A stretch of DNA of 64,000 nt from Nostoc sp. ATCC 53789 (GTDB lineage Bacteria; Cyanobacteriota; Cyanobacteriia; Cyanobacteriales; Nostocaceae). Location: positions 1,860,001 through 1,924,000 of the forward strand of contig NZ_CP046703.1 in the NCBI RefSeq assembly GCF_009873495.1, in the 5' to 3' direction. Position 1 is the stretch's first letter. The number at the start of each line of letters is the position of its first letter. Below, piece by piece: positions 1-64,000 of this stretch. The notes beneath the pieces are model-generated. The model did no database searches. It saw only the letters and a program-made list of their open reading frames with translations, and was not told the origin of the DNA. Made by a program: the position numbers and the translations under genes.

Positions 1-1
1 C

Positions 2-1312
2 AGCACAATAGCCAAATATTTTGAACAACTCAGGTCGCTGATTCGGCAAATTTTGCCATTAACTTCACAGCCAGAGGGAGCTATAAAAGTACAGCAATTA
101 ATCTCGAAATTCAGCCAAAGTCAGGATGTTCTAAAGTTTTACCAATTTGCCCATGAGTTAACTGATTTTGCCAAAACACTTCAAAAACGCCAACAGGAAG
201 CTCATCTAGCCCAGAATCAGGCTACACTCATCCAAGCTCAGATTATTCTTGGTAGTATGCTGCTGTCAATAGCGATCGCTGCTATCCTAGCTTTCTACAC
301 CAGTACAATCATTGCTTATCCGATTAAAGCGGTGACAGATATCGCCCAAAGAGTTAGCCAAGAAGCCAATTTTGACTTGCAAGCGCCCGTAATTACTCAA
401 GATGAAGTTGGAGCTTTAACTAATTCTCTTAATCAGCTAATTCGACAGGTGAAGCACCTTTTAGAAGAACAACAAGCTGAGTCCCAAGTACGACTAATTC
501 AAAGTGAAAAAATGTCTAGTTTAGGAAGAATGCTGGCTGGTGTTGCCCACGAAATTAATAATCCTGTAAATTTCATTTCTGGCAACCTCGTACACGCAAA
601 AAACTATACTGACGATTTATTAGCATTACTGCAAGTATATAAAGCCGAAGTTCCTCAGCCTTCCACTGCCGTGCAAAGTCTCGCAGAAGAAATTGATTTG
701 GAGTTTCTAGAAGTCGATTTGCCAAAGCTCTTTAATTCAATGAAAGTTGGCGCTGAACGCACGCGAGAAATTGTCCGAAGTTTGAAAGATTTCTCTCGTT
801 TAGACGATGGAGAAGCACAGTTAGTCGACCTACACGCTTGTCTAGATAGTACATTATTGATTCTGAATAATCGCCTGAAAAATGGCATTAACCTTGTTCG
901 TAGCTATGGAGAGATTCCAGAGGTTCCAGGTTATACAGGTTTACTTTATCAAGTATTTATGAATCTTCTCAGCAACGCACTTGATGCTTTAGAGCAAAAA
1001 TCAGATGAAAATCCCGAATTTGTCCCTGAAATCACTATTATTACAGAATGCTGGGAGAATGATTTGGTAATAGTGCGAATTGCCGACAACGGCCCTGGTA
1101 TTTCACCAGAAAATCAGAAAAAGATATTTGAAACATTTTTTACCACCAAGCCACGAGGCATTGGTACTGGTTTAGGGCTAGCGATCGCATATCAAATTGT
1201 GGTAGAAAAACATCAAGGTAAGATTACCTGCCAATCTGAGTTAGATAAAGGTACAGAGTTTGCGTTGGCTCTGCCCACCGCAGGTATCGCTCTGCCTATT
1301 TCTCATCCTTGA
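2..1312 (+). CDS. sensor histidine kinase, HAMP-HisKA-HATPase (5' end outside window)
   Basis: The reading frame is open from the left edge with no stop, so the gene starts upstream and only its last 436 codons are seen; a TTG at 53 is not a credible start. What remains is a membrane segment (codons for IILGSMLLSIAIAAILAFY, about 240-300), a HAMP linker, then a dimerisation domain with the H-box GVAHEINNPVNF (phosphorylatable His codon at 548-550). The ATP-binding domain follows with N-box NLLSNALDAL, G1 box DNGPGI and G2 box GTGLGLAIA. All catalytic motifs are intact, so it should autophosphorylate in response to a signal sensed by the missing N-terminal half. The H-box spelling HEINNPVNF is the type common in cyanobacterial kinases. 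No response regulator is adjacent, so its partner is unknown. Confidence 0.93.
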   Translation, partial: STIAKYFEQLRSLIRQILPLTSQPEGAIKVQQLISKFSQSQDVLKFYQFAHELTDFAKTLQKRQQEAHLAQNQATLIQAQIILGSMLLSIAIAAILAFYTSTIIAYPIKAVTDIAQRVSQEANFDLQAPVITQDEVGALTNSLNQLIRQVKHLLEEQQAESQVRLIQSEKMSSLGRMLAGVAHEINNPVNFISGNLVHAKNYTDDLLALLQVYKAEVPQPSTAVQSLAEEIDLEFLEVDLPKLFNSMKVGAERTREIVRSLKDFSRLDDGEAQLVDLHACLDSTLLILNNRLKNGINLVRSYGEIPEVPGYTGLLYQVFMNLLSNALDALEQKSDENPEFVPEITIITECWENDLVIVRIADNGPGISPENQKKIFETFFTTKPRGIGTGLGLAIAYQIVVEKHQGKITCQSELDKGTEFALALPTAGIALPISHP

Positions 1313-1469
1313 GTTAGTAGCTTTTCAAAGTTAATTTTTTCATAATAATCAACAGCAAGTATAAGGTTGCGTGTTTAAATCTTTTTAGTGGACTGACGAA
1401 AGTTTGCCTACACAAACACCTCAAGCCAGTTTTGGCAAGCTTTTTAAGAACAAAGGGAGAAATAAATTT

Positions 1470-1994
1470 ATGGGACTTTTCGATCAAATTCTTGGTGCAG
1501 TTGCTAATCCCAATCAACAGGGAAGCTTAGGGCAACTGGGAGGAATCATTAACACTGTACAGCAATTGAGCCAAAGTACTGGTGCAGATCCTTCTACCAT
1601 TCAATCAGTCTTGTCAATTGTCGGTGGTCAAGTGCGTTCCGCTTTACAAGACAAGCAAGCCACAGATGGTAATGAAGCCGCACAAAGTTTAGTGAATCAA
1701 TATGCTGGGACTTCGCCTAATCCCCAAGCCGTCAATTCGCTGTTTTCTCCTCAGATTCAACAACAGGTAGCTCAGATTGCTGCCCAGCGCACTGGATTGG
1801 ATGCTGGTGTAGTTCAACAATTGCTACCTTTAGCAGTACCTTTAGTCCTGAATTTTCTGCAATCAGGTGCAAATGCTCAAAATCCCCAAGCTGGCGGTAA
1901 TCCTGTACTGAATTCCTTCTTGGATGCTGACGGCGATGGTGATGTAGATATCGCTGATGCTATCCAAATGGCTAGTCGGTATATGAGACAGTAA
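1470..1994 (+). CDS. DUF937-like protein with C-terminal EF-hand/dockerin-like loop
   Basis: The frame is open from a TTG at 1404, but I chose the ATG at 1470 because GGGAGA lies 8-13 bases upstream and the protein then begins MGLFDQILGAVANPNQQG, the usual start of DUF937-like proteins. The 174-residue product is rich in Gln, Ala and Gly. It has two similar helical stretches: one with QSTGADPSTIQSVLSIVGGQ, one with QRTGLDAGVVQQLLPLAVPL. The C-terminus carries DADGDGDVDIADA, a calcium-binding loop of EF-hand/dockerin type. DUF937 has no firmly established function; calcium binding is inferred from the loop only. It is 157 nt downstream of the kinase gene and probably separately transcribed. 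A hairpin follows at 2039-2059. Confidence 0.8.
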   Translation: MGLFDQILGAVANPNQQGSLGQLGGIINTVQQLSQSTGADPSTIQSVLSIVGGQVRSALQDKQATDGNEAAQSLVNQYAGTSPNPQAVNSLFSPQIQQQVAQIAAQRTGLDAGVVQQLLPLAVPLVLNFLQSGANAQNPQAGGNPVLNSFLDADGDGDVDIADAIQMASRYMRQ

Positions 1995-2038
1995 GTAAGT
2001 TGGCACAATAAAATCAAACTATGTAAATAAAAAGGAAC

Positions 2039-2059
2039 TAGGCTAAAACCCTTAGCCTA
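2039..2059 (+). terminator. hairpin after the DUF937-like gene
   Basis: Perfect 8-bp stem TAGGCTAA/TTAGCCTA with loop AACCC, 45 nt after the stop codon. It lacks a clear T-run, so it may be an RNA-stabilising hairpin or weak terminator rather than a canonical one. Confidence 0.4.
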
Positions 2060-2231
2060 TTGCCTATTTCCTTATCCCAAAGACAATTATTTACGCCCAC
2101 TTACTTAATACTTTTCCTAACTCGAAACTCCCATTTGCTCAGACATCGGCAATTGGGCCTTGCTAGATATTTAGCTAAGGCATAGGCTGAGAAGATGAGA
2201 AATTTGTATGTGAATATAAATCAGACAGTCT

Positions 2232-2798
2232 ATGTCTAAACTTTTTGACTGTATTACAGACGAACTGCAAGACTTTATTGCAGCCCAACACCTTTTCTTT
2301 GTTGGCTCTGCACCCTTGAGTCCTACGGGTCATGTTAATCTATCTCCTAAAGGTTTAGGATGCTTTCGCGTTCTCTCTCCCAAACAAGTAGGTTACGTAG
2401 ACCTTACAGGCAGTGGTAACGAAACCTCAGCCCATTTGCAAGAAAATGGGCGGATAACCTTCATGTTTTGCGCCTTTGAAGAACCTGCATGTATCCTGCG
2501 TCTTTACGGTCAAGGAAACACGATTTTACCGGGTTCTCCAGAGTGGGACTCTCTGTACTCTCTGTTTTTACCAATGCCTGGAACTCGCCAAATTATCGTC
2601 GCTGATATTGAAAAAATACAGACTTCTTGTGGTTTTGGCGTACCACTTTATGAATATCGAGGTCAGCGCCAGACTTTAGTAAACTGGGCTAGTAAAAAAG
2701 GTGAAGAAGGAGTTCGAGAATATCAACAGAAGAAAAATCTTGTCAGCATTGACGGTTTACCAACACCGCTAAGTAAATTATCAGAAAAATGGGTTTAA
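2232..2798 (+). CDS. pyridoxamine 5'-phosphate oxidase-type (PPOX) FMN-binding protein
   Basis: The 188-residue product has the split-barrel flavin-binding pattern of the PPOX family near its N-terminus: LFFVGSAPLSPTGHVNLSPKG, then YVDLTGSGNETSAHLQENG and the barrel strand RITFMFCAFEEPACILRLYG. Members of this subgroup are annotated as pyridoxamine 5'-phosphate oxidase-related FMN-binding proteins; few have known substrates, and it should not be called PdxH. The last codons and the stop overlap the beginning of a short dispersed repeat (2788-2945) that recurs inverted at 21.6-21.8 kb, so the C-terminus EKWV may have been supplied by that insertion. It stands alone, with no operon partner. Confidence 0.85.
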   Translation: MSKLFDCITDELQDFIAAQHLFFVGSAPLSPTGHVNLSPKGLGCFRVLSPKQVGYVDLTGSGNETSAHLQENGRITFMFCAFEEPACILRLYGQGNTILPGSPEWDSLYSLFLPMPGTRQIIVADIEKIQTSCGFGVPLYEYRGQRQTLVNWASKKGEEGVREYQQKKNLVSIDGLPTPLSKLSEKWV

Positions 2799-2945
2799 AA
2801 CCCCGTGCTTCCATCACGGTTTTAAAGTAATGAGTAAGGAGTAATGAGTAATGAGTGGATGAAAAATGGGTATTTACTCATTACTTATTATTTATTACTC
2901 ATTACTCCAGAATCATCGTGCGTTCACGGCGGTGAGGATGTCAAC
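2788..2945 (+). repeat. short non-coding element, copy 1 (IS200/IS605-end-like MITE)
   Basis: This segment matches, in inverted orientation, the stretch 21589-21800. Shared blocks are AACCCCGTGCTTC at one end, TTTAAAGTAA, GGAGTAATGAGTAATGAG, TGGATGAAAAATGGGTATTT, a mirrored ATTACTCATTACTCC, and GTCAAC at the other end. The middle is a near-palindrome of TACTCATTACT units. It encodes no protein. The terminal blocks resemble the ends of cyanobacterial IS200/IS605-type elements, so I infer a non-autonomous derivative. Confidence 0.65.
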
Positions 2946-3030
2946 CTAAATTTTACAAAATCACTACAATTTTTCCTCCCCCTGCCCCCTGCCCTTAAAG
3001 CGATGGGATATTTTTTTATTTGGAAGTCTC

Positions 3031-3207
3031 TTATGACCCTTTTGGGTTAGTGTCACCAGCAATTATTGCTTGAAATAAGTTTCCAAGTAAAGAGAAAAAT
3101 GCCGAAACTAACACTACCAACATCAAACTAGCAAGGGCAGCAAAGGGAGAAATGATGGATAAGAGTAACAGTGCAAGCATCAAAATCGTTAGTAATGTCT
3201 TATTCAT
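3031..3207 (-). CDS. small membrane protein, 58 aa
   Basis: An uninterrupted 59-codon frame on the minus strand from ATG at 3207 to TAA at 3031, in an otherwise gene-free stretch. The product begins MNKTLLTILMLALLLLSIIS and continues PFAALASLMLVVLVSAFFSL, then ends LGNLFQAIIAGDTNPKGS. It is two hydrophobic helices joined by a Pro-Phe turn, with a short polar tail. The high hydrophobic content and clean ends argue for a real gene, though there is only a weak ribosome site (AAAGATG, 8 nt before the ATG). The first helix could be a signal peptide or an anchor. I do not recognise a family. Divergent from the PPOX gene and upstream of nothing obvious on its own strand. Confidence 0.55.
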   Translation of the reverse strand: MNKTLLTILMLALLLLSIISPFAALASLMLVVLVSAFFSLLGNLFQAIIAGDTNPKGS

Positions 3208-3344
3208 CTTTTTTCATCTTTAATAGTTGCTATTCTCAAGTTAACCAACTAATCTATGAACTTCACCACAGCCAATAGAAGGAATTAGTCTTAGTTCTCT
3301 GGTAATACCATTTCTCTGCGAGGTTGTGCCAAACCCTTTTAACT

Positions 3345-3369
3345 TCTTCTTTCTTTCTTTCTTTCTTTG
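3345..3369 (+). repeat. CTTT/TTTC microsatellite
   Basis: About six tandem copies of TTTC in the gap between the small membrane gene and the DUF4336 gene, next to a degenerate copy of the cyanobacterial intergenic repeat containing TTTGCGTACTTTGCGGTTCG. Confidence 0.7.
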
Positions 3370-3566
3370 TGTCCTTTGCGTACTTTGCGGTTCGTTTTTT
3401 TCTTATACTTAAATATGGTTTAGCGCATTTTCTTACAGAATCGGTATAATAATTTACAAGCTAATTGGGTGTCAAAGTTTAATTTAGAAATCAAAAATCG
3501 AACCACTATAGTTTTGCAATCATAGCAATTTCTGATTCTTTAGCACAGCAGTTACAAAAAATTATC

Positions 3567-4799
3567 CTACACCTTCTCCTTTGCTGCTGGCACAATGCCC
3601 AACTTATTTAAACCTGCATCGATTTCTTTAAGTAGTTTAAAATCCTCCTCTGGTAGGGGATAGCTGCTACTGCTGAATAAACCCCCACTAACAGCAGGCT
3701 GCTTTTCCAAAAAAGAGAAAGCTTGACGAAACTGATACGCTTGGGCTTTTATCGGTGCATCAAAATGGCAGGGAATAATCCACTCGAAGTCCCAACTAGC
3801 AACTTTATCAGCCCAGTCAATGGTTTCCTTCGGTGCGCGGTTGAGAATCAACGTCTGTAAAATTGGTGCAACAAACAACCGCCCATTACCTCGTAGGGCA
3901 TCAAACGATCGCAGCCAATGTGGATGCCATTGAAAGGGGTACAATCCAAAATAAGCTTTCCTTGAGCGTTCTGGGGCTTTCAAGGCATCTTGCAACACCT
4001 GATTCCATTGGGGTATATTTAGTGCGCTTGGTTGAAAGTACAAAGCAAACAGACAGATGCGCTGCCAACCCTTACGGCGATTTACCTGAATGTCTGCAAC
4101 AATATCAGAAGCACGATCCTTGGCATGGAATAGTAGGGGATATGGATCTAATAAAACGATCGCAGGTGGATCGTCTGGGATAGAGAGTACAGAATCGGTT
4201 ACTAAAAGAGTATGCGATCGCTTGTGGAAAAAAGCAACTTCCGCAAATCGACCAGGGCCAAGGTCGATGGGGCCCAGCATTGCATAGTCAAACTCGTCAG
4301 CAAAGGGTGTTTTGCTACTATCTTCTGGAAGTACCTGAGTCCGTTTTGGGGGTAAGCCAAGCCAGCTAAGGGGCAGATTTAGCGGGAAACTCCACTGATG
4401 GGGAGCCACAAACACCTGTGCAGTCGGAAAATATCTGGCGAAAGGGCCGACAAAGACTTTGTGTTCTATACCGGAGATAGTTGGCAGGATGATGTACTTA
4501 ACATTACCGTGTTCCGCCACCAACTCATTCACAAGCCGGATGCACTCTGGGGTTGGTGCAACAGGCGCATAGATAAGAAGACCTCCGGCTTCGAGTTTAA
4601 CTACAGTCATGCGAATTGGCACAACAACGTAGAAAATGCCCTGAATCTGGTCAAAATTCCAGATTGTGTCCTTAATCACTTCTTTGCGGATTGTCTGCCG
4701 CCTGCCATAAGGGTAGAGTGGCAGAACAGGCCATAGTTTCCATGAAAAGTCTTTTGGATTTATCTGTTGTGCATTGACTATGCGTTCATCATCAGCCAC
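3567..4799 (-). CDS. DUF4336 domain protein (metallo-beta-lactamase-like fold)
   Basis: A 410-residue protein beginning from GTG at 4799; GGAGGGG at 4807-4813 sits at good spacing and supports this unusual start. The N-terminus has NPKDFSWKLWPVLPLYPYG, and the core IRMTVVKLEAGGLLIYAPVAPT plus KYIILPTISGIEHKVFVGP matches the DUF4336 family, which is related in fold to metallo-beta-lactamases. Further signatures are GRFAEVAFFHKRSHTLLVTD and IIPCHFDAP near the C-terminus. No signal peptide is seen, so it should be cytoplasmic. The family is widespread in cyanobacteria and plants without a known reaction. It is monocistronic here. Several long frames on the opposite strand are shadows. Confidence 0.88.
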   Translation of the reverse strand: MADDERIVNAQQINPKDFSWKLWPVLPLYPYGRRQTIRKEVIKDTIWNFDQIQGIFYVVVPIRMTVVKLEAGGLLIYAPVAPTPECIRLVNELVAEHGNVKYIILPTISGIEHKVFVGPFARYFPTAQVFVAPHQWSFPLNLPLSWLGLPPKRTQVLPEDSSKTPFADEFDYAMLGPIDLGPGRFAEVAFFHKRSHTLLVTDSVLSIPDDPPAIVLLDPYPLLFHAKDRASDIVADIQVNRRKGWQRICLFALYFQPSALNIPQWNQVLQDALKAPERSRKAYFGLYPFQWHPHWLRSFDALRGNGRLFVAPILQTLILNRAPKETIDWADKVASWDFEWIIPCHFDAPIKAQAYQFRQAFSFLEKQPAVSGGLFSSSSYPLPEEDFKLLKEIDAGLNKLGIVPAAKEKV

Positions 4800-4948
4800 T
4801 CTGCAACCCCTCCAAATTCCCTGCTCAAATTGTTTTTATTTACTATCCCAAAGTTGGAGTTTAGCAAATTGTTGAGATCATCAGATCAATTTTTAATTCT
4901 TAATTGTAATTCGTAATATTTCGTGCATAATTCATTCTCGATAAAATT

Positions 4949-5161
4949 ATGAGTAAATATAGAATTTTAAAACCCGATCAAAGTTACACTTTTAGTCAAT
5001 ACTTTTTGTTACCTAATCCAACAATAGATGTAGTAGCTGAGTTTGAATACAGTTACGAACGCACAGAGCTAAAATTACCAAGATATTTTGCTGAGGTTAG
5101 CTATTTAGAATTTTTACAAAATTACTTACAGCGCAATATTATGCCTACACATCATATTTAA
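4949..5161 (+). CDS. small hypothetical protein, 70 aa
   Basis: The product starts MSKYRILKPDQSYTFSQYF and continues with DVVAEFEYSYERTELKLPRY. The pattern of a YTF segment, a short linker, then AEFxYSxER and LPR resembles the N-terminal region of larger cyanobacterial proteins that often lie near type I restriction-like genes. If so, this is a free-standing or truncated N-terminal module. I offer that resemblance from memory only. It lies 69 nt before the orphan STAND-type domain gene, on the same strand. There is no strong ribosome site. Confidence 0.45.
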   Translation: MSKYRILKPDQSYTFSQYFLLPNPTIDVVAEFEYSYERTELKLPRYFAEVSYLEFLQNYLQRNIMPTHHI

Positions 5162-5230
5162 AACGATTGTTCATACTTGCTATCAAAAACTGTTTTTACC
5201 AGGTTATGCTTGCGAAAAAGCCTAAAGTAA

Positions 5231-5704
5231 ATGTATGTTATTATGACTGACCCACAGCGACATGAAGAGAATAATGAAAAAGCAGTGGAAAAATTAGCTT
5301 GGACAATTCAAGCTTCTCAAGGGCAGTTTAAGCTGATTCTTGCACGGTGTAATTATGCTAGTATATACGATACCCTGATAGAAAAATTACATAAAATTTG
5401 TGAATGTGATATTAACGTTTTCTATCTAAAGGAATCCGAAATGGATCTTTATAACATCATTCGTGAAGAATCCAATCATGAGGTACAAGTCCTAATGATT
5501 CTAGGTTTGGAATCCTTGTACAATCCACCTCAGTTTTGGACTTCGGCTAATTATATGCACAAGGAGTTTTTCAATAATTTTTCTTTTCCTTTAGTGCTGT
5601 GGATCAACAACGATGTTTACCAGCAGATGAAGCAGTTAGCTCCAGATTTGGAGAATTGGGCGACTACGATAAATTTCCTATCCTGTCTATTTCCATCAAG
5701 CTAA
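5231..5704 (+). CDS. orphan N-terminal domain of a cyanobacterial STAND NTPase
   Basis: The 157-residue product contains KLAWTIQASQGQFKLILARCNY at the start and FSFPLVLWINNDVYQQMKQL and APDLENWATTINF near the end. This matches the domain that precedes the P-loop NTPase in large cyanobacterial WD40/TPR STAND proteins, where a phrase like FPLVLWVND and APDFKSWA is typical. The protein stops right after this domain; no P-loop, TPR or WD repeat follows. It is therefore a naturally stand-alone module or a truncated gene. An alternative ATG lies at 5243. It ends 4 nt inside the convergent ankyrin gene. Confidence 0.65.
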   Translation: MYVIMTDPQRHEENNEKAVEKLAWTIQASQGQFKLILARCNYASIYDTLIEKLHKICECDINVFYLKESEMDLYNIIREESNHEVQVLMILGLESLYNPPQFWTSANYMHKEFFNNFSFPLVLWINNDVYQQMKQLAPDLENWATTINFLSCLFPSS

Positions 5705-6099
5705 TTCCTCCGATTTAGAGTTCTCTGTGCAATTTCTTTTAGTTCTGGCAAAGTTAGTGGAGCCAAGTAATCAAAAATATTTTTATTACGAACAAATTCA
5801 TTAGTATGAGAAAAAGCATTATTGCAAGCGTAAGCAGATAGATTTAAAGGAAATTCATCTGGATCTGAGCCTCTAATGTTGACATCTGCGCCAGCCTTAA
5901 CTAGCAATTTAACTATATCTAGAGATTCTTCAAAAACTGCATACATTAAAGGAGTCCAATAAAGTTCGCTGCTGTCTCTAGCATTGATATCTTGCTGAAC
6001 GGAAATAAGAGCTTGAACTTCTTCCAAGTAATGAAAGCGAATTGCTCGAATCAGTGCTTCGGCAAAATCTTCATCAGGTATAATGTAGTCTCCATACAT
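5701..6099 (-). CDS. ankyrin-repeat protein, 132 aa
   Basis: Two or three ankyrin units are visible: ALIRAIRFHYLEEVQALISV, then TPLMYAVFEESLDIVKLLVK followed by AGADVNIRG, and a degenerate third with PLNLSAYACNN. Ankyrin repeats mediate protein binding; no catalytic part is present. The start ATG at 6099 is preceded by AGGAGGAAAAAATA, a strong ribosome site. The C-terminus (LAPLTLPELKEIAQRTLNRR) is a charged helix. It is convergent with, and overlaps by 4 nt, the orphan STAND-domain gene. A functional link between the two is possible but unproven. Confidence 0.8.
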   Translation of the reverse strand: MYGDYIIPDEDFAEALIRAIRFHYLEEVQALISVQQDINARDSSELYWTPLMYAVFEESLDIVKLLVKAGADVNIRGSDPDEFPLNLSAYACNNAFSHTNEFVRNKNIFDYLAPLTLPELKEIAQRTLNRRN

Positions 6100-6217
6100 T
6101 ATTTTTTCCTCCTGCTAGTTTTTAGAATTATTTAGTACAAGTAAGTGAGCGTAAGTAAATAACTAAAGGTTTGTAGTAAGCGGCTCTTGGTAATTTAGAC
6201 ATATTGCAAGAATAGCG

Positions 6218-7183
6218 ATGATTCATTACATTTTAAAAGCTACCAAGGAAACTGTACATCTGGGTGGTTTCTCCCATCTGCTAGAACCAGCACTCACTAT
6301 TGATTCTGGTGATACGGTTGATGTGGAAACTTATACTGGTTACTACGTTTACGACAAAGCACCACCTGAATTTGTCACACCAGAATTTCTCGACATCTGC
6401 CAAAATCTTTTACCAGAACGCAAGATTGCTGGGGGGCCGCATTTACTCACAGGGCCGATTTATGTGCGTGATGCCGAACCAGGGGATGTTTTAGAAGTAC
6501 AATTAGATGCGATCGCACCTAGTGTACCCGTTGGCTTCAATGCCATTCGTCCAGGTTGGGGAGCTTTACCACATCAGTTTCCTCAACCTGCGTTGAGATT
6601 CATTCCTCTAGATTTAGTCAACAATATCGCGGAATTTCCGGCGGGTACTGGCATAAAAATTCCCCTCAAACCGTTTTTTGGAATTCTTGGTGTCGCTACC
6701 CCAGAAACCTCTCGAACTTCTGTCCCACCAGGTTCTTACGGTGGTAATATCGACAACCGGGAATTACAAGCTGGTTCTCGTTTATTTTTGCCGATTTTCG
6801 TACCAGGTGCATTATTTTCTATTGGTGATGGGCATTCTGCACAGGGAGATGGCGAAGTAAATGTCACCGCCATTGAAACTTCCATGAATGGTAGAATTAC
6901 CCTCAAACTTCGCAAGGATTTACAGCTAACAACACCAATTGCCGAAACTCCAACTCATATAATTACAATGGGGTTTGCTCAAACATTAGATGAAGCTTTA
7001 GAACTGGCTTTAAAGAATATGATTGATTTTCTGGAACGCTTTGCAAATTTGTCGCCAGAAGATGCTTATGTATTGTGTAGTTTAGCTGTAAATTTTCACA
7101 TTACTCAAGTTGTGAACAGTCCCCAAAAAGGTGTACATGGAATGCTACCAAAATCAATTTTTTCCAAGAATATTAATTTATAA
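6218..7183 (+). CDS. acetamidase/formamidase family protein
   Basis: The 321-residue product matches the FmdA/AmdA family, which hydrolyses short-chain amides to ammonia and the carboxylate. Visible family features are the N-terminal SGDTVDVETYTG, GPIYVRDAEPGDVLEVQ, the central FFGILGVATPE with PPGSYGGNIDNRE, then PGALFSIGDGHSAQGDGEVN. The last block carries the metal/active-site GDGHSAQGDGE. Length is normal for the family. It has its own upstream region and an 8-bp hairpin after it. It could help recover nitrogen from amides, though the substrate cannot be read from sequence. Confidence 0.9.
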   Translation: MIHYILKATKETVHLGGFSHLLEPALTIDSGDTVDVETYTGYYVYDKAPPEFVTPEFLDICQNLLPERKIAGGPHLLTGPIYVRDAEPGDVLEVQLDAIAPSVPVGFNAIRPGWGALPHQFPQPALRFIPLDLVNNIAEFPAGTGIKIPLKPFFGILGVATPETSRTSVPPGSYGGNIDNRELQAGSRLFLPIFVPGALFSIGDGHSAQGDGEVNVTAIETSMNGRITLKLRKDLQLTTPIAETPTHIITMGFAQTLDEALELALKNMIDFLERFANLSPEDAYVLCSLAVNFHITQVVNSPQKGVHGMLPKSIFSKNINL

Positions 7184-7188
7184 TTGAT

Positions 7189-7214
7189 AGGTGTTCGCTA
7201 TTTACTGAACACCT
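7189..7214. terminator. hairpin between convergent amidase and FMN reductase genes
   Basis: Perfect 8-bp stem AGGTGTTC/GAACACCT with a 10-nt loop, between the amidase stop (7183) and the reductase stop (7222). T-rich sequence exists on both sides but no strict T-run, so a bidirectional terminator is likely rather than certain. Confidence 0.5.
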
Positions 7215-7221
7215 GAAGAAT

Positions 7222-7800
7222 TTAGTTTAGCTTCAGCAATAACTTTGTTAAGCCAGCGCCTAACTGCTCAATAGATTCTTGCTGTTTCGGATCTTTTAGC
7301 GTGCCATCACCATTAAAGGCTTCATAAGCTTTGGATACTGCTATTTGGTCGGGAAGTACCAAAACTTTGATATTTCCCAAGATAGACCGCAGGTGAACCA
7401 ACCCGCGCAGACCACCGAGAGCGCCTGGGGAAGCACTCATAATGGCAGCAACCTTACCTGCAAAAGCAGCCAATGGTGCTTCATTTGGGGCTGGACGAGA
7501 TGCCCAATCAATGGCGTTCTTCAAAACTGCTGTGAGTGAACTGTTATATTCCGGCGAAGCAATCAGGAATCCTTGATGAGAAATCATCAAATCTTTAAAA
7601 GTGCGGGCGTTGGCAGGTAGTCCTTCTTGAGCTTCCAAGTCTTCATCAAACAGAGGTAAAGGTAAATCGCGGAGGTCTAGATAAGTCACTTCTGCGCCTG
7701 CTGCCTGAGCGCCAGATGCCGCGATTTTTACCAATTTTTTGTTGTAAGAATCAATCCGGGTGCTGCCGGCAAAGGCGAGGATTTTAGGTGTAGATGCCAT
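7222..7800 (-). CDS. NADPH-dependent FMN reductase family protein
   Basis: A 192-residue flavodoxin-like protein. The phosphate-binding loop FAGSTRIDSYNKKL is at residues 10-23; LIASPEYNSSLTAVLKNAIDW is the classic family motif near residue 80-100, and IMSASPGALGGLRG follows. Members reduce FMN or quinones/chromate with NAD(P)H. Length and motif order are normal. The stop is 38 nt from the convergent amidase stop with a hairpin between them. The gene is monocistronic. Confidence 0.92.
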   Translation of the reverse strand: MASTPKILAFAGSTRIDSYNKKLVKIAASGAQAAGAEVTYLDLRDLPLPLFDEDLEAQEGLPANARTFKDLMISHQGFLIASPEYNSSLTAVLKNAIDWASRPAPNEAPLAAFAGKVAAIMSASPGALGGLRGLVHLRSILGNIKVLVLPDQIAVSKAYEAFNGDGTLKDPKQQESIEQLGAGLTKLLLKLN

Positions 7801-8135
7801 AGTTCTAGATTGAATGGGAAGGATTAAACCTGTTCAGCTGCATTATCCTGTTTTCAGGCGATCGCTATTTGCTACCTTAAGATTTTCTTTAAGTTACATA
7901 ATTACATTAATGATAGTGAATGCTAAAAATCCTGCCTCTAAAGTCGGAATATGAACAATTCACAAGATAGAAGTCGTTTTAACTTAAGATGTGGCTATTA
8001 CTCTGCGGGGTTTACCCTTTCATACCAGGGAAGCTGTGAAAGTTATTATTCTGAAAGCTAAAACCTAACAGCAATAAACAGCCTGTTTTGTCAGAAGTTT
8101 TATCTGAAATTATGTTCAGAAATTAGAGAAAATTC
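7801..8135. other. gene-free stretch
   Basis: Divergent-free spacer between the starts and ends of two minus-strand genes. Contains one HIP1-like GGCGATCGCT near 7858 and A/T-rich sequence; I see no small frame, strong hairpin or repeat. Confidence 0.5.
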
Positions 8136-8672
8136 TTATACTAACTGTAAATATTTATTTAAATTTTGCCTGTCTAAAGGTTCAGTTACAATATTATTTA
8201 CCCCAATCATCTGGCTTAATACTAAAAGACCTGCTTGGTGGATTTTATCACCGCCTGTTGATGCTGAGTAATATTTTAAAATATAAGGATTGATATTGTT
8301 CTCAAAAAAATCAATGGCAGTTTTTAAAACACAAGAATCAGTGTCTAAACCACAAATAAATACTTTTTGAATATTATTTTTATTTATAAAATTGAGTGTC
8401 TCTGTATTACAAGCAGTATATATAGTTTTATCAAAAACTACTTGAGCAAATGGTTCAATTGTATTAACAATTTTTTGCTCAAATGGTGATGTGAGATTCT
8501 GCCAATTTAGATATTTGATATAAGGGCTATTAGGGGTATTTATAAATCTTGTGAAAATGACGTGTTCAAAGATGTTTTGCTCTAATAAAGATTTAACTCT
8601 TTGTGGAATATGGCTTGTATTTGGAGTGATAAATCCATTTTGAATATCAATGATAAAGAGACAGAAATTCAT
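8136..8672 (-). CDS. isochorismatase-like cysteine hydrolase
   Basis: The 178-residue product has the catalytic triad pattern of this fold: Asp in FIIDIQNGF (residue 9), Lys in VVFDKTIYTA, and Cys in VFICGLDTDSCVLKTA. The phrase GLDTDSCV is diagnostic of isochorismatase-like hydrolases (nicotinamidase relatives). Substrate unknown. The gene is noticeably A/T-rich and Asn/Ile/Lys-rich compared with its neighbours, which hints at recent acquisition. It is monocistronic. Confidence 0.88.
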   Translation of the reverse strand: MNFCLFIIDIQNGFITPNTSHIPQRVKSLLEQNIFEHVIFTRFINTPNSPYIKYLNWQNLTSPFEQKIVNTIEPFAQVVFDKTIYTACNTETLNFINKNNIQKVFICGLDTDSCVLKTAIDFFENNINPYILKYYSASTGGDKIHQAGLLVLSQMIGVNNIVTEPLDRQNLNKYLQLV

Positions 8673-9003
8673 ATATTAACTACTGTACTTCATTGGTTGG
8701 TTCTGAAGACATTTTTTTGAATTTTGGCAGCTTGCTCTTCAATTCCTCCCTCACTAGTTATACCATTTCACGAAATGCTTGATACAAATGATTTGTCTCT
8801 AATTCTTTCTCCCTGCTACCTATTTGTATTAACCTTAAAGTCAAATGATATTAGAGCCAGGTTAATACCCAGTATGCTAATAATAGCAAATGTCCTTTGC
8901 TAACTTCGGATGCGAAGATTCTTAACTATCCTGATGTGCAAACGCTGAAGTAAATTTAGATGCTATTTGCTACCTTTAGAGTTTCTTTACAAACTTTCTC
9001 GTT
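8673..9003. other. gene-free divergent spacer
   Basis: Lies between the divergent isochorismatase-like and Nudix genes, so it should hold both promoters. I see no convincing operator, RNA or repeat. Confidence 0.5.
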
Positions 9004-9492
9004 ATGGCGAATTGGTCTGACTCTTATCTTGGCAAGTTACGAAAAGTTGTAGGCCATCGCTTACTTCTGTTATTTAGCGTATACGTGATTATCGAGGATA
9101 ACTTGGGACGCATTCTGTTGCAAAAACGAAGTGATTTTAAACTTTGGGGGCTACCTGGTGGCTATCCAGAAGTAGGTGAATCTGCCGAAGAATGTTCAGC
9201 ACGAGAGGTTTTTGAAGAAACTGGTTTAACGGTTAAGCGTTTTGAAGCTGTGGGGTTTTCTTCCAATCCAGCCTTTGAAACTGTAACTTATCCCAACGGC
9301 GATCGCGTCCAAACCTTCAATTTGATTTTGCGATCTGTTGAATGGGAAGGCAGTCTCGCTTGCCTAGATGGAGAATCGCTAGCACTGGAATTTTTCGATT
9401 TGGCAGACTTACCTACGCTAATGCCAAACGATCGCACTGTTTTGGAAAAGTTTCAAGAATACCAAAAAAGCGGCAAATTCTTGATGTTCTAA
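9004..9492 (+). CDS. Nudix hydrolase
   Basis: The 162-residue protein has a complete Nudix box from Gly53 to Leu75 (GYPEVGE, then REVFEETGL), which coordinates the divalent metal used to split nucleoside diphosphates linked to another group. The preceding [15 protein letters not shown] fits substrate-binding strands of the fold. Substrate cannot be assigned. Its stop overlaps the stop of the convergent ATPase gene by 4 nt. Confidence 0.93.
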
Positions 9493-10223
9493 AGCATTTT
9501 TTCCAAGAACTGTTTCGCGCGATCGCACTGAGGATTTTGGAAAAACTCGTTAGGAGTAGTATCTTCTGCTAAAATCCCCTGATCGAGGAACATAATCCGA
9601 TTGGCAACTTCCCTCGCAAACCCCATTTCATGAGTAACGATCGCCATTGTCATCCCAGATAGCGCTAAAGCTTTCATCACTTCCAACACATCTTTGACCA
9701 TTTCGGGATCTAATGCAGAGGTGGGTTCATCAAATAAAATCATCTCTGGTTCCATTGCTAATGCCCGCGCGATCGCAACTCGCTGTTTCTGTCCCCCCGA
9801 TAGTTTGGACGGGTACACAGACACTTTTTCTTCTAAACCTACCTTAGCAAGCAATTCTAAGCCATGTTCTTCTGCTTTTTGCTTGTTTATTCCTTTCACC
9901 TTTATGGGTGCGTAGGTGACATTTTGCAGCACATTCATGTGGGGAAACAAATTAAAATGCTGAAATACCATTACCAAATGCTGACGTACTTTAGCGATGT
10001 TTGCCTTGGGATTGGTAATTTCTTGATCATGAAAGTAGATTCTTCCTCTAGTGGGTTGTTCTAGCAAGTTTATGCATCGCAGAAAGGTAGACTTACCTGA
10101 ACCAGAAGGGCCTAATATAGCAACCACTTCCCCCTGGTAAAACTCAGTGGAAATATCTTTGAGTACATCGAGTTTGCCAAAGGATTTACATAAGAATTCC
10201 GTGCGAATTACTACATTACTCAC
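9489..10223 (-). CDS. polar amino acid ABC transporter, ATP-binding protein
   Basis: A 244-residue ATPase of the GlnQ/HisP type. Walker [10 protein letters not shown] is at residues 38-46, Q-loop in [15 protein letters not shown], signature LSGGQKQR at 141-148, Walker B MILFDEP at 161-167 and the switch His in VTHEMGFA. The PHMNVLQN phrase is typical of the polar amino acid family. It overlaps by 8 nt the upstream fused binding-protein/permease gene, so the two are translationally coupled and form one importer at the plasma membrane. Confidence 0.96.
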
Positions 10224-11697
10224 TTTCCCGTAACCTCCTTTCTAAAGCGGATGCACCCAAGGTCATACCCATTACCAAAACATAGTAGATTAACCCTGCA
10301 AATAGCAGTGGTTCAAAATAAATATATTTGTTTGCACCAACGATTTGGGCGCTGCGTAATATTTCTACCACCCCAATCGTTGACACCAGCGCGGAATCTT
10401 TGAGCAATCCGATAGTTTCATTTACCAATGCGGGGAGAATGTTCTTCAATGCTTGGGGCAAAATCACATCCCACATCATCAACCAATAGGGAACACCCAT
10501 AGACATCGCCGCTTCACTTTGCCCTTTATCCACCGCCTGAATCCCACCTCTGATGGTTTCTGACATATAAGCGCCAGAATTCAGGGTAAAAGTTAACACC
10601 CCAGCCTCCAATGCGGAAATATCATAGCCTGTAAGCTGAGGTGTTGCGTAGTAAACCAACGCCAACTGTAATAGCAAAGGTGTACCTCGAAAAACAGAGG
10701 TGTAGGCATTAGCAACCCAGGTAAGCGGCTTGATGCCGAGAATTTTTAACAGAGACAGAATTGTTCCCCAGATTAACCCCAAGGTTACAGATAATAGGGT
10801 GAACAACAAAGTTAAAGGGATTCCCCGCAGAATAAAGGGAATATCTGGAAGAATTCTGGTGAAGTCGAGATTTAATCCGCCTTTGGCAGGAGTTGAGGAT
10901 ACAGGATTGGTGGTGTTCTCTGAAAACCATTTGGCGACAAGTTTATTCAATGTGCCATCATCCTTCATTTCTTGAAGGACTTTGTTAAAAGGTTCTACAA
11001 AAGAAGAACCTTTGGGAAAAGCGATCGCAGATCCACTTGCTTCCTCTGAGGGAATTGTATTAAATTCTAAATCTGGGTTAGCTTGGGCGAATCCTTTCGC
11101 GACGGTATCCTCAACAATTGCGGCATCAATTCGCCTAGATTTGATTTCTTGAACTACTTCCGGCACTTTGTTGAGTTGCTTTAGCTGAATACCCGCGACT
11201 TTTTTAGCAATTTTCTGAGCATTTTGTTCTTGTATGGTTCCTAGTTGTACCCCAAGTTTTTTTCCTGATAAGTCTTGGGGTTGCTTCAGGTTGCTACCTT
11301 TAGGAGCGACAATTGTATCTTTGGCTTCGTAATAAATAATTGAAAAATCAATATTTTTTTGACGTTCTGGAGTCGGAGTCATCCCAGCCATGACAAAATC
11401 AGCTCGATTCGCTTGGAGTGCAGGGATTAATCCATTAAAATCGGATTCCATTATTTGAAGTTTAAACCCAAGTTTTTCAGCAAGGGTTTTGGCAATATCT
11501 ATATCAAAGCCAACGATTTGGCGATCGCCTCCTTTAGTATCATAAAAGTCATAAGGAGGATAATCTGGAGAAGTAATCATCGTCAGCGTGTCTTTCCCTA
11601 AAGGTGAAGCAGCTTTTAGAGAATTACTATGTCCGATGATGCTGATTACTAATGCTATAAGTAATATCGTTGATAACCATAGTTTCTTTTTCTTCAT
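10216..11697 (-). CDS. polar amino acid ABC transporter, fused binding protein and permease
   Basis: One 493-residue chain carries two normally separate subunits. Residues 1-30 are a signal sequence ([19 protein letters not shown]). About 35-260 is a family 3 solute-binding domain ([45 protein letters not shown]). About 280-490 is a GlnP-type permease with [29 protein letters not shown] and the ATPase-contact loop [20 protein letters not shown] chose ATG at 11697 over an upstream GTG at 11730 because a proper signal peptide begins there. Such fusions are known in cyanobacteria, firmicutes and others. Ligand is probably glutamine or another polar amino acid. Confidence 0.93.
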
Positions 11698-11759
11698 AAG
11701 CTTGATAATTATATAATTGAAATTCTGCACCTTAAACGCGTAAAATCGTGGGGAATTGA

Positions 11760-11822
11760 GGGGTGAAATTTAAACGCAGAGGGGCGCGGAGGGAAGCGCA
11801 GAGGTACGCAGAGAATTTATTA
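11760..11822. repeat. dispersed GCAGAG-rich intergenic repeat
   Basis: Contains AAACGCAGAGGGGCGCGGAG and GCGCAGAGGTACGCAGAG. The same theme recurs at about 13995-14030 (CGCAGAGAACGCAGAGAG), 15655-15680 (reverse strand, CTCTGCGCCTCTGCGG) and 3315-3395. It is a common multicopy cyanobacterial spacer repeat of unknown role. Confidence 0.7.
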
Positions 11823-11848
11823 TAATGAAATGTTGTAATTAGCGATTG

Positions 11849-12826
11849 TCAAATTCTTATTTTGGTCGCCTCCAATAATTTGACACTGGCATAAATAGCA
11901 TCAATATAAGGTGTAGGAATTTGAGTGAGTTTTCCCAATTCTGCCACCGCGCCAACGATCGCATCTATCTCCGTAGCGCGTCCGGCTTCAATATCTTGTA
12001 GCATTGAGGTTTTATGGGCACCAACATTTTCTGCCCCATTAATTCGCTGTTCTAAAGTGATGCCAAACTTTATACCCAAATTTTCTGCGATCGCTTGAGT
12101 TTCAGTCATCATTTGTCGCGCTAGTTCACGGGTGAGGGGATAGCGGCAAATATCCTCTAGAGTCGCACCAGTCAGGGCACTGATGGGATTAAACGCCACA
12201 TTACCCCATAACTTGATCCAAATTTCCGTGCGAATTTGATTGCGGATTGGTGCTTTGAATCCTGCCTGTTTTAAAGTCTGTGCCAATAATTGGATGCGTT
12301 CTGTTTTACTACCATCGATTTCACCGAGAGTAAAGCGATCGCCTTCAATATGTTTAATTACACCTGGTTCAATTATCTCAGTTGCCGGGTAAACCACACA
12401 ACCAATGGCGCGTTCAGCACCGATACTAGCTTCAATAATCCCATCTGGATCGACAGATTGAATCCGCGTACCTTCATACTCACCGCCATATTGACGAAAG
12501 TACCACCAAGGAACGCCATTTTGGGCTGTCACCACCATTGTGTGAGGATTGTAGAGTGCAGGCAGAAAGGGTGCGATCGCAGGCACACTGTGAGCCTTCA
12601 CAGTTAAAATTACTACATCCTGTGGCCCCGCTTCCTGAATATTGCTAGTTGCCAACGGAGTGGCAATTTGGCTAGAACCGTCTGCCATGAGCAACTTCAA
12701 CCCATTTTTTTGAATTGCCTCTAAATGGGAACCACGTGCAATTAGCGTCACTGCTTCACCTGCCAGTGCCAGTTTTGCCCCTAAATATCCACCAATTGCA
12801 CCTGCGCCAACAATACAGATTTTCAT
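11849..12826 (-). CDS. panE: 2-dehydropantoate 2-reductase
   Basis: The 325-residue product starts MKICIVGAGAIGGYLGAKLA, a Rossmann GxGxxG motif for NADPH. The catalytic Lys lies in RTEIWIKLWGNVAFNPISAL and the C-terminal helical domain has TSMLQDIEAGRATEIDAIVG, all diagnostic of ketopantoate reductase. It reduces 2-dehydropantoate to pantoate for CoA synthesis. Paralogues with other substrates exist in many genomes, so symbol panE is by family. It follows the inositol-phosphatase-like gene by 44 nt on the same strand, suggesting co-transcription from upstream of 13740. Confidence 0.9.
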   Translation of the reverse strand: MKICIVGAGAIGGYLGAKLALAGEAVTLIARGSHLEAIQKNGLKLLMADGSSQIATPLATSNIQEAGPQDVVILTVKAHSVPAIAPFLPALYNPHTMVVTAQNGVPWWYFRQYGGEYEGTRIQSVDPDGIIEASIGAERAIGCVVYPATEIIEPGVIKHIEGDRFTLGEIDGSKTERIQLLAQTLKQAGFKAPIRNQIRTEIWIKLWGNVAFNPISALTGATLEDICRYPLTRELARQMMTETQAIAENLGIKFGITLEQRINGAENVGAHKTSMLQDIEAGRATEIDAIVGAVAELGKLTQIPTPYIDAIYASVKLLEATKIRI

Positions 12827-12870
12827 TTTGTTTAGGGATAGTTAGCAAATAATTAACTACTTATTTACCC

Positions 12871-13740
12871 TCAAACAGCTAGGCTTTGCATCGCTTTCAG
12901 TAAATCTTGATGAACAGATTTTGAGGCAGCTATTATCAATCCAGGCAGACTATAGTTTTGACAAGTATGCAATGGCGGTAAAGTCGAACCGTCCAGAGTC
13001 GTTACAATCCAACCAGCCTCTCTCGCAATAAAAGCGAGTGCAGCAACATCAATAAATTTACCCGCTTTGATCACTGCTCCACTCAAGTCACCACTGAGAA
13101 TACCATTAAGATTAGGAATTTGAATATCACTAGAGTAATCAGTCGCTATATCGATTACTTGATATTGATCTTTTAGTAAATGTCCAATAGAATTCATTGC
13201 CCATCCTAACAAAATAGCAGGTTTGGCAGATGTTATATGTAATGGGGCACAGGCTTCTAGGCTCATCTCCAGAGTCCCTTTAAAAGCACCTTCACCTCGA
13301 AGGGCATAAAAATAAATGTTTTGGGCAGGAGAAATGGCGATTACGGCTTCAAAGTCATCTGAATTTAGAATACTGAGAATAATTTGGTAATTAGAATGTC
13401 CATCCATGTAAAACTTTGTACCATCGATTGGGTCGAGTGTGACTAAGTAATCACCTTCTGAACCGAGTTCGGTAGCACGAAAATACTTGGTGTTGTTAGA
13501 ACTTGCATACTCTTCTCCATAAAAGCGAATATCTGGAAAAGTGCCCAGTAATACTACTTCTACTAGATTTTGAATAGCCACATCCGCATCAGTAAGTGCA
13601 GCACTAAAAAAGTTGTTTCCTTCTCCTTTGGCGGGAAGTGCAGCAATTTTTGGTTGAAGAAAATGGGCATAAGCTGCTGCTACTTTCAGATGGGGGAGTA
13701 AAGTCTCCAAAATTAGTCGAGTAGTTGGTGTTGTGGACAT
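12871..13740 (-). CDS. inositol monophosphatase family protein (possible 3'(2'),5'-bisphosphate nucleotidase)
   Basis: A 289-residue Mg-dependent phosphatase. Metal ligands are seen in FYGEEY (Glu pair) and VTLDPIDGTKFYMDG, the family's DPIDGT motif; a third Asp site is in the C-terminal GDLSGAVIKAGKFIDVAA, where the usual WD is replaced by FID. The N-terminal TDADVAIQNL helps place the substrate. The family includes inositol phosphatases, fructose-1,6-bisphosphatases and the CysQ nucleotidases; the sequence alone does not decide. Start ATG at 13740 has AAAGGAGT upstream. Probably in one transcript with panE. Confidence 0.85.
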   Translation of the reverse strand: MSTTPTTRLILETLLPHLKVAAAYAHFLQPKIAALPAKGEGNNFFSAALTDADVAIQNLVEVVLLGTFPDIRFYGEEYASSNNTKYFRATELGSEGDYLVTLDPIDGTKFYMDGHSNYQIILSILNSDDFEAVIAISPAQNIYFYALRGEGAFKGTLEMSLEACAPLHITSAKPAILLGWAMNSIGHLLKDQYQVIDIATDYSSDIQIPNLNGILSGDLSGAVIKAGKFIDVAALAFIAREAGWIVTTLDGSTLPPLHTCQNYSLPGLIIAASKSVHQDLLKAMQSLAV

Positions 13741-13811
13741 TGCAGCAAACTCCTTTCAGAAATAATCTACCGTTGGCAGAGCGATAGAATTCTATATCTA
13801 GACAAAATTAC

Positions 13812-13836
13812 GGTATCATTGTGGTGCAATGATACC
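13812..13836. promoter_or_regulatory. 25-bp dyad upstream of the phosphatase-panE pair
   Basis: Perfect 10-bp inverted repeat GGTATCATTG/CAATGATACC around a 5-nt centre, 72-96 nt before the ATG at 13740. No T-run follows on either strand, so an operator or RNA leader hairpin fits better than a terminator. The regulator is unknown. Confidence 0.55.
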
Positions 13837-13942
13837 ATAATCTTTACCAATCTACCGGACGTTCAAGGAACTACGGCACTGATTACAGAAACTGCTAGTT
13901 AATGCCTATAAATGTAAAAGCTGTGATTTGTGGAATTGGGGG

Positions 13943-14053
13943 CAATACGGTTAAGTTAAGGCTAAAACTCTGTTACCAAAGTCGTTTTTTTAACGAACCG
14001 CCAAGGCGCAGAGAACGCAGAGAGAAGAAAGAGATGCTTAACTGAACTGTATT
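13943..14053. repeat. MITE-like element, CAATACGGTT ends
   Basis: Bounded by CAATACGGTTAAGTTAAG (13943-13960) and, inverted, CTTAACTGAACTGTATT (14037-14053). The interior holds a copy of the CGCAGAG repeat and no frame. A related element with ends CAATACGGTTC/GAACCGTATTG lies at 50008-50125. Confidence 0.6.
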
Positions 14054-14227
14054 AGAATTGGGACTGCCTTCTGCCTTCTGCCCTCTGCCTCCTGCCTTCT
14101 TCAACTAACTTCTGAAAATAGCTCCAAAAGCTCCTGGCAACTTCTACTGAGTTAGAAGAAGATGCGATTGATGATGTTCTAAATGCAACATTAACCAGTT
14201 TCTAATTATCTGAAATAGGTACAAGAA

Positions 14228-14866
14228 TTATTGAATGCTATTGGCAAAGTCGTATTTGCCCCCACGTTCAAGAGCGCGTTTGTAAGCAGGCCGCGCATGG
14301 ATGCGCTCGATAAATTGCTGAATTTTCGGTCGGCTTGAGATGAGTTCGGCTTCCATAGCGACTATTTCCAAAGGAAAGCTCATTTGGATATCGGCGGCGG
14401 TGAATTCTTCGCCTACAAACCATGTATTTTTACGAAGTTCACCTTCTATATAGTCAAAGTGAAGCTTAATCTGGGGTGCGATAAATCCTTCGTTTACGCT
14501 GTCTCCTACACCAAAACGGTTAAAGACGAGATTCATTACCAGAGGTGGCATTGCAGAGCCTTCGGCATAATGCAGCCAATAAGTGTAGCGCAGACGTTCT
14601 GGTGTACCAGGTGGCGGGATTAGCTGACCATTACCGTAGCGTTCGACGATGTATTCAATGATAGCGCCTGACTCAGCAACAGTATTTTCTGCATCTGTGA
14701 TTACTGGTGACTTGCCGAGGGGATGGACTTCACGCAGGGATGCCGGTGCCAGCATCGTCTTCTGGTCGCGTTCGTAGAACTTAATTTCATAATCGATCCC
14801 TAATTCTTCAAGCAGCCATAGTACGCGCTGCGATCGCGAGTTGTTAAGATGATGGACAACGATCAT
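14228..14866 (-). CDS. glutathione S-transferase family protein
   Basis: The 212-residue product has a thioredoxin-like N-terminal half (VHHLNNSRSQRVLWLLEELG, then LREVHPLGKSPVITD and the gamma-glutamyl-binding ESGAIIEYI) and an all-helical C-terminal half with the N-capping motif region FTAADIQMSFPL. The S-R-S-Q segment suits the class in which Ser/Tyr activates glutathione. It resembles the yeast Gtt1/YfcG-related group in layout. Function likely conjugation or peroxide reduction in the cytoplasm. Monocistronic. Confidence 0.93.
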   Translation of the reverse strand: MIVVHHLNNSRSQRVLWLLEELGIDYEIKFYERDQKTMLAPASLREVHPLGKSPVITDAENTVAESGAIIEYIVERYGNGQLIPPPGTPERLRYTYWLHYAEGSAMPPLVMNLVFNRFGVGDSVNEGFIAPQIKLHFDYIEGELRKNTWFVGEEFTAADIQMSFPLEIVAMEAELISSRPKIQQFIERIHARPAYKRALERGGKYDFANSIQ

Positions 14867-15011
14867 AATAGCTACTTTTTTACAATGGAGTTATTACTGA
14901 CTTTTCATCATCTGAAACTACCATCAGCTGACTAATTATTCATCTATCTAATGGTTTGTTTTGGGTAGTGCTAAATCAAGCACTTATTTCTGGATTTGGA
15001 AGGGTATCTAT

Positions 15012-15150
15012 TAATACTGCTCGGTTAACCATTTTTAACTCGACATTGGGTTTGGGGAAAAGGTTAAAGGGTAAAGGTTAAAGGTTTTTTCTTTCCCCTT
15101 TCCTCTTCCCCTTTTCCCCTTCCCCTTTTCCCTTAACCGACAAGTATTGG
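15012..15150. repeat. MITE-like element with CGGTTAA ends and polypurine hairpin
   Basis: Ends are AATACTGCTCGGTTAA on the left and TTAACCGACAAGTATT on the right. The interior is a purine tract (AAAGGTTAAAGGGTAAAGG) followed by its approximate complement (CCCCTTTTCCCCTTCCCC). Same design as 36013-36120. Confidence 0.55.
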
Positions 15151-15307
15151 GGTATCTATAGATTACCCTGTCCGTGTATCACTCAATTATTTATTGACAG
15201 ACTAATAGCTCCAAGCCCAGCATTTGCTCGTAGAATTGTGTAGAGGCATTGAGATTATGGGTGTAAAAGAAGGTAATTTGCTGTTCTATTTGCGGATGAG
15301 TAGACAT

Positions 15308-15425
15308 AAATACATTTGAGTATATACCCCAAGGACATCTGGCGATCGCAGATGTAAAAATTGATTGATGTTAGAAACCTGTTACTACTCCAGAATGCCT
15401 TAAGTGCATCTGGAGTTTCTTTTTG
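15308..15425 (+). ncRNA. candidate small RNA, unit 1
   Basis: Begins with a TTGAGTATATACCCC box at 15308 and ends with a hairpin CTCCAGAATGC/GCATCTGGAG followed by TTTCTTTTTG. There is no frame inside. Unit 2 at 15771-15879 has the same order of elements. Transcription is inferred only. Confidence 0.35.
15388..15425 (+). terminator. Rho-independent terminator (unit 1)
   Basis: Stem CTCCAGAATGC/GCATCTGGAG with one bulged A, short loop, then TTTCTTTTTG. No protein gene precedes it on this strand for several kilobases. Confidence 0.65.
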
Positions 15426-15578
15426 AAAAAGCGATGTCTACGACAGGCTGCGCCTACGCAATTTTTCAAATCATCCTGATCAGCCAAAAGACAGCTGAAT
15501 AGGGATGCATACTGAATTATTTATATTTAACATAGGGCATCACTTTGTTGATGTACCCCCCTCCTAGCAAACAACTCT

Positions 15579-15615
15579 CGCAAAGCAGCCTCAGATTTAC
15601 TGGGGCTGTTTTGCG
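15579..15615 (+). other. strong hairpin in gene-free region
   Basis: CGCAAAGCAGCCTCAG pairs with CTGGGGCTGTTTTGCG around loop ATTTA (G-T pairs and one mismatch). The following sequence TTACTTC is not a T-run. A GATGTACCCCCC box lies about 30 nt before, loosely like the boxes of the flanking units. Confidence 0.5.
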
Positions 15616-15770
15616 TTACTTCAATAAGAGTTACGCAAAATCTCATCTTTCAAACTCGCATTTCTCTGCGCCTCTGCGGTTCCTTATTCCGTAACTTGTG
15701 CGTAAGTCCTATTCAAACAGAAAATTTGTGTAAACAAAGCAGTTAATCCTCAGACATTCTTTACTGTATT

Positions 15771-15879
15771 TGAGTGTATACCCTGATGACGTAGGATACT
15801 CTCACGGTGAAAATTTGGTATAGGTAAATGCGTATCTTTCCTGACTCCAGATTTGTCACAAACATTTCTGGAGTTTTTT
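15771..15879 (+). ncRNA. candidate small RNA, unit 2
   Basis: Starts with TTGAGTGTATACCCT and ends about 100 nt later in the terminator ACTCCAGA/TCTGGAGT plus six T. No frame. Layout parallels unit 1; the region between box and hairpin differs in sequence. Confidence 0.35.
15844..15879 (+). terminator. Rho-independent terminator (unit 2)
   Basis: Perfect 8-bp outer stem ACTCCAGA/TCTGGAGT with loop TTTGTCACAAACATT (itself able to pair TTTGT/ACAAA) and a run of T after it. It could also serve as an antisense roadblock to the convergent minus-strand SIMPL gene ending at 15979. Confidence 0.7.
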
Positions 15880-15978
15880 CATTATTGGAGTTATTGATTC
15901 GGCTCAGAAGAAAATAGTTAAGCGATCGCACTTATCATTTTGATTAAATTAAAGTGCGACACACTTAAATATAAATGC

Positions 15979-16803
15979 TTATTTAGTTGTATATGTCACA
16001 AAAATATCCTTTTTCATCTCAACTTCTGCTGGGGCATCTGGATTATAAGTCGGTGATAATAAAAAACTAGCAAATGATGGTAAAGGAACTCCAGTTTTAG
16101 AACTACATGAGGGATAAAATAATGTGTAAAATGGTTCGGCTACAGAAGGAACATCAAGTTTAACACTCATAGCAGTTGCTAAAGCCTGAGCGCGACTTTG
16201 AGCATCTTTCATCGCTGATTGATAAACTGAACTCTGCAAAGCCTGACAGTCATTTACTGCGTACTCAACGCCCACACTCTTGACGGAAATATTTTCAAGT
16301 TGGCTTGTCGCTTTGTTCGCTGTAGCAACAATTTCCTGGACGCGATCGCGTGTTGGTTTTTCCAACCTCACCAATATTTTGGCGTTATTTTCGCTGGAAT
16401 TTGGGTTAATTTGTACTTGAATTTTATCAACATTAATTCCTTTGGCAACTAGGCTATTAACTACAGGCTGGAGAGTTGCTTTAGTTAGTGATTTTTTGCT
16501 TGGTGAAGATTCTGCTACTGTTTTGTAATTTAAGAATAGAGTTGGTGAGGAAATGCGGCGGGTTTGCGGTAGAGATGATGGTTGCGTTTCTGACTCACCA
16601 TTGCTACTTTCGCTACTGAATACCAGTTCAATATCGGCTGTATCTGCTGGCACTTTCACTACTCCTTGACCGATTACCATTAATGAATGGCGATCGCTTG
16701 CTGGTGGATAAAATAATTGGGCATTAGTAACTTTGGGCGTTAATACTCCCACGCCGACAGTCACGGTAATACTTACCAACATTAGAGCAGTTATTTTTCT
16801 CAT
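15979..16803 (-). CDS. SIMPL domain (DUF541) periplasmic protein
   Basis: From ATG at 16803 the product begins with a signal peptide (MRKITALMLVSITVTVGVGV, cleavage after about TNAQ). The mature part opens with LMVIGQGVVKVPADTADIEL, the hallmark of the SIMPL/DUF541 family, and ends with AEVEMKKDIFVTYTTK. A central region includes KSLTKATLQPVVNSLVAKGI and the AMKDAQSRAQALATAMSV helix. An upstream TTG at 16836 would place 11 polar residues before the signal peptide and is less likely. Family members form periplasmic oligomers, with roles in oxidative stress or export suggested. 274 residues, normal length. Confidence 0.88.
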   Translation of the reverse strand: MRKITALMLVSITVTVGVGVLTPKVTNAQLFYPPASDRHSLMVIGQGVVKVPADTADIELVFSSESSNGESETQPSSLPQTRRISSPTLFLNYKTVAESSPSKKSLTKATLQPVVNSLVAKGINVDKIQVQINPNSSENNAKILVRLEKPTRDRVQEIVATANKATSQLENISVKSVGVEYAVNDCQALQSSVYQSAMKDAQSRAQALATAMSVKLDVPSVAEPFYTLFYPSCSSKTGVPLPSFASFLLSPTYNPDAPAEVEMKKDIFVTYTTK

Positions 16804-16937
16804 GTCCTGGGAATGTCCTTTGAACCTAATTGTCAAAGTTTACACCTCAAAAGCAGGATACTTACAAAAATATTGAGCTAACCTCACGACTAAACACCGT
16901 TAGATTAGCTCAAAAATTAAAAATTCACTGCGAACTA

Positions 16938-17315
16938 TTAACCAAACCAGTGAGAGGCTTCACAAGCTGGCTGAACTGTTTCACAAACATGATCGTTAAT
17001 CCAATCTGACTTTTCTTGAACGATTAAACAAATGCCTTGGTGAATCAAATTCTGTAGGTGGAGTTGCTGCTCTAAGGGTTTACGAGGCAATTTGTAATAG
17101 GCCAAGCTTCCTTGTTCAGCCTCCGCTAGGGAAATATGTCCCTCAGAGATAGCGCCGTCAAAAGAGGGAAGACGGGTGAGGACGAAAGCAATTAGCTCTT
17201 GGCGTAAGTCAGGAATCGCAAAGGCTTTTTGATATGGATGGTATGGATATGTATCCAAAACGCTTTCAATCTCTCCTACTACTGTTTGCTGTGTTAAATT
17301 AACTACCGTTTTCAT
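16938..17315 (-). CDS. ComFB-like conserved protein, 125 aa
   Basis: The product carries VGEIESVLDTYPYHPYQKAF and LRQELIAFVLTRLPSFDGAI, which resembles the late-competence ComFB domain where a helix EEIERVL precedes a short linker and YALNRLPPLY. Cyanobacterial ComFB-like proteins bind c-di-AMP or c-di-GMP in recent reports; I cannot confirm the binding residues here. Start ATG at 17315 is preceded by AAAGGAGTTTAAAAATC, a good ribosome site. The C-terminal stretch contains two Cys (DHVCETVQPACEASHWFG). Monocistronic with a long upstream region. Confidence 0.55.
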   Translation of the reverse strand: MKTVVNLTQQTVVGEIESVLDTYPYHPYQKAFAIPDLRQELIAFVLTRLPSFDGAISEGHISLAEAEQGSLAYYKLPRKPLEQQLHLQNLIHQGICLIVQEKSDWINDHVCETVQPACEASHWFG

Positions 17316-17834
17316 GATTTTTAAACTCCTTTTTTAATTCCAGTCAATGATTGGTGGAGAAAACAAATTTTTTAGATGAAAATCAGTTAAAAGTAATTCA
17401 ACTGATAGATGCAATAACCCCTGTAACTAGCCTTTTATCTTGGCTTAATATCAGACATTTGGCTTTGCTTATTTTAGTTAAAGTTTATACTGATTTACAG
17501 CATGACTTATTAAAATAGCAATCCAATATGCTGGTAGGTTAGCGACATTTTATATTTATAATCCTAATTATTTCAAATTTCTGCCAAAAAGGCAGAAATC
17601 TACATAAAACGCAGCATCAAGGCTAGGGGATCAAAATTAACGGCAATAAAAATCTTGAATTAGGAACAAGTTTTTAATGAAGTTAAGCTTTGTTGGTAAT
17701 TTATATCACATTTTATTTTTACTGTGAGATTTACTGTTTCATCTAAAAAACTTATTTGTTGCACATTGCTTTAGTAAGTCAGACAAATAGCGACTCACGA
17801 GAGCGCAAAATCAGTCTAGCGACTGATGAAATGA
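17316..17834. other. gene-free upstream region with a hairpin
   Basis: A/T-rich leader/promoter region for the ComFB-like gene. It contains a perfect 9-bp hairpin ATTTCTGCC/GGCAGAAAT around AAAAA at 17577-17599. On the minus strand no T-run follows it. I see no frame or known RNA. Confidence 0.5.
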
Positions 17835-18899
17835 TCAGACAAAAACGTTGAAAAAGTTCACATTGTCTAAAGGTAGATGACGCAGCTGATGATTAATTTC
17901 ATCTGCCGCCGCTAATCCAGAAAGCATCGCACCTTCTGCAAGATTGCCGCCACACCAATCACCACAGCAAACTAAAGGTAAGGGAGTTTCGGCAGACAAA
18001 AAAGCTTCGTGCCAAGGACGGCTAGGAAAGGCATAACGCCAACGATGTACCTGCATCCATTCAGGAGTATTCAGCCAGGGAAGGGCAAGAGATTCGGCTG
18101 CTCGTTGCAATATTAGCTTTCCAACAGGTTCTAAATCCTGGGATTCTAGATGGCGTTGGGCAAAATCAGCGCTACTTTGGACTACAAAATGTGGTTGTTG
18201 AGGGTTAGGACGCTTGCTACTGTCCAAACCAATCCATGCTAAATCAGCATCATCTACAAAAGTTAGAGCTTTCCACTGAGGGAGTGGTTGAGATGTAGAA
18301 GGATATCCAGCGATCGCACTAATGGAAGGATAAAATTCTACAGAACGCAAGCTATCAAGAAAGGCTGTATCTAATACACCTTCACCCAAAGATTCCAACA
18401 GCATCACCGCTTGGGGTGCAGGAATAGCGACGACTATAGCTTTTGCAGTTAATTCTTCGTTGCTAGATTCAAGAGTGATCCGCCAACTCTTTTCGGGAGT
18501 TGGGGTAATAGCAATGACACGTTGATTCAGTAATATTTCTAAACCTGGAGCGAGGGATTTAGCGATCGCACTCATTCCACTAGGTGCAACATATCGCGGA
18601 CTACGGTTTTTCGGTTCAGATAAAGGAGCGCCTGCTGTGAGTTCGTAAACTTCCTCTGTCCAAACTTCGAGGATATGGCGCGATCGCAATATCTCTACAA
18701 AACGTCTAAATAATTCACCCTTTGGCTTCAGGTAACAAGCCCCATGATCGGCGCAAGTTCCATGCAAGCGGCGTGTAGCCAATCTTCCACCCAAACCACG
18801 GGACTTGTCCACTACTAGCACCGAATATCCAGCTTGACTTAATTGCTGGGCGCAGACTAAACCGGCCATTCCGGCACCAATCACTGCAATATCAGTCAT
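17835..18899 (-). CDS. FAD-dependent amine oxidase-like oxidoreductase
   Basis: The protein begins MTDIAVIGAGMAGLVCAQQL, a dinucleotide-binding GxGxxG for FAD, followed by DKSRGLGGRLATRRL, typical of the small renalase-like/NAD(P)-binding family found in cyanobacteria. The C-terminal FAD-contact region is CCGDWCGGNLAEGAMLSGLA. I chose ATG 18899 because AAGGA is about 10 nt upstream; an ATG at 18920 would add seven residues. Substrate unknown. About 354 residues, normal. The intergenic region to the divergent YaaW-like gene contains TAATTATTAGTTATTGG-type direct repeats. Confidence 0.88.
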   Translation of the reverse strand: MTDIAVIGAGMAGLVCAQQLSQAGYSVLVVDKSRGLGGRLATRRLHGTCADHGACYLKPKGELFRRFVEILRSRHILEVWTEEVYELTAGAPLSEPKNRSPRYVAPSGMSAIAKSLAPGLEILLNQRVIAITPTPEKSWRITLESSNEELTAKAIVVAIPAPQAVMLLESLGEGVLDTAFLDSLRSVEFYPSISAIAGYPSTSQPLPQWKALTFVDDADLAWIGLDSSKRPNPQQPHFVVQSSADFAQRHLESQDLEPVGKLILQRAAESLALPWLNTPEWMQVHRWRYAFPSRPWHEAFLSAETPLPLVCCGDWCGGNLAEGAMLSGLAAADEINHQLRHLPLDNVNFFNVFV

Positions 18900-19037
18900 A
18901 AGTCCATAATCCTTAGTCATTAATTATTAGTTATTGGTCATTAGGTTATTATCAAAGGACAAAATTACTACTAATGACTGCTGAAAGCTAATAGTAGAAT
19001 AAGGTACAGAAAGCTGCACGGAAGGGAGGAAGGGAAA

Positions 19038-19880
19038 TTGGATGAAATGAGGGCGGCGCTAGAGTTAGCGACCGAAGAAGAATTGCAAGATTTAACGGCA
19101 ATTTTATTTAGTCGTAAGTTCAATCCCCTAGACTATGTACACACACCCGAACCCATCGAAGTGCAAAGCCAGGACCGCAAAGCTTGGTTAGATTCACTAG
19201 AGGGACGCTTTCGCTTTTTGGCGGCAGATGGGATGACAGTATTACGCGGACGTACAGGCCAGGTAACTTACCGACAAGCCTTAGTTCAAGTATGTAAGTA
19301 TCTAAAAATTCCCTATTCTCATCAGCTGCCAACTATTGATTTAGAAGCAGAAGTATTTTTGCATCTCCTAGGACAGGTATGGAAAAAATTACCTGAACAG
19401 GAAAAGCAAAAATTGACTCTCAGAGTGCAGCGTCACCTTGTGCAATCAGAACTAAAAGAACCACTACCACTTTTATTACAGCCTGACCCCTTGGGTTTGC
19501 TTTTCAAAGGCGGTGGTGCGATCGCGGTTACTTCACTTCTCCAGCCAATGGTACTTAAGCAAATTGCTCGTCAATTTGCCATCCACTTTGCTACTTATGA
19601 AGTAGCTAAACAAGCGGCGATTACAGGCACAGAAGCAGCTGCAACGCAATTTCAAAGCTATGTAGCTATGCAAATGGCGCAACGGGGTATGACAGTGAGT
19701 GCAGCTCGTTATGGGGCAGCCCGCACGATGTTTGCCGTGATTGGGCCAATGATGTGGACTTGGTTTTTTGCAGATTTAGGGTGGAGAGCGATCGCCACTA
19801 ACTATGGTCGGATCATTCCGACTATTTTCGCTTTAGCTCAAATTCGCCTCACTCGTGAGGAATGTTGGGAGCCAGCTTGA
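19038..19880 (+). CDS. YaaW/UPF0174-like protein
   Basis: The 280-residue product starts with a helical EELQDLTAILFSRKFNPLDY, has a middle region KKLPEQEKQKLTLRVQRHLV, and a Gly/Ala-rich hydrophobic end GGGAIAVTSLLQPMVLKQIA, TMFAVIGPMMWTWFFADLGWRAI. This matches the layout of the E. coli YaaW (UPF0174) family: an N-terminal helical part and a C-terminal hydrophobic part with LGWRAI and a closing ARPTI-like IIPTIFALAQIRL. Function unknown. It overlaps the downstream O-antigen-ligase-like gene by 19 nt, so the two are coupled. Confidence 0.7.
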   Translation: MDEMRAALELATEEELQDLTAILFSRKFNPLDYVHTPEPIEVQSQDRKAWLDSLEGRFRFLAADGMTVLRGRTGQVTYRQALVQVCKYLKIPYSHQLPTIDLEAEVFLHLLGQVWKKLPEQEKQKLTLRVQRHLVQSELKEPLPLLLQPDPLGLLFKGGGAIAVTSLLQPMVLKQIARQFAIHFATYEVAKQAAITGTEAAATQFQSYVAMQMAQRGMTVSAARYGAARTMFAVIGPMMWTWFFADLGWRAIATNYGRIIPTIFALAQIRLTREECWEPA

Positions 19881-21190
19881 ACAAGGTTTCTTATTATTTC
19901 AAGTCTCGCTGGCAATCTTCTTGGAACTACTCTCTATGGGCATTGTTAATCTTCCCATTGAGTCCATTGTTGGGGGCTGTGACTATTGGTTTTGTCTCAT
20001 TAATAACTTGGCTGAAACAATCCCACAAAATTAATCGTCGCCCCCTCAACTGGGGATTTGCCCTTTTGAGTCTGTTGCTAATCGTAAGTGCTGGATTTGC
20101 CGATGACAAAACAGCAGCTTTCCTTGGCTTATTTAATTTATTACCATTCTTTTTACTTTTTGTTGCCCATAGCGCTCTAATTCAAACATTTGTCCAATTG
20201 CGCCAAATGTCTTGGGTTTTAGCGATCGGTTCCATGCCAGTGATAATTCTTGGTTTGGGACAGTTATTTTTAGGCTGGAGTTTGAAATTAGAGATTTTAT
20301 GGGTTGTGTTGAATTGGACGATCACACCAGGAGGAAATCCGCCAGGTCGCATAGCCTCACTTTTCTTGCACGCTAACACCTTTGCCGCTTATCTAACAAT
20401 AGTTTTCATCCTTAGCTTAGGGTTGTGGCTAGAACAATGGCGATTATATCGAGAATTGGGTAGTAGGAAGAATTCGCTTCCCTTTATCTTCTTAACCATT
20501 GCGGTGATTACAAATTTCATTACCTTGATTTTCACTAACTCACGCAATGGCTGGGCGATCGCTATTTTTGCCTGTTTAGCTTATGCACTTTACCAAGGCT
20601 GGCGCATTCTTGTGGGTGGTGTCGCTGCGATCGTTTCTAGTGTGCTTTTGGCAGCTTTTGCTCCCTCCCCAATCGCTCAAATTTTTCGCCGGGTAGTTCC
20701 TGCCTTCTTTTGGGCAAGGTTAAATGACGATATGTATCCAGATAGACCAGTCGCTTTAATGCGAAAAACTCAATGGGAGTTTGCCTGGTCTTTAGCCAAA
20801 GAACATCCTTGGACTGGTTGGGGATTACGCAGTTTTAGTGGACTCTACAAAGCGCAAACGCAGATTCCCTTGGGTCATCCCCATAACTTGTTTTTGATGT
20901 TATCTGCTGAAACTGGTTTTCCTAGTACTTTTTTATTTTGTGGCTTACTTGCTTGGATTTTGATTACAGGCGTGCAATTATTACGAAAGTCTAAATATAT
21001 AAATACAGAAGATAGATTGATATTTTTCAGTTATCTTCTGGCCTTTATTGGTTGGGTTTTATTGAATACAGTAGATGTAACCCTCTTCGATTTTCGTTTG
21101 AATGTAATTTCATGGTTAATTTTGGCTGCCATTTCTGGAGTAGTACATCGTTATAAGCAACAATACAGACTTGAATCTCATCCAAATTAG
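19862..21190 (+). CDS. O-antigen ligase/Wzy-like membrane protein
   Basis: A 442-residue polytopic membrane protein with about 11-12 hydrophobic segments. The large periplasmic loop holds NWTITPGGNPPGRIASLFLHANTF, and FTNSRNGWAIAIFACLAY plus TGWGLRSFSGLY and LGHPHNLFLML are the conserved Wzy_C blocks. In cyanobacteria the family also includes IctB-like proteins, but the H-N-L and N-S-R-N signatures favour polysaccharide polymerase or ligase. Start ATG at 19862 lies inside the YaaW-like gene; a TTG at 19877 is an alternative. No other polysaccharide gene is adjacent. Confidence 0.85.
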   Translation: MLGASLNKVSYYFKSRWQSSWNYSLWALLIFPLSPLLGAVTIGFVSLITWLKQSHKINRRPLNWGFALLSLLLIVSAGFADDKTAAFLGLFNLLPFFLLFVAHSALIQTFVQLRQMSWVLAIGSMPVIILGLGQLFLGWSLKLEILWVVLNWTITPGGNPPGRIASLFLHANTFAAYLTIVFILSLGLWLEQWRLYRELGSRKNSLPFIFLTIAVITNFITLIFTNSRNGWAIAIFACLAYALYQGWRILVGGVAAIVSSVLLAAFAPSPIAQIFRRVVPAFFWARLNDDMYPDRPVALMRKTQWEFAWSLAKEHPWTGWGLRSFSGLYKAQTQIPLGHPHNLFLMLSAETGFPSTFLFCGLLAWILITGVQLLRKSKYINTEDRLIFFSYLLAFIGWVLLNTVDVTLFDFRLNVISWLILAAISGVVHRYKQQYRLESHPN

Positions 21191-21274
21191 TTAGACGTGG
21201 ATAATTGCTATTAGTTATTTTTCAGTGTATGCACTGGGGACACTTCGAGTTTTTAGTTAATAAGATTACTATGT

Positions 21275-21305
21275 GAGTGTGACTAACACTTAATTAGTCA
21301 CACTC
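21275..21305. promoter_or_regulatory. perfect 12-bp dyad downstream of the O-antigen-ligase-like gene
   Basis: GAGTGTGACTAA pairs exactly with TTAGTCACACTC around the 7-nt loop CACTTAA. No T-run follows directly; the true terminator is 60 nt on. It may be an operator or the 5' hairpin of a short RNA ending at the terminator. Confidence 0.5.
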
Positions 21306-21363
21306 GATGTTGCTGATTGTTGGGAAGGTGTAAGGACAACCCTTTGGGGTTTTCTTGCATGAC

Positions 21364-21390
21364 GGGCATCTCTTGTAGATGCCCTTTTGT
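21364..21390 (+). terminator. canonical Rho-independent terminator
   Basis: Stem GGGCATCT/AGATGCCC, loop CTTGT, then TTTTGT. It lies 174 nt after the O-antigen-ligase-like gene, far for a simple 3' end. Confidence 0.85.
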
Positions 21391-21425
21391 ATATTTATTA
21401 TTTTTCTTCAGTTAAGCACAAATAA

Positions 21426-21572
21426 ACAAATATTCAATTTGACGAAATATCTGAAAAGATTTTAGCTTTAATCAAGGAATGTCAGACATGGTTACTGAAA
21501 TTAAAGTGGAATAGAGATGCTGATTGGCTAGGAATTATTGATAGTGTTCAAACTAAGTTCAAACATCTATAA
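21426..21572 (+). pseudogene. possible gene remnant, 48 codons, no start
   Basis: An open stretch reading FDEISEKILALIKECQTWLL then KLKWNRDADWLGIIDSVQT up to TAA at 21570. It has no ATG and no ribosome site, yet reads like protein. I do not recognise the family. It directly abuts the IS-derived repeat at 21589, consistent with a gene broken by insertion. Confidence 0.3.
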
Positions 21573-21588
21573 ATTCCCATATTGTCTC

Positions 21589-21800
21589 TGTTGACATACT
21601 CCCCGGCGTGTTCGCCCTTGGCGTTCCCGTTCGCGCAGCGTCTCCGTCAGGAGAAGGGTAGGCACTCTTAAGAAGGAGTAATGAGTAATAAGTAATAAGT
21701 AATGAGTAAATACCCATTTTTCATCCACTCATTACTCATTACTCCTTGACGAGTTACTTTAAAGCATTGCGTGAAGCACGGGGTTTCAGACCCATATTTT
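21589..21800 (-). repeat. short non-coding element, copy 2 (IS200/IS605-end-like MITE)
   Basis: Inverted copy of 2788-2945. On the plus strand it begins TGTTGACATACTCCCCGGCG and ends GAAGCACGGGGTTTCAGACC. It contains the same TACTCATTACT near-palindrome, plus an extra ~55 bp with TTCGCGCAGCGTCTCCGTCA, a fragment of another dispersed cyanobacterial repeat, absent from copy 1. Confidence 0.65.
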
Positions 21801-21857
21801 TGATGAGGCAATACTGTTCTGAATAACTTAGGAATGATGTGAATTTTCGCTATGGCT

Positions 21858-22004
21858 CTAAGCCTTGGCGACGTTTTTCTTGGATGACTTTACGATGTTA
21901 TCTGTTCGCTCATCTAAGGTAACTAGGTAAATCGGGAGATACATTCGCGTTAGCCAAGTCAAGACTCTATATAACTGTTTCAATTGTTCTGAGGTTGGCT
22001 CCAT
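21858..22004 (-). CDS. truncated small protein, DUF6888-like
   Basis: A 48-residue frame reading MEPTSEQLKQLYRVLTWLTR, MYLPIYLVTLDERTDN, then IVKSSKKNVAKA. The first 38 residues match the pattern of small cyanobacterial DUF6888-type proteins (MEPT..Q, NMYLPI.LV, DERTGN). The expected continuation (LAGEE-type strand) is missing; the tail looks out of frame. It is probably a decayed copy. It sits just outside the IS-derived repeat. Confidence 0.4.
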   Translation of the reverse strand: MEPTSEQLKQLYRVLTWLTRMYLPIYLVTLDERTDNIVKSSKKNVAKA

Positions 22005-22239
22005 TTCACCACTAAACTTAGGCTAAACGCAAGTTTAAACTTTATTAAAACTACGATGTCTGGCGACAAGCCGCAAATCTTGAAGATGCTCCCCGTAGCT
22101 TGCTTCGACCTAGAAGTACGCATCTAACCACCCAATATTCTGATTAGCATTAAAGACATACGATAACCCTTATGGTGTAAGCTCTCAGTAAAATGGATAT
22201 GTCAGTAACGAAAAAAAAGACGCATCCATAACCTACCCT

Positions 22240-22761
22240 ATGCTCACAACAGCTAACTTTCTTCAGTACACCCAATGGTCGGGTATAGCTACATTGGTAT
22301 TCGCTGCCTTAACAGTTTTGGCTTTTATTCTCAAATGGGGCATCCGCTTTCGGCTGGTGGGTACGACTGGCTTTATGCTGGTGCTGACAGGTGGTTTATT
22401 TGCACTGTCGATAGTCCCCTTGAGTCGGGCTGTGATTCCAGGAGCGACGAAGTACACTCTAGTTTATGACAATGGCTCAACACAAGCGGTTATTACTACA
22501 TCGCCCAAAATTACACCTACGCAATTAGAAGCAACTTTACGTCAAGCAGCTAGTAATCTATTTTCTTATGGTCGTTCAGGTACACGGGAAGACGACAAGT
22601 TGACAGTTCGCGCCCGCGTTATTATTCACCCAGAAACAGGGGTTTCTGTACCAGTTTACTTGGGTGAGGCCAAGCGATCGCTAGTTTCTCATCAAAATTC
22701 ACCAGTCACAGTGGAAATTTACACAGACAAATTCGCCCAATTGCCAAAATCTAACGCTTAA
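22240..22761 (+). CDS. ycf51: Ycf51 family protein
   Basis: The 173-residue protein has two N-terminal membrane helices (GIATLVFAALTVLAFILKWG and RLVGTTGFMLVLTGGLFALS) and a soluble C-terminal part beginning YTLVYDNGSTQAVITTSPKI. This is the layout and wording of Ycf51 (DUF2518), conserved in cyanobacteria and some red-lineage plastids. Function is not established. It is a strong marker of cyanobacterial origin for the window. Monocistronic; followed by a long polypurine/polypyrimidine hairpin. Confidence 0.92.
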   Translation: MLTTANFLQYTQWSGIATLVFAALTVLAFILKWGIRFRLVGTTGFMLVLTGGLFALSIVPLSRAVIPGATKYTLVYDNGSTQAVITTSPKITPTQLEATLRQAASNLFSYGRSGTREDDKLTVRARVIIHPETGVSVPVYLGEAKRSLVSHQNSPVTVEIYTDKFAQLPKSNA

Positions 22762-23445
22762 GGGAATGGGGAATGGGAAAGAGGCAGGGGGCAGGGGGGA
22801 CAAGGAGAATTGGGGATAAGGGGAAAGACTTGTTTCAAGTTCTCACCTCTTGTCCCCTTGTCCCCAAGTCCTCTTCCCAATTCCCAATCCCCAATCCAAT
22901 GCTTGTTATCAGAATGACATAATTTCTTTTGTATTTACCGATACATTAATAGTTATTATTAGATTAAGATATTCACACTTTCGTGATTCTACTGTGGAAA
23001 AAGCTCGATCAGCGTGCGGGTAATGGATACTAACAGTTGTGATTTGTCAGTTGTTATTGTAATTGCCACTATTGACATTTTTACAATTTTTTGCAGCCAA
23101 AGGAAACGGTGTGGGAGCGGACATCGATCTGTAAACCCTAACGCATCTATCCATAGCTGAAATGACCATCGACAGACGATTCAGTTCTCAATCACTTTTC
23201 TTGAGAATCTGAGAGTGGTAATGTTAGTTAATCATACGGTTATTCAAAACTTTGATAGTTCGGAATTTCAGGCTAATGGACACAACAGATTCAAGCAACG
23301 TCGTTAAATGGCTTAACCAGTTAGCGATTAGATCGGTTAAAACCTAGTTGAGTCAGATGTAAGTTTTTAGCCATCTGGCAACAAGTATCTTTTGTTGCAA
23401 GTCTATTAGATTAAGAAATATCAAGTTTTTGGCAAACTAGATTAT
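22762..23445. other. gene-free leader region of the dehydrogenase-aminotransferase pair
   Basis: 22764-22895 is a purine tract (GGGGAATGGGAAAGAGG) followed by its near-complement (CCCAATTCCCAATCCCC), able to fold on itself. The rest is a ~500-nt leader with a hairpin GCAACAA/TTGTTGC at 23378-23398, 48 nt before the ATG. Two short frames (MDTNSCDLSVVIVIATIDIF..., 23023; MDTTDSSNVVKWLNQLAIRS..., 23277, 23 aa) have no good ribosome site. I do not recognise a riboswitch. Confidence 0.5.
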
Positions 23446-24636
23446 ATGTCTAATCAACTTTCTACTCAACCTTCTTTGTCTACTCAAACCTCTAGTTCAT
23501 TATTTACGCTCACAGTTGCCCCGGCAAAAGTCATCCGTGGTTCTGGGGTGTTGCAAGCAGCCGCAGCAGAGATTGCCTGTTTGGGAAGTCGTCCCTTAAT
23601 TGTGGCAGGTGAATCGACTCTCGCCATCAGCCGAAAGAATTTGCAACCAGTTTTAGAAACGCAACAGTTACATCCTGTTCAAGCTTCTTATGGTGCAGAT
23701 TGCTGCGAAGCTAGCCTGAAATCTTTACAGAAGAAGGCAAAAGAACATAAAGCTGATGTGATTATTGGTGTTGGTGGCGGCAAAGCCTTAGATACAGCAA
23801 AATTACTCGCGCAGCAGTTACAGTTACCAGTGGTGACAATTCCGACATCAGGGGCTACCTGTGCAGCTTGGAGTGCCTTGTCGAATGTTTATTCGGAAAA
23901 TGGGGCGTTTCTCTACGATGTAGGACTGTCTCGTTGTCCCGATTTACTGATACTCGATTATGACTTGATTCAAACTGCACCACAACGAACTTTAGTAGCT
24001 GGAATTGGTGATGCGATCGCTAAGTGGTATGAAGCCTCTGTTAGCAGTGGGCATTTACAAGACACTTTAATTATTGCTGCGGTGCAACAAGCAAGAGTTT
24101 TGCGAGATATCCTCTTGCAAAAGTCAGCCGCCGCCTTGAAGGAACCAGGTAGTGAAGTTTGGCGAGAAGTCGTAGACGCAAGTGTTTTATTAGCTGGGGT
24201 AGTTGGAGGACTTGGAGGGGCGCAGTGTCGCACAGTTGCTGCCCATGCCGTGCATAATGGTTTAACTCATATTTCAGGACATGGCAGTATTCATGGCGAA
24301 AAAGTCGCTTTTGGAATTTTAGTGCAACTGCGTTTAGAAGAAATGCTACAAGGCAATCAACTAGCAGCATCAGCACGACAACAGTTGTTAAAGTTCTACA
24401 CAGAAATTGGGCTACCCCAAAAATTAAGTGATTTGGGATTGGGCAATATTACATTAGGTGAGTTACAAACAGCCGCCGAAATTGCTCTAGTTCCTAATTC
24501 TGACATCCATCGACTACCATTTAAAGTCGCGCCAGAACAGTTGATGGCAGCAATGGTTTCCACCACTGCACCTATAGATAGTAAAGACATGAATCGAGTT
24601 TCGCCCAAGGGAATCAGTGACGAGGTTGAAGAATGA
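23446..24636 (+). CDS. iron-containing alcohol dehydrogenase family protein (glycerol-dehydrogenase-like)
   Basis: A 396-residue group III dehydrogenase. The NAD-binding motif GVGGGKALDTAKLLA is at about residues 105-119. The metal site is formed by Asp in GIGDAIAKWYE and His in AAHAVHNGLTH and HGSIHGEKVAFG. The TIPTSGATCAAWSALS phrase matches glycerol dehydrogenase-type members. The first 20 residues are Ser/Thr/Gln-rich and extra to the family. Substrate not determined. The stop overlaps the start of the aminotransferase gene in ATGA, so the two enzymes are made together and may act in one pathway. Confidence 0.9.
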   Translation: MSNQLSTQPSLSTQTSSSLFTLTVAPAKVIRGSGVLQAAAAEIACLGSRPLIVAGESTLAISRKNLQPVLETQQLHPVQASYGADCCEASLKSLQKKAKEHKADVIIGVGGGKALDTAKLLAQQLQLPVVTIPTSGATCAAWSALSNVYSENGAFLYDVGLSRCPDLLILDYDLIQTAPQRTLVAGIGDAIAKWYEASVSSGHLQDTLIIAAVQQARVLRDILLQKSAAALKEPGSEVWREVVDASVLLAGVVGGLGGAQCRTVAAHAVHNGLTHISGHGSIHGEKVAFGILVQLRLEEMLQGNQLAASARQQLLKFYTEIGLPQKLSDLGLGNITLGELQTAAEIALVPNSDIHRLPFKVAPEQLMAAMVSTTAPIDSKDMNRVSPKGISDEVEE

Positions 24637-25865
24637 GTTTAAATTGGATTGTCCCAGCAGAACGCATACAAAAACTACCACCTTATGTATTTGCCCGTTT
24701 AGATGAACTAAAAGCGAAAGCACGGGAACAAGGGTTAGATTTAATTGATTTGGGTATGGGAAACCCCGACGGTGCAACACCAGCACCAGTTGTAGAAGCG
24801 GCGATCGCAGCCTTGAAAGATCCCGCCAATCACGGTTATCCGCCCTTTGAAGGGACTGCTAGTTTTCGTCGGGCGATCACTAATTGGTATCATCGCCGTT
24901 ATGGTGTGGTTCTCGATCCCGATAGTGAAGCCTTGCCACTGCTGGGTTCTAAAGAAGGATTAACCCATTTAGCGATCGCCTACGTTAACCCTGGTGATTT
25001 AGTTCTGGTTCCTTCCCCAGCTTATCCCGCCCATTTTCGCGGCCCGGCGATCGCAGGCGGCAAAATCCACAGTTTGATTCTTAAACCAGAGAATGACTGG
25101 TTAATCGATTTAGCTGCCATTCCTGATGAGGTTGCCAGACAAGCTAAAATTCTCTATTTTAACTATCCCAGCAATCCCACTGCTGCCACAGCCCCCCGCG
25201 AATTCTTTGAAGAAATCGTCGCCTTTGCCCGCAAATATGAAATTTTGCTGGTGCATGATTTATGTTACGCCGAGTTAGCTTTTGATGGTTATCAACCCAC
25301 TAGCTTGCTAGAAATTCCCGGCGCGAAAGATATTGGTGTAGAATTCCACACCTTATCTAAAACCTATAATATGGCTGGTTGGCGCGTTGGTTTTGTGGTG
25401 GGGAACCGCCATGTAATTCAAGGTTTGCGGACACTAAAAACTAACTTAGATTACGGTATTTTTTCCGCCTTGCAAAAAGCAGCCGAAACCGCCTTGCAAT
25501 TGCCAGATGTCTATTTGCACGAAGTACAACAACGCTACCGTACCCGCCGTGATTTCCTCATTGATGGGTTAGGAGAGTTGGGTTGGGATATCCCCAGAAC
25601 CAAGGCGACTATGTATCTTTGGGTGAAGTGTCCCGTTGGTATGGGTTCCACAGATTTTGCCTTGAACGTGTTGCAACAAACTGGCGTTGTTCTGACTCCA
25701 GGTAATGCTTTTGGGGTTGCGGGCGAAGGTTATGTCAGGATCAGTTTGATTGCCGACTGCGATCGCTTGGGTGAAGCTTTACATCGCTTCAAACAAGCCG
25801 GCATCCGCTATCAACCTGAAAGCGTAGTTTCTACATCAGGAGCGATCGCCGATCTCGTTAGTTGA
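24633..25865 (+). CDS. class I/II aminotransferase (LL-diaminopimelate-aminotransferase-like)
   Basis: A 410-residue PLP enzyme. Features are IDLGMGNPDGATPAPVVEA, HGYPPFEGTASFRRAI, the Asn-contact NYPSNPTAA, the Tyr/Asp pocket VHDLCYAELAFDGY, and the PLP lysine in HTLSKTYNMAGWRVGF. Arg binding the substrate carboxylate is in EGYVRISLI. Cyanobacterial members are annotated as aspartate or LL-diaminopimelate aminotransferase; real substrate unclear. ATG overlaps the upstream stop by 4 nt. The last codons overlap a decayed STAND-gene remnant on the other strand. Confidence 0.93.
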   Translation: MSLNWIVPAERIQKLPPYVFARLDELKAKAREQGLDLIDLGMGNPDGATPAPVVEAAIAALKDPANHGYPPFEGTASFRRAITNWYHRRYGVVLDPDSEALPLLGSKEGLTHLAIAYVNPGDLVLVPSPAYPAHFRGPAIAGGKIHSLILKPENDWLIDLAAIPDEVARQAKILYFNYPSNPTAATAPREFFEEIVAFARKYEILLVHDLCYAELAFDGYQPTSLLEIPGAKDIGVEFHTLSKTYNMAGWRVGFVVGNRHVIQGLRTLKTNLDYGIFSALQKAAETALQLPDVYLHEVQQRYRTRRDFLIDGLGELGWDIPRTKATMYLWVKCPVGMGSTDFALNVLQQTGVVLTPGNAFGVAGEGYVRISLIADCDRLGEALHRFKQAGIRYQPESVVSTSGAIADLVS

Positions 25866-26120
25866 TTAAAGGAAGAATTTCCTCCGTAAATACCTCTCTC
25901 ACATATTCCATTACAATAGGTGACTGGGTATAGCCACCAACCTCTGTCTCAATTAAAGAACGCCTAATCAAGCTTTCTACAGCATCAAACAGTTTTGCTT
26001 TAGATACAGTAGGCACAATTTTGGTGTGTAAATAACTAAATAGTAGTCAATTCTTGATTTATTTGTAGCCAGTACATTACCTGCTGTTCCAAAGCCGAAA
26101 GGCGATGGAATTGCTGCTCA
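25858..26120 (-). pseudogene. remnant of a WD40/STAND NTPase gene
   Basis: Minus-strand reading gives HRLSALEQQVMYWLQINQE, then after a stop and frame change LHTKIVPTVSKAKLFDAVES, LIRRSLIETEVGGYTQSPIV and MEYVREVFTEEILPLIN ending at TAA 25858-25860. These phrases (LSxLEQQVMYWL, ALExLxRRSLIE, QxPVVMEYVTE) are typical of the region after the NTPase domain in large cyanobacterial NB-ARC/WD40 proteins. Everything before and after is gone. Its stop lies inside the aminotransferase 3' end. Confidence 0.65.
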
Positions 26121-26249
26121 ATTCACCTTTGGTAGCCGTACCTTTGTTGCTATAATGCAACAGCATGGTTTAATCAGGCTACTGATGCCATCATTGAGGT
26201 GACAGGATTCACTGGAACTATTGAACTCAGTAATTTTACAATAGTGTGA
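26101..26249 (+). pseudogene. remnant of a bluetail-type calcium-binding protein gene
   Basis: Plus-strand reading GDGIAAQFTFGSRTFVAI and, one frame away, NATAWFNQATDAIIEVTGF then TGTIELSNFTIV ending at TGA 26247-26249. This is the C-terminal pattern of cyanobacterial repeat proteins that end with a TDAIIxVTGxTG segment. A frameshift and no start mark it as dead. It abuts the oppositely oriented STAND remnant. Confidence 0.55.
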
Positions 26250-26441
26250 TTTGGTAATGGAGGGGGATAGAAGTATTAGATCCTCCATAGCCCTGCTTAC
26301 AAAATAGGGGAATGAAACCCCCTTTTTAAGGAGAGTTGGGGGATCTACATTTTGGACAACTGCTGAGAAACCGCTTCAAAATGATTCAAAACATGATCGT
26401 GTTCATATCAACTCCCTATCATGATCACTTACCTATTGAAA

Positions 26442-27350
26442 TTAACTTTGCGCTGACAACCAGGTTACTAAATCATCTAAATTAGAGAAATCTAACTGGG
26501 CATCCACCAACGTCTCCAACTGGGGAATCGATAAACTGGTAATTCTCTGCTCTAAATCAGGAGCAATTTCCCCAAAGCGTCGCCTGAGTAAGCGAAGTAG
26601 CAATGTCACCTCTCCTTCTTGTCTTCCCTCTTGCAACCCTTCTTGTCGCCATTCTTCTCGTTGCTTAAGATAAGCTGGTGATAAGTTCATAATCAACTCC
26701 CTATCCTCATCATTTACATTATCTTTCACCTCTATATTTTTGCGCCAAGAAGCTAAAATCTCTAGCAGTTGATCCCATTTAGAACTTCCTTCTGACAGTT
26801 GAACCAACTCTTCTACCGCCTGTTTTTGCGTCCTTCCCTTCCCTAACACCCTTAACCAAAGAGTATCTTCAACAACAGGTAACTGATTAATGGCTACGAT
26901 CGCTCCTTTCAACAATTCTGGCAGAAAATAAACCCCCTCAACCCAATTCTCTGACTCTTGAATTTTCGCCTCAAATCCGTTCAGCATCCTAGAAGAACAA
27001 GAAGGAGTTAAGATCCATAAACATGGCAATTCTCCCTCTGACAAAGACCGTTTTTCTCGTTTTGCTTGTCGTAATAAATCTCCATGAACCGTATATAACT
27101 TTAATAAACAACTCCTAATTTCTACTTCACTGGGAGCATTACGGAACGGTTCAAATAGACAACTAGTAGCAGCCATTTTCGCCAATAAACCTAATTCTGA
27201 TGTATTAGATGAGGACGTATTGGGGACAAACCAAACATCTATCTCACGAACTTCGCTTTTAACATCTTTGCTGGTTTCTACTTTACCTAAAGAGGTTAAC
27301 AACTCCTCTAGATATTCCTTGGCAAATTGGTCATGGGGTTGTCGAGTCAT
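26442..27350 (-). CDS. Rpn-like/DUF4351 protein
   Basis: A 302-residue cyanobacterial protein. The N-terminus (HDQFAKEYLEELLTSLGKVE, then EVREIDVWFVP) has the spacing of a degenerate PD-(D/E)XK nuclease-like core. A charged hinge EEWRQEGLQEGRQEGEV leads into a C-terminal DUF4351 domain, LLLRLLRRRFGEIAPDLEQ and LETLVDAQLDFSNLDDLVTW. Related proteins are annotated as Rpn-family recombination-promoting nucleases or putative transposases. Whether this one keeps nuclease activity is uncertain. It is monocistronic, between gene remnants and a repeat-rich spacer. Confidence 0.75.
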   Translation of the reverse strand: MTRQPHDQFAKEYLEELLTSLGKVETSKDVKSEVREIDVWFVPNTSSSNTSELGLLAKMAATSCLFEPFRNAPSEVEIRSCLLKLYTVHGDLLRQAKREKRSLSEGELPCLWILTPSCSSRMLNGFEAKIQESENWVEGVYFLPELLKGAIVAINQLPVVEDTLWLRVLGKGRTQKQAVEELVQLSEGSSKWDQLLEILASWRKNIEVKDNVNDEDRELIMNLSPAYLKQREEWRQEGLQEGRQEGEVTLLLRLLRRRFGEIAPDLEQRITSLSIPQLETLVDAQLDFSNLDDLVTWLSAQS

Positions 27351-27848
27351 GAGATTATGAATGTCAGCATTGTTAATTTTGCAGTAATTAGTATTTTTTC
27401 ATATCCAGGAATAATATTTTAATGAATGCAAAGGTTTAGGGACTTCCGGTAAAAAAACATCCCATCCCTGCATTTGGGTAAGGGCGCAAGGCCTTGCACC
27501 CCTACCGCGTGGTCTATGCCTGGATTTCTCACAAGTGAGAAATGAGCGTGAGTGTGGGGGGTGTGGGGAGTGTGGGGAGTGTGGGGAGAAAGAGGAGGAA
27601 TTGAATAACTGCACATCAATGAACGCTGCATTGCCTCCCACACCTCCCACACCTCCCACACTCCCCACCCGAACCACACAATACGTGAGAAATTCGGGTA
27701 TGGTCTTGCGCCCCTACTGTGTGGTCTATTTACCTGAAAATAGCTGTAAGTTGAAAATTATCCTGATTAACAGACATAAGCAGTGTAATTACTAAATACA
27801 GAGTGTTCTAGAAGTTACAACACTAGTTGATTTAGTATAAACAATTTT
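27351..27848. repeat. repeat-rich spacer with GTGTGGGGAG inverted tracts
   Basis: 27548-27590 holds several GTGTGGGGAG units and 27633-27668 holds the complementary CCTCCCACACCTCCCACA, making a large hairpin. Around it, CTTGCACCCCTACCGCGTGG (27493) and CTTGCGCCCCTACTGTGTGG (27704) are direct copies, and GGCGCAAGGCCTTGC is itself a palindrome. Several open frames here (Gly/Pro/His-rich) are artefacts of the repeat. Confidence 0.75.
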
Positions 27849-28400
27849 ATGTTGTCTGATTTAGATTTAGTTAGAGAGTTCGTATGCAACTCTATTCAGA
27901 AAAAAGATATTTTATTGGCAAATCGTTCCTTAACAGCACAAACAATTTATAATACTAACCGTCTGGCAACAAAGGCTGAAGGCATAATTGCCACTGCCCA
28001 ACTAAATCCCACACAAACGGAATTCTTGATTTTGTCTAATTCATCCCATTGGGAATTACTGAATCAGGCTTTGCCAGAATATAATTATCTCCTTAAAGGA
28101 AACATAGATAGTCGTGGTTTCTATCACTATCAATACTGCCAAATTCCTAAAAATTATAGCTTGCAATGTACTAAATCTGTCCTTTTATGGCGAGCTTGGT
28201 GGAAATATCGTAAGAATACTTTACAACTAGGAATTCCATCGGGTCTTTTAATCCAGACAAGAGATTCATGGTATCCAATCCTAGATTTAACCATTAGTAA
28301 GGGACTGCTGTATGTAAAAACTTTAGGAAGTGAGATAGAAATTCATGCAGATGACCTAGTAATTTGGTTAAGCAAAATTGAAGCAAATTCTCAAAATTAG
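27849..28400 (+). CDS. conserved hypothetical protein, 183 aa
   Basis: Begins MLSDLDLVREFVCNSIQKKD, has a central NPTQTEFLILSNSSHWELLN, a Trp-rich VLLWRAWWKYRKNTLQLGI and ends with a mostly beta region QTRDSWYPILDLTISKGLLY. No signal peptide or membrane segment. I do not recognise the family. Codon use is A/T-rich but similar to neighbours, and the frame is clean, so I take it as a real gene. It ends just before another polypurine hairpin. Confidence 0.65.
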   Translation: MLSDLDLVREFVCNSIQKKDILLANRSLTAQTIYNTNRLATKAEGIIATAQLNPTQTEFLILSNSSHWELLNQALPEYNYLLKGNIDSRGFYHYQYCQIPKNYSLQCTKSVLLWRAWWKYRKNTLQLGIPSGLLIQTRDSWYPILDLTISKGLLYVKTLGSEIEIHADDLVIWLSKIEANSQN

Positions 28401-28662
28401 TTATCAAGGAAGGCAGGAGGCAGAGGGCAGGAGGCAGGAGGAAAACTGCCCGACGCTCGATGACTCGCTACCGCTTCGCTATCTGCCTCTTGCCGCGATC
28501 ATAGGGGGCAAGGGTTTAATACCCCCTCCAAATTGAAAATTTGGTGGCTCTTTTTCAGGAGGGGTTTGAATCCTCAACTGAGGTAAAACCTTCTGCCTTC
28601 TGCCTCCTGCCTCCTGCCTCCTTCAATAATTAAAAACTTTACCCTTACCTACCCCTCATAAG
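28401..28662. repeat. GGCAGGAGGCAG inverted-tract spacer
   Basis: 28408-28440 (AGGCAGGAGGCAGAGGGCAG) and 28592-28622 (CTGCCTCCTGCCTCCTGCC) are inverted copies separated by about 150 nt that include CCCGACGCTCGATGACTCGC and a second dyad, GGTATTAAACCC-like. No gene. Confidence 0.7.
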
Positions 28663-31600
28663 TCAGCTACGACTATAAATTAGGTTTGCGATCGCTCGAA
28701 CTAATTTAGCTGGCTCTACAGGTTTGGTGATATGCTGCCCAAATCCGGCGGCGATTGCCTGTTGGTAGTCAGCCTCACCAGCATAAGCTGTAAGAGCGAT
28801 CGCTGGAATTGTCCCTCCTTGTTCTGGTGACATTGCTCTGATTTGACGCATCAGCATATAGCCGTCTATTTCTGGCATTCCAATGTCGCTTAACAGCAGA
28901 TTTGGTTGGAACTGAGGCATAGTTTGTAATGCTTCCACAGCCGATGCTGTCTGATTTACCACCGCGCCAGATTGCTCCAAAATGAAAGCAATTAACTCTC
29001 GCGTATCACGCTCATCATCCACAAGTAGAACTTTTACCCCATTTAGATTGGGCAAATCATCAGGTTGTATACGAATCTGGTGGCTATCTGGGTGAATCTT
29101 AATCGTTGGTAGCATGACTGTAAAAGTTGCTCCCTGTTCTTCGCCTAAACTTTCTGCCTTAACTGTGCCTCCATGTAGCTCGACGATATGACGAACAATA
29201 GCTAATCCTAATCCCAATCCCCCGAATTTTCTGGTAGTTGCACCATCAGCTTGTCGGAAGTAGTCAAATACGAATGGTAAAAAATCTGGGCTAATTCCCT
29301 TACCTGTATCACTGACTCGAAGTTGAACCTGAGAACCAACAGACTGTAAACTAATTTCTACCTCTCCACCTTGCGGTGTAAACTTAATCGCATTGGAAAG
29401 TAAATTCCAGATAACTTGCTGCAATCGACCAGAATCACCAGTTACTAGGAATTTTGAATCGCACCTTTGGGATGCTGGAAGCGCAACTTGGATTTGGGAG
29501 TTAAAATCGATAGATTCTAAATTTCCGTGAGAATTTTCTAATCCAAAATCGTTTGCGTAGTGTTCCGCAGGAAAGTCTAAAATCGTAAATTGCAAATTGA
29601 TAGATTTAGCTTGGGCGGCTAGACGTACAGTTTCTATTGCAGATGCGATCGCAGTTTCCAGATTTACAGGAGCAATATTCAAACTCAGTTTACCTTGTAA
29701 AATGCGAGAGACATCCAGCAAATCTTCAATTAATTGAGTCTGAAGCTTGGCATTACGCTCAATGGTTTCGAGAGCGCGAGTAGTGGTTGCTTCATCATAC
29801 TTTTTAGTTTGCAGTAACTTTGACCATCCCAAAATCGGGTTTAGCGGCGTGCGAAGTTCGTGGGAAAGAACCGCCAAAAATTCATCTTTAATCCGGTTTG
29901 CTTGGATCAATTCTTCTTTGCGTCGCTGTAACGAAGTCATTAACTCGGCGCGTTCCAAAGCAACCGCTATCTGATCGGAAGTTGCTTGTAGTAGAGCAAT
30001 CTCCCCAGAGGTAAAGTGGGTACGGGTGCGACTGGCAAAGGAGAGGACACCAAGCAGCTTTCCCTGAGCAATTAACGGTTGACCGGCGTATGCTGTGATT
30101 TCCAAAGACTTGAGGATGTGGGCATTTGGATGAGTAGAGTTCAGCACATTATTGACGACAATTTGACGGCGTTCTTGCGCTATTAGTCCGCACATCCCTT
30201 GATTAAATTCCAGGTATTCAATTGCTTGAAATACTTCATCAGTAATACCATTCCAAGCTACTAACCGAAGTTTCTGCTGATTTTCGTGTGTCTCAATTAG
30301 ATAGTGGAAGTAAAAATGTAAATCCATTTGCGCCGAAAGTTTATTAAACAAACTGTTCATTAAATCCAACGGACGCTCGGTTGAAAGCAAATCACTGGTG
30401 GTTTCTGAGAGCAGTTTGAGCCTTTCACTGCGCTCTTGCAAAGCAAGTTCTGCAAGCTGGCGTTCACGAAGGATGCGTTCGCGTTCGGTGATGTCAACTG
30501 CAACCCCTCCTACTAGACGTTGCCCTGTCGCATTTGCAATGGGAAATTTATATACTAAAAATTCCCCTAGAGTGCCATCTGTGCGTGGGGCAGACTCGAT
30601 GGTTTCAACAACCTGATTCGTTTGGGCAACTATTCGAATGTTATCAAGTAAGGGTTGAGCTATTTGGGCTGGATATAGGTCAAAAATGTTTTTATTAATC
30701 GCTTTTTTGGTTGCTACATCAAATATGGTCAGATAAGTTGGACTGAGGTAAAGTATACGCCCGTCTGCATTGGTAATCCATGCTGCGGCGGGAATATTGT
30801 CCATAAAAGCTTGAAATTGCTCTTGACTCTGACTCAGCGCTTTTTTAGCTTGCTTGAGGTCACTAATATCAAGAATAAATGCAACTGATTTCTGCCCAGA
30901 TTCTCCTAAAAGAGAGTAGCCAACTACAACTGGGACAATAGAACCATCTTTGCGAATACATTCCTTCTCATAAGGTGTACAGGTTCCCTTTACTGTTGCC
31001 TCAGCAATAGCCAGTTCATCTAAATATTGATACTCAGGAGGCGTAATATCACTCCACTTTAGTCTACCTGCCTGAATATCTGCTTGGCTATAGCCCACAA
31101 TTCTCAAGAACTCGTCGTTGGCTTCAGTGATACTACCATTCACATCACCAAAGATAATGCCAACTATATTTGCTTTGACAAAACTCCTGAGTCGTTCTTC
31201 ACTTTCTTGGACTGCTTTCTCTGCTTGTTTGCGTAAGCGAAGCTCGTCGTAGACATCGCTAATATCTGTAGTGCTGCCAATAATGCGTACTGCTTTTCCA
31301 TCAGCATCCCGTTGCACCACTATTCCTTGATCTAGTACATAGACGTACTGGTTATCTTGGTTGCGAATGCGATACTCAGCAGTATAGCGATCGCAATTTG
31401 CCAAAGCGATCGCCGACTCCTCTTGTACGCGCTGCAAATCCTCTGGATGCACAAGTTCTCGCCACCAATTACCTGTTGGTTCTGCAATATCGAGAGAATA
31501 GCCCAAAATTCGGGTTAACCCATCGGTTCTTTCAACGGTATCCTGTTCTACATTCCAGTCATAAATAAGACAGTTAACCGCCGATGCTGCTAACTGAAAA

Positions 31601-32400
31601 CGTTCGTTAGCTAACCTCAGACGTTCTTCCTTCTCCCGCAAGATTTGTTCGGCTTGTTTGCGTTCGCTCAAATCAACAACAAAGCCAATGACAGTTTCTT
31701 CGTTGTCTTCTACCAGGACAGAACCGAGCAAAACGCAAACTCTTGTGCCATCTTTGCAGATATATTCCTTCTCAAAGGGTTTACAGACTCCGGTTGTTCT
31801 CAGTTCTTCCACTGAACGCTCACTCAATAGAAGATACTCAGGTGGGGTAATTTCACGCCAGTTCATTTGGTTAGCCGCCAAATCTTCTCGCGTATAGCCG
31901 ACCATTTTTAGAAAAGCATCATTTGCTTCTATAATCGAACCGTTCTTAATATCAGTAACAATGACTCCAATGATGTTGGATTCTGCGAGGCGACTAAACC
32001 GCATTTCGCTATTTTGCAACAATTTCAGGCTTGTCTCAGCCTTACGTCTGGCAGTTCGCAACTCTGAAGATAGGGCGGTAATTAAGAAGGATACTAGTGA
32101 GAATGTGGTTAATTGTACTAAAACGTTTAGGCTGAGAAAATCGAACGAGTAGACTGGCTCCAGCAAAAAATACAGCGCAGTTGTAACAGATAATGCGATC
32201 GCTAATACTCCAAGTATCATGCCGCCGTACCAGGCGCTGACTGCCACAGCAGCATAAAATAATGTAAATACGCTCGGATCAAAAACTGGTAGCAATAATT
32301 GTGTAACCAGCAGCGCCGCTATGACTGCCAGAATCATCACGCCATAGGTTAGTAACCAAGAGCGGATTATCAAAAATTTTTCGGATACTTTCAGCATCAT
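28663..32400 (-). CDS. hybrid sensor histidine kinase (DUF4118-PAS x4-GAF-HisKA-HATPase-REC)
   Basis: A 1245-residue kinase. Residues 15-110 form a KdpD-like four-helix DUF4118 membrane region (FTLFYAAVAVSAWYGGMILG). PAS/PAC units lie at about 135-255, 265-390, 400-515 and 525-640; the first and third are near-duplicates (IEANDAFLKMVGY and TEANDEFLRIVGY, both followed by ITPPEY). A GAF domain spans about 665-820. HisKA has LSHELRTPLNPILGWSK with His near 843, the ATPase has NLLSNAIKFTPQGG, DTGKGI and GGLGLGLAIV, and a C-terminal receiver has LLVDDERDTREL and the phosphoacceptor Asp in LLLSDIGMPEIDG. It starts one nucleotide after an XRE regulator gene, forming a two-gene unit. Confidence 0.95.
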   Translation of the reverse strand: MMLKVSEKFLIIRSWLLTYGVMILAVIAALLVTQLLLPVFDPSVFTLFYAAVAVSAWYGGMILGVLAIALSVTTALYFLLEPVYSFDFLSLNVLVQLTTFSLVSFLITALSSELRTARRKAETSLKLLQNSEMRFSRLAESNIIGVIVTDIKNGSIIEANDAFLKMVGYTREDLAANQMNWREITPPEYLLLSERSVEELRTTGVCKPFEKEYICKDGTRVCVLLGSVLVEDNEETVIGFVVDLSERKQAEQILREKEERLRLANERFQLAASAVNCLIYDWNVEQDTVERTDGLTRILGYSLDIAEPTGNWWRELVHPEDLQRVQEESAIALANCDRYTAEYRIRNQDNQYVYVLDQGIVVQRDADGKAVRIIGSTTDISDVYDELRLRKQAEKAVQESEERLRSFVKANIVGIIFGDVNGSITEANDEFLRIVGYSQADIQAGRLKWSDITPPEYQYLDELAIAEATVKGTCTPYEKECIRKDGSIVPVVVGYSLLGESGQKSVAFILDISDLKQAKKALSQSQEQFQAFMDNIPAAAWITNADGRILYLSPTYLTIFDVATKKAINKNIFDLYPAQIAQPLLDNIRIVAQTNQVVETIESAPRTDGTLGEFLVYKFPIANATGQRLVGGVAVDITERERILRERQLAELALQERSERLKLLSETTSDLLSTERPLDLMNSLFNKLSAQMDLHFYFHYLIETHENQQKLRLVAWNGITDEVFQAIEYLEFNQGMCGLIAQERRQIVVNNVLNSTHPNAHILKSLEITAYAGQPLIAQGKLLGVLSFASRTRTHFTSGEIALLQATSDQIAVALERAELMTSLQRRKEELIQANRIKDEFLAVLSHELRTPLNPILGWSKLLQTKKYDEATTTRALETIERNAKLQTQLIEDLLDVSRILQGKLSLNIAPVNLETAIASAIETVRLAAQAKSINLQFTILDFPAEHYANDFGLENSHGNLESIDFNSQIQVALPASQRCDSKFLVTGDSGRLQQVIWNLLSNAIKFTPQGGEVEISLQSVGSQVQLRVSDTGKGISPDFLPFVFDYFRQADGATTRKFGGLGLGLAIVRHIVELHGGTVKAESLGEEQGATFTVMLPTIKIHPDSHQIRIQPDDLPNLNGVKVLLVDDERDTRELIAFILEQSGAVVNQTASAVEALQTMPQFQPNLLLSDIGMPEIDGYMLMRQIRAMSPEQGGTIPAIALTAYAGEADYQQAIAAGFGQHITKPVEPAKLVRAIANLIYSRS

Positions 32401-32401
32401 C

Positions 32402-32656
32402 TTAAGAGTCCTCCCGTTGCTCCGCTTTCAGGAGATACTCGTTCAGTAGTCTTTTGCCTGGTTCGCCCATCTTCTGTAACATTTCTTCAATCAGCTTTAG
32501 TGCCATCTGCGAAGGCACTGTAGATCCGTTCTCCCAGCGATTGACTGTTCGCAGGGAAACTCCTAACTTGGCTGCAAATTTTTCCTGAGAAAGATCCAGT
32601 TGCTGCCGAAGTTCACGGATTAAATCTGAAATTTTTAGTGGCTTTTTTAGTTCCAT
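32402..32656 (-). CDS. XRE-family helix-turn-helix regulator, 84 aa
   Basis: A single HTH_3 domain: LIRELRQQLDLSQEKFAAKL, then GVSLRTVNRWENGSTVPS, with the recognition helix at about 37-48. The C-terminal helix MLQKMGEPGKRLLNEYLL is charged. No other domain. Only one base separates its stop from the start of the hybrid kinase, so they are co-translated. A plausible reading is that the kinase controls, or is controlled by, this DNA-binding protein; the promoter upstream of 32656 is a likely autoregulatory target. Confidence 0.9.
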   Translation of the reverse strand: MELKKPLKISDLIRELRQQLDLSQEKFAAKLGVSLRTVNRWENGSTVPSQMALKLIEEMLQKMGEPGKRLLNEYLLKAEQREDS

Positions 32657-33098
32657 AATAGGAAGATTAGGACAAGTGTCTTGCCATCTGGCTCCAACTT
32701 GAGGAAGAATTTAAATAATCATTAGTTATTATCAATTTCATCTTTTGGCGAAACACCAATATCATTTATTAGTCTTAATTGCTTGTTATTCACTTATTTA
32801 ACTCCTCTGCCACAGTTCTGATGAATACTCACTGTTCTAAGGTTGTGCGACCTAAGAAGCTAACTATAAAATAAATATTAAATTTTCTTGCTGTGTAATG
32901 TCGAAATAGTATAATTGCCAAGCAATTTGATGATTTTCAAGCATTACGCATTCCTGCAAATTTATGGAACGTTAAATTGCTATGCTTCATACACAACTTA
33001 GTTTTTTACATTATAAATATTCTCTTGAGCGCAATAAGAGAATAGAGAAACTAACCGCATTAGCACAACGTCTTACAGAGGAAAGATAGTTATAAAGG
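32657..33098. other. gene-free upstream region
   Basis: Upstream of the XRE-kinase pair. Contains a 35-codon frame at 32981-33088 (MLHTQLSFLHYKYSLERNK, then RIEKLTALAQRLTEER) that reads protein-like but lacks a ribosome site and may be a gene remnant. Otherwise A/T-rich with no clear signal. Confidence 0.4.
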
Positions 33099-33167
33099 GT
33101 TTGTGCCTTATACCAATTTTTTATGAAGCTGCATAGAATTCGATCCCCCCTAGCCCCCCTTATTAAG

Positions 33168-34591
33168 CTACGGTGTACACACAAGTTTGCCCAGAGCGAG
33201 TTTCCACCCAAAAAAGGTGGATTCAAATTGCTCAAGACCGCGAACCAAAGTAGTAATACCGGGAGGTTTTTGAGACTTGTAACCAGACCAACCACCAAGC
33301 CGAGCAATAATCCAAGTAGCCCAAGGAAGAGAGGAAGGAAGATAGGGATTTTGTTGCAATTGAGTTTTCCCCTCTAAAGTTGGTGAAATGCTAGACAAGC
33401 AATGCTGTTGCTCGTGTGAAAAAGCAACAGTAGCAGGTAAATTAGGGTTATCCCGTCCCTGAATCAGTTGTAAAATTCGCACGGCGACTGACAAAGCTAA
33501 TACAGTCAGTCGTTGAATGGCAGCAATCGATTCTAATTGGGTAGCTTCGAGATTTAAACCAGCAGTTTTGAGGGTGGCAAAAAGTTGTTCAATTCGCCAT
33601 CGCCAGGTGTACCATCGAATCACCTGTAAAGCTTGTTCTAAACAAACAACTTGGTGGGTGGTGAGCAATCGCCAATGAATCGGTGCTTGACCTGGTGGTG
33701 GGTTGACCTCCACGGCTTCCACGGCATAAAGTGTCACACTCGGAGGATAATCTTGTCCATTCAATTTATCTGGACGTTGAATTTTCACCATTGCACGGCG
33801 AACAATTAATAATGCCTCTCTTGCGGTTCTACTAGTGCGTGCATCTGCTGGGACATCTACTGTGTAAGTCCCCTCGCTCGGCTGTTGGTTTAAGTATGTA
33901 TAAAATGATGAGGTCTTTCCCACCAGGCGACGGTCAATGCGCGCTCTGACCAATACATGATTGTCTTGATTTGCGACTGTCACAAATTCCTCATACATAT
34001 CACTTTCTCGGTCGCCGATATGGGTAATCATTTTGGCTTCACCAACATTGATGCACTGTTGAGTTTCATCAGCTGAACGCAGCCATTTGTATGATTCTTT
34101 CTCCTCTATTGGCAATTGGCTATAGTTTCGTTCATGTTTATCTTGATGGTTGATATCTCTAGTCCACAGTTTTACTGTACTTATCCCCAAGGGAAATCCA
34201 TTTGCTGCATCTAATACTAGTGTGGGATGAATATAAAATCCTATATCCCTATTGTTTCCTACTACACCTAGACCCAAAGCTTCCAACCTGCCTACATGAG
34301 ACTGCAAGTTAATTTCGCTGGTATCACTGATAGCTAATATATGCTTTCCTTCTACATGAGATACGCAGTGATCTGATAGGCTTCGCACTAATTCCCCTAC
34401 TGTCACACTCTTATTCTCCAAAAACCGATAGTATCCTATTTGTTCGGCTCTATTTTTACTTATTTGTCGAATGCTGACTGATTGATGTTTTCCCAAAGCT
34501 TCGTACAATGCTGCCCCCTTTTTATCAGTCTTGGGTCTCCAAATGCTTTTCCCTCTACTGCTTGCGCGTGTATTCTGATTGGATTTTCCAT
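33168..34591 (-). CDS. IS4-family DDE transposase, with a frame break near the N-terminus
   Basis: The main frame encodes DDE motifs: Asp in ILAISDTSEINL, Asp in ITHIGDRESDMYEEF, and the Y-2-R-3-E-6-K signature in YTWRWRIEQLFATLK. A frame from TTG at 34610 runs through to the stop, but its first ~30 residues do not look like a transposase. The ATG at 34591 has GGGGAG upstream and reads MENPIRIHAQAVEGKAFGD, PRLIKRG, the expected IS4 start, and would run out at TAA 34460-34462. The two frames join at an A5G5 tract (34514-34523) by a -1 shift. Either programmed frameshifting or a one-base slip in a homopolymer explains this; transposase activity depends on which. Confidence 0.85.
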
Positions 34592-34654
34592 CGCCTTTTA
34601 CTCCCCACAACTCCTTCCCTTATTACTTTACTTGGACTTGTGTGTACACCGTAG
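33168..34654 (-). mobile_element. IS4-family insertion sequence, about 1.49 kb
   Basis: Perfect 19-bp terminal inverted repeats CTACGGTGTACACACAAGT (33168-33186) and its complement (34636-34654), flanked by a 9-bp direct repeat CTTATTAAG (33159-33167 and 34655-34663), read as the target duplication. The duplication is intact and the repeats identical, which indicates a fairly recent insertion. It contains one transposase gene on the minus strand whose stop codon lies in the left repeat. Confidence 0.92.
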
Positions 34655-34945
34655 CTTATTAAGGGGGGAACCAGAAAAACATCTATCAAAGTCCCCCTTT
34701 TTAAGGGGGATTTAGGGGGATCAAGATATGTGCAACTTCACATTAAATTGGTATTAGTTCCGTGAATTTTTGAAAAATTGGGATGCTCCCAACGTAATCA
34801 CTGCTTGCTTATTTCAACAGGATAATTTTTCTAAAGCTCTTGTCAGTAGTGTTTGAGATGTCCTTAACCTGAGTCAGATACCAATGGCAAAACTATAAAG
34901 CTATAATGCACTTTTAATCAAATGTTTGCCTGAACTTTAACCGTT

Positions 34946-35986
34946 TTGATTAATCAACACTCCCAAAACCTCCTCGATACTCAACTGGAAAATGCACCAG
35001 GTGAAGGCTATATATTTAGCTGGTTTGATTGGTTTTGTCTTTGGTACCCTCCAGGCTGGCTAATTTTATTTAACCGCCATTGGCAGCACTATCATACCGA
35101 TATAGACGGTTGGAATTGGCCCGAATATGGATTATTTTTAATTCCTGGCGGATTTTATCTAGCGATGCTGATTCGCTGGTTGCGTCTTGGTTTCCGTTCA
35201 CCGCGAAAAGAACTTGGTGAATTTGATCCCAAATATCAACAAGCTTTTCGCAAAGAAGTTCTCGGCCCCATCGTCAAATACTATTTTCGGGGAGAATTAA
35301 AACAAGTCGAAAACTTGCCGCAAACAGGGCCATTGATTGTGGTAATGAATCACGCAGGGATGAGTTTTCCTTGGGACTTTTTGACTTTGGGTTATTTATT
35401 AAGTGAAGCTAGAGGATGGGTGGTACAACCCGTAGCAAGCCCAGCATTATTTGATCATCCTTGGGTTATTTGGTGGCTACCACCTAAATGGTCGCAGGTT
35501 TTGGGTGGTGTGCGAGCCGAATTAGATAATTTTGAGGCAGCTATGGCCCAAGATAAAATTATCTTATATGCACCAGAAGGTATCCGTGGCCCTCTGAAAG
35601 GTTGGAAAAGACGCTATCAACTAGAAAAATTTGATGTGAGTTTTGTTAAGTTGAGCGATCGCTATCATATTCCCATTCTCCCAGTAGTTTGCATCGGGAG
35701 TGAGTTTTTACATCCCTGGGCTGTTAATTTCCAGAAATTGCAACGACTAGTCAAATTACCATTCTTACCTGTATCGCCTTTGATGTTTGCCTTAATTCTG
35801 TTTCCTTCAATGGGAATTTGGGCAATGAGGACTCGCTTGCATTACTATATTCAGCCTTTAGAACCAGCAGAATTACACAATTCAAACAAAGGGCGGACAG
35901 AAGCTTATCAGCAAGCACAACAATTACGAGAAAAACTGCAATTTAAAATTAATTCAGAGACTATTGATCGAGTAAATATATCTTAA
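34946..35986 (+). CDS. lysophospholipid/glycerol-3-phosphate acyltransferase family protein (PlsC-like)
   Basis: A 346-residue protein from TTG at 34946. Motif I of the acyltransferase family is NHAGMSFPWD (NHxxxxxxD type, about residues 130-139), and motif III is YAPEGIRGPLKG near 210. A hydrophobic segment FLIPGGFYLAMLIRWLRLG lies before it. It should acylate a lysophospholipid or related acceptor at the membrane; the long N-terminal region is not typical of PlsC itself. The start is uncertain. It lies downstream of the nested IS/MITE and alone in its unit. Confidence 0.8.
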   Translation: MINQHSQNLLDTQLENAPGEGYIFSWFDWFCLWYPPGWLILFNRHWQHYHTDIDGWNWPEYGLFLIPGGFYLAMLIRWLRLGFRSPRKELGEFDPKYQQAFRKEVLGPIVKYYFRGELKQVENLPQTGPLIVVMNHAGMSFPWDFLTLGYLLSEARGWVVQPVASPALFDHPWVIWWLPPKWSQVLGGVRAELDNFEAAMAQDKIILYAPEGIRGPLKGWKRRYQLEKFDVSFVKLSDRYHIPILPVVCIGSEFLHPWAVNFQKLQRLVKLPFLPVSPLMFALILFPSMGIWAMRTRLHYYIQPLEPAELHNSNKGRTEAYQQAQQLREKLQFKINSETIDRVNIS

Positions 35987-36012
35987 GTAGTGATTAGATG
36001 TAGGTTGGGTGG

Positions 36013-36120
36013 CAATACTTTTCGGTTAAACCCAATAATCTCTCTTTTGGTCTGGGGAAAGGGTAATGGGGAAAGGGAAATTCAAACCCTTTCCCTTTCC
36101 CCCTTAACCGAAAAGTATTG
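36013..36120. repeat. MITE-like element with CAATACTTTTCGGTTAA ends
   Basis: Perfect 17-bp inverted ends CAATACTTTTCGGTTAA (36013-36029) and TTAACCGAAAAGTATTG (36104-36120) enclose a purine tract (GGGGAAAGGGAAATTC) and complementary CCCTTTCCCTTTCCCCC. It sits 27 nt after the acyltransferase stop and is followed by GTTGGGTGG/AACCCAAC-type repeats to about 36195. Confidence 0.8.
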
Positions 36121-36195
36121 GGTTGGGTGGAGGCTTTGCATAACCCAACATTCTGATATATGTTGGGTTGCGCTCCGCTTCACCCAACCTACAAT
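36121..36195. repeat. GTTGGGTT palindromic repeat
   Basis: GCATAACCCAACATTCTGAT is followed by ATATGTTGGGTTGCGCTCCG, an inverted pair typical of a dispersed cyanobacterial repeat. A partner lies at 58475-58510 (TGGAGCGTAACCCAACATAT, opposite orientation). Confidence 0.65.
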
Positions 36196-36288
36196 TTTTT
36201 TTGCAATATTTTAGCCTTCAGTTATTGAAATGAATTTAATACTATCAATGGATTTAAGTCAATCTTTTAAAAATAATTTACTTAATTA

Positions 36289-36750
36289 TTAAATTGATTT
36301 TTCCATAATAAAATTTGTCAGCTTTTGCCCTCTCCGTTCCACCTCTTGCTGTTTCACAACAATAAAATTCTGGCTTTCAAAAAACGGTTTAGCTGTAATA
36401 CTAGCTTCTGTAAATAACCTTTCAATTCCTAAAGCTTTTGCTTTGGATTCAAGCTGCTCTAAGATTTTTTTCCCAATCCCTTTTCTTTGAAAATCTTTAT
36501 GACAGTAAAAACGGTCAATATGGCCATTAGCCTCTAATTCCCCAAAACCGATAATTTTACTATTCTCCTCTGCTACATAAGTAAACTTACTTGATAAACC
36601 TTTAATCCAAAGGTCGATATCCATATTTGCTGGTGCCCAAGCATCTACTTGTTCTTGTGTGTAATCATGAATATTCACTTCATGAATAGTGTCGTAGAAC
36701 AACTTCATAATTTCTTCGGTATCAGATATTTGGTATATTCTTAATCTCAT
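36289..36750 (-). CDS. GNAT-family N-acetyltransferase
   Basis: The 153-residue product begins MRLRIYQISDTEEIMKLFYD. The acetyl-CoA-binding motif A region is IDRFYCHKDFQRKGIGKKIL, with QRKGIG as the R/Q-x-x-G-x-G/A loop. Length normal. The final strand has FNFIVVKQQEVERRGQKLTN-like sequence typical of small-molecule acetyltransferases. Acceptor unknown. ATG at 36750 was preferred over a TTG at 36765. Monocistronic. Confidence 0.88.
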   Translation of the reverse strand: MRLRIYQISDTEEIMKLFYDTIHEVNIHDYTQEQVDAWAPANMDIDLWIKGLSSKFTYVAEENSKIIGFGELEANGHIDRFYCHKDFQRKGIGKKILEQLESKAKALGIERLFTEASITAKPFFESQNFIVVKQQEVERRGQKLTNFIMEKSI

Positions 36751-37031
36751 TTTTTCAAAAATCAAATATAAGTCCTATAAAAATATTATCAACGCTGGCA
36801 AATATTTTGCCCTTAGAGGATGTTTGGAAAGTTGAGCGTTGCTGAATTAAAAGATGATTCTTGTGAAGTGGGCATCCTGCCCGCCCGGAAATACAAGGGA
36901 CGCTCATGTTGCCCATCCCACAAAATAGTAAAAATTCCTCAGATTAAATCTCGTATAAAAAATTTATAGTACAAATATACTAATTTGCTGCTAAAATGCC
37001 TTAAAAGTCAGCTAGCCTTACTTGAGGTAGT

Positions 37032-37538
37032 ATGAAAAAAATCTTAGACACGGACAAAAAACCCATTTTGCTGAAAGTCTCGCTGTTGCAGCCTACACCT
37101 GTAACTACTGCAATAGTGCCACTGCAACCCCAACAGGAAAAAATCATCAGTGAACGGGAGCGTTTGATCACACAAGTAGAGCGCATCAATCAGATGGCGG
37201 GAGAGTTGGAAGCCGCGATATTGGAGTTGAAAGCGATCGCTAACACACTGAATAGTCAAAAACGTTACCCACTTTTGAAGAAGGAGCTAGGTAAACAAAT
37301 TTGTCAGTATTTCGCAATTAGTGTCCCTTGGGTGAAACGAAAACCTGACGAATCATTTATTTTGACGACGCGAAAAGTTGATTTATTCCGAGCCGAAAGG
37401 GAAGCCGCACTGCTAGCACAGCAACTTCGTCAGCAAACCAAAAAAAGATTAGCATCGCAGCGACACAGAAAAAACAAGAATGGGGCGGAGACTGACACAA
37501 GACACTTGTGCAAAAAGGCATTAGTCAACAAATCTTAA
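37032..37538 (+). CDS. hypothetical coiled-coil protein, 168 aa
   Basis: Begins MKKILDTDKKPILLKVSLLQ. Residues 35-70 form a likely coiled coil (KIISERERLITQVERINQMA, ELEAAILELKAIANTL). The C-terminal third is very basic (QQTKKRLASQRHRKNKNG). No known domain is recognised; the basic tail suggests nucleic acid or membrane binding, which is inference only. The ATG is preceded by TTGAGGTAGT. Confidence 0.55.
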   Translation: MKKILDTDKKPILLKVSLLQPTPVTTAIVPLQPQQEKIISERERLITQVERINQMAGELEAAILELKAIANTLNSQKRYPLLKKELGKQICQYFAISVPWVKRKPDESFILTTRKVDLFRAEREAALLAQQLRQQTKKRLASQRHRKNKNGAETDTRHLCKKALVNKS

Positions 37539-37764
37539 AATTATCAACATTCAACGGCAGTTCACGCCTGGGGTTGTAACAGTTATGCTGATTGAAGTGG
37601 CAGAAGGAACTTCTTCGTTAAAATTGCTAAATACTACACTGCCATTGCTAATCGCCACCAACTATGGTTGCAATTAGGCAAAACTGCCCTAATATTTGCA
37701 CTTCCGTAAACCAGAGTGCAACATCAGGGACAATCAATCAGCGCACAGAAGAGGTAAAAAGAAG

Positions 37765-38091
37765 GTGTTAAAGACACTTTTAGTAATTGCCGTTGGTTTT
37801 TTACCGTCCCTGATTTCTCTGTGGGCGATCCGCAAAACCCATGCGCGATCGCGCCTACGGATGAGGCAAGCAGCCATGAATTTTTCAGTAGTGCAGGGAC
37901 GGCAAAACCTTAGACCGGTTGACAGCGATCGCTATTATTTAGAAGGGGTAGGTTATTTAATTGGCGATATCAGCTGCAAATTTAATGCCCGCTCTGGTTA
38001 TATGCGTTGTGCTGTCAATCCCGATGGCCCATGTAACGGTTGCCGTCACTACGAACCCAAAGGATTACCTGGTAGCGAAAAAGGGGTTTAA
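37765..38091 (+). CDS. DUF6464-like protein with N-terminal anchor
   Basis: From GTG at 37765, with GAGG about 10 nt upstream, the product has a hydrophobic N-terminus (MLKTLLVIAVGFLPSLISLW) and a conserved C-terminal region YYLEGVGYLIGDISCKFNAR, YMRCAVNPDGPCNGCRHYE. The three or four Cys in SCKF, RCAVNP and CNGC are the family signature of a small cyanobacterial protein group (DUF6464-like). They may bind a metal or form disulfides. A longer in-frame start at 37696 would add 23 residues without support. Confidence 0.7.
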   Translation: MLKTLLVIAVGFLPSLISLWAIRKTHARSRLRMRQAAMNFSVVQGRQNLRPVDSDRYYLEGVGYLIGDISCKFNARSGYMRCAVNPDGPCNGCRHYEPKGLPGSEKGV

Positions 38092-38317
38092 AAGTGCTTA
38101 CTTAGGATTCAACTAAACTGATGGGGAATGATAAAATCATTACTAATTATAATAATTTGTATTTAGCAGCACTTTGAATATTTGTCTTTGCATGGTGAAA
38201 TAAGAATGATTTAATAGAATTCGTGCAAAAGTATAAATCTGCGTCATTTTGTTTGTAGATTATGAACATTACTGTGAGCTTTTGCCGAATATCTAATAAC
38301 TACATGATTATTTAACG

Positions 38318-39562
38318 ATGAACAACGCGATCGCTCAGACAACAGCATTATTATCAACTTGCGCTTTGCTACTAACAGGCTGTGGTGGTGGCGGTGGCTC
38401 TGTGACAAATACTCCAAATAGTAATCCAAATAACACTACTAACACTGCCCAGACAACGACTACATCGGGGGCGATTCCTATCGGTATTGCCTTAGCACAA
38501 ACCAGCAACGTAGCATTACTCGGTCAAGAGGGATTTGTGGGAGCCAGAATTGCCGAGAAGTATTTCAATAGTAAAGGTGGTATTAATGGCACTCCGATTA
38601 AATTAATAGCCCAAGATACCAGCGGTGATGAAGCTGGAGCAATTAACGCTTTTCAAACTTTAATTAACAAGGATAAAGTTGTCGGTATCGTTGGCCCTAC
38701 TTTGTCACAACAAGCTTTTAGTGCTGACCCCATTGCCGAACGTGCGAAAGTTCCAGTTATTGGAGCATCAAATACCGCAAACGGAATTCCCGAAATTGGT
38801 GATTATGTAGCTCGTGTATCTGCCCCCGTTTCTATAGTTGCCCCTAATTCCGTGAAAGCTGCACTCAAGCAGAATCCTCAAATTAAAAAAGTGGCAGTTT
38901 TTTACGCCCAAAATGACGCATTTAATAAATCAGAAACGGAGATTTTTCAAAAAGCAGTTAAAGAACAAGGACTAGAATTAGTAACAGTTCAAAAGTTTCA
39001 AACTACTGATACAGACTTTCAAGCCCAAGCTACCAATGCCATTAACTTAAAACCAGATTTGGTAATTATTTCGGGGCTAGCTGCTGATGGTGGTAACTTA
39101 GTGCGGCAACTGCGGGAGTTGGGTTATAAAGGCATAATTATTGGTGGTAATGGTCTAAATACACCCAATGTTTTATCAGTTTGTAAAGCCCTTTGCGATG
39201 GTGTGTTGATTGCTCAAGCTTACAGTCCTGAATATCCTGGTGAGATTAATAAGGTATTTCGCCAAGCCTATATTGAGCAATATAAGAAAGAACCAGCCCA
39301 ATTTACCGGTCAAGCTTTTGCGGCGGTGCAGGTGTATGTTGAAGCTCTTAAGGAGTTGGATAAAAAAACCAAAATCAGCACGTTACCTCTTGATAAACTG
39401 CGGACAGAATTGAACAAGCAAATACTAGCTGGAAAGTATAATACACCTTTAGGTGAGATTGCTTTTACACCAGTAGGGGATGTGATTCAAAAAGAATTTT
39501 ATGTCGCCAAAATTAAGATGGATAAAGATGGGAATACCGGAAAATTTGTATTTATAAAATAG
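38318..39562 (+). CDS. branched-chain/neutral amino acid ABC transporter, binding lipoprotein
   Basis: The 414-residue product has a lipoprotein signal peptide with lipobox LLLTGC (Cys22), a flexible Gly/Asn/Thr linker, then a family 1 periplasmic fold: IPIGIALAQTSNVALLGQEG, ARIAEKYFNSKGGINGTPIK, VGIVGPTLSQQAFSADPIA. It resembles LivJ/K and the NatB protein of Nostoc-type cyanobacteria. It is the first gene of a cluster whose order is binding protein, LivH, (Uma2), LivM, LivG, (two Rpn, opposite), LivF, (Uma2). Confidence 0.93.
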   Translation: MNNAIAQTTALLSTCALLLTGCGGGGGSVTNTPNSNPNNTTNTAQTTTTSGAIPIGIALAQTSNVALLGQEGFVGARIAEKYFNSKGGINGTPIKLIAQDTSGDEAGAINAFQTLINKDKVVGIVGPTLSQQAFSADPIAERAKVPVIGASNTANGIPEIGDYVARVSAPVSIVAPNSVKAALKQNPQIKKVAVFYAQNDAFNKSETEIFQKAVKEQGLELVTVQKFQTTDTDFQAQATNAINLKPDLVIISGLAADGGNLVRQLRELGYKGIIIGGNGLNTPNVLSVCKALCDGVLIAQAYSPEYPGEINKVFRQAYIEQYKKEPAQFTGQAFAAVQVYVEALKELDKKTKISTLPLDKLRTELNKQILAGKYNTPLGEIAFTPVGDVIQKEFYVAKIKMDKDGNTGKFVFIK

Positions 39563-39569
39563 TTGCAAC

Positions 39570-40520
39570 ATGGATATCACTCTATTTCTGCAACAATTTT
39601 TGAACGGATTATCTATTGGTAGTATCTATGCAATTTTTGCATTGGGATATACCTTAGTTTATTCAATTTTGGGCATCATAAATTTAGCTCATGGCGCGAT
39701 TTTTACCTTGGGTGCATATTTCACTTATGCCCTCATGGGTGGTAACTTTGGATTTAATGGCTTGCTAGCTAATGCAGCCTTGCCAATAAAATTGCCATTT
39801 GCTATAGCCTTAATTTTAGGAAGTACCTTAGCGGGATTGATTGGGGTAGTGATGGAACGGGTTGCTTTTCAACCTTTGCGCCGTCAAGGATCTGATCCCT
39901 TATTAACTGTTGTTTCCAGCTTGGGTGTAGCAGTGGTAATTGTGAACTTAATCCAGTATTTGGTAGGTGCAGAAAGTTACACATACCCCGCCGATACTTA
40001 TGGGAATTTGCCACCTGCGATTAACTTTGGTAGTCCAGATAATCCAATTCCTATTCGCAGCGTTCAGATAATAATTTTTGTTGTATCTGTTGCGATTGTG
40101 GCAATTATTACCTACTTTATAAATCGAACTAAGTATGGTAAAGCAATGCAGGCGATCGCAGAAGATCCGACTACAGCTAGTTTGTTAGGCATTAATAGCG
40201 ATCGCTTTATCATCCTCACATTCTTCATCAGCAGTTTCTTAGCAGGATTAGCAGGAACCTTAGTCGCCTCTAGTGTTAGTATTGCCGGCCCATATTTCGG
40301 CATCGCTTTTGGGTTGCGGGGTTTAGCGGTAATTGTCTTAGGTGGTTTAGGTAGTATTCCCGGCGCAGTTTTAGGAGGATTACTCATTGGATTAGTTGAA
40401 GCTTTTGTGCCGGCAGAATATTCCGGTTACAAAGAAGCTGTAGCCTACGGAATATTATTTATCATGTTGTTAGTTAGACCCCAAGGCTTGCTAGGTCGTC
40501 GGTTTATTCAAAAAGTTTAA
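39570..40520 (+). CDS. livH: branched-chain amino acid ABC permease, LivH type
   Basis: A 316-residue membrane protein with about eight hydrophobic spans. NGLSIGSIYAIFALGYTLVY, YSILGIINLAHGAIFTLGAY and the late GLAGTLVASSVSIAG, FGLRGLAVIVLGGLGSIPG are the standard LivH blocks; the last contains the ATPase-contact segment. The start is 7 nt after the binding-protein stop. Together with LivM it forms the membrane channel. Confidence 0.95.
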   Translation: MDITLFLQQFLNGLSIGSIYAIFALGYTLVYSILGIINLAHGAIFTLGAYFTYALMGGNFGFNGLLANAALPIKLPFAIALILGSTLAGLIGVVMERVAFQPLRRQGSDPLLTVVSSLGVAVVIVNLIQYLVGAESYTYPADTYGNLPPAINFGSPDNPIPIRSVQIIIFVVSVAIVAIITYFINRTKYGKAMQAIAEDPTTASLLGINSDRFIILTFFISSFLAGLAGTLVASSVSIAGPYFGIAFGLRGLAVIVLGGLGSIPGAVLGGLLIGLVEAFVPAEYSGYKEAVAYGILFIMLLVRPQGLLGRRFIQKV

Positions 40521-40534
40521 AGAGACGTAGCGTG

Positions 40535-41137
40535 ATGAAAACATACACCAAACAAAAATTAACTTTCGATCAATTTTTGGAAGAATGTCCAGAAGAAGGT
40601 TTATATGAACTTGTGGATGGGGAAATTGTAGAAGTGCGTGCAACGAGAAATCATGATGATATCGCTGATTTTATATTGTTGAGTTTCAATGATGAAATTA
40701 AACATCTAAACCTGAATTACGTAGTAAAAAACACAGCAGTTTTAAAAACCATAACTGCCAATGGAATAGAACAAGGACGCAAGCCTGATGTCAGTGTGAT
40801 AGATAAAGATGTATGGCGCTCAAATCGTTCTGCTTATTCTGCACTTGAAGAACCCATCCAGCTAGCTATCGAGGTAACATCAACTAATTGGGAAGATGAC
40901 TACATTGATAAATTAGATGAATATCAACGCATAGGTATTACAGAATATTGGATTGTAGATTATTTGGCAATTGGTTATAGAGAGTATTTGGAAAATCCCA
41001 AAGTTCCGACTGTATTTGTTTTTTTATTAGATGCTGAGGGTAAATATCAACGCACAGATTTTAGAGGTTCCGAACGAATTGTGTCACGAACTTTTCCTGA
41101 ACTGGCGTTAACAGCAGAGCAAATATTAACAGCTTGA
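40535..41137 (+). CDS. Uma2 family putative endonuclease
   Basis: The 200-residue product has the Uma2/DUF820 pattern: YELVDGEIVEVRATRNHDDI, KPDVSVIDKDVW, IQLAIEVTSTNWEDDYIDKL and RIGITEYWIVDYLA. The Asp in PDVSVID and Glu in IEVTS are the PD-(D/E)XK catalytic pair, with Lys in DKLDEY. Targets of this very abundant cyanobacterial family are unknown. It lies 14 nt after livH, in the same direction, between the two permease genes, so it is probably transcribed with the transporter. ATG 40535 preferred over GTG 40532. Confidence 0.85.
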   Translation: MKTYTKQKLTFDQFLEECPEEGLYELVDGEIVEVRATRNHDDIADFILLSFNDEIKHLNLNYVVKNTAVLKTITANGIEQGRKPDVSVIDKDVWRSNRSAYSALEEPIQLAIEVTSTNWEDDYIDKLDEYQRIGITEYWIVDYLAIGYREYLENPKVPTVFVFLLDAEGKYQRTDFRGSERIVSRTFPELALTAEQILTA

Positions 41138-41302
41138 AGAAGAATACAGAATACAGAATACAGAATTAATTAGTTAGCTATAAGCGATACCCTGTGACTA
41201 GCAAGCTACAGACTCGACATGAATTGTAGATTATAAAATTGAAAATTTAGTGGTGACTGAAACCCTTTTACTCCTGAATTCTGGCTTCTGACTCCTGACT
41301 CC
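41138..41302. repeat. CAGAATAC/GAATTCTG inverted-end spacer
   Basis: Begins GAATACAGAATACAGAATTA and ends CTCCTGAATTCTGGCTTCTG ACTCC-type sequence, approximately inverted. The same family of ends occurs at 49130-49420. It separates the Uma2 gene from livM. Confidence 0.5.
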
Positions 41303-41321
41303 TTAATCAAAATATTTTACA

Positions 41322-42284
41322 ATGGCTGAATTTTTCTCTACTTATGAATCACCAATAGTCTACATGGTATTGGAGGCTTTATTAGGATTATCGCTTTATT
41401 TACCACTGATGGCTGGACAATTATCTTTGGCTAGTCCTGGATTTTATGCTTTAGGTGGATATATTGCAGCGATTTTATCTACAAAAGTTTTTCCATCTAG
41501 TAATAATTTATTTCCCATTCCATTACTTTTATTAGAAATGTTGATTGCTGGTCTAATCTCCGGTATATTAGCTGTAATAGTGGGAATCCCGGCATTAAGG
41601 TTACGGGGAATTTATTTAGCGATCGCAACTATTGCTTTTGTAGAAGTTTTACGAGTTGTATCCTTAAATTTAGATATTACAGGCGGCGCTGTAGGAATTT
41701 TTGGTATTCCTCAACCATTCCAAAGCCAAATTGAATATTTGTGGATTGCTGTACCATTCTTGTTAGTTAGTATGGTATTATTTTACCGTTTAGAACGTAT
41801 TCGTACAGGTAGGGCATTCATTGCTATCCGTGAAGATGAATTAGCTGCCAGTGCAATGGGAATTAACCCCACTTATTACAAAGTTTTAGCCTTTACTCTC
41901 GGAGCAATTCTTGCCGGAATGGTAGGTGTCATCAGCGCTCATTTTCTCAATACCTGGAATGCTCGACAAGGTACTTTTGATGCTAGTATCACTTATTTGA
42001 CGATTGTGTTGATTGGTGGCTCTAGAACTTTTTTAGGTTCGGTTGTCGGTGCTATTGTCTTGAAAGTTTTATTAGAAATTGTTTTACGAAGAATCGCCGA
42101 TATAGCAGGATTACCTAATTGGTTATCCCAGTTTTTAAGAGATGGTAGATTAATTATCTATGGTATATTAATAGTTTTAGGAACTATATTTTTCCCCCAA
42201 GGGTTTGTAACTCCAGATATTTTAAAAAAGTGTAAAAACCTATTAATAAAATCAATTTCAAAGACATCCAAGCAGACAAGATAA
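41322..42284 (+). CDS. livM: branched-chain amino acid ABC permease, LivM type
   Basis: The 320-residue product contains LSLYLPLMAGQLSLASPGFY, YALGGYIAAILSTKVF, PALRLRGIYLAIATIAFVEV, and the ATPase-contact RIRTGRAFIAIREDELAASA, MGINPTYYKVLAFTLGA, all typical of LivM. Late TYLTIVLIGGSRTFLGSVVG is the conserved C-terminal block. It pairs with LivH. Three copies of a short GACAA(G/A)TGACAAATGAC motif lie between its stop and livG. Confidence 0.95.
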   Translation: MAEFFSTYESPIVYMVLEALLGLSLYLPLMAGQLSLASPGFYALGGYIAAILSTKVFPSSNNLFPIPLLLLEMLIAGLISGILAVIVGIPALRLRGIYLAIATIAFVEVLRVVSLNLDITGGAVGIFGIPQPFQSQIEYLWIAVPFLLVSMVLFYRLERIRTGRAFIAIREDELAASAMGINPTYYKVLAFTLGAILAGMVGVISAHFLNTWNARQGTFDASITYLTIVLIGGSRTFLGSVVGAIVLKVLLEIVLRRIADIAGLPNWLSQFLRDGRLIIYGILIVLGTIFFPQGFVTPDILKKCKNLLIKSISKTSKQTR

Positions 42285-42315
42285 CAAATAACCAATGAAA
42301 AATGACAAGTGACAA

Positions 42316-43086
42316 ATGACAAATAACATTGTTTTAGAAGCCAAATCACTAACTCGCCGTTTTGGGGGTTTAGTGGCGGTGAATAATGTATCTTTTACAG
42401 TCAATCAACATGAGATTTTTGGATTAATTGGCCCTAACGGCGCTGGGAAAACAACACTGTTTAATTTGATTACAGCTTTTATTCCCCTTTCTAGTGGAGA
42501 GTTGCGCTATCAAGGTGCTAATATTTCTCAATTACGTCCCCATCAAATTGCCGGTTTAGGTATTGCTCGGACTTTTCAAAATATTCGCTTATTTGGTGAA
42601 TTGTCAGCGCTAGAAAATGTAATAATTGCCCGACATTTAGATAATAAAAGCAATCTATTAACAGGAGTTTTGGGATTACCACCAGCGCGTCGGGAAGAGA
42701 AAAAAAGCAGGCGAAAAGCTTTACAATTATTAGAAATGGTGGGATTGAGCGATCGCGCTGACGAAAAAGCCAAAAACTTCGCTTATGGGGATCAGCGTCG
42801 CTTAGAAATTGCCCGCGCTTTAGCCTTAGAACCGCAAATCTTACTCCTCGACGAACCTGCGGCGGGGATGAATCCCAACGAAAAGCAGCAACTGAGTGAA
42901 TTTATCCGTAGTCTGCGAGAACAGTTTAATTTGACAATTGTCCTGATTGAACACCATGTACCCTTAGTTATGGGTTTGTGCGATCGCATTGCCGTGTTAG
43001 ATTTTGGGCAGTTGATTGCCTTGGGTGAACCAGCTGTAGTTAGAAACGATCCGGCTGTAATTGAAGCTTATTTAGGAAATGAATGA
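42316..43086 (+). CDS. livG: branched-chain amino acid ABC transporter ATP-binding protein, LivG type
   Basis: A 256-residue ATPase. Walker A GPNGAGKTT, Q-loop ARTFQNIRLFGELSALENV, signature FAYGDQRRLEIARAL (the Liv variant without the full LSGGQ), Walker B ILLLDEPAAGMNP, and switch His in LIEHHVPLVMGLC. The GMN variant after DEPAA is characteristic of LivG. 16 nt separate it from the convergent Rpn-type gene. Confidence 0.96.
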   Translation: MTNNIVLEAKSLTRRFGGLVAVNNVSFTVNQHEIFGLIGPNGAGKTTLFNLITAFIPLSSGELRYQGANISQLRPHQIAGLGIARTFQNIRLFGELSALENVIIARHLDNKSNLLTGVLGLPPARREEKKSRRKALQLLEMVGLSDRADEKAKNFAYGDQRRLEIARALALEPQILLLDEPAAGMNPNEKQQLSEFIRSLREQFNLTIVLIEHHVPLVMGLCDRIAVLDFGQLIALGEPAVVRNDPAVIEAYLGNE

Positions 43087-43101
43087 TAACTAACCAAAGA
43101 A

Positions 43102-43983
43102 TTACAGAATCTGTTGCAATTCCTCAATAGTATTTGCAGTGACAATATTCCGTAAAATTGTTTTCAAACGCTCTAAATCCTGAATCTGGTTAATTTCTGG
43201 CATCAATTGTAAGCCGCGATCGCTAAATTTCAACTCTAAATTAATTTCAATCGCAGAAAGTATTCCTCGTAGTTCCCCGCTTGCTTTCCCGCGTTCTTCT
43301 CCACGCGCTTCCCCGCGTGCTTCCCCTTCGCGTAAAATTTCCTGATACCAAGGTGACTCACGTAATACAGACATATCCCACCTCATGATTTCTTGAACGA
43401 GCGTGTTCTCTAAAACAAACGTAGCAAAAAAAGCTAGAACTGTTTCCAGTTGGTTTAGTTGTTCATCAGCACGGAGGATTTGCAATGCTTCTCTAATAAT
43501 AGATTCATTTTCACCACCTTTGAGAATGGGTACAAATGGTAGTAAGGATGGTAAAGGTTGTTGAAAAGCAATATTGACATCAATTTCCCACAGATTAATT
43601 ACTCGATAATCTTGTATCGCCCTTAATCCTGCAATATTTGATGTAAAGCTTGTGGGTATTTCGTTGTTACCAGTTTTAAGAATATTGATCAGGACGGGAT
43701 ATGTTGGTAAGTTATATTTTTCTTCTGCAAGTGCAGCATAAGCACGCATCCGACGTGGCATTTGGGATTGATAGCGTAATTGCAATTCGTTGAGAAGCAA
43801 AAATTCTCCGTGTTGGGGACTACTAACACGGATTAAAACATCACTTTCCCGGCTAATCCACTGAAATTCACTATTTAGAATTTCCCCAGCAACAATATCA
43901 GGAATCTGCGTTACCCATCTTACCCAGTTATTGGGTGCGAGACTGATTAATTTTTTGGTACTGACATCAGCAGGCTTCGTCAT
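43102..43983 (-). CDS. Rpn-like PD-(D/E)XK protein, paralogue 1
   Basis: The 293-residue product shares its whole layout with the next gene. The nuclease-like core has ESDVLIRVSSPQHGEFLLLN followed by ELQLRYQSQMPRRMRAYAAL. Then GLRAIQDYRVINLWEIDVN and FQQPLPSLLPFVPILKGG. The hinge here is a repeat EGEARGEARGEERGKASGE. The C-terminal helical region resembles DUF4351-type tails. Runs against the liv operon and separates livG from livF together with its paralogue. Confidence 0.8.
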   Translation of the reverse strand: MTKPADVSTKKLISLAPNNWVRWVTQIPDIVAGEILNSEFQWISRESDVLIRVSSPQHGEFLLLNELQLRYQSQMPRRMRAYAALAEEKYNLPTYPVLINILKTGNNEIPTSFTSNIAGLRAIQDYRVINLWEIDVNIAFQQPLPSLLPFVPILKGGENESIIREALQILRADEQLNQLETVLAFFATFVLENTLVQEIMRWDMSVLRESPWYQEILREGEARGEARGEERGKASGELRGILSAIEINLELKFSDRGLQLMPEINQIQDLERLKTILRNIVTANTIEELQQIL

Positions 43984-44076
43984 TCAGGTATAGATGCACT
44001 CAGTAAGTGAGATTTATGGTAACTTGAAATTTAGCATTACACGCAAAAAATGTTTATCAAAGCGCATCAGTGAAAT

Positions 44077-44916
44077 TTAAGCAGACAAAATTTTTATAAA
44101 ATCTTCTAAAGAATTTACTGCGATCGCGCTATCCATTAAAATTTCTAATTGCTCCACACTTTCACCCTCAAGCCTTGCTTCTACCTCATGAGAAATTTCG
44201 CCAAAGCGTTGTTCCAATACTCGGATTAACTGCCGTCGCGCACCCTCTTGAATACCTCTTTGCTCAATCTCGTGATACCAAGGCGATTCTCGCAATACTG
44301 CCATATCCCACCTCATGATTTGCTGCACTAAAGGTGTGTCTAAAACAAAGCTAGCAAAAAACGCCAGCAATGATTCTAATTCGTTCAACTGTTTATCTGT
44401 TCGTAGCGCCTGTAGTGCGCGTTGCACAACTGATACCTCTCCCCCTCCTCGCAGGATTGGCACAAAGGGTAACAACGATGGTAGTGGTTGCTGAAACACT
44501 ATTTCGGCATCGATTTCCCACAAATTAATCACGCGATAATCTTGGATGGCACGTAATCCCAAAAATTCCTGTTCGTAACTATTGACAATAGTTAAGGTGG
44601 ATGGGGGCGGTAAAATGTTGATTAGTACTGGGTAAGTTGGCAATCGGTAGCGTTCTTGTGCTAGAGCAGCATAGGCTCTCATCCTTAGAGGCATCTGTGC
44701 TGTATAACGCAGTTGTAGTTCATTTAATACGAGAAAATCTCCGTCAGTGGCACTATATGCCTTCACTAAAACATCTGTCTCCCGGCTAATCCAGTGAAAT
44801 TCAGAACCGAGAATTTCTTTCGCCACAACTTCAGAACGCTGTGTCACCCACTGTACCCAAGCATCGGGAGCTAAATTAATTAGTCGCTTGCTACCAATAT
44901 CTGCTGCTTTTGCCAC
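44077..44916 (-). CDS. Rpn-like PD-(D/E)XK protein, paralogue 2
   Basis: A 279-residue paralogue of the 43102-43983 gene, starting with GTG. Shared phrases are LINLAPDAWVQWVTQ, ISRETDVLVKAYSATDGDFL, NELQLRYTAQMPLRMRAYAA, RAIQDYRVINLWEID and QQPLPSLLPFVPIL. Its hinge is short (EIEQRGIQEGARRQLIRV) and the tail FGEISHEVEARLEGESVEQL is clearer DUF4351. A tandem duplication best explains the pair. Target unknown. Confidence 0.8.
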   Translation of the reverse strand: MAKAADIGSKRLINLAPDAWVQWVTQRSEVVAKEILGSEFHWISRETDVLVKAYSATDGDFLVLNELQLRYTAQMPLRMRAYAALAQERYRLPTYPVLINILPPPSTLTIVNSYEQEFLGLRAIQDYRVINLWEIDAEIVFQQPLPSLLPFVPILRGGGEVSVVQRALQALRTDKQLNELESLLAFFASFVLDTPLVQQIMRWDMAVLRESPWYHEIEQRGIQEGARRQLIRVLEQRFGEISHEVEARLEGESVEQLEILMDSAIAVNSLEDFIKILSA

Positions 44917-45093
44917 AGGACGCTTAATATATTTATCAGTAATTAATCGTACATTATAAAGATTGCAGTATTCTGGCGTTGGTTTTTAAGTTTAAGCAAT
45001 GTCTACGATAGGGTACACTGATGCACTCTTTTAAGAAATCTATGATTGATGTATGTTAGGTTTTGAATCAATATTTCTGGATGTAAACCGCCG

Positions 45094-45825
45094 ATGAAAG
45101 CCGATAGTAGACCAAACTATACAATTTTAGAAGTTCAAGAGCTTGATGTTAATTATGGCGGTATCCAAGCTCTAAAAAAGATTAATTTAATTATTCAAAA
45201 AGGCGAGGTAGTTACTCTAATTGGTGCTAATGGTGCTGGTAAAACTACTACACTCCGCGCCATATCTAAAGTAGTTAATTCTAAGAGTGGCGTAATTTTA
45301 TATAATGGACATAATATTACCCGCCGCCAAACTCACGAGGTTGTACAACTTGGTATTGCCCATTGTCCTGAAGGACGTAGAGTATTAGCGCGGCAAACAG
45401 TATTTGACAATTTACTTTTGGGTGCTTATATTCGCTCCAACCAAGCTGAGATAAAAGCAGATATTCAGCGCCAATTTGAGCTATTTCCCCGCTTGTCACA
45501 AAGACGCAATCAACTAGCAGGAACCCTCAGTGGTGGCGAACAACAAATGTTAGCGATCGCACGCGCTGTCATGAGTAAACCACAACTTTTACTGTTAGAC
45601 GAGCCTAGCTTAGGTTTAGCACCTGCGATCGTCCGGGAAATCTTCTCGATTATTGAAAATCTCCGTGCTACAGGCGTGACTATTTTGTTAGTTGAACAAA
45701 ACGCTAATCTGGCGCTGCAAATTGCCGATCGCGGTTATGTTTTAGAAGCTGGTTCTATTACTTTAACAGGCGCAGCATCAGAATTAATTAGTGATGAGCG
45801 AGTTAAAAAAGCTTATTTAGGGTAA
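45094..45825 (+). CDS. livF: branched-chain amino acid ABC transporter ATP-binding protein, LivF type
   Basis: A 243-residue ATPase: Walker A GANGAGKTT, HCPEGRRVLARQTVFDNLLL (the Liv-type PEGR phrase), signature TLSGGEQQMLAIARAV, Walker B LLLLDEPSLGLAP and switch LLVEQNANLALQIADRG. The E-Q-N in place of H is typical for LivF. It lies 2.0 kb beyond livG because of the two Rpn-type genes on the other strand and needs its own promoter or read-through of the inverted insert. Confidence 0.96.
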   Translation: MKADSRPNYTILEVQELDVNYGGIQALKKINLIIQKGEVVTLIGANGAGKTTTLRAISKVVNSKSGVILYNGHNITRRQTHEVVQLGIAHCPEGRRVLARQTVFDNLLLGAYIRSNQAEIKADIQRQFELFPRLSQRRNQLAGTLSGGEQQMLAIARAVMSKPQLLLLDEPSLGLAPAIVREIFSIIENLRATGVTILLVEQNANLALQIADRGYVLEAGSITLTGAASELISDERVKKAYLG

Positions 45826-45858
45826 TTAATTAAATGAAACTTTTGGAGATACAAAAAG

Positions 45859-46422
45859 ATGATAAAATCACTAACTAAAACCTTTACTTTAGAAGAATTT
45901 TTAAAGCTTCCAGAAACAAAGCCTAGCTCAGAATACATCAACGGTCAAATTATTCAAAAGCCAATGCCTCAAGGAAAACATAGTATTCTTCAGGGTGAAC
46001 TAGTCAGTAATATCAATTCTGTAACCAAACCTCAAAAAATTGCCCTTGCATTTCCAGAATTGCGATGTACTTTTGGCGGACGTTCAATTGTCCCTGATAT
46101 AGCTGTGTTTGCTTGGGAACGGATTTTATTAGACGAGCGTGGAGAAGTGGTAAATGTCTTTAAGACATCTCCAGACTGGACGATTGAGATTCTTTCACCC
46201 GATCAAAGCCAGACTAAAGTAACTGGAAATATTCTACATTGTTTAAAACATGGTAGTCGCTTCGGTTGGCTAATTGATCCAGATGAGCATTCTGTTTTAG
46301 TTTATCCACCAAAGCAGCAACCAGAACTTTTACAAGAAGAACAAGAAATATTACCAGTTCCAGATTTAGTGAACGGCTTTCAATTAACTGTAGGGCAATT
46401 ATTTGGATGGTTAAAGTTATAA
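45859..46422 (+). CDS. Uma2 family putative endonuclease
   Basis: The 187-residue product has SSEYINGQIIQKPMPQGKHS, FPELRCTFGGRSIVPDIAVF and TIEILSPDQSQTKVTGNILH, followed by SRFGWLIDPDEHSVLVYPPK. These match the other main subtype of Uma2/DUF820: Asp in VPDIAVF, Glu in IEILSPDQS and Lys in TKVT. It lies 33 nt after livF in the same direction, and a strong terminator follows at 46485, so it appears to close the livF transcript. Confidence 0.85.
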   Translation: MIKSLTKTFTLEEFLKLPETKPSSEYINGQIIQKPMPQGKHSILQGELVSNINSVTKPQKIALAFPELRCTFGGRSIVPDIAVFAWERILLDERGEVVNVFKTSPDWTIEILSPDQSQTKVTGNILHCLKHGSRFGWLIDPDEHSVLVYPPKQQPELLQEEQEILPVPDLVNGFQLTVGQLFGWLKL

Positions 46423-46484
46423 GCAATTGTAGAAATTCATATTTATCTTAATCTTATTGGATTTGTGAGAATTGCAACCCAGAG

Positions 46485-46520
46485 ATCCCCGACTTCTTTA
46501 AGAAGTCGGGGATTTTGTTT
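46485..46520 (+). terminator. Rho-independent terminator closing the liv region
   Basis: Perfect 12-bp stem ATCCCCGACTTC/GAAGTCGGGGAT with a 5-nt loop, then TTTTGTTT. The same GATCCCCGACTT stem is reused at 63893-63923, so it is also a dispersed repeat. Confidence 0.85.
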
Positions 46521-46716
46521 CTGCGCGTTTGATTCAGGATTGCTATACCAATTGTGATGAATAAAACTACACTAACGCCGCTTATAACTTTTCCAAATAA
46601 TTTATATTATTAATAATTATTACGATTTTTGTCTTATATTAATATTTGCAGCCCTCCTTGCAGATATCTATATATTTGTTTAGCGGCGAATTCTATTCAC
46701 CGGAATCATTAAACCC

Positions 46717-47364
46717 ATGAGTCAAATAGTCTGGATAGCAAGACACGCTAACCGCCTCGATTTCGTAAACCCCGATTGGTTTCTCACCGCCGAACGACGC
46801 TACGATCCACCTTTGTCTGATGATGGTATGGTACAGGCACAGCAGTTAGCTAGACGATTGAAAAAAGAAAATATTGGTCATATTTTTGCTTCCCCTTTCC
46901 TGCGAACCGTACAAACGGCAAACGCAGTTGCAGAATTGCTCAACTTGCCGATTAAATTGGAAACAGGTTTGAGTGAATGGCTAAATCCAGCTTGGATGAC
47001 AGAAGAACCCGAAAGACTTTCAGCTCCAGCATTAGCAAAATTATTCCCCAGAATTGACACCAGCTATACCTCGCGCATCGCCGCCAAATATCCTGAAACT
47101 CACGAAAAAGTACGAGAACGTTCTGGGCAAACTGCCAGATGTTTAGCTACTGAGTTCTTCCCAGAGGATATCCTGCTAGTGGCACACGGTGCATCTGTGT
47201 TGGGGGGAGCAATGGGGCTGGTGGGGGAAATTGCCAAAACAGAAGTCAAGGCTTCTTTATGTTCATTGGTAAAAGTAGTACGCGAAGATCCAGAATGGTT
47301 ATTAGAACTAACGGGAGATACTTCCCATTTAACCCACATAGAAGAAGTTATTCGATTTGCTTAA
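46717..47364 (+). CDS. histidine phosphatase family protein
   Basis: The 215-residue product begins with the catalytic loop IVWIARHANRLDFVN (RH, the phosphorylated His), followed by RYDPPLSDDGMVQAQQLARR and IFASPFLRTVQTANAVAEL, where the Ser-Pro and Arg complete the pocket; the second His is in ILLVAHGASVLGGAMGLVG. The usual RHG has become RHA. Substrate unknown. Monocistronic, 85 nt before glk. Confidence 0.9.
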   Translation: MSQIVWIARHANRLDFVNPDWFLTAERRYDPPLSDDGMVQAQQLARRLKKENIGHIFASPFLRTVQTANAVAELLNLPIKLETGLSEWLNPAWMTEEPERLSAPALAKLFPRIDTSYTSRIAAKYPETHEKVRERSGQTARCLATEFFPEDILLVAHGASVLGGAMGLVGEIAKTEVKASLCSLVKVVREDPEWLLELTGDTSHLTHIEEVIRFA

Positions 47365-47448
47365 ACCTCTGATAGAGATTTGTGTTCATAGGTTCTGCTA
47401 GGTTGGGTATATCCTACAAATAAAGTCATTAATCCGCAAATAAGTTCT

Positions 47449-48474
47449 ATGACATTGTTACTAGCAGGAGACATCGGCGGTACGAAAACTATTCTGCGAT
47501 TGGTTGAAACATCAGATTCACCAGCTTTACATACTATTTATCAGGAAAGTTATCACAGTGCTGATTTTCCCGATTTAGTACCCATAGTGCAGCAGTTTTT
47601 AATCAAAGCTAATACACCAATACCAGAAAAGGCTTGTTTTGCGATCGCAGGGCCTATTGTCAAAAATACTGCCAAACTTACCAATTTAGCCTGGTACCTA
47701 GATACCGAACGTTTAGAAGAAGAATTGGGTATCCCACATATTTCTTTAATTAACGACTTCGCCGCCGTTGGCTATGGCATTTCAGGTTTACAAAAACAAG
47801 ACTTGCACCCGTTGCAAGTTGGGAAACCTCAACCCGAAACCCCGATTGGAATTATTGGTGCTGGTACTGGTTTAGGGCAAGGATTTTTAATTAAGCAGGG
47901 AAACAACTATCAAGTTTTTCCTTCAGAAGGTGGACACGCTGACTTCGCGCCTCGGAACGAAATCGAGTTTCAACTGTTGAGATACCTGTTGGGTAAACAT
48001 GATATCCAGCGCGTTTCTGTGGAACGGGTGGTTTCTGGAATGGGAATTGTGGCGATTTATCAATTTTTGCGCGATCGCAAATTTGCCACCGAATCACCAG
48101 ATATCGCCCAAATCGTTAGAACTTGGGAACAAGAAGCCGGACAAGAAGAGAAAAGTGTCGATCCCGGTGCTGCTATTGGTGCAGCTGCACTAGAAAAACG
48201 CGATCGCCTTTCCGAACAAACCTTGCAATTATTTATAGAAGCTTATGGTGCAGAAGCCGGCAATCTCGCCCTTAAACTCCTACCTTATGGTGGCTTATAC
48301 ATTGCTGGTGGGATTGCTCCCAAAATTCTCCCCTTAATTCAAAATAGCGGTTTCTTGTTAAACTTCACCCAAAAAGGCAGAATGCGCCCCCTCCTCGAAG
48401 AAATACCTGTGTATATTATCCTCAACCCGCAAGTGGGGCTAATAGGTGCTGCTTTATGTGCTGCTAGGTTATAA
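47449..48474 (+). CDS. glk: glucokinase
   Basis: A 341-residue bacterial-type glucokinase. Phosphate-binding LLAGDIGGTKTILRLVE opens the protein. CFAIAGPIVKNTAKLTNLAW and LINDFAAVGYGI hold the substrate Asp; GIIGAGTGLGQGFLI and PSEGGHADFAPRN (Glu-Gly-Gly-His, glucose contact) follow, and KLLPYGGLYIAGGIAPK closes the ATP site. It phosphorylates glucose to glucose 6-phosphate. The next gene is 15 to 45 nt downstream and may be co-transcribed. Confidence 0.96.
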   Translation: MTLLLAGDIGGTKTILRLVETSDSPALHTIYQESYHSADFPDLVPIVQQFLIKANTPIPEKACFAIAGPIVKNTAKLTNLAWYLDTERLEEELGIPHISLINDFAAVGYGISGLQKQDLHPLQVGKPQPETPIGIIGAGTGLGQGFLIKQGNNYQVFPSEGGHADFAPRNEIEFQLLRYLLGKHDIQRVSVERVVSGMGIVAIYQFLRDRKFATESPDIAQIVRTWEQEAGQEEKSVDPGAAIGAAALEKRDRLSEQTLQLFIEAYGAEAGNLALKLLPYGGLYIAGGIAPKILPLIQNSGFLLNFTQKGRMRPLLEEIPVYIILNPQVGLIGAALCAARL

Positions 48475-48519
48475 CAGCTAGCATCATCAGTGAGATTAGC
48501 ATCTCAAAAGGTAAAACTT

Positions 48520-49122
48520 ATGACAGTTAAAAGTCTGTTGCCATTAATCGCCGCCACCTTTATCTGTGGTGGTTCTATTCTCGTGGAAGCGCGTCAACCT
48601 AAACCTCCGGTGGTTGTTGTCAAACCAGCCGTCCCTAAAATCGTGCAGCCACAATGGAAGGTATACACCGCTCCAGATGGTCGCTTTACTATTTTGATGC
48701 CGGGAAGACCCAACAGAAATACCGAATTCCAAAAAACTTATATGGGGGAAATTGCCTTAGAAATATTTGCCGCACAACCGCCAAAACAGGAAGTAGCATA
48801 CATAGTTGTTTACAACGATTTTCCTTATAGTTATGGTAAAATAACTGACCCACAAGCTGTACTGAATAATGCACGAGATATGGCTTTAAAGACTACGAAA
48901 AGCAATTTAATTAGTCAAAGAAATATTCGTAGTTATAATAATCATCCTGGCAAAGAAATTGAGTACATCAATTCTGGAGGAAAAATCACTAAAAGTAGAA
49001 TGTATGTTGCCGAAGGAAGGTTATATCAAGTAATGGCAATAACTACAAAAAAACAGCAGAAGACATTAGCTAAAACTATTACTGGGTATTTAAATTCCTT
49101 CAATTTAGTTTTGAAAAAGTGA
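48520..49122 (+). CDS. secreted PsbP/MOG1-like hypothetical protein
   Basis: From ATG 48520, with AAGG 9 nt upstream, the protein has a signal peptide (MTVKSLLPLIAATFICGGS) and a Pro/Val-rich linker (RQPKPPVVVVKPAVPK). The mature domain starts WKVYTAPDGRFTILMPGRPN, then YIVVYNDFPYSYG and KITKSRMYVAEGRLYQVMAI, ending in a KTITGYLNSFNLVLKK helix. This pattern, DGRFTILMPG...P plus a final FLDSF-like helix, recurs in cyanobacterial exported proteins with a PsbP-like fold. Function unknown. Confidence 0.7.
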   Translation: MTVKSLLPLIAATFICGGSILVEARQPKPPVVVVKPAVPKIVQPQWKVYTAPDGRFTILMPGRPNRNTEFQKTYMGEIALEIFAAQPPKQEVAYIVVYNDFPYSYGKITDPQAVLNNARDMALKTTKSNLISQRNIRSYNNHPGKEIEYINSGGKITKSRMYVAEGRLYQVMAITTKKQQKTLAKTITGYLNSFNLVLKK

Positions 49123-49614
49123 CTTGAAGAAGAATTCAGAAGCCAGAATTCCGAAGTCAGAATCAAGACGCGACGCTCGTTCCTCTCTACGAGACGCTGT
49201 GCGAACGCTAACGGTGCGCTATCAGTCGTGGGTCTGAATCCCCGACTGATTGAAGACTACGAGGTCTTAAACCCCTAGATTCAGACGCTCCAGGATGAGC
49301 TAACGCTGCGCTATCCACCAGCGATGCACTGAGTTTCGGCTACGCTCAACTACCGCCGGTCGTTGTGTCGCACAAAATACCCAACTGAATTCTGACTCCT
49401 GACTCCTGAATTCTGTTTCGATAAAAAATCTTGGATTTTCGCTAATAAAATTTTTCCATTGACTCCTAAATTCTGCTCTATTTTAATTATTTAATTTTTT
49501 AGCTCATTTTATACAATTTATACGCTACTCAACCGCTTACTCAAACATGATTTCTAACGCTAGGATGTCATGATAAAAATTGTTAGCAAAATTACACGCA
49601 ACCAAGTGAAATAA
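49123..49614. repeat. repeat-filled spacer
   Basis: 49130-49165 (GAATTCAGAAGCCAGAATTC) and 49386-49418 (GACTCCTGACTCCTGAATTC) form imperfect inverted ends of the family seen at 41138-41302. Inside lie TCTCTACGAGACGCTGTGCG, AACGCTAACGGTGCGCTATC and related palindromic repeat units. No gene seen. Confidence 0.6.
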
Positions 49615-49986
49615 ATGGCTGATATTATTGATCGTGCCGTTAACGCTGGTTCTTTTAGCACCCTAGTTGATGCAATCAAGGCTGCCAATCTCATAGATAC
49701 TCTCAAAGGGGTTGACTCGTTTATCGCCTCTGCATCTACAGATCAAGCATTCGCAAAGCTTCCAGCCGGTACTGTAGAGACATTGCTTGAAAATATTAAT
49801 AAGATCCAGGAACTCCTGACGTATCACGTCGTTTCCGGTAAGGTGATGCCCATAAAGCCGATTGAAGGTTCAAGTTTTAAAATTGACCCTTTCAATAGTT
49901 TCAATGCAGATTATAATTCACAGTTTCAAAATCCGATGCTGCTGATGATAACTGTGTCATCCACATCATTGTTGATTCCTCGATAA
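49615..49986 (+). pseudogene. decayed fasciclin-domain gene
   Basis: The frame opens as a normal cyanobacterial fasciclin protein ([50 protein letters not shown]). The usual VFAPTDEAF is corrupted to [10 protein letters not shown], the ADVVKL-type segment is shortened, and the C-terminus is out of frame. Reading from 49935 in another frame gives [17 protein letters not shown], the expected ADNGVIHVID end. So a +1/-1 change lies between about 49860 and 49935. Confidence 0.75.
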
Positions 49987-50007
49987 ATATATAGATAGAT
50001 AGCGAAT

Positions 50008-50125
50008 CAATACGGTTCAGTTAAGAGAAGAGACGCGATAAATCGCTGTCTCTACAAAGGAATGCCATTTATCGTGTCTTTGTGATCTATAACTTTCATC
50101 AAAAAACTTTATCCGAACCGTATTG
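50008..50125. repeat. MITE-like element, CAATACGGTTC ends
   Basis: Perfect 11-bp inverted ends CAATACGGTTC (50008-50018) and GAACCGTATTG (50115-50125), 118 bp. Interior has AGACGCGATAAATCGCTGTC TCT-type sequence and no frame. Related to 13943-14053. Confidence 0.75.
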
Positions 50126-50258
50126 GATGGCGAATAACATCTGTGAGGTAGAAACTATTTATAGTCATTACCTCATTACTATCTATATATATTTTAAGTA
50201 GCTCAAATTTTCTTAGATAATTAGACCTCTATCCTAAGCTCGACTTTATCCAAAATTA

Positions 50259-50423
50259 AGAGGTTGTTTGAAAAGTGGTTGACTGTGATTTTAGGCACTA
50301 ACTGATCCCCCCTAGCCTCCCTTAAAAAGGGGGAAACCGGAATCAAAGTCCCCCTTTTTAAGGGGGATTTAGGGGGATCTATAATGTTTTGTTACCGAGA
50401 AGAAAACTTTTCAAACATCCTCT
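50259..50423 (+). repeat. MITE-like element, AGAGGTTGTTTGAAAAGT ends, copy A
   Basis: Left end AGAGGTTGTTTGAAAAGTGG, right end ACTTTTCAAACATCCTCT, 165 bp. Interior has GATCCCCCCTAGCCTCCCTT and AAGTCCCCCTTTTTAAGGGG, a large dyad. Confidence 0.8.
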
Positions 50424-50582
50424 AAGAACTTGGCTTTCTTTATTCGGCAAAAACCCTGGCTTTTTGGCAAATACTTTTTCTATATCACTGATTATCGATC
50501 AAGTCCAAAAACTAAAACTAGCTTCCTACAAAGGTTTAATGGTCAGGTTTTGGGTTTCGTAAAAATGGATAAAGTCGAGCTA

Positions 50583-50746
50583 AGAGGATGTTTGAAAAGT
50601 CTTCTTGTCAGCATCAAATAGTTTTAGATCCCCCTAAATCCCCCTTGTAAAGGGGGACTTTGATTCCGATCCCCTCTTTTTTAAGGGGGGTTAGGGGGAT
50701 CAATAAGCACCTAAAATCGCAGCCAACCACTTTTCAAACAACCTCT
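50583..50746 (-). repeat. MITE-like element, AGAGGTTGTTTGAAAAGT ends, copy B
   Basis: Left end AGAGGATGTTTGAAAAGT, right end ACTTTTCAAACAACCTCT, 164 bp. It is copy A in reverse: the segments GATTTTAGG and GATCCCC lie next to the TTG-type end in both. Confidence 0.8.
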
Positions 50747-50997
50747 AAAAAGAGAGAGGCTTTGAATTACCTGTAAGGAAACATGGAGAGCTATATTTCA
50801 CTCTTTTAAAGTTGTTTCACTTAGGCAATACCACTTGGTTAAGAATATTAGTAGGTTGGTTTTTGTTCCTAAACTCAACCTAAATATTTTACTTTCTAGG
50901 TTTAACCAAGAAGTATTACAGTATTATTTATCTTCAAATTTGCCTGATAAATAAAAACAATATCAGCTAAATAAATCCAAAAATCAAGTGTTTGCAA

Positions 50998-51189
50998 ATG
51001 AATCATTTATTAACGAGACAAAATAATTTTATTACTGGCTCTAGCCAGAATAATATATCTACAGAAATAAGTCAATCTATGAAGGAAAAGTATACTTGTC
51101 TTTGCTGTTCAAATGCTTTACTACGTCACGTTAATTCAGGGGGAGCTTACTGGCGTTGTAGCTCCTGCTATCAAGCAATGCCAGTGTAG
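50998..51189 (+). CDS. small Cys-rich (zinc-ribbon-like) protein, 63 aa
   Basis: The product ends EKYTCLCCSNALLRHVNSGG, AYWRCSSCYQAMPV. The CxxC...CxxC arrangement, with LLRH and YW between, matches a group of short cyanobacterial proteins of unknown function and suits one bound zinc. The N-terminal half is polar and variable. ATG at 50998 was chosen over TTG 50992. It is 15 nt before the DUF1816 gene in the same direction. Confidence 0.65.
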   Translation: MNHLLTRQNNFITGSSQNNISTEISQSMKEKYTCLCCSNALLRHVNSGGAYWRCSSCYQAMPV

Positions 51190-51204
51190 AAAACAGAATC
51201 AATA

Positions 51205-51492
51205 ATGTCCTTAATCAAGTTAAATCAATCATTGGTATCTCTCATGAATTTATTTCAATCTAATCAATCAGAGTTTGCCTGGTGGGTAGAAATTAATACT
51301 GCTGTTCCACGCTGTACTTATTACTTTGGCCCTTTTGATAGTGAAAAAGAGGCACAACTTTATAGAAGCGGCTATGTTGAAGACTTATATCAGGAAGAAG
51401 CCAGAGACATCATTGCGCTAGTCAAGCAATGTCAGCCTGATGATTTGACGATTTTTCATGAGAAAGCAGAAGTCCAAATATCTAGTTTTTGA
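51205..51492 (+). CDS. DUF1816 protein
   Basis: The 95-residue product contains AWWVEINTAVPRCTYYFGPF, DSEKEAQLYRSGYVEDLYQE, EARDIIALVKQCQPDDLTIF, the signature of the cyanobacterial DUF1816 family. These proteins are small, cytoplasmic and of unknown role. An internal ATG at 51244 would give 82 residues. The 3' end overlaps the convergent DUF3775 gene by 37 nt. Confidence 0.85.
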   Translation: MSLIKLNQSLVSLMNLFQSNQSEFAWWVEINTAVPRCTYYFGPFDSEKEAQLYRSGYVEDLYQEEARDIIALVKQCQPDDLTIFHEKAEVQISSF

Positions 51493-51860
51493 AGCCCATC
51501 TCGCAGATATTTTGCTAAAAGGGGTTTTTCAATAATATAACTGGTTGCATAATTTTGAGGTATAAGCTCTACTACTTGCTTAAGCAAGTTTAGGAAGTCT
51601 TCTGCTTGTTCACTTAATGCAGTTCTACCAAGCCACATCAAAGCTATTACCTCTACTTTTTCTTCTTCGGAGAATTCATGAATATATTTTTGCAGGATAT
51701 TTATTGAACATCTCCCTGTAATATTTAAATCCTCTAAATAATAAGACAATTTATCTATAAATGTTTCTGGTTGGTTTGTTCTCCCATAACCCATTGTTCC
51801 ATAGATTAATTCAGCCATCTCAATAATTTTATATATTTTGTTAATTGACAATAAACTCAT
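51456..51860 (-). CDS. DUF3775-like protein
   Basis: From ATG at 51860 a 134-residue helical protein: MSLLSINKIYKIIEMAELIY, the middle EKVEVIALMWLGRTALSEQA, and the end EKPLLAKYLRDGLQKLDIW. ALMWLGR and PLLADYLxxGL are the DUF3775 signature. Its tail overlaps the DUF1816 gene on the opposite strand by 37 nt, an unusually long convergent overlap that may reflect mutual antisense control or a displaced stop. Confidence 0.7.
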   Translation of the reverse strand: MSLLSINKIYKIIEMAELIYGTMGYGRTNQPETFIDKLSYYLEDLNITGRCSINILQKYIHEFSEEEKVEVIALMWLGRTALSEQAEDFLNLLKQVVELIPQNYATSYIIEKPLLAKYLRDGLQKLDIWTSAFS

Positions 51861-51902
51861 ATTTTTTATTAGAATTGGAGTCAATAAGAAAAAATGTAAC
51901 AA

Positions 51903-52258
51903 TAGAAAAAAATTAGCAATTTATGTTGCCAAAACCTTATGGATACATAGAGAGATTGAGATGATATCTATATAGTGCAACTATGAACCATAATCAAGTA
52001 AGTAATTGCTAAATAACTCTTCAACTTCTACTTAAGCATTACAGATAAGTATTTGAATTCAGGTATTACCGAAAGCTTGAAATGTATAAGATAAGTGTAT
52101 AACGTTTGATTTCGACGCAAAACTTTAAAAAGCTGAGAGTATCTCTGGGGTTTTGTATAACTTTAAACGAATAGAATGGTAGTATCACACAAAATCTATA
52201 TAATTGCAGATATTAATAAAAGTTAAAGTCAATGATTTGAACATCAGAGTTTTTGTCT
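51903..52258. other. gene-free upstream region of the NACHT gene
   Basis: A/T-rich, with no frame and no strong hairpin. It holds the promoters of the DUF3775 and NACHT genes. TAGTGCAACTATGAACCATAATC has no recognised operator. Confidence 0.5.
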
Positions 52259-54571
52259 ATGGTCAAGCGATCGCTCCAAGCATCACTCATCGGTATTGAA
52301 CAGGCTAAAAGAGCATTTGCTCTCAAGGGGTGGACTCAAGACAATTTGTCAGCCGAAGTTAACCTCAAGACTAGACAACCGATTTGGCGATTTTTTAGTG
52401 GTCGTCCAGTTGAGCGTCATACTTTTATTGAAATTTGTTCTGTATTAGAACTGAATTGGCGGGAGATTGCTAGCAATCCACCGGCAGAATTCATGGAACT
52501 AGAAGAATACGGCCGGCCCCCCGTGCTGGATATTGATGGCTTGGTGGAAAAAGTGCGATCGCAACGCTTCGACAAAATTCAAGACCAGTGTGGGATTTTG
52601 CAGTTATTGGATATCAGCCGTCCCGTTGCGATCGATGACATATATATAGACGTGAATATTTTGGAGGAGATTGCCAGTCAACAGTGGTTAGAAATCACTG
52701 CGCTGCAAAACCTAGATCCCAAACAATTTGACCGTTTTGGCTTAGGTGAGGCCGATCAAAACCAGATACCTGGTACACAGGCAGTTGAAACATACTCTAA
52801 GCTCAGGGTACTAGGCAAACCTGGGGTAGGTAAAACCACCTTTTTACAATATCTCGCCATTCAATGTAACCAAGGCACATTTGCAGGGAACTTAGTTCCG
52901 ATCTTCATTACCCTGAGAAATTTTGCTGAAGAATCTAAAGTCACCAACGAGTTCAGCCTATTAAAATACATCCGCCAGGAGTTCCTCACATCTGGAGTTT
53001 CCGATTCCTCTGCTATAGAAACTTTACTTAGTGCAGGCAGAGTCTTAATTTTGCTTGACGGTATGGATGAAATTCTTAACCAACAAAGCAATACTGTCTT
53101 AAGCGAAATTCGCAGGTTTTCAGAAAAATATCACAAAAATCAGTTTGTGGCAGCCTGTCGAACAGCATCTCAAAAACTCAGACTCCGAGGCTTTACCGAT
53201 GTTGAGATTGCACCGTTTACCTCAGAACAAATCATCGCCTTTGCTCAAAAATGGTTTGTGGCCTTTACCAAAACCAACATTCAAGACGGTCAAGCGCTGT
53301 CCGTTCAGTTTGTTGAGAAGTTGGACTTAGATGAAAACTGGCAATTTCGCCAACTCGTAGTTACACCCCTATTTCTGCATCTTGCTTGCTGGGTGTTTCA
53401 CGGTCAAGAAAAATTTCCGACTAAGCGGACTGACTTTTATAAGCAAGGTTTAGACCTTCTATTGGGCAAATGGGATGAAGCCAGAGGTATTGAACGTGAT
53501 GAAGTTTACCGAGGGTTTTTATTACCACAAAAGCTCAAGTTATTGAGTCAGATTGCAGCAGCGACATTTGAGCAAGGTCAGTACTTTTTTGAGCAACGCA
53601 TCGTTGAGCAATACATTGGTGACTATATTCAGAATCTGACCAAAGCGCCAATGGATGCCGAAGAACTGCAAATAGAAAGCGAAGCAGCACTGAAAGCAAT
53701 CGAGGCTCAACATGGGCTACTAGCAGAACGGGCGCGGGGAATTTTTTCCTTCTCCTATCTGGCGTTTCAAGAATACTTTACAGCAAGAAAAATCGTTGCC
53801 AGCCATAATCTAGAGGCATTTGGGGAAGCTTTAGAAGGATTAGTTAGTCACATTACAGACCCGCACTGGCACGAAATTTTCTTGTTAACAGCTACCATGC
53901 TCCGAAGTGCAGACTCTTTAGTACAGTTGATGAAGCAACAGATTGATGCACTGGTTGGCCAAGACCCTTATTTACAAGAATTTTTGACCTGGGCGAGCCA
54001 AAAATCTCGTACTATTCCCAGCCAAGCAAAAGAGGCAACAACTCGAGCCTTTTACCTTGCCTTAAGTCGGACTCCTCACATAGCTTCTCACTTTGCCCTA
54101 GCCAGCAGCCTCGACCAGGGAATGTTTCTGGATACGGCTTTAGATGACCTACTGCTCGAATGTGCAATTGATGGGAGCCAGGACTTTGCCCACATCCACG
54201 CCTGTGGAGATGCTCTCTCAAACATTTTGGGTATAGTTCTGGATGTTGGACTTCATAAATCCCTACAACAACTCTCTGACCAATTGCCAAGTTCTCGTCA
54301 AAATCAAGAACGGCTTAGGCTATGGGGGCAGACAAACTATGCAGCCTGGGCTGAACAGTTAAAGATGAAGGTCATTAATTATCGCAACATTAACCACCAG
54401 TGGCAGTTTAGCACCGAACAACAACAAGTTTTGCAACGATACTACGATGCCAATAAGTTACTACTCGATTGTCTGCATAGCAATTGTGAAGTGACGGCTG
54501 CTATCAGGCGAGAAATTGAAGCCACCTTATTGTTACCTCAAAAGGAACTTGAGGACAGGGAATGGCAATAA
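52259..54571 (+). CDS. HTH-NACHT NTPase, bacterial NLR-like
   Basis: A 770-residue protein. Residues 5-67 are an HTH-like domain (GIEQAKRAFALKGWTQDNLS, VNLKTRQPIWRFFSGRPVER). The NACHT ATPase has P-loop LGKPGVGKTTFLQYLA (residues 186-194 core), Walker B LILLDGMDE (263-271) and sensor region FVAACRTA. A helical region with TPLFLHLACWVFHG follows; about 500-560 has FSFSYLAFQEYFTARKIV. The C-terminal part ends YYDANKLLLDCLHSNCEVTA, REIEATLLLP, close to the NACHT-associated Cys/His (NCH) modules. Proteins of this type defend against phage in tested bacteria; here that is inference. ATG 52259 was chosen over TTG 52253. Confidence 0.92.
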   Translation: MVKRSLQASLIGIEQAKRAFALKGWTQDNLSAEVNLKTRQPIWRFFSGRPVERHTFIEICSVLELNWREIASNPPAEFMELEEYGRPPVLDIDGLVEKVRSQRFDKIQDQCGILQLLDISRPVAIDDIYIDVNILEEIASQQWLEITALQNLDPKQFDRFGLGEADQNQIPGTQAVETYSKLRVLGKPGVGKTTFLQYLAIQCNQGTFAGNLVPIFITLRNFAEESKVTNEFSLLKYIRQEFLTSGVSDSSAIETLLSAGRVLILLDGMDEILNQQSNTVLSEIRRFSEKYHKNQFVAACRTASQKLRLRGFTDVEIAPFTSEQIIAFAQKWFVAFTKTNIQDGQALSVQFVEKLDLDENWQFRQLVVTPLFLHLACWVFHGQEKFPTKRTDFYKQGLDLLLGKWDEARGIERDEVYRGFLLPQKLKLLSQIAAATFEQGQYFFEQRIVEQYIGDYIQNLTKAPMDAEELQIESEAALKAIEAQHGLLAERARGIFSFSYLAFQEYFTARKIVASHNLEAFGEALEGLVSHITDPHWHEIFLLTATMLRSADSLVQLMKQQIDALVGQDPYLQEFLTWASQKSRTIPSQAKEATTRAFYLALSRTPHIASHFALASSLDQGMFLDTALDDLLLECAIDGSQDFAHIHACGDALSNILGIVLDVGLHKSLQQLSDQLPSSRQNQERLRLWGQTNYAAWAEQLKMKVINYRNINHQWQFSTEQQQVLQRYYDANKLLLDCLHSNCEVTAAIRREIEATLLLPQKELEDREWQ

Positions 54572-54789
54572 TCCTTTTGGTTAATTACGCAAATAGGTAG
54601 TTGCCAAATTAGTTTTCATTACGTTTTGTGTCATAGTCAATCAACTAATTTAGTAAATCAAACAACACTTTGCCATATTACAGAAAGTTTTTCATTTAAT
54701 TTCTAGCAAAAATCCTTCTTTCGGTACTTTTCTTTGTAACCACTCTTCTCCTGAAACAGAAGCTGCGCGTAGCTTACTTAGATTGGTAC

Positions 54790-54801
54790 GGAAACGTTTC
54801 C
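54790..54801. promoter_or_regulatory. 12-bp perfect palindrome before the receiver gene
   Basis: GGAAACGTTTCC ends one base before the ATG at 54803. A repressor-type site overlapping the start is possible; it could also be chance. Confidence 0.35.
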
Positions 54802-54802
54802 A

Positions 54803-55390
54803 ATGAATGCGCCTTTTGACCAAATCAACTTGAGACACGATAGGGTCTCTAAGAGTTGCCCAGTAGAATTTCGCATCTCTACTTACTCATTTTCAACCCA
54901 CTTTGCACTTAGAGCTTTAATGGCAGGTCTTGTTATGAATTTAATCAATGGCTTTTGCTTGACAGATGGGATACTCAAAGGTGTAGAAGTACTCGTTGTA
55001 GACAACGATCGCGATAGTAGAGATTTGTACGCATTTTTACTCAAAGACCAGAGTGCAAATGTGATTACTGCTGGTTCAGTAAAAGAAGCTTTAGAAATCC
55101 TGAGTTGGTTCACGCCCAACATCCTTGTCTGTGAAATTAGGTTTTTGGGTGAAAGTATTTATACATTGCTAAATACATTGAGTGCTATGGAAGCAGACAA
55201 TGGAAAGCATATCCCAATTATTGTGACTTCAACATCTACCACAGGTACTCATGACCTAATTCCAAATGTGGAGTTTGAAAAATATTTACTTAAACCATTC
55301 GACCTTGACAAATTTGTTTCTATGATTAGAAATCAAGTACAGGAAGATGTGTCACAAAACTTTTGCCCCGATGTATTAGTTTTACACTAG
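54803..55390 (+). CDS. atypical response-regulator receiver protein, Glu in place of Asp
   Basis: A 195-residue protein. Residues 1-58 have no recognised domain; the receiver spans about 62-185. The acidic pocket is VLVVDNDRDSRDLYAFLL (Asp67, Asn68, Asp69), the phosphoacceptor position in PNILVCEIRF is Glu111 instead of Asp, and the conserved Lys-Pro is LLKPF (Lys164). The change D to E suggests a permanently active-like or phosphorylation-independent receiver. An internal ATG at 54935 could be the true start. The stop codon falls in the end of a MITE-like element. It is 231 nt downstream of the NACHT gene. Confidence 0.8.
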   Translation: MNAPFDQINLRHDRVSKSCPVEFRISTYSFSTHFALRALMAGLVMNLINGFCLTDGILKGVEVLVVDNDRDSRDLYAFLLKDQSANVITAGSVKEALEILSWFTPNILVCEIRFLGESIYTLLNTLSAMEADNGKHIPIIVTSTSTTGTHDLIPNVEFEKYLLKPFDLDKFVSMIRNQVQEDVSQNFCPDVLVLH

Positions 55391-55519
55391 TAGTTCGCCA
55401 AGTGAACTTGGCGGGGTAAAGGGTAAAGGGGAAGGGGGAAAGGTTTCAAATCCCTTACCCCTTACCCCTTCCCCTTTACCCAGCCATCACGCAGCATTTT
55501 TGGGTTGGCAGACTACTAG
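55387..55519. repeat. MITE-like element, CTAGTAGT ends
   Basis: Left end CTAGTAGTTCGCCAA, right end TTGGCAGACTACTAG, with TACA flanking both sides as a possible target duplication. Interior is a purine tract (GGGTAAAGGGGAAGGGGG) and its complement (CCCCTTACCCCTTCCCC). The stop TAG of the receiver gene (55388-55390) lies inside its left end. Confidence 0.7.
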
Positions 55520-55550
55520 TACACTGTAGCGGAAGCGTATTGCCCGATTA

Positions 55551-56768
55551 CTAAGCACTTCTCAAAGCCACAATTGGGTCGAGTTTAGCAGCGCGACGTG
55601 CAGGAACAACACCAAAGAATAAACCAATACCACCAGAGACACCAACTGCCATAGTAATTGCTACAGGAGAAAGACTTGCTTCTAAGGGAGTTAAGGCTCC
55701 CACTAATAGAATGCCACTGATACCAACCGCAGTCCCAACTAAACCACCAGCTGCGGAAACTATTACTGCTTCAATAATGAACTGTAGCAAAATATCTTGC
55801 TCAGTTGCCCCGATCGCTTTTCTCAATCCGATTTCTTGGGTGCGTTCGGTGACGGAAACTAGCATTATATTCATAATGCCAATGCCGCCGACAAACAAAG
55901 ATATCCCTGCGATCGCTGCTAGCATAATTGTCAATGCACCTGTGATTTGACCAACAGTTTGCAAAGCATCCTTTTGAGAGCGGATAGTAAAGTCATCTTC
56001 ACCATTAATTTTGTGCCGTAGACGCAGCAAATTAGCAATTTGAAATTCTGCTGCATCCACGCTCTCTGAATCACGAGCGGCAGCAACGAGATAATCTAAA
56101 GCAATGCCATAAGGAGAATTCTTTCCCACAAGTCGGTTGGCTGAGGTTGTGATTGGTATGAGCGCTGCATCATCATAATCTGCTCCCACGCTGGAACCTT
56201 TGGCTATTAATATCCCAATCACTTGAAAGCTAGTATTTCCAATTCGCAATTGCTGACCGATAGCATTACTATTACCGAATAGTTTTTCTGCCAAGTCTCC
56301 ACCTAAGACAACGACTTGGTTACTTCGCTTCATGTCTACCTCGCTAAAAAATCTGCCTTTAGCAGTTTCAAAATCCCGCACTGATAAGAAGCTGGGAGTT
56401 GTACCAATGATGTTGACATCAGTGTTTCGGTTGCTATATGTAACTACCTGTCTCCTGTTTAACTCTGGCGCAACTCCTACTACTGTTGGTACTTGAGAAG
56501 CGATCGCATCGGCATCTTGTAACACCAGAGTTTTTGGCACTTCAAAGGAGATACGCTGAGTTTCTCGATTACCTGGCAGTATAAACAGCACATTTGGCCC
56601 TAATGACTCTAGCTGTTTATTCACATATTTTTGCCCACCTTCGCCAATGCCAATCATGGCAATTACTGAGGCATTACCAATAACGATACCCAACATCGTC
56701 AGGGCACTACGCAGCTTATTTGACAGCAGGGTTTTACCCGCCATTTGGACACTTTCTAAAAAATTCAT
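55551..56768 (-). CDS. MacB-type ABC transporter permease
   Basis: The 405-residue product has the MacB/FtsX layout: an N-terminal helix with SNKLRSALTMLGIVIGNASV, a large periplasmic domain (NVLFILPGNRETQRISFEVP to about 270), then three helices with GGIGIMNIMLVSVTERTQEI, GLRKAIGATEQDILLQFIIE, VPARRAAKLDPIVALRSA. It is 10 nt downstream of the adaptor gene. No ATP-binding partner is encoded in the window, so the ATPase is supplied from elsewhere. Role: outward transport with an outer-membrane channel. Confidence 0.93.
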   Translation of the reverse strand: MNFLESVQMAGKTLLSNKLRSALTMLGIVIGNASVIAMIGIGEGGQKYVNKQLESLGPNVLFILPGNRETQRISFEVPKTLVLQDADAIASQVPTVVGVAPELNRRQVVTYSNRNTDVNIIGTTPSFLSVRDFETAKGRFFSEVDMKRSNQVVVLGGDLAEKLFGNSNAIGQQLRIGNTSFQVIGILIAKGSSVGADYDDAALIPITTSANRLVGKNSPYGIALDYLVAAARDSESVDAAEFQIANLLRLRHKINGEDDFTIRSQKDALQTVGQITGALTIMLAAIAGISLFVGGIGIMNIMLVSVTERTQEIGLRKAIGATEQDILLQFIIEAVIVSAAGGLVGTAVGISGILLVGALTPLEASLSPVAITMAVGVSGGIGLFFGVVPARRAAKLDPIVALRSA

Positions 56769-56778
56769 GTCTTAATAA

Positions 56779-58245
56779 TTACGAATTACTCTTTTCTTTC
56801 GCCTTCTCGATTTTGTAGTCTTTGGGTGGATTAACAAAAACGCGATCGCCTTCTTTAACTCCCCCTAATATCTGAGTTTGGTCTTGAATCTGTGCCCCAA
56901 CTGTAATTTCGCGGAACTGGGGTTTATTCTTTGCATCTGGTACAAGTACGCCAGTTTGACCCTTTTCAGTGACAATTGACACCGTTGGTAGCACCAAAGC
57001 ATTATTGACGCGATCGCCTAAAAAAGTCAGATCCACATTTAAGCCAGAACGCAGTTTATCTGTACCAGTATCAAGAGCAACCCGCACCTGGAAGGATGTC
57101 ACCCCTTGTTCCACCACTGCTTCGGGGGCAATTAAGCGCACATGACCTTTAAAAACTTGATCAGGATAAGCATCAGCGACAATTTCCACCTGCTGTCCCG
57201 GTTTAATTCTGCCAATATCGGCTTCAGGAACTTGAGCTAATATTTCTAACCCACGTGCTACGGCAACAATTGAACTAGAAGTTGCCGATGCGCTAGTAGA
57301 AGCAGAAGTGGTGGGTGTCACAAAAGCACCAGGTTCGGCATACTTTTGGGTAACAATTCCCGAAAGCGGAGCGCGAATAATTGTATCTTCCAACTGCACT
57401 TGCACACCTTTCAATTGAGCTTCAGCACTGGCTACAGCCGCTTGGCGCTGGACAATTTCCTCAGAACGAGTACCATCTTCTAACAGTACCAATGCTGCCC
57501 GTGCTTCATTAACAGCTGCTTGACGTTGGTCGATTTCCTCAGTCCGAGTCCCACTTTGGACTAACGACAATCGTTTTTTAGCTTCTTCTAAACTGGCTCT
57601 AGCACTCTTGTCTTCGCTGATGGCTTGATCGAGTAATTGTTTTTTCTCTGCTCCCTCTTTATATAGGTATTGGTAGCGCTTTACCTGTTCGCTGGTGTAA
57701 TTCACCTTTGCTTGAGCCGCATCCACTTGGGATTGAGATTGAGCAATCTCTTGGGGACGATTACCAGCCCTAGCTTGGGCTAACTGGGCTTGAGCTTGTG
57801 CTAACCGCGCTTTTGCTTGAGCGATTTCTTGAGGACGACTACCAGCAAGGGCTTCGGCTAATTGTGCTTGACTTTGGGCTAAGTTAGCACGATACTGACT
57901 CCTTTGAGCCTCAATACCTGCGCTATCCATGCGGGCGAGAATTTGCCCTTGTTGAATGCGATCGCCTTGTTGTACATATAATTGCGATAGCACACCGGGG
58001 TTCTTCGGACTAATATTTACGCTCTGAATCGGTACGACTTTACCGCTAGCTGTAATTCTCAATGTGACGTTTTTCGCCGCCACTGGCACAGTTAATTGAG
58101 CAATATCTTCTTTTTTCCCTTGATTCATCAGGGTGTAGGTTGTGATAGTACCAACAACCAAAACACCCCCTGTTATCAGCCCCATCAACCAGCGAAATGG
58201 ATACTTAACTTTGCCAATAACAGGAATTTCTATGTGCGTAGCCAT
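56779..58245 (-). CDS. MacA/HlyD-type periplasmic adaptor
   Basis: A 488-residue protein with one N-terminal helix (RWLMGLITGGVLVVGTITTY), a split biotinyl/lipoyl domain (SGKVVPIQSVNISPKNPGVL, QQGDRIQQGQILARMDSAG), and an unusually repetitive coiled coil. RPQEIAQ(A/S) appears twice and GTR(T/S)EEI(D/V)QRQAAV twice, about 50 residues apart. Then DTIIRAPLSGIVTQKYAEPG and the beta-barrel GQQVEIVADAYPDQVFKGHV. It links the MacB-like permease to an outer-membrane channel. Confidence 0.93.
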   Translation of the reverse strand: MATHIEIPVIGKVKYPFRWLMGLITGGVLVVGTITTYTLMNQGKKEDIAQLTVPVAAKNVTLRITASGKVVPIQSVNISPKNPGVLSQLYVQQGDRIQQGQILARMDSAGIEAQRSQYRANLAQSQAQLAEALAGSRPQEIAQAKARLAQAQAQLAQARAGNRPQEIAQSQSQVDAAQAKVNYTSEQVKRYQYLYKEGAEKKQLLDQAISEDKSARASLEEAKKRLSLVQSGTRTEEIDQRQAAVNEARAALVLLEDGTRSEEIVQRQAAVASAEAQLKGVQVQLEDTIIRAPLSGIVTQKYAEPGAFVTPTTSASTSASATSSSIVAVARGLEILAQVPEADIGRIKPGQQVEIVADAYPDQVFKGHVRLIAPEAVVEQGVTSFQVRVALDTGTDKLRSGLNVDLTFLGDRVNNALVLPTVSIVTEKGQTGVLVPDAKNKPQFREITVGAQIQDQTQILGGVKEGDRVFVNPPKDYKIEKAKEKSNS

Positions 58246-58789
58246 ATCTAAAAGCCTAATTAATCTTGCTTTATGGGAGTAGCCTGTAGTTAAAGGGCGA
58301 GTACAGGAATGGGGAATTGTTAAAATTTTTCGATTAAATCTTTATTAATAAGCTAACAACTAGACGCATAATTAGCTTTATAGTTGCTTAATATTACTTC
58401 ATGATAGGTGTTACATGTCTGTATGCCTTCACCTGAATGGGTGACTTTATACCATTTCTGTTTAAAATAGGTTGAGTGGAGTGGAGCGTAACCCAACATA
58501 TATCAGAAGAGCGATCGCAACCAACTGCTACTAGAAACGGAAATGAGTTGAGCGAACAACACCCTGATGTCAAACAATTATGAGAAATAAACGCAGTTAA
58601 TGCCAAGTTATAGGACGTTTGCCTTTGCTACGCTTACCTTTTATCAAGTTAAAGTGGCATCAGGTGTGTTGGAGATAAATATTCCTAAATGCATGTTACA
58701 ACTTCTTACTTTTTGGTGGTAAAAAGCTAAAAAAATCTAATTATTATACTCATGTGAGCATTATTTTAATGCTTGTTAGGAGTATGAGT
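58246..58789. other. gene-free region
   Basis: Upstream of the adaptor gene on one side and a small gene on the other. Holds a GTTGGGTT-type repeat (58475-58510), a GCGATCGC, and a stretch AAGTGGCATCAGGTGTGTTG of no clear role. Confidence 0.5.
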
Positions 58790-59074
58790 ATGATTGCTAG
58801 TACCCTGCTGGAAGAAATAGAAAAGTATATCCCTATTGTGGGAGATATAAATATTAAGAGTCCATTTGCATACCAAGTAACTCGTGGGGCGGTTGAGGTA
58901 GTTAACACAGTCCAGATGGCAGTAGCAGAAGCTTATATCAACGGATTAGAAGTTCCTGATCCCGTTCTAGAATCGCTTTTTGATACCTGTATGCCAATTT
59001 TCTTTCAGTATTTCCCATCCCTACTAGCACCGTATGAATGGGTAGGGAAGGGGGTTAGGGGGTTAGGTTTTTAG
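58790..59074 (+). CDS. small hypothetical protein, 94 aa
   Basis: AGGAG at 58778-58782 lies 7 nt before the ATG at 58790, supporting this start over GTG 58754 or ATG 58784. The product begins MIASTLLEEIEKYIPIVGD and continues with FAYQVTRGAVEVVNTVQMAV, AEAYINGLEVPDPVLESLFD, and LAPYEWVGKGVRGLGF. Helical and acidic; no family recognised. The end overlaps GGGGGTTAGGGGGTTAGG, so the C-terminus may be extended by low-complexity DNA. Confidence 0.5.
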   Translation: MIASTLLEEIEKYIPIVGDINIKSPFAYQVTRGAVEVVNTVQMAVAEAYINGLEVPDPVLESLFDTCMPIFFQYFPSLLAPYEWVGKGVRGLGF

Positions 59075-59149
59075 TGGACTTTTCCACATAACGTGAAAAG
59101 TCAGGGCAAGGAACAGACTTTTTTTCTGAGCCATCTGTCAATCAAAATA

Positions 59150-60055
59150 TCAGACGGATGTCTTTGCTTTTGCCTTGAACACTGGGTTTTGAAAGTTGCG
59201 GTTTCTGGCGCGAGCAATAAGTTCTGGTTCAGAAGGCACTCTAACCTTTGACGCTAGCTTCAAGAACTCAAGGATTTTAATGAACCAAAATGTTGGGTCT
59301 GGAAGATAGGCAACCCGGCCTTCTCGCACAGTTATGCCATGCCGAGCTGACCCCTGGAATGCATGATGAAGATTATGCCAGCCTTCACCCAAGGTTAGAA
59401 ATGCTACGAGCCAATGGTTCCGACTGTAATCATTAGTTTTGAACGGTTGCTCGCCCAGTATGTGGCTGAGTGAATTGACGGTGGCGACACAGTGGAAGAG
59501 GACAGTCGTGCTGAGGAAAAAAGCGCCGAGATATTCAACTCCACCAATGTAGTATGAGAACGCACCAAGAGCAAAGGTGGGAATGAAGTGCAAACGATCA
59601 ACAATCTTCAAAACCACATTACTCTCAACATCAGTGGGAAGTTTCGAGGGAAAAAACTGTGGGGAGAATAGCCATCCAGCTTGAGACCACCAGAATCCTT
59701 TGATCCCCTTGAAAGGCATATAGGGAGAATGAGGATCTTTTTCATGATCTGAGCTTTGATGATGCTCCATGTGGTGAGCTTTCCACCAACTTGGCCCCAT
59801 CTGTCCGGCTGAAGCAGCCACGATGCTTCCAACGCATAGAACTGAGCTTGGAGCCTGGTAGCTATTGTGGGTGAGTAGCCTATGATAGATGCCAGTAGTT
59901 GCAAGCATTCGTATTACATATAACAACACGGCCCACAAAACAGCACCCCACGATAAGCCAGTAACAATAATCAGTAATGATCCTAAATGACTCACCACGA
60001 TCAAAGTAGGGCCTAGTATGTAAGAAATAATCGTGAGATGAGAGTACTGCTTCAT
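59150..60055 (-). CDS. fatty acid desaturase (acyl-CoA/acyl-lipid delta-9 type)
   Basis: From ATG at 60055 a 301-residue membrane protein. The three histidine clusters are HRLLTH (58-63), HHMEHH (94-99) and HNLHH (227-231), with EGWHNLHHAF as the diagnostic final box. Four to five hydrophobic segments surround them. The first box in most desaturases is HRxxxH and matches; the second is the usual HxxHH-like form. Additional N-terminal residues to 60139 in frame lack support. It is likely a Fe-dependent desaturase of membrane lipids; regioselectivity cannot be told. Monocistronic. Confidence 0.9.
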   Translation of the reverse strand: MKQYSHLTIISYILGPTLIVVSHLGSLLIIVTGLSWGAVLWAVLLYVIRMLATTGIYHRLLTHNSYQAPSSVLCVGSIVAASAGQMGPSWWKAHHMEHHQSSDHEKDPHSPYMPFKGIKGFWWSQAGWLFSPQFFPSKLPTDVESNVVLKIVDRLHFIPTFALGAFSYYIGGVEYLGAFFLSTTVLFHCVATVNSLSHILGEQPFKTNDYSRNHWLVAFLTLGEGWHNLHHAFQGSARHGITVREGRVAYLPDPTFWFIKILEFLKLASKVRVPSEPELIARARNRNFQNPVFKAKAKTSV

Positions 60056-60309
60056 TAATCTTCTAATGTCCTTAAGCTTCAAAATAAAAATGCACCACAT
60101 TTTCGCCGCAGTCAAGCTTGCGGACAGCAGAACGCCCACCCTTGTCAGCGTTAGTACCTACACGCATATCTTGGCACAATTCGCTTGGAATATGAAAAGC
60201 AGTTTCAAACACAAGCAGTGGCAAAAAACCAGTGAAGAGTTTCTATAGCACAATCGGATTTGAGTTAAAATCTCTAATCCCGTAACAGCGAGTTGACCTG
60301 GAAAATGTC

Positions 60310-60368
60310 AAAATTAAATGAGTTTTGCGTAGGCGCATTCGCGCAGCGTCTCGTAGAGAAGCGACTTT
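60310..60368. repeat. GTAGGCGCA/CGCGCAGCGTCTC repeat
   Basis: GCGTAGGCGCATTCGCGCAG and CGTCTCGTAGAGAAG form a copy of a dispersed cyanobacterial palindromic unit; related copies at 15432, 21610, 49175 and 63805. Confidence 0.6.
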
Positions 60369-60403
60369 ATTAGCGCAGATTTGAGATAACTTAGTTGAAA
60401 TTT

Positions 60404-61414
60404 ATGGGCAAGCAACGTGTTCTTTCTGGAGTTCAACCAACGGGCAATTACCATCTAGGTAACTACTTAGGAGCCATTCGCAACTGGGTAGAAGGTCAGA
60501 GTGAATACGAAAATTACCTCTTTGTGGCTGATTTGCACGCGATTACAGTACCACACGACCCGAAACAGTTGGCAGCTGATACCTACACTCTTGCTGCTCT
60601 CTATCTAGCTTGTGGTCTTGATTTAAATCACTCCACTATCTTTGTACAATCTCACGTTTCAGCCCACAGTGAACTCACCTGGTTGCTCAACTGCATTACA
60701 CCTCTAAACTGGCTGCAAGACATGATCCAGTTTAAGGAAAAAGCTGTTAAACAGGGAGAAAATGTGAGTGCAGGTTTGTTGGATTACCCAGTCTTGATGG
60801 CGGCTGATATTTTGCTTTACCAAGCGGATAAAGTACCAGTGGGTGAAGACCAAAAGCAACACTTGGAATTGACAAGGGATATTGCAGCTCGGTTAAATCA
60901 CCAATTTGGTAAACCAGATCAGCCAGTTCTAAAGTTACCAGACCCTTTGATTCGTAAGGAAGGGGCAAGGGTGATGAGTTTAGCGGATGGTACACGCAAA
61001 ATGTCGAAGTCCGATCCTTCGGAGTTAAGCCGAATCAGTTTGCTCGATTCACCCGAACAGATTCAATACAAGATTAAGCGTTGTAAAACCGATCCGATTC
61101 GTGGGCTGACTTTCGACGATCCAGCACGTCCAGAGTGTAATAATTTGTTGACGCTGTACACATTGCTTTCTGGGAAGAGAAAGGAAGATGTAGCAGTTGA
61201 GTGCCAGGATATGGGCTGGGGACAATTCAAGCCATTGTTGACAGACACAATTATTGAGTCCTTGAAACCAATCCAAGAAAAATACCAAGCGGTAACGGCA
61301 GATAAAAGCTATTTGGAGTCTGTATTGCGGGATGGGGGGGAAAAAGCTAGAGCGATCGCAAATCAAACTTTATCACAAGTAAAAGCTGCTTTAGGCTACT
61401 CGCTTCCTCTCTAA
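60404..61414 (+). CDS. trpS: tryptophan--tRNA ligase
   Basis: A 336-residue class I synthetase. MGKQRVLSGVQPTGNYHLGN contains the HIGH-type motif (H-L-G-N), DQKQHLELTRDIA binds the substrate, and KMSKSDPSELSRISL holds the KMSKS loop. The C-terminal helical part is the normal length. It charges tRNA-Trp in the cytoplasm. ATG 60404 fits; an in-frame TTG 60395 is upstream. The metF-like gene follows 58 nt on and is on the same strand. Confidence 0.97.
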   Translation: MGKQRVLSGVQPTGNYHLGNYLGAIRNWVEGQSEYENYLFVADLHAITVPHDPKQLAADTYTLAALYLACGLDLNHSTIFVQSHVSAHSELTWLLNCITPLNWLQDMIQFKEKAVKQGENVSAGLLDYPVLMAADILLYQADKVPVGEDQKQHLELTRDIAARLNHQFGKPDQPVLKLPDPLIRKEGARVMSLADGTRKMSKSDPSELSRISLLDSPEQIQYKIKRCKTDPIRGLTFDDPARPECNNLLTLYTLLSGKRKEDVAVECQDMGWGQFKPLLTDTIIESLKPIQEKYQAVTADKSYLESVLRDGGEKARAIANQTLSQVKAALGYSLPL

Positions 61415-61472
61415 GTTTTCGCTTTTAGGTGTGATTTGCTATACCATTTAAGAAATTGAAATTCTTAATTTT

Positions 61473-62393
61473 ATGTATCACACCCATAGCCACACAGCCT
61501 TTCGCAGAGCTGTACAAGCAGGTGAATTTCTAGTTACCGCCGAGGTAGCACCCCCGAAAGGGGGAAATCCAGCGCACATGATTCAAATGGCGGCGACTCT
61601 TAAGGGAAGGGTTCATGCTGTCAATGTTACTGATGGTAGCCGCGCCGTGTTACGGATGTCTTCGTTACTCGCGTCGGTGATTTTGTCACAAAATGGTATA
61701 GAGCCGATCTGTCAAGTTGCTTGCCGCGATCGCAACCGCATTGCTTTACAAGCTGATTTAATGGGCGCTCATGCTTTAGGTATTCGTAATATTTTAGCTT
61801 TGACTGGCGACCCAGTAAAAGCAGGCGATCATCCAGATGCTAAAGCAGTGTTTGACTTAGAAGCGGTGCGACTGCTGCAACTAATTCGAAAGATGAATCA
61901 AGGGGTTGATTACAACGAAAAACCTTTGACTGATGGAGCGCTAGATTTATTTGTTGGTGCAGCAGTAGATCCGCAATGTAAAAGTTGGTCGGGTTTACAA
62001 AGTCGATTTGAACGCAAAATCGAAGCCGGAGCGCAATTTTTTCAAAGTCAGTTGATTACCGATTTTGAGCGCCTAGAAAAGTTTATGGATACCATTGCCT
62101 CTGGCTATAAAAAACCGATTTTGGCAGGAATTTTTCTGTTGAAATCGGCAAAAAATGCCCAGTTTATTAATAGATGTGTTCCAGGTGTCAATATTCCCCA
62201 ACATATTATTGATAGATTGGCAAAAGCCAAAGAGCCTTTTGAGGAAGGGATAAAAATTGCCGCCGAACAAGTGCAGATAGCACGGCAATTGTGTCAAGGT
62301 GTCCATCTGATGGCAGTAAAGCGGGAAGATGCGATCGCACCAATTTTGGATTTGGCTGGGATTTCTCCAGTTAATCAGTTGGTATCTAAGTAA
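61473..62393 (+). CDS. metF: methylenetetrahydrofolate reductase family protein
   Basis: A 306-residue TIM-barrel flavoprotein. The catalytic Glu is in FLVTAEVAPPKGGN (Glu24), the folate/FAD region has NVTDGSRAVLRMSS, then GIRNILALTGDPVKAGDH and LFVGAAVDPQCKSW; GAQFFQSQLITDFERLEKFM is the family's Q-S-Q/T-Q block. It reduces 5,10-methylene-THF to 5-methyl-THF for methionine synthesis. The length is close to the bacterial enzyme. A clear terminator follows. Confidence 0.93.
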   Translation: MYHTHSHTAFRRAVQAGEFLVTAEVAPPKGGNPAHMIQMAATLKGRVHAVNVTDGSRAVLRMSSLLASVILSQNGIEPICQVACRDRNRIALQADLMGAHALGIRNILALTGDPVKAGDHPDAKAVFDLEAVRLLQLIRKMNQGVDYNEKPLTDGALDLFVGAAVDPQCKSWSGLQSRFERKIEAGAQFFQSQLITDFERLEKFMDTIASGYKKPILAGIFLLKSAKNAQFINRCVPGVNIPQHIIDRLAKAKEPFEEGIKIAAEQVQIARQLCQGVHLMAVKREDAIAPILDLAGISPVNQLVSK

Positions 62394-62416
62394 ATGAGAT
62401 AATGGATTTTTTTATT

Positions 62417-62448
62417 AAAGCAGATGATTGTGACTATCTGCTTTTTTT
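62417..62448 (+). terminator. Rho-independent terminator after metF
   Basis: Stem AAAGCAGAT/ATCTGCTTT with loop GATTGTGACT, then a run of seven T (62442-62448). Ends the trpS-metF unit or metF alone. Confidence 0.85.
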
Positions 62449-62521
62449 GATGCGTAATCAGACGTGCATACACGATTTTTGATAAACTTTGAATATCCAA
62501 TTTCCGCTTGACTAAATCCAA

Positions 62522-63334
62522 GTGCAAACTGACAAAATATTTTATAGCTTATTTCAATCTTTCCCCAGCATATTTTTTGCAATAATTGGCGATAATACTG
62601 TCAACGTCAACGCATATCAATTTGTTTCAGTCGAACTAAAAGAAACGGCTTTTAGGATTGATGGGGTATTCATGCCCACAACTGAAACCACAAATCAACC
62701 ACTCTACTTTGTTGAAGTCCAGTTTCAATTAGACCCGACTTTTTATAGACGCTTCTTTGCAGAAATCTTTCTTTACTTGCGTCAAAACGAATCAGTCAAT
62801 TTTTGGCGTGCTGTCGTCATCTATCCACAACGAAGTTTAGATCCAAGCGATCAACTACCGTATCAATCGCTGCTAAACAGTTCACAAGTGCAACGCATTT
62901 ATCTAGATGAATTAGATACGGCGGAGAACTCACTTCAAGTTGCGATCGTTAAATTAATCATCGAAAGAGAAGAGACAGCCGTTGACAAAGGTAGAGAATT
63001 GATTTTACAAGCAAGGCAACAGCTAGCGGATGAAGCAACCAGGAAGCAAATTGTAGAATTGATAGAGACTATCCTGTTGTACAAATTTACCCGGTTAAGC
63101 CGAGAGGAGTTAGCAGAAATGTTGGGTATAGACGACGAATTCAAAAAAACAAGGATGTATCAATCTATCAAGCAAGATGGCTTGGAGGAAGGTAGACAGG
63201 AAGGTAAACAGGAAGCTAAGTTAGAAGCTATTCCCCGGTTATTGGCATTGGGGTTGAGTGTGGAACAAGTGGCGGTGGCTCTCGATTTAACGGTGGCGCA
63301 AGTACAGCAAGTAGCCCAGAATCAGTCTGGCTGA
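62522..63334 (+). CDS. Rpn-family/DUF2887 putative nuclease
   Basis: Starts with GTG. The 270-residue product has the DUF2887 core: FYSLFQSFPSIFFAIIGDN, FRIDGVFMPTTETTNQPLYF, VEVQFQLDPTFYRRFFAEIF. Asp in FRIDGV and Glu-x-Gln in YFVEVQ are the PD-(D/E)XK residues, so the active site looks intact. The middle has FTRLSREELAEMLGI, then an EEGRQEGKQEAKLEA hinge and an HTH-like GLSVEQVAVALDLTVAQVQ tail. Third type of Rpn/Uma2-class gene in the window. Monocistronic. Confidence 0.85.
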   Translation: MQTDKIFYSLFQSFPSIFFAIIGDNTVNVNAYQFVSVELKETAFRIDGVFMPTTETTNQPLYFVEVQFQLDPTFYRRFFAEIFLYLRQNESVNFWRAVVIYPQRSLDPSDQLPYQSLLNSSQVQRIYLDELDTAENSLQVAIVKLIIEREETAVDKGRELILQARQQLADEATRKQIVELIETILLYKFTRLSREELAEMLGIDDEFKKTRMYQSIKQDGLEEGRQEGKQEAKLEAIPRLLALGLSVEQVAVALDLTVAQVQQVAQNQSG

Positions 63335-63431
63335 TAGTGGGCGATTGTCTGAGTATTGCGCTTTATCTCTGGAAACACCGTGCTATATATTTCTTAAGCA
63401 AAGTGTGCAAGATATCAGTTAAAAAACTGGG

Positions 63432-63677
63432 TTACATCTTACCGTGTTGCAGCACTTGTTGTAGATGTTGGCGAATCTCTTGTGCGTGTTCAATATCAGA
63501 TTGGCGCAATTTTTGGAACAACTCTACACAAGGCTGAGAACCTACTTGCTCTGCATCTTTGATGTAGGCATCGTAGGCTTTAACGGCTTCAGCTTTGTTG
63601 TGCAAAACGGTGACAAAATCATACTCCAAGTCGCTAATCGCTGTTTGAGACTGTCCGTTACCTGTATTTGTAGCCAT
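63432..63677 (-). CDS. small helical (ferritin-like) conserved protein, 81 aa
   Basis: MATNTGNGQSQTAISDLEYD, FVTVLHNKAEAVKAYDAYIK, DAEQVGSQPCVELFQKLRQS, DIEHAQEIRQHLQQVLQHGK. Two or three long amphipathic helices with Asp/Glu/His spacing (DLEYDFVTVLHNKAEA, DIEHAQEI) as in a half ferritin-like four-helix bundle. Start ATG at 63677 has AGGATC upstream. A dimer could form a bundle. Function unknown. Confidence 0.7.
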   Translation of the reverse strand: MATNTGNGQSQTAISDLEYDFVTVLHNKAEAVKAYDAYIKDAEQVGSQPCVELFQKLRQSDIEHAQEIRQHLQQVLQHGKM

Positions 63678-64000
63678 TGCTTGATCCTCTTTTAGAATTT
63701 CTAATTAACTTTATACTCACCCTTAAAGAGCGATTCATCTTCCAAAAAGAGTATATTTCAATACGTCGGAAGTACCTTGCGAGTGTAGGTTATAGTATTC
63801 AGTGCGTAGGCGTAGCCCGTCGTAGACATCGCTTTCCAATTACCTCAGCCTTATTCAATCTCGTTTTTCCTTTACTGGTACGCAAAAAATAAGATCCCTG
63901 ACTTATTAAATAAGTCGGGGATCTGCGGGTTCCAATTCTCACCAATCAAATAGAATTGCCATACTGCTAAAGAATTAGATTTGAAACTCAGAAATAAGCA
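63678..64000. other. gene-free right edge
   Basis: Contains the palindromic repeat GCGTAGGCGTAGCCCGTCGT (63802-63835) and a terminator-type hairpin. No credible gene; frames here cross the repeats. Confidence 0.5.
63884..63923 (-). terminator. terminator-type hairpin, minus strand
   Basis: GATCCCCGACTTATT/AATAAGTCAGGGATC (one G-T) with TTATTTTTTG after it when read on the minus strand. It would end a minus-strand gene beyond the right edge. Related in sequence to the stem at 46485. Confidence 0.6.

Follow-up and report, generated by a model that had tools for sequence, protein, structure and literature searches.

Few cut-and-paste transposition systems have been studied as thoroughly as IS50/Tn5. 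Two-frame members of IS231 are on record from older work. In the available text of De Palmenaer et al. (2008, PMC2266710), a transposase gene without a frameshift is a hallmark of the IS4 family, which bears out the view of an earlier sequence-only reading of this locus that a frameshift would be unusual for that family. The frameshift-using families named in the available part of the review by Atkins et al. (PMC5009743) are IS1, IS3, IS5, and IS630. Runs of the XmYn type are a named slip-site class (PMC6211511, available text), and a Roseiflexus IS630-family element relies on transcriptional slippage at a T5C5 site (Penno et al. 2015, cited through PMC5009743), where slippage escaped detection unless context features were present, in that case a neighbouring hairpin (Atkins et al. 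2016, PMC5009743). DDE_Tnp_1 genes with a −1 shift make up some of the GeneTack clusters (PMC3711429); these clusters, from the portion of that source available, could hold IS50-type split genes that went unrecognised. Our literature search, incomplete for subscription journals, retrieved no frameshift report for IS50-type or cyanobacterial IS4 elements. What appears new here is a probable programmed frame transition in an IS50-type clade of a family defined partly by lacking one.

The element lies on the minus strand of a 64,000-nucleotide stretch of the Nostoc sp. ATCC 53789 genome, hereafter the window (Table 1). The sequence-only reading had described an ATG preceded by GGGGAG, an early stop in that frame, a catalytic frame continuing one base back from an A5G5 run, intact 19-bp ends, and a 9-bp target duplication; each of these features was recovered at its coordinates, with both repeats perfect and CTTATTAAG on both sides. 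The upstream frame runs for 43 codons and encodes MENPIRIHAQAVEGKAFGDPRLIKRG. The catalytic frame is offset by −1 relative to it and ends in a TAG at 33168, which on the minus strand is also the outermost triplet of the terminal inverted repeat. There is a single occurrence of the string AAAAGGGGGC in the window; chance predicts 0.21, and 19 of 100 shuffles had at least 1 match, so that by itself the string is unremarkable. What is striking is its conservation at one codon position among relatives. This bacterial Tn5-type transposase gene seems to be reliant on a reading slip rather than damaged, because distant relatives keep the same A/G run.

Table 1. Coordinates of the insertion sequence and its parts, given as positions of the window.
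Feature	Position	Strand	Basis or remark
IS50/Tn5-like insertion sequence, IS4 family, 1487 bp	33168..34654	-	19-bp ends, target duplication, and genome copies
Terminal inverted repeat CTACGGTGTACACACAAGT	33168..33186	+	Fits the IS50 end consensus in the available text of PMC2266710
Second terminal inverted repeat, start-codon side	34636..34654	-	19-bp perfect pair
9-bp target duplication CTTATTAAG	33159..33167	.	
9-bp target duplication CTTATTAAG	34655..34663	.	
Upstream frame, ATG start (34591): 26 transposase residues, then a 17-codon out-of-frame tail and stop	34460..34591	-	
A5G5 tract, meeting point of the two frames; 0-frame AAA AGG GGG	34514..34523	-	
Catalytic frame, Tn5-like DDE transposase: 449 residues from the junction, then TAG	33168..34517	-	Y303-R306-E310-K317

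The assignment to the IS4 family made in the sequence-only reading was upheld by the NCBIfam IS4 model (E = 1.3e-112) and by the Y-(2)-R-(3)-E-(6)-K signature, whose residues Y303, R306, E310, and K317 are the same in all 9 sequences aligned. A profile built on the catalytic frame matched Tn5 transposase structures over positions 21–438 (E ~1e-38) and the Tn5 inhibitor structure (E = 1.5e-37). The terminal repeat CTACGGTGTACACACAAGT agrees with the IS50 consensus CW------Y---CA-A--W- at every fixed position, the element length falls within the 1350–1550 bp of the IS50 subgroup, and the N-terminal Tnp_DNA_bind domain and Tn5-like catalytic core of that subgroup are both present. By itself, the catalytic frame lacks the first half of the Tn5-type DNA-binding domain, scoring 19.5 bits against the Pfam Tnp_DNA_bind cut-off of 24. 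When the two frames are joined, the score rises to 36.5 bits and the match covers profile positions 7–58 of 58 with an equal residue count; the corresponding joined and unjoined scores were 35.8 vs 15.7 and 38.3 vs 19.8 bits in two further elements, so that joining lifted the domain above the cut-off in all 3 elements tested. The family hallmark of an unbroken transposase gene is lacking in the five full copies of this genome and, among the relatives listed as matches, in 47 of the 51 clusters (see below); judged by descent, the element is best regarded as belonging to a variant clade of the IS4 family and not as a typical member.

Searching the Nostoc genome revealed four 1487-bp copies, three of them identical and the fourth differing by one substitution, which occupy different sites, as well as a fifth full-length copy representing a 71% identical relative. 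The same frame break is present in 5/5 full-length copies found, and the search turned up no full-length copy in frame (the genome is rated 99.99% complete). The copies have spread while bearing the break, with no unbroken full-length helper copy found. Target duplications of 9–11 bp flank three of the four near-identical copies (9 bp in the window, compared with 8–9 bp for the IS50 subgroup, and an apparent 11 and 10 bp at two others, where palindromic targets blur the count), and there is none at the fourth or at the distant copy (L002, L005). The insertion sites resemble CCCCTT...AAGGGG palindromes (33150–33167 and 34655–34670 in the window, and the flanks of L002–L005), which suggests a target preference that also blurs duplication length. 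The 19-bp end sequence, allowing up to 2 mismatches, occurs at 64 genome sites including the full copies' own ends, compared with 0 for the reversed control. On the main contig, 14 convergent end pairs lie 144–310 bp apart, some with a common end (for example, 14853–14996, 711099–711403, and 2108969–2109122), suggesting short non-autonomous derivatives of the element.

To follow the junction beyond this genome, 217 genomes of the same family and 388 of the same order were searched, together with genome contigs and plasmids. Matches were kept if they began no later than query residue 12, and identical junction windows were merged, leaving among the matches listed a sample of at least 70 junction-bearing loci in 51 clusters at 90% identity. 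In 47 of these 51 clusters, the frames change over at one common position, with the same offset, at an A3-7G5-7 tract; the sharing of the break by related copies, on which the sequence-only reading made a regulated element conditional, is thus seen in other genomes as well as in this one. Tract lengths among the listed matches were A5G5 in 18 clusters, A4G5 in 14, A6G5 in 9, and A5G6 in 3, with single clusters carrying A5G7, A7G5, A3G6, A4G4, and A3G5 and two being tractless; the common offset extends over the A5G5, A4G5, A6G5, A5G6, A5G7, A7G5, and A3G6 types. The phenylalanine codon of an FGD motif is separated from the tract end by 30 nt, or by 32 nt in one G7 locus (L063), and an ATG or GTG stands 16 codons ahead of the motif in most of the 45 relatives listed. 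The sequence-only reading had proposed that close relatives with A4G5- or A5G4-type tracts and a single open frame would refute a regulated break. Such A4G5 clusters exist and are also out of frame; their distance to the run end is unchanged, and therefore the base adjoining the run was substituted, not lost. Single-frame relatives were encountered in two cases: L120 from Methylosinus, which has no tract and is in frame through the join, and L149 from Sinorhizobium, which is ~99% identical to L125 and in frame with A5G10.

The same offset extends to elements of Sinorhizobium, Ochrobactrum, Bradyrhizobium, and Rhizobium at ~35–38% protein identity, and several rhizobial members read AAA GGG GGG at the junction; a Skermanella copy (L148) has A6G5, the same offset, and FND replacing FGD. 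Outside the 70 loci, 36 more that had been set aside as duplicates were checked: 4 are without the N-terminal region, and in all 32 that have its motif the tract is 30 nt away and the junction is identical to a counted one. A phylum-wide sample, in which 6 of 386 genomes matched, brought no genome beyond those of the earlier searches. The junction count leaves out L103 (spurious), L120, L123, and L124 (single frame), and a second alignment of L044; L129 and L130 have the tract and offset and missed a search pattern, and L148–L152 were added after the clusters had been counted and are outside that count. Among the exceptions, L078 has an interrupted G-run with the offset kept and is cut by a contig end, L083 (A4G4) and the tractless L044 are partial copies, and L127 (A3G5) has a different offset and is annotated as two genes. 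Taken together, the comparisons support a break that is old, selectively kept, and present in recently moved copies.

Selection at the junction was examined at the codon level in 34 of the 51 clusters (at least 400 codons, no more than 3 stops), 28 cyanobacterial and 6 alphaproteobacterial, after setting aside L044, L078, L083, and L127, which have no normal tract, and L098 and L102, which have downstream indels. Among 169 conserved columns of degenerate amino acids in these near-intact elements, the only codons with zero entropy were the three at the junction, the median share of the top codon over the 169 columns being 0.48; the clusters are related by descent and therefore statistically non-independent. 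The junction lysine is AAA in 34/34 elements (57% of Lys codons elsewhere in these genes), the arginine, where present, is AGG in 30/30 (7% of Arg codons elsewhere), the remaining 4 elements having GGG, and the glycine is GGG in 34/34 (18% of Gly codons elsewhere). Part of this invariance is due to overlapping coding at the join; by our reasoning, at least 2 of the 9 junction positions are free of the overlap constraint under each slip-site model. The upstream frame evolves as coding sequence, with differences at codon positions 1, 2, and 3 of 0.33, 0.27, and 0.58 in 38 cyanobacterial clusters. As a separate observation, the codon preceding AAA has A as its third base in 32 of the 48 tract-bearing clusters, C in 10, and T in 6, and never G, although GTG accounts for 40% of the Val codons elsewhere in these genes.

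When 36 frameshift transposases were placed in a tree with 16 single-frame ones, they fell into a clade with SH-aLRT support of 99, which includes one single-frame row, L120. The tree comes from a short search with SH-aLRT as its only support measure, and L149 was removed beforehand; it implies two label changes, and L120 and L150 sit on long branches. One origin of the split frame and one loss would be the simplest account.

We consider it very probable that the two frames are connected by a programmed transition of some kind. The sequence-only reading left a choice between programmed frameshifting and a recent slip; the first gains from the break being shared by the 5 genome copies and 47 of the 51 clusters, whereas the second falls away as a general explanation. 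Homopolymers are the usual site of recent frameshift mutations and assembly errors, yet the same break recurs in 47 of the 51 clusters among the matches listed, across many records and down to ~35–38% protein identity; on this comparative evidence, mutation or assembly error has a negligible probability for the run and can be taken as excluded as a general explanation. A DNA-level on/off switch, whereby G-run length varies and rare in-frame copies supply the transposase, would find its case in Sinorhizobium, where five records hold copies at least 99% identical and the four copies inspected carry G6, G6, G7, and G10 (99.3–100% identity). The G-run may be unstable in DNA, but a single in-frame copy would not make switching general. 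Against such a switch stand the identical out-of-frame offset in 47 of the 51 clusters among the matches listed and in the five full Nostoc copies, as well as the G5 run itself, which is short for phase variation; the G7 copy (L152) also has neighbouring A- and T-runs that are one longer, which looks like sequencing error, and we regard the switch as very improbable. The unlike G-runs of the near-identical Sinorhizobium meliloti copies L149 and L152 versus L125 and L151 could be due to mutation or sequencing error. Only slightly less remote, and in our view still distinctly unlikely, is internal initiation, in which AGGGGG would serve as the ribosome binding site for a start in the catalytic frame, yielding a separate downstream protein, possibly an inhibitor like Tn5 Inh. 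Public annotation starts the coding sequence 7–8 codons past the match start in L114 (ISSysp3), L115, L119, L125, and L151; catalytic codon 8 is ATG in 26/45 and TTG in 5/45 of the relatives listed; and initiation was suspected for G_GG.G by Sharma et al. (available text of PMC4066793). Codon 4, at the right distance, is nonetheless TTG in only 17/45, the first 30 catalytic codons contain no ATG in 12/45 and no ATG, GTG, or TTG in 2/45, and neither the selection on the upstream frame nor the split DNA-binding domain nor the strictness of AAA would be explained. A start at codon 4 or 8 was rejected as not conserved among the 45 relatives listed.

The remaining two readings both place the slip within AAA AGG GGG, and a ribosomal −1 slip and the insertion of one G by RNA polymerase yield the identical frame. 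Programmed −1 ribosomal frameshifting, on Lys AAA before a slow AGG (A_AA.A) or on GGG (G_GG.G), is a possibility of some weight that we nevertheless doubt. It is the known route of many IS1 and IS3 elements (available text of PMC5009743), A_AA.A is used in IS1/IS3 elements and is weakly shift-prone in Escherichia coli (PMC4066793, available text), AAA is preceded by an A in 32 of the 48 clusters with a tract, these genes seldom use AGG, and a stop codon directly follows GGG in 2/45. The heptamer A AAA AGG singled out in the sequence-only reading is present at the Nostoc tract, but as a conserved slip signal it was rejected, its first A missing in 16 of the 48 tract-bearing clusters, and it falls outside the X_XXZ_ZZN definition as worded in the available text of PMC4066793. 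With that base variable, rhizobial members reading AAA GGG GGG, and no downstream structure detected, a ribosomal −1 shift at the heptamer could not be established. No downstream stimulator structure was detected (mean z ~0 in 46–47 sequences), and the upstream Shine–Dalgarno-like GGAG was rejected as a conserved element, since it varies to GGCG, GGTG, or GGGG. Slipping on the Lys codon has, moreover, no need of the whole G-run, and the excess of G_GG.G in E. coli was ascribed to initiation and not to slipping (Sharma et al. 2014, PMC4066793, available text).

The conserved object at the junction is the A-run and the G-run together, and we favour transcriptional slippage at the A/G tract over a ribosomal −1 shift because both runs are kept whereas the first A of the heptamer is not; we rate its chance of being correct as even. 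Under transcriptional slippage, RNA polymerase would slip back one base on the A-then-G tract, adding one G in a minority of transcripts. The transcripts with one added G would give the full transposase, predicted at 474 residues with an N-terminal DNA-binding domain spanning the join, and the remaining transcripts would give only the 43-residue peptide. Full transposase would then be made only upon a frame change at the fixed A(3-7)G(5-7) tract, and, because only a minority of transcripts would encode the full protein, low transposase output would be built into the tract itself. A wobble rule was described for the Roseiflexus T5C5 site (available text of PMC5009743); carried over by analogy to an A-then-G tract, it would permit the gain of one G but no loss, matching the direction that the frame change calls for. 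An upstream hairpin was not evident in the 40 nt before the tract (mean z −0.72, 12/47 below −1.5), a control window of equal length giving a mean z of −0.58 with 9/46 below −1.5.

Compared with described systems, the element resembles IS50/Tn5 in the sequence of its catalytic part, YREK spacing, end consensus, length, the 9-bp duplication of this copy, and a Tnp_DNA_bind domain across the join; it differs in that IS50R (L134) is single-frame, whereas the DNA-binding domain of the Nostoc element is split and would need a frame change. An old clade within so well studied a system thus seems to break the no-frameshift rule of IS4. With IS3 and IS1, which use −1 frameshifting, it shares DNA-binding and catalytic parts in two frames, often at a −1 offset (PMC5009743, available text), but those elements have A_AAA_AAG-type motifs, often with stimulators, neither of which was found in the Nostoc element. 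The Roseiflexus element likewise needs a two-letter run for its transposase; it belongs to another family, and its U5C5 run drops one C and depends on a hairpin next to it (PMC5009743, available text), whereas the Nostoc A-then-G tract would gain a G and no hairpin was found.

ISSysp3, from plasmid pAQ7 of Picosynechococcus sp. PCC 7002, is 64% identical in the catalytic frame and has the same split at A6G5, but its record is annotated only from catalytic codon 8, the N-terminus missing. The annotation (L114, 622–1950 and 1923–2414) omits what would be residues 1–32, and the same record places a gene for a cytochrome b6-f iron-sulfur subunit over the 3' end of ISSysp3. Annotated transposases such as this one stand in records without their N-terminal DNA-binding part and may be misread as truncated. 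The strongly selected A-then-G tracts offer naturally occurring slip sites on which slippage by RNA polymerase could be tested against slippage by the ribosome. The editing motif of paramyxovirus P-gene mRNA is likewise an A-run followed by a G-run at which G is added, although there a viral RNA polymerase is at work and the two systems are unrelated by descent. G insertion in paramyxoviruses is also mentioned in the available text of PMC5009743. We tentatively suggest, with somewhat less than even confidence, that this Tn5-like clade of cyanobacteria and alphaproteobacteria expresses its transposase through a bacterial counterpart of paramyxovirus editing, in which the RNA polymerase of the host would insert a single G at the conserved A(n)G(n) tract, unaided by any helper structure.
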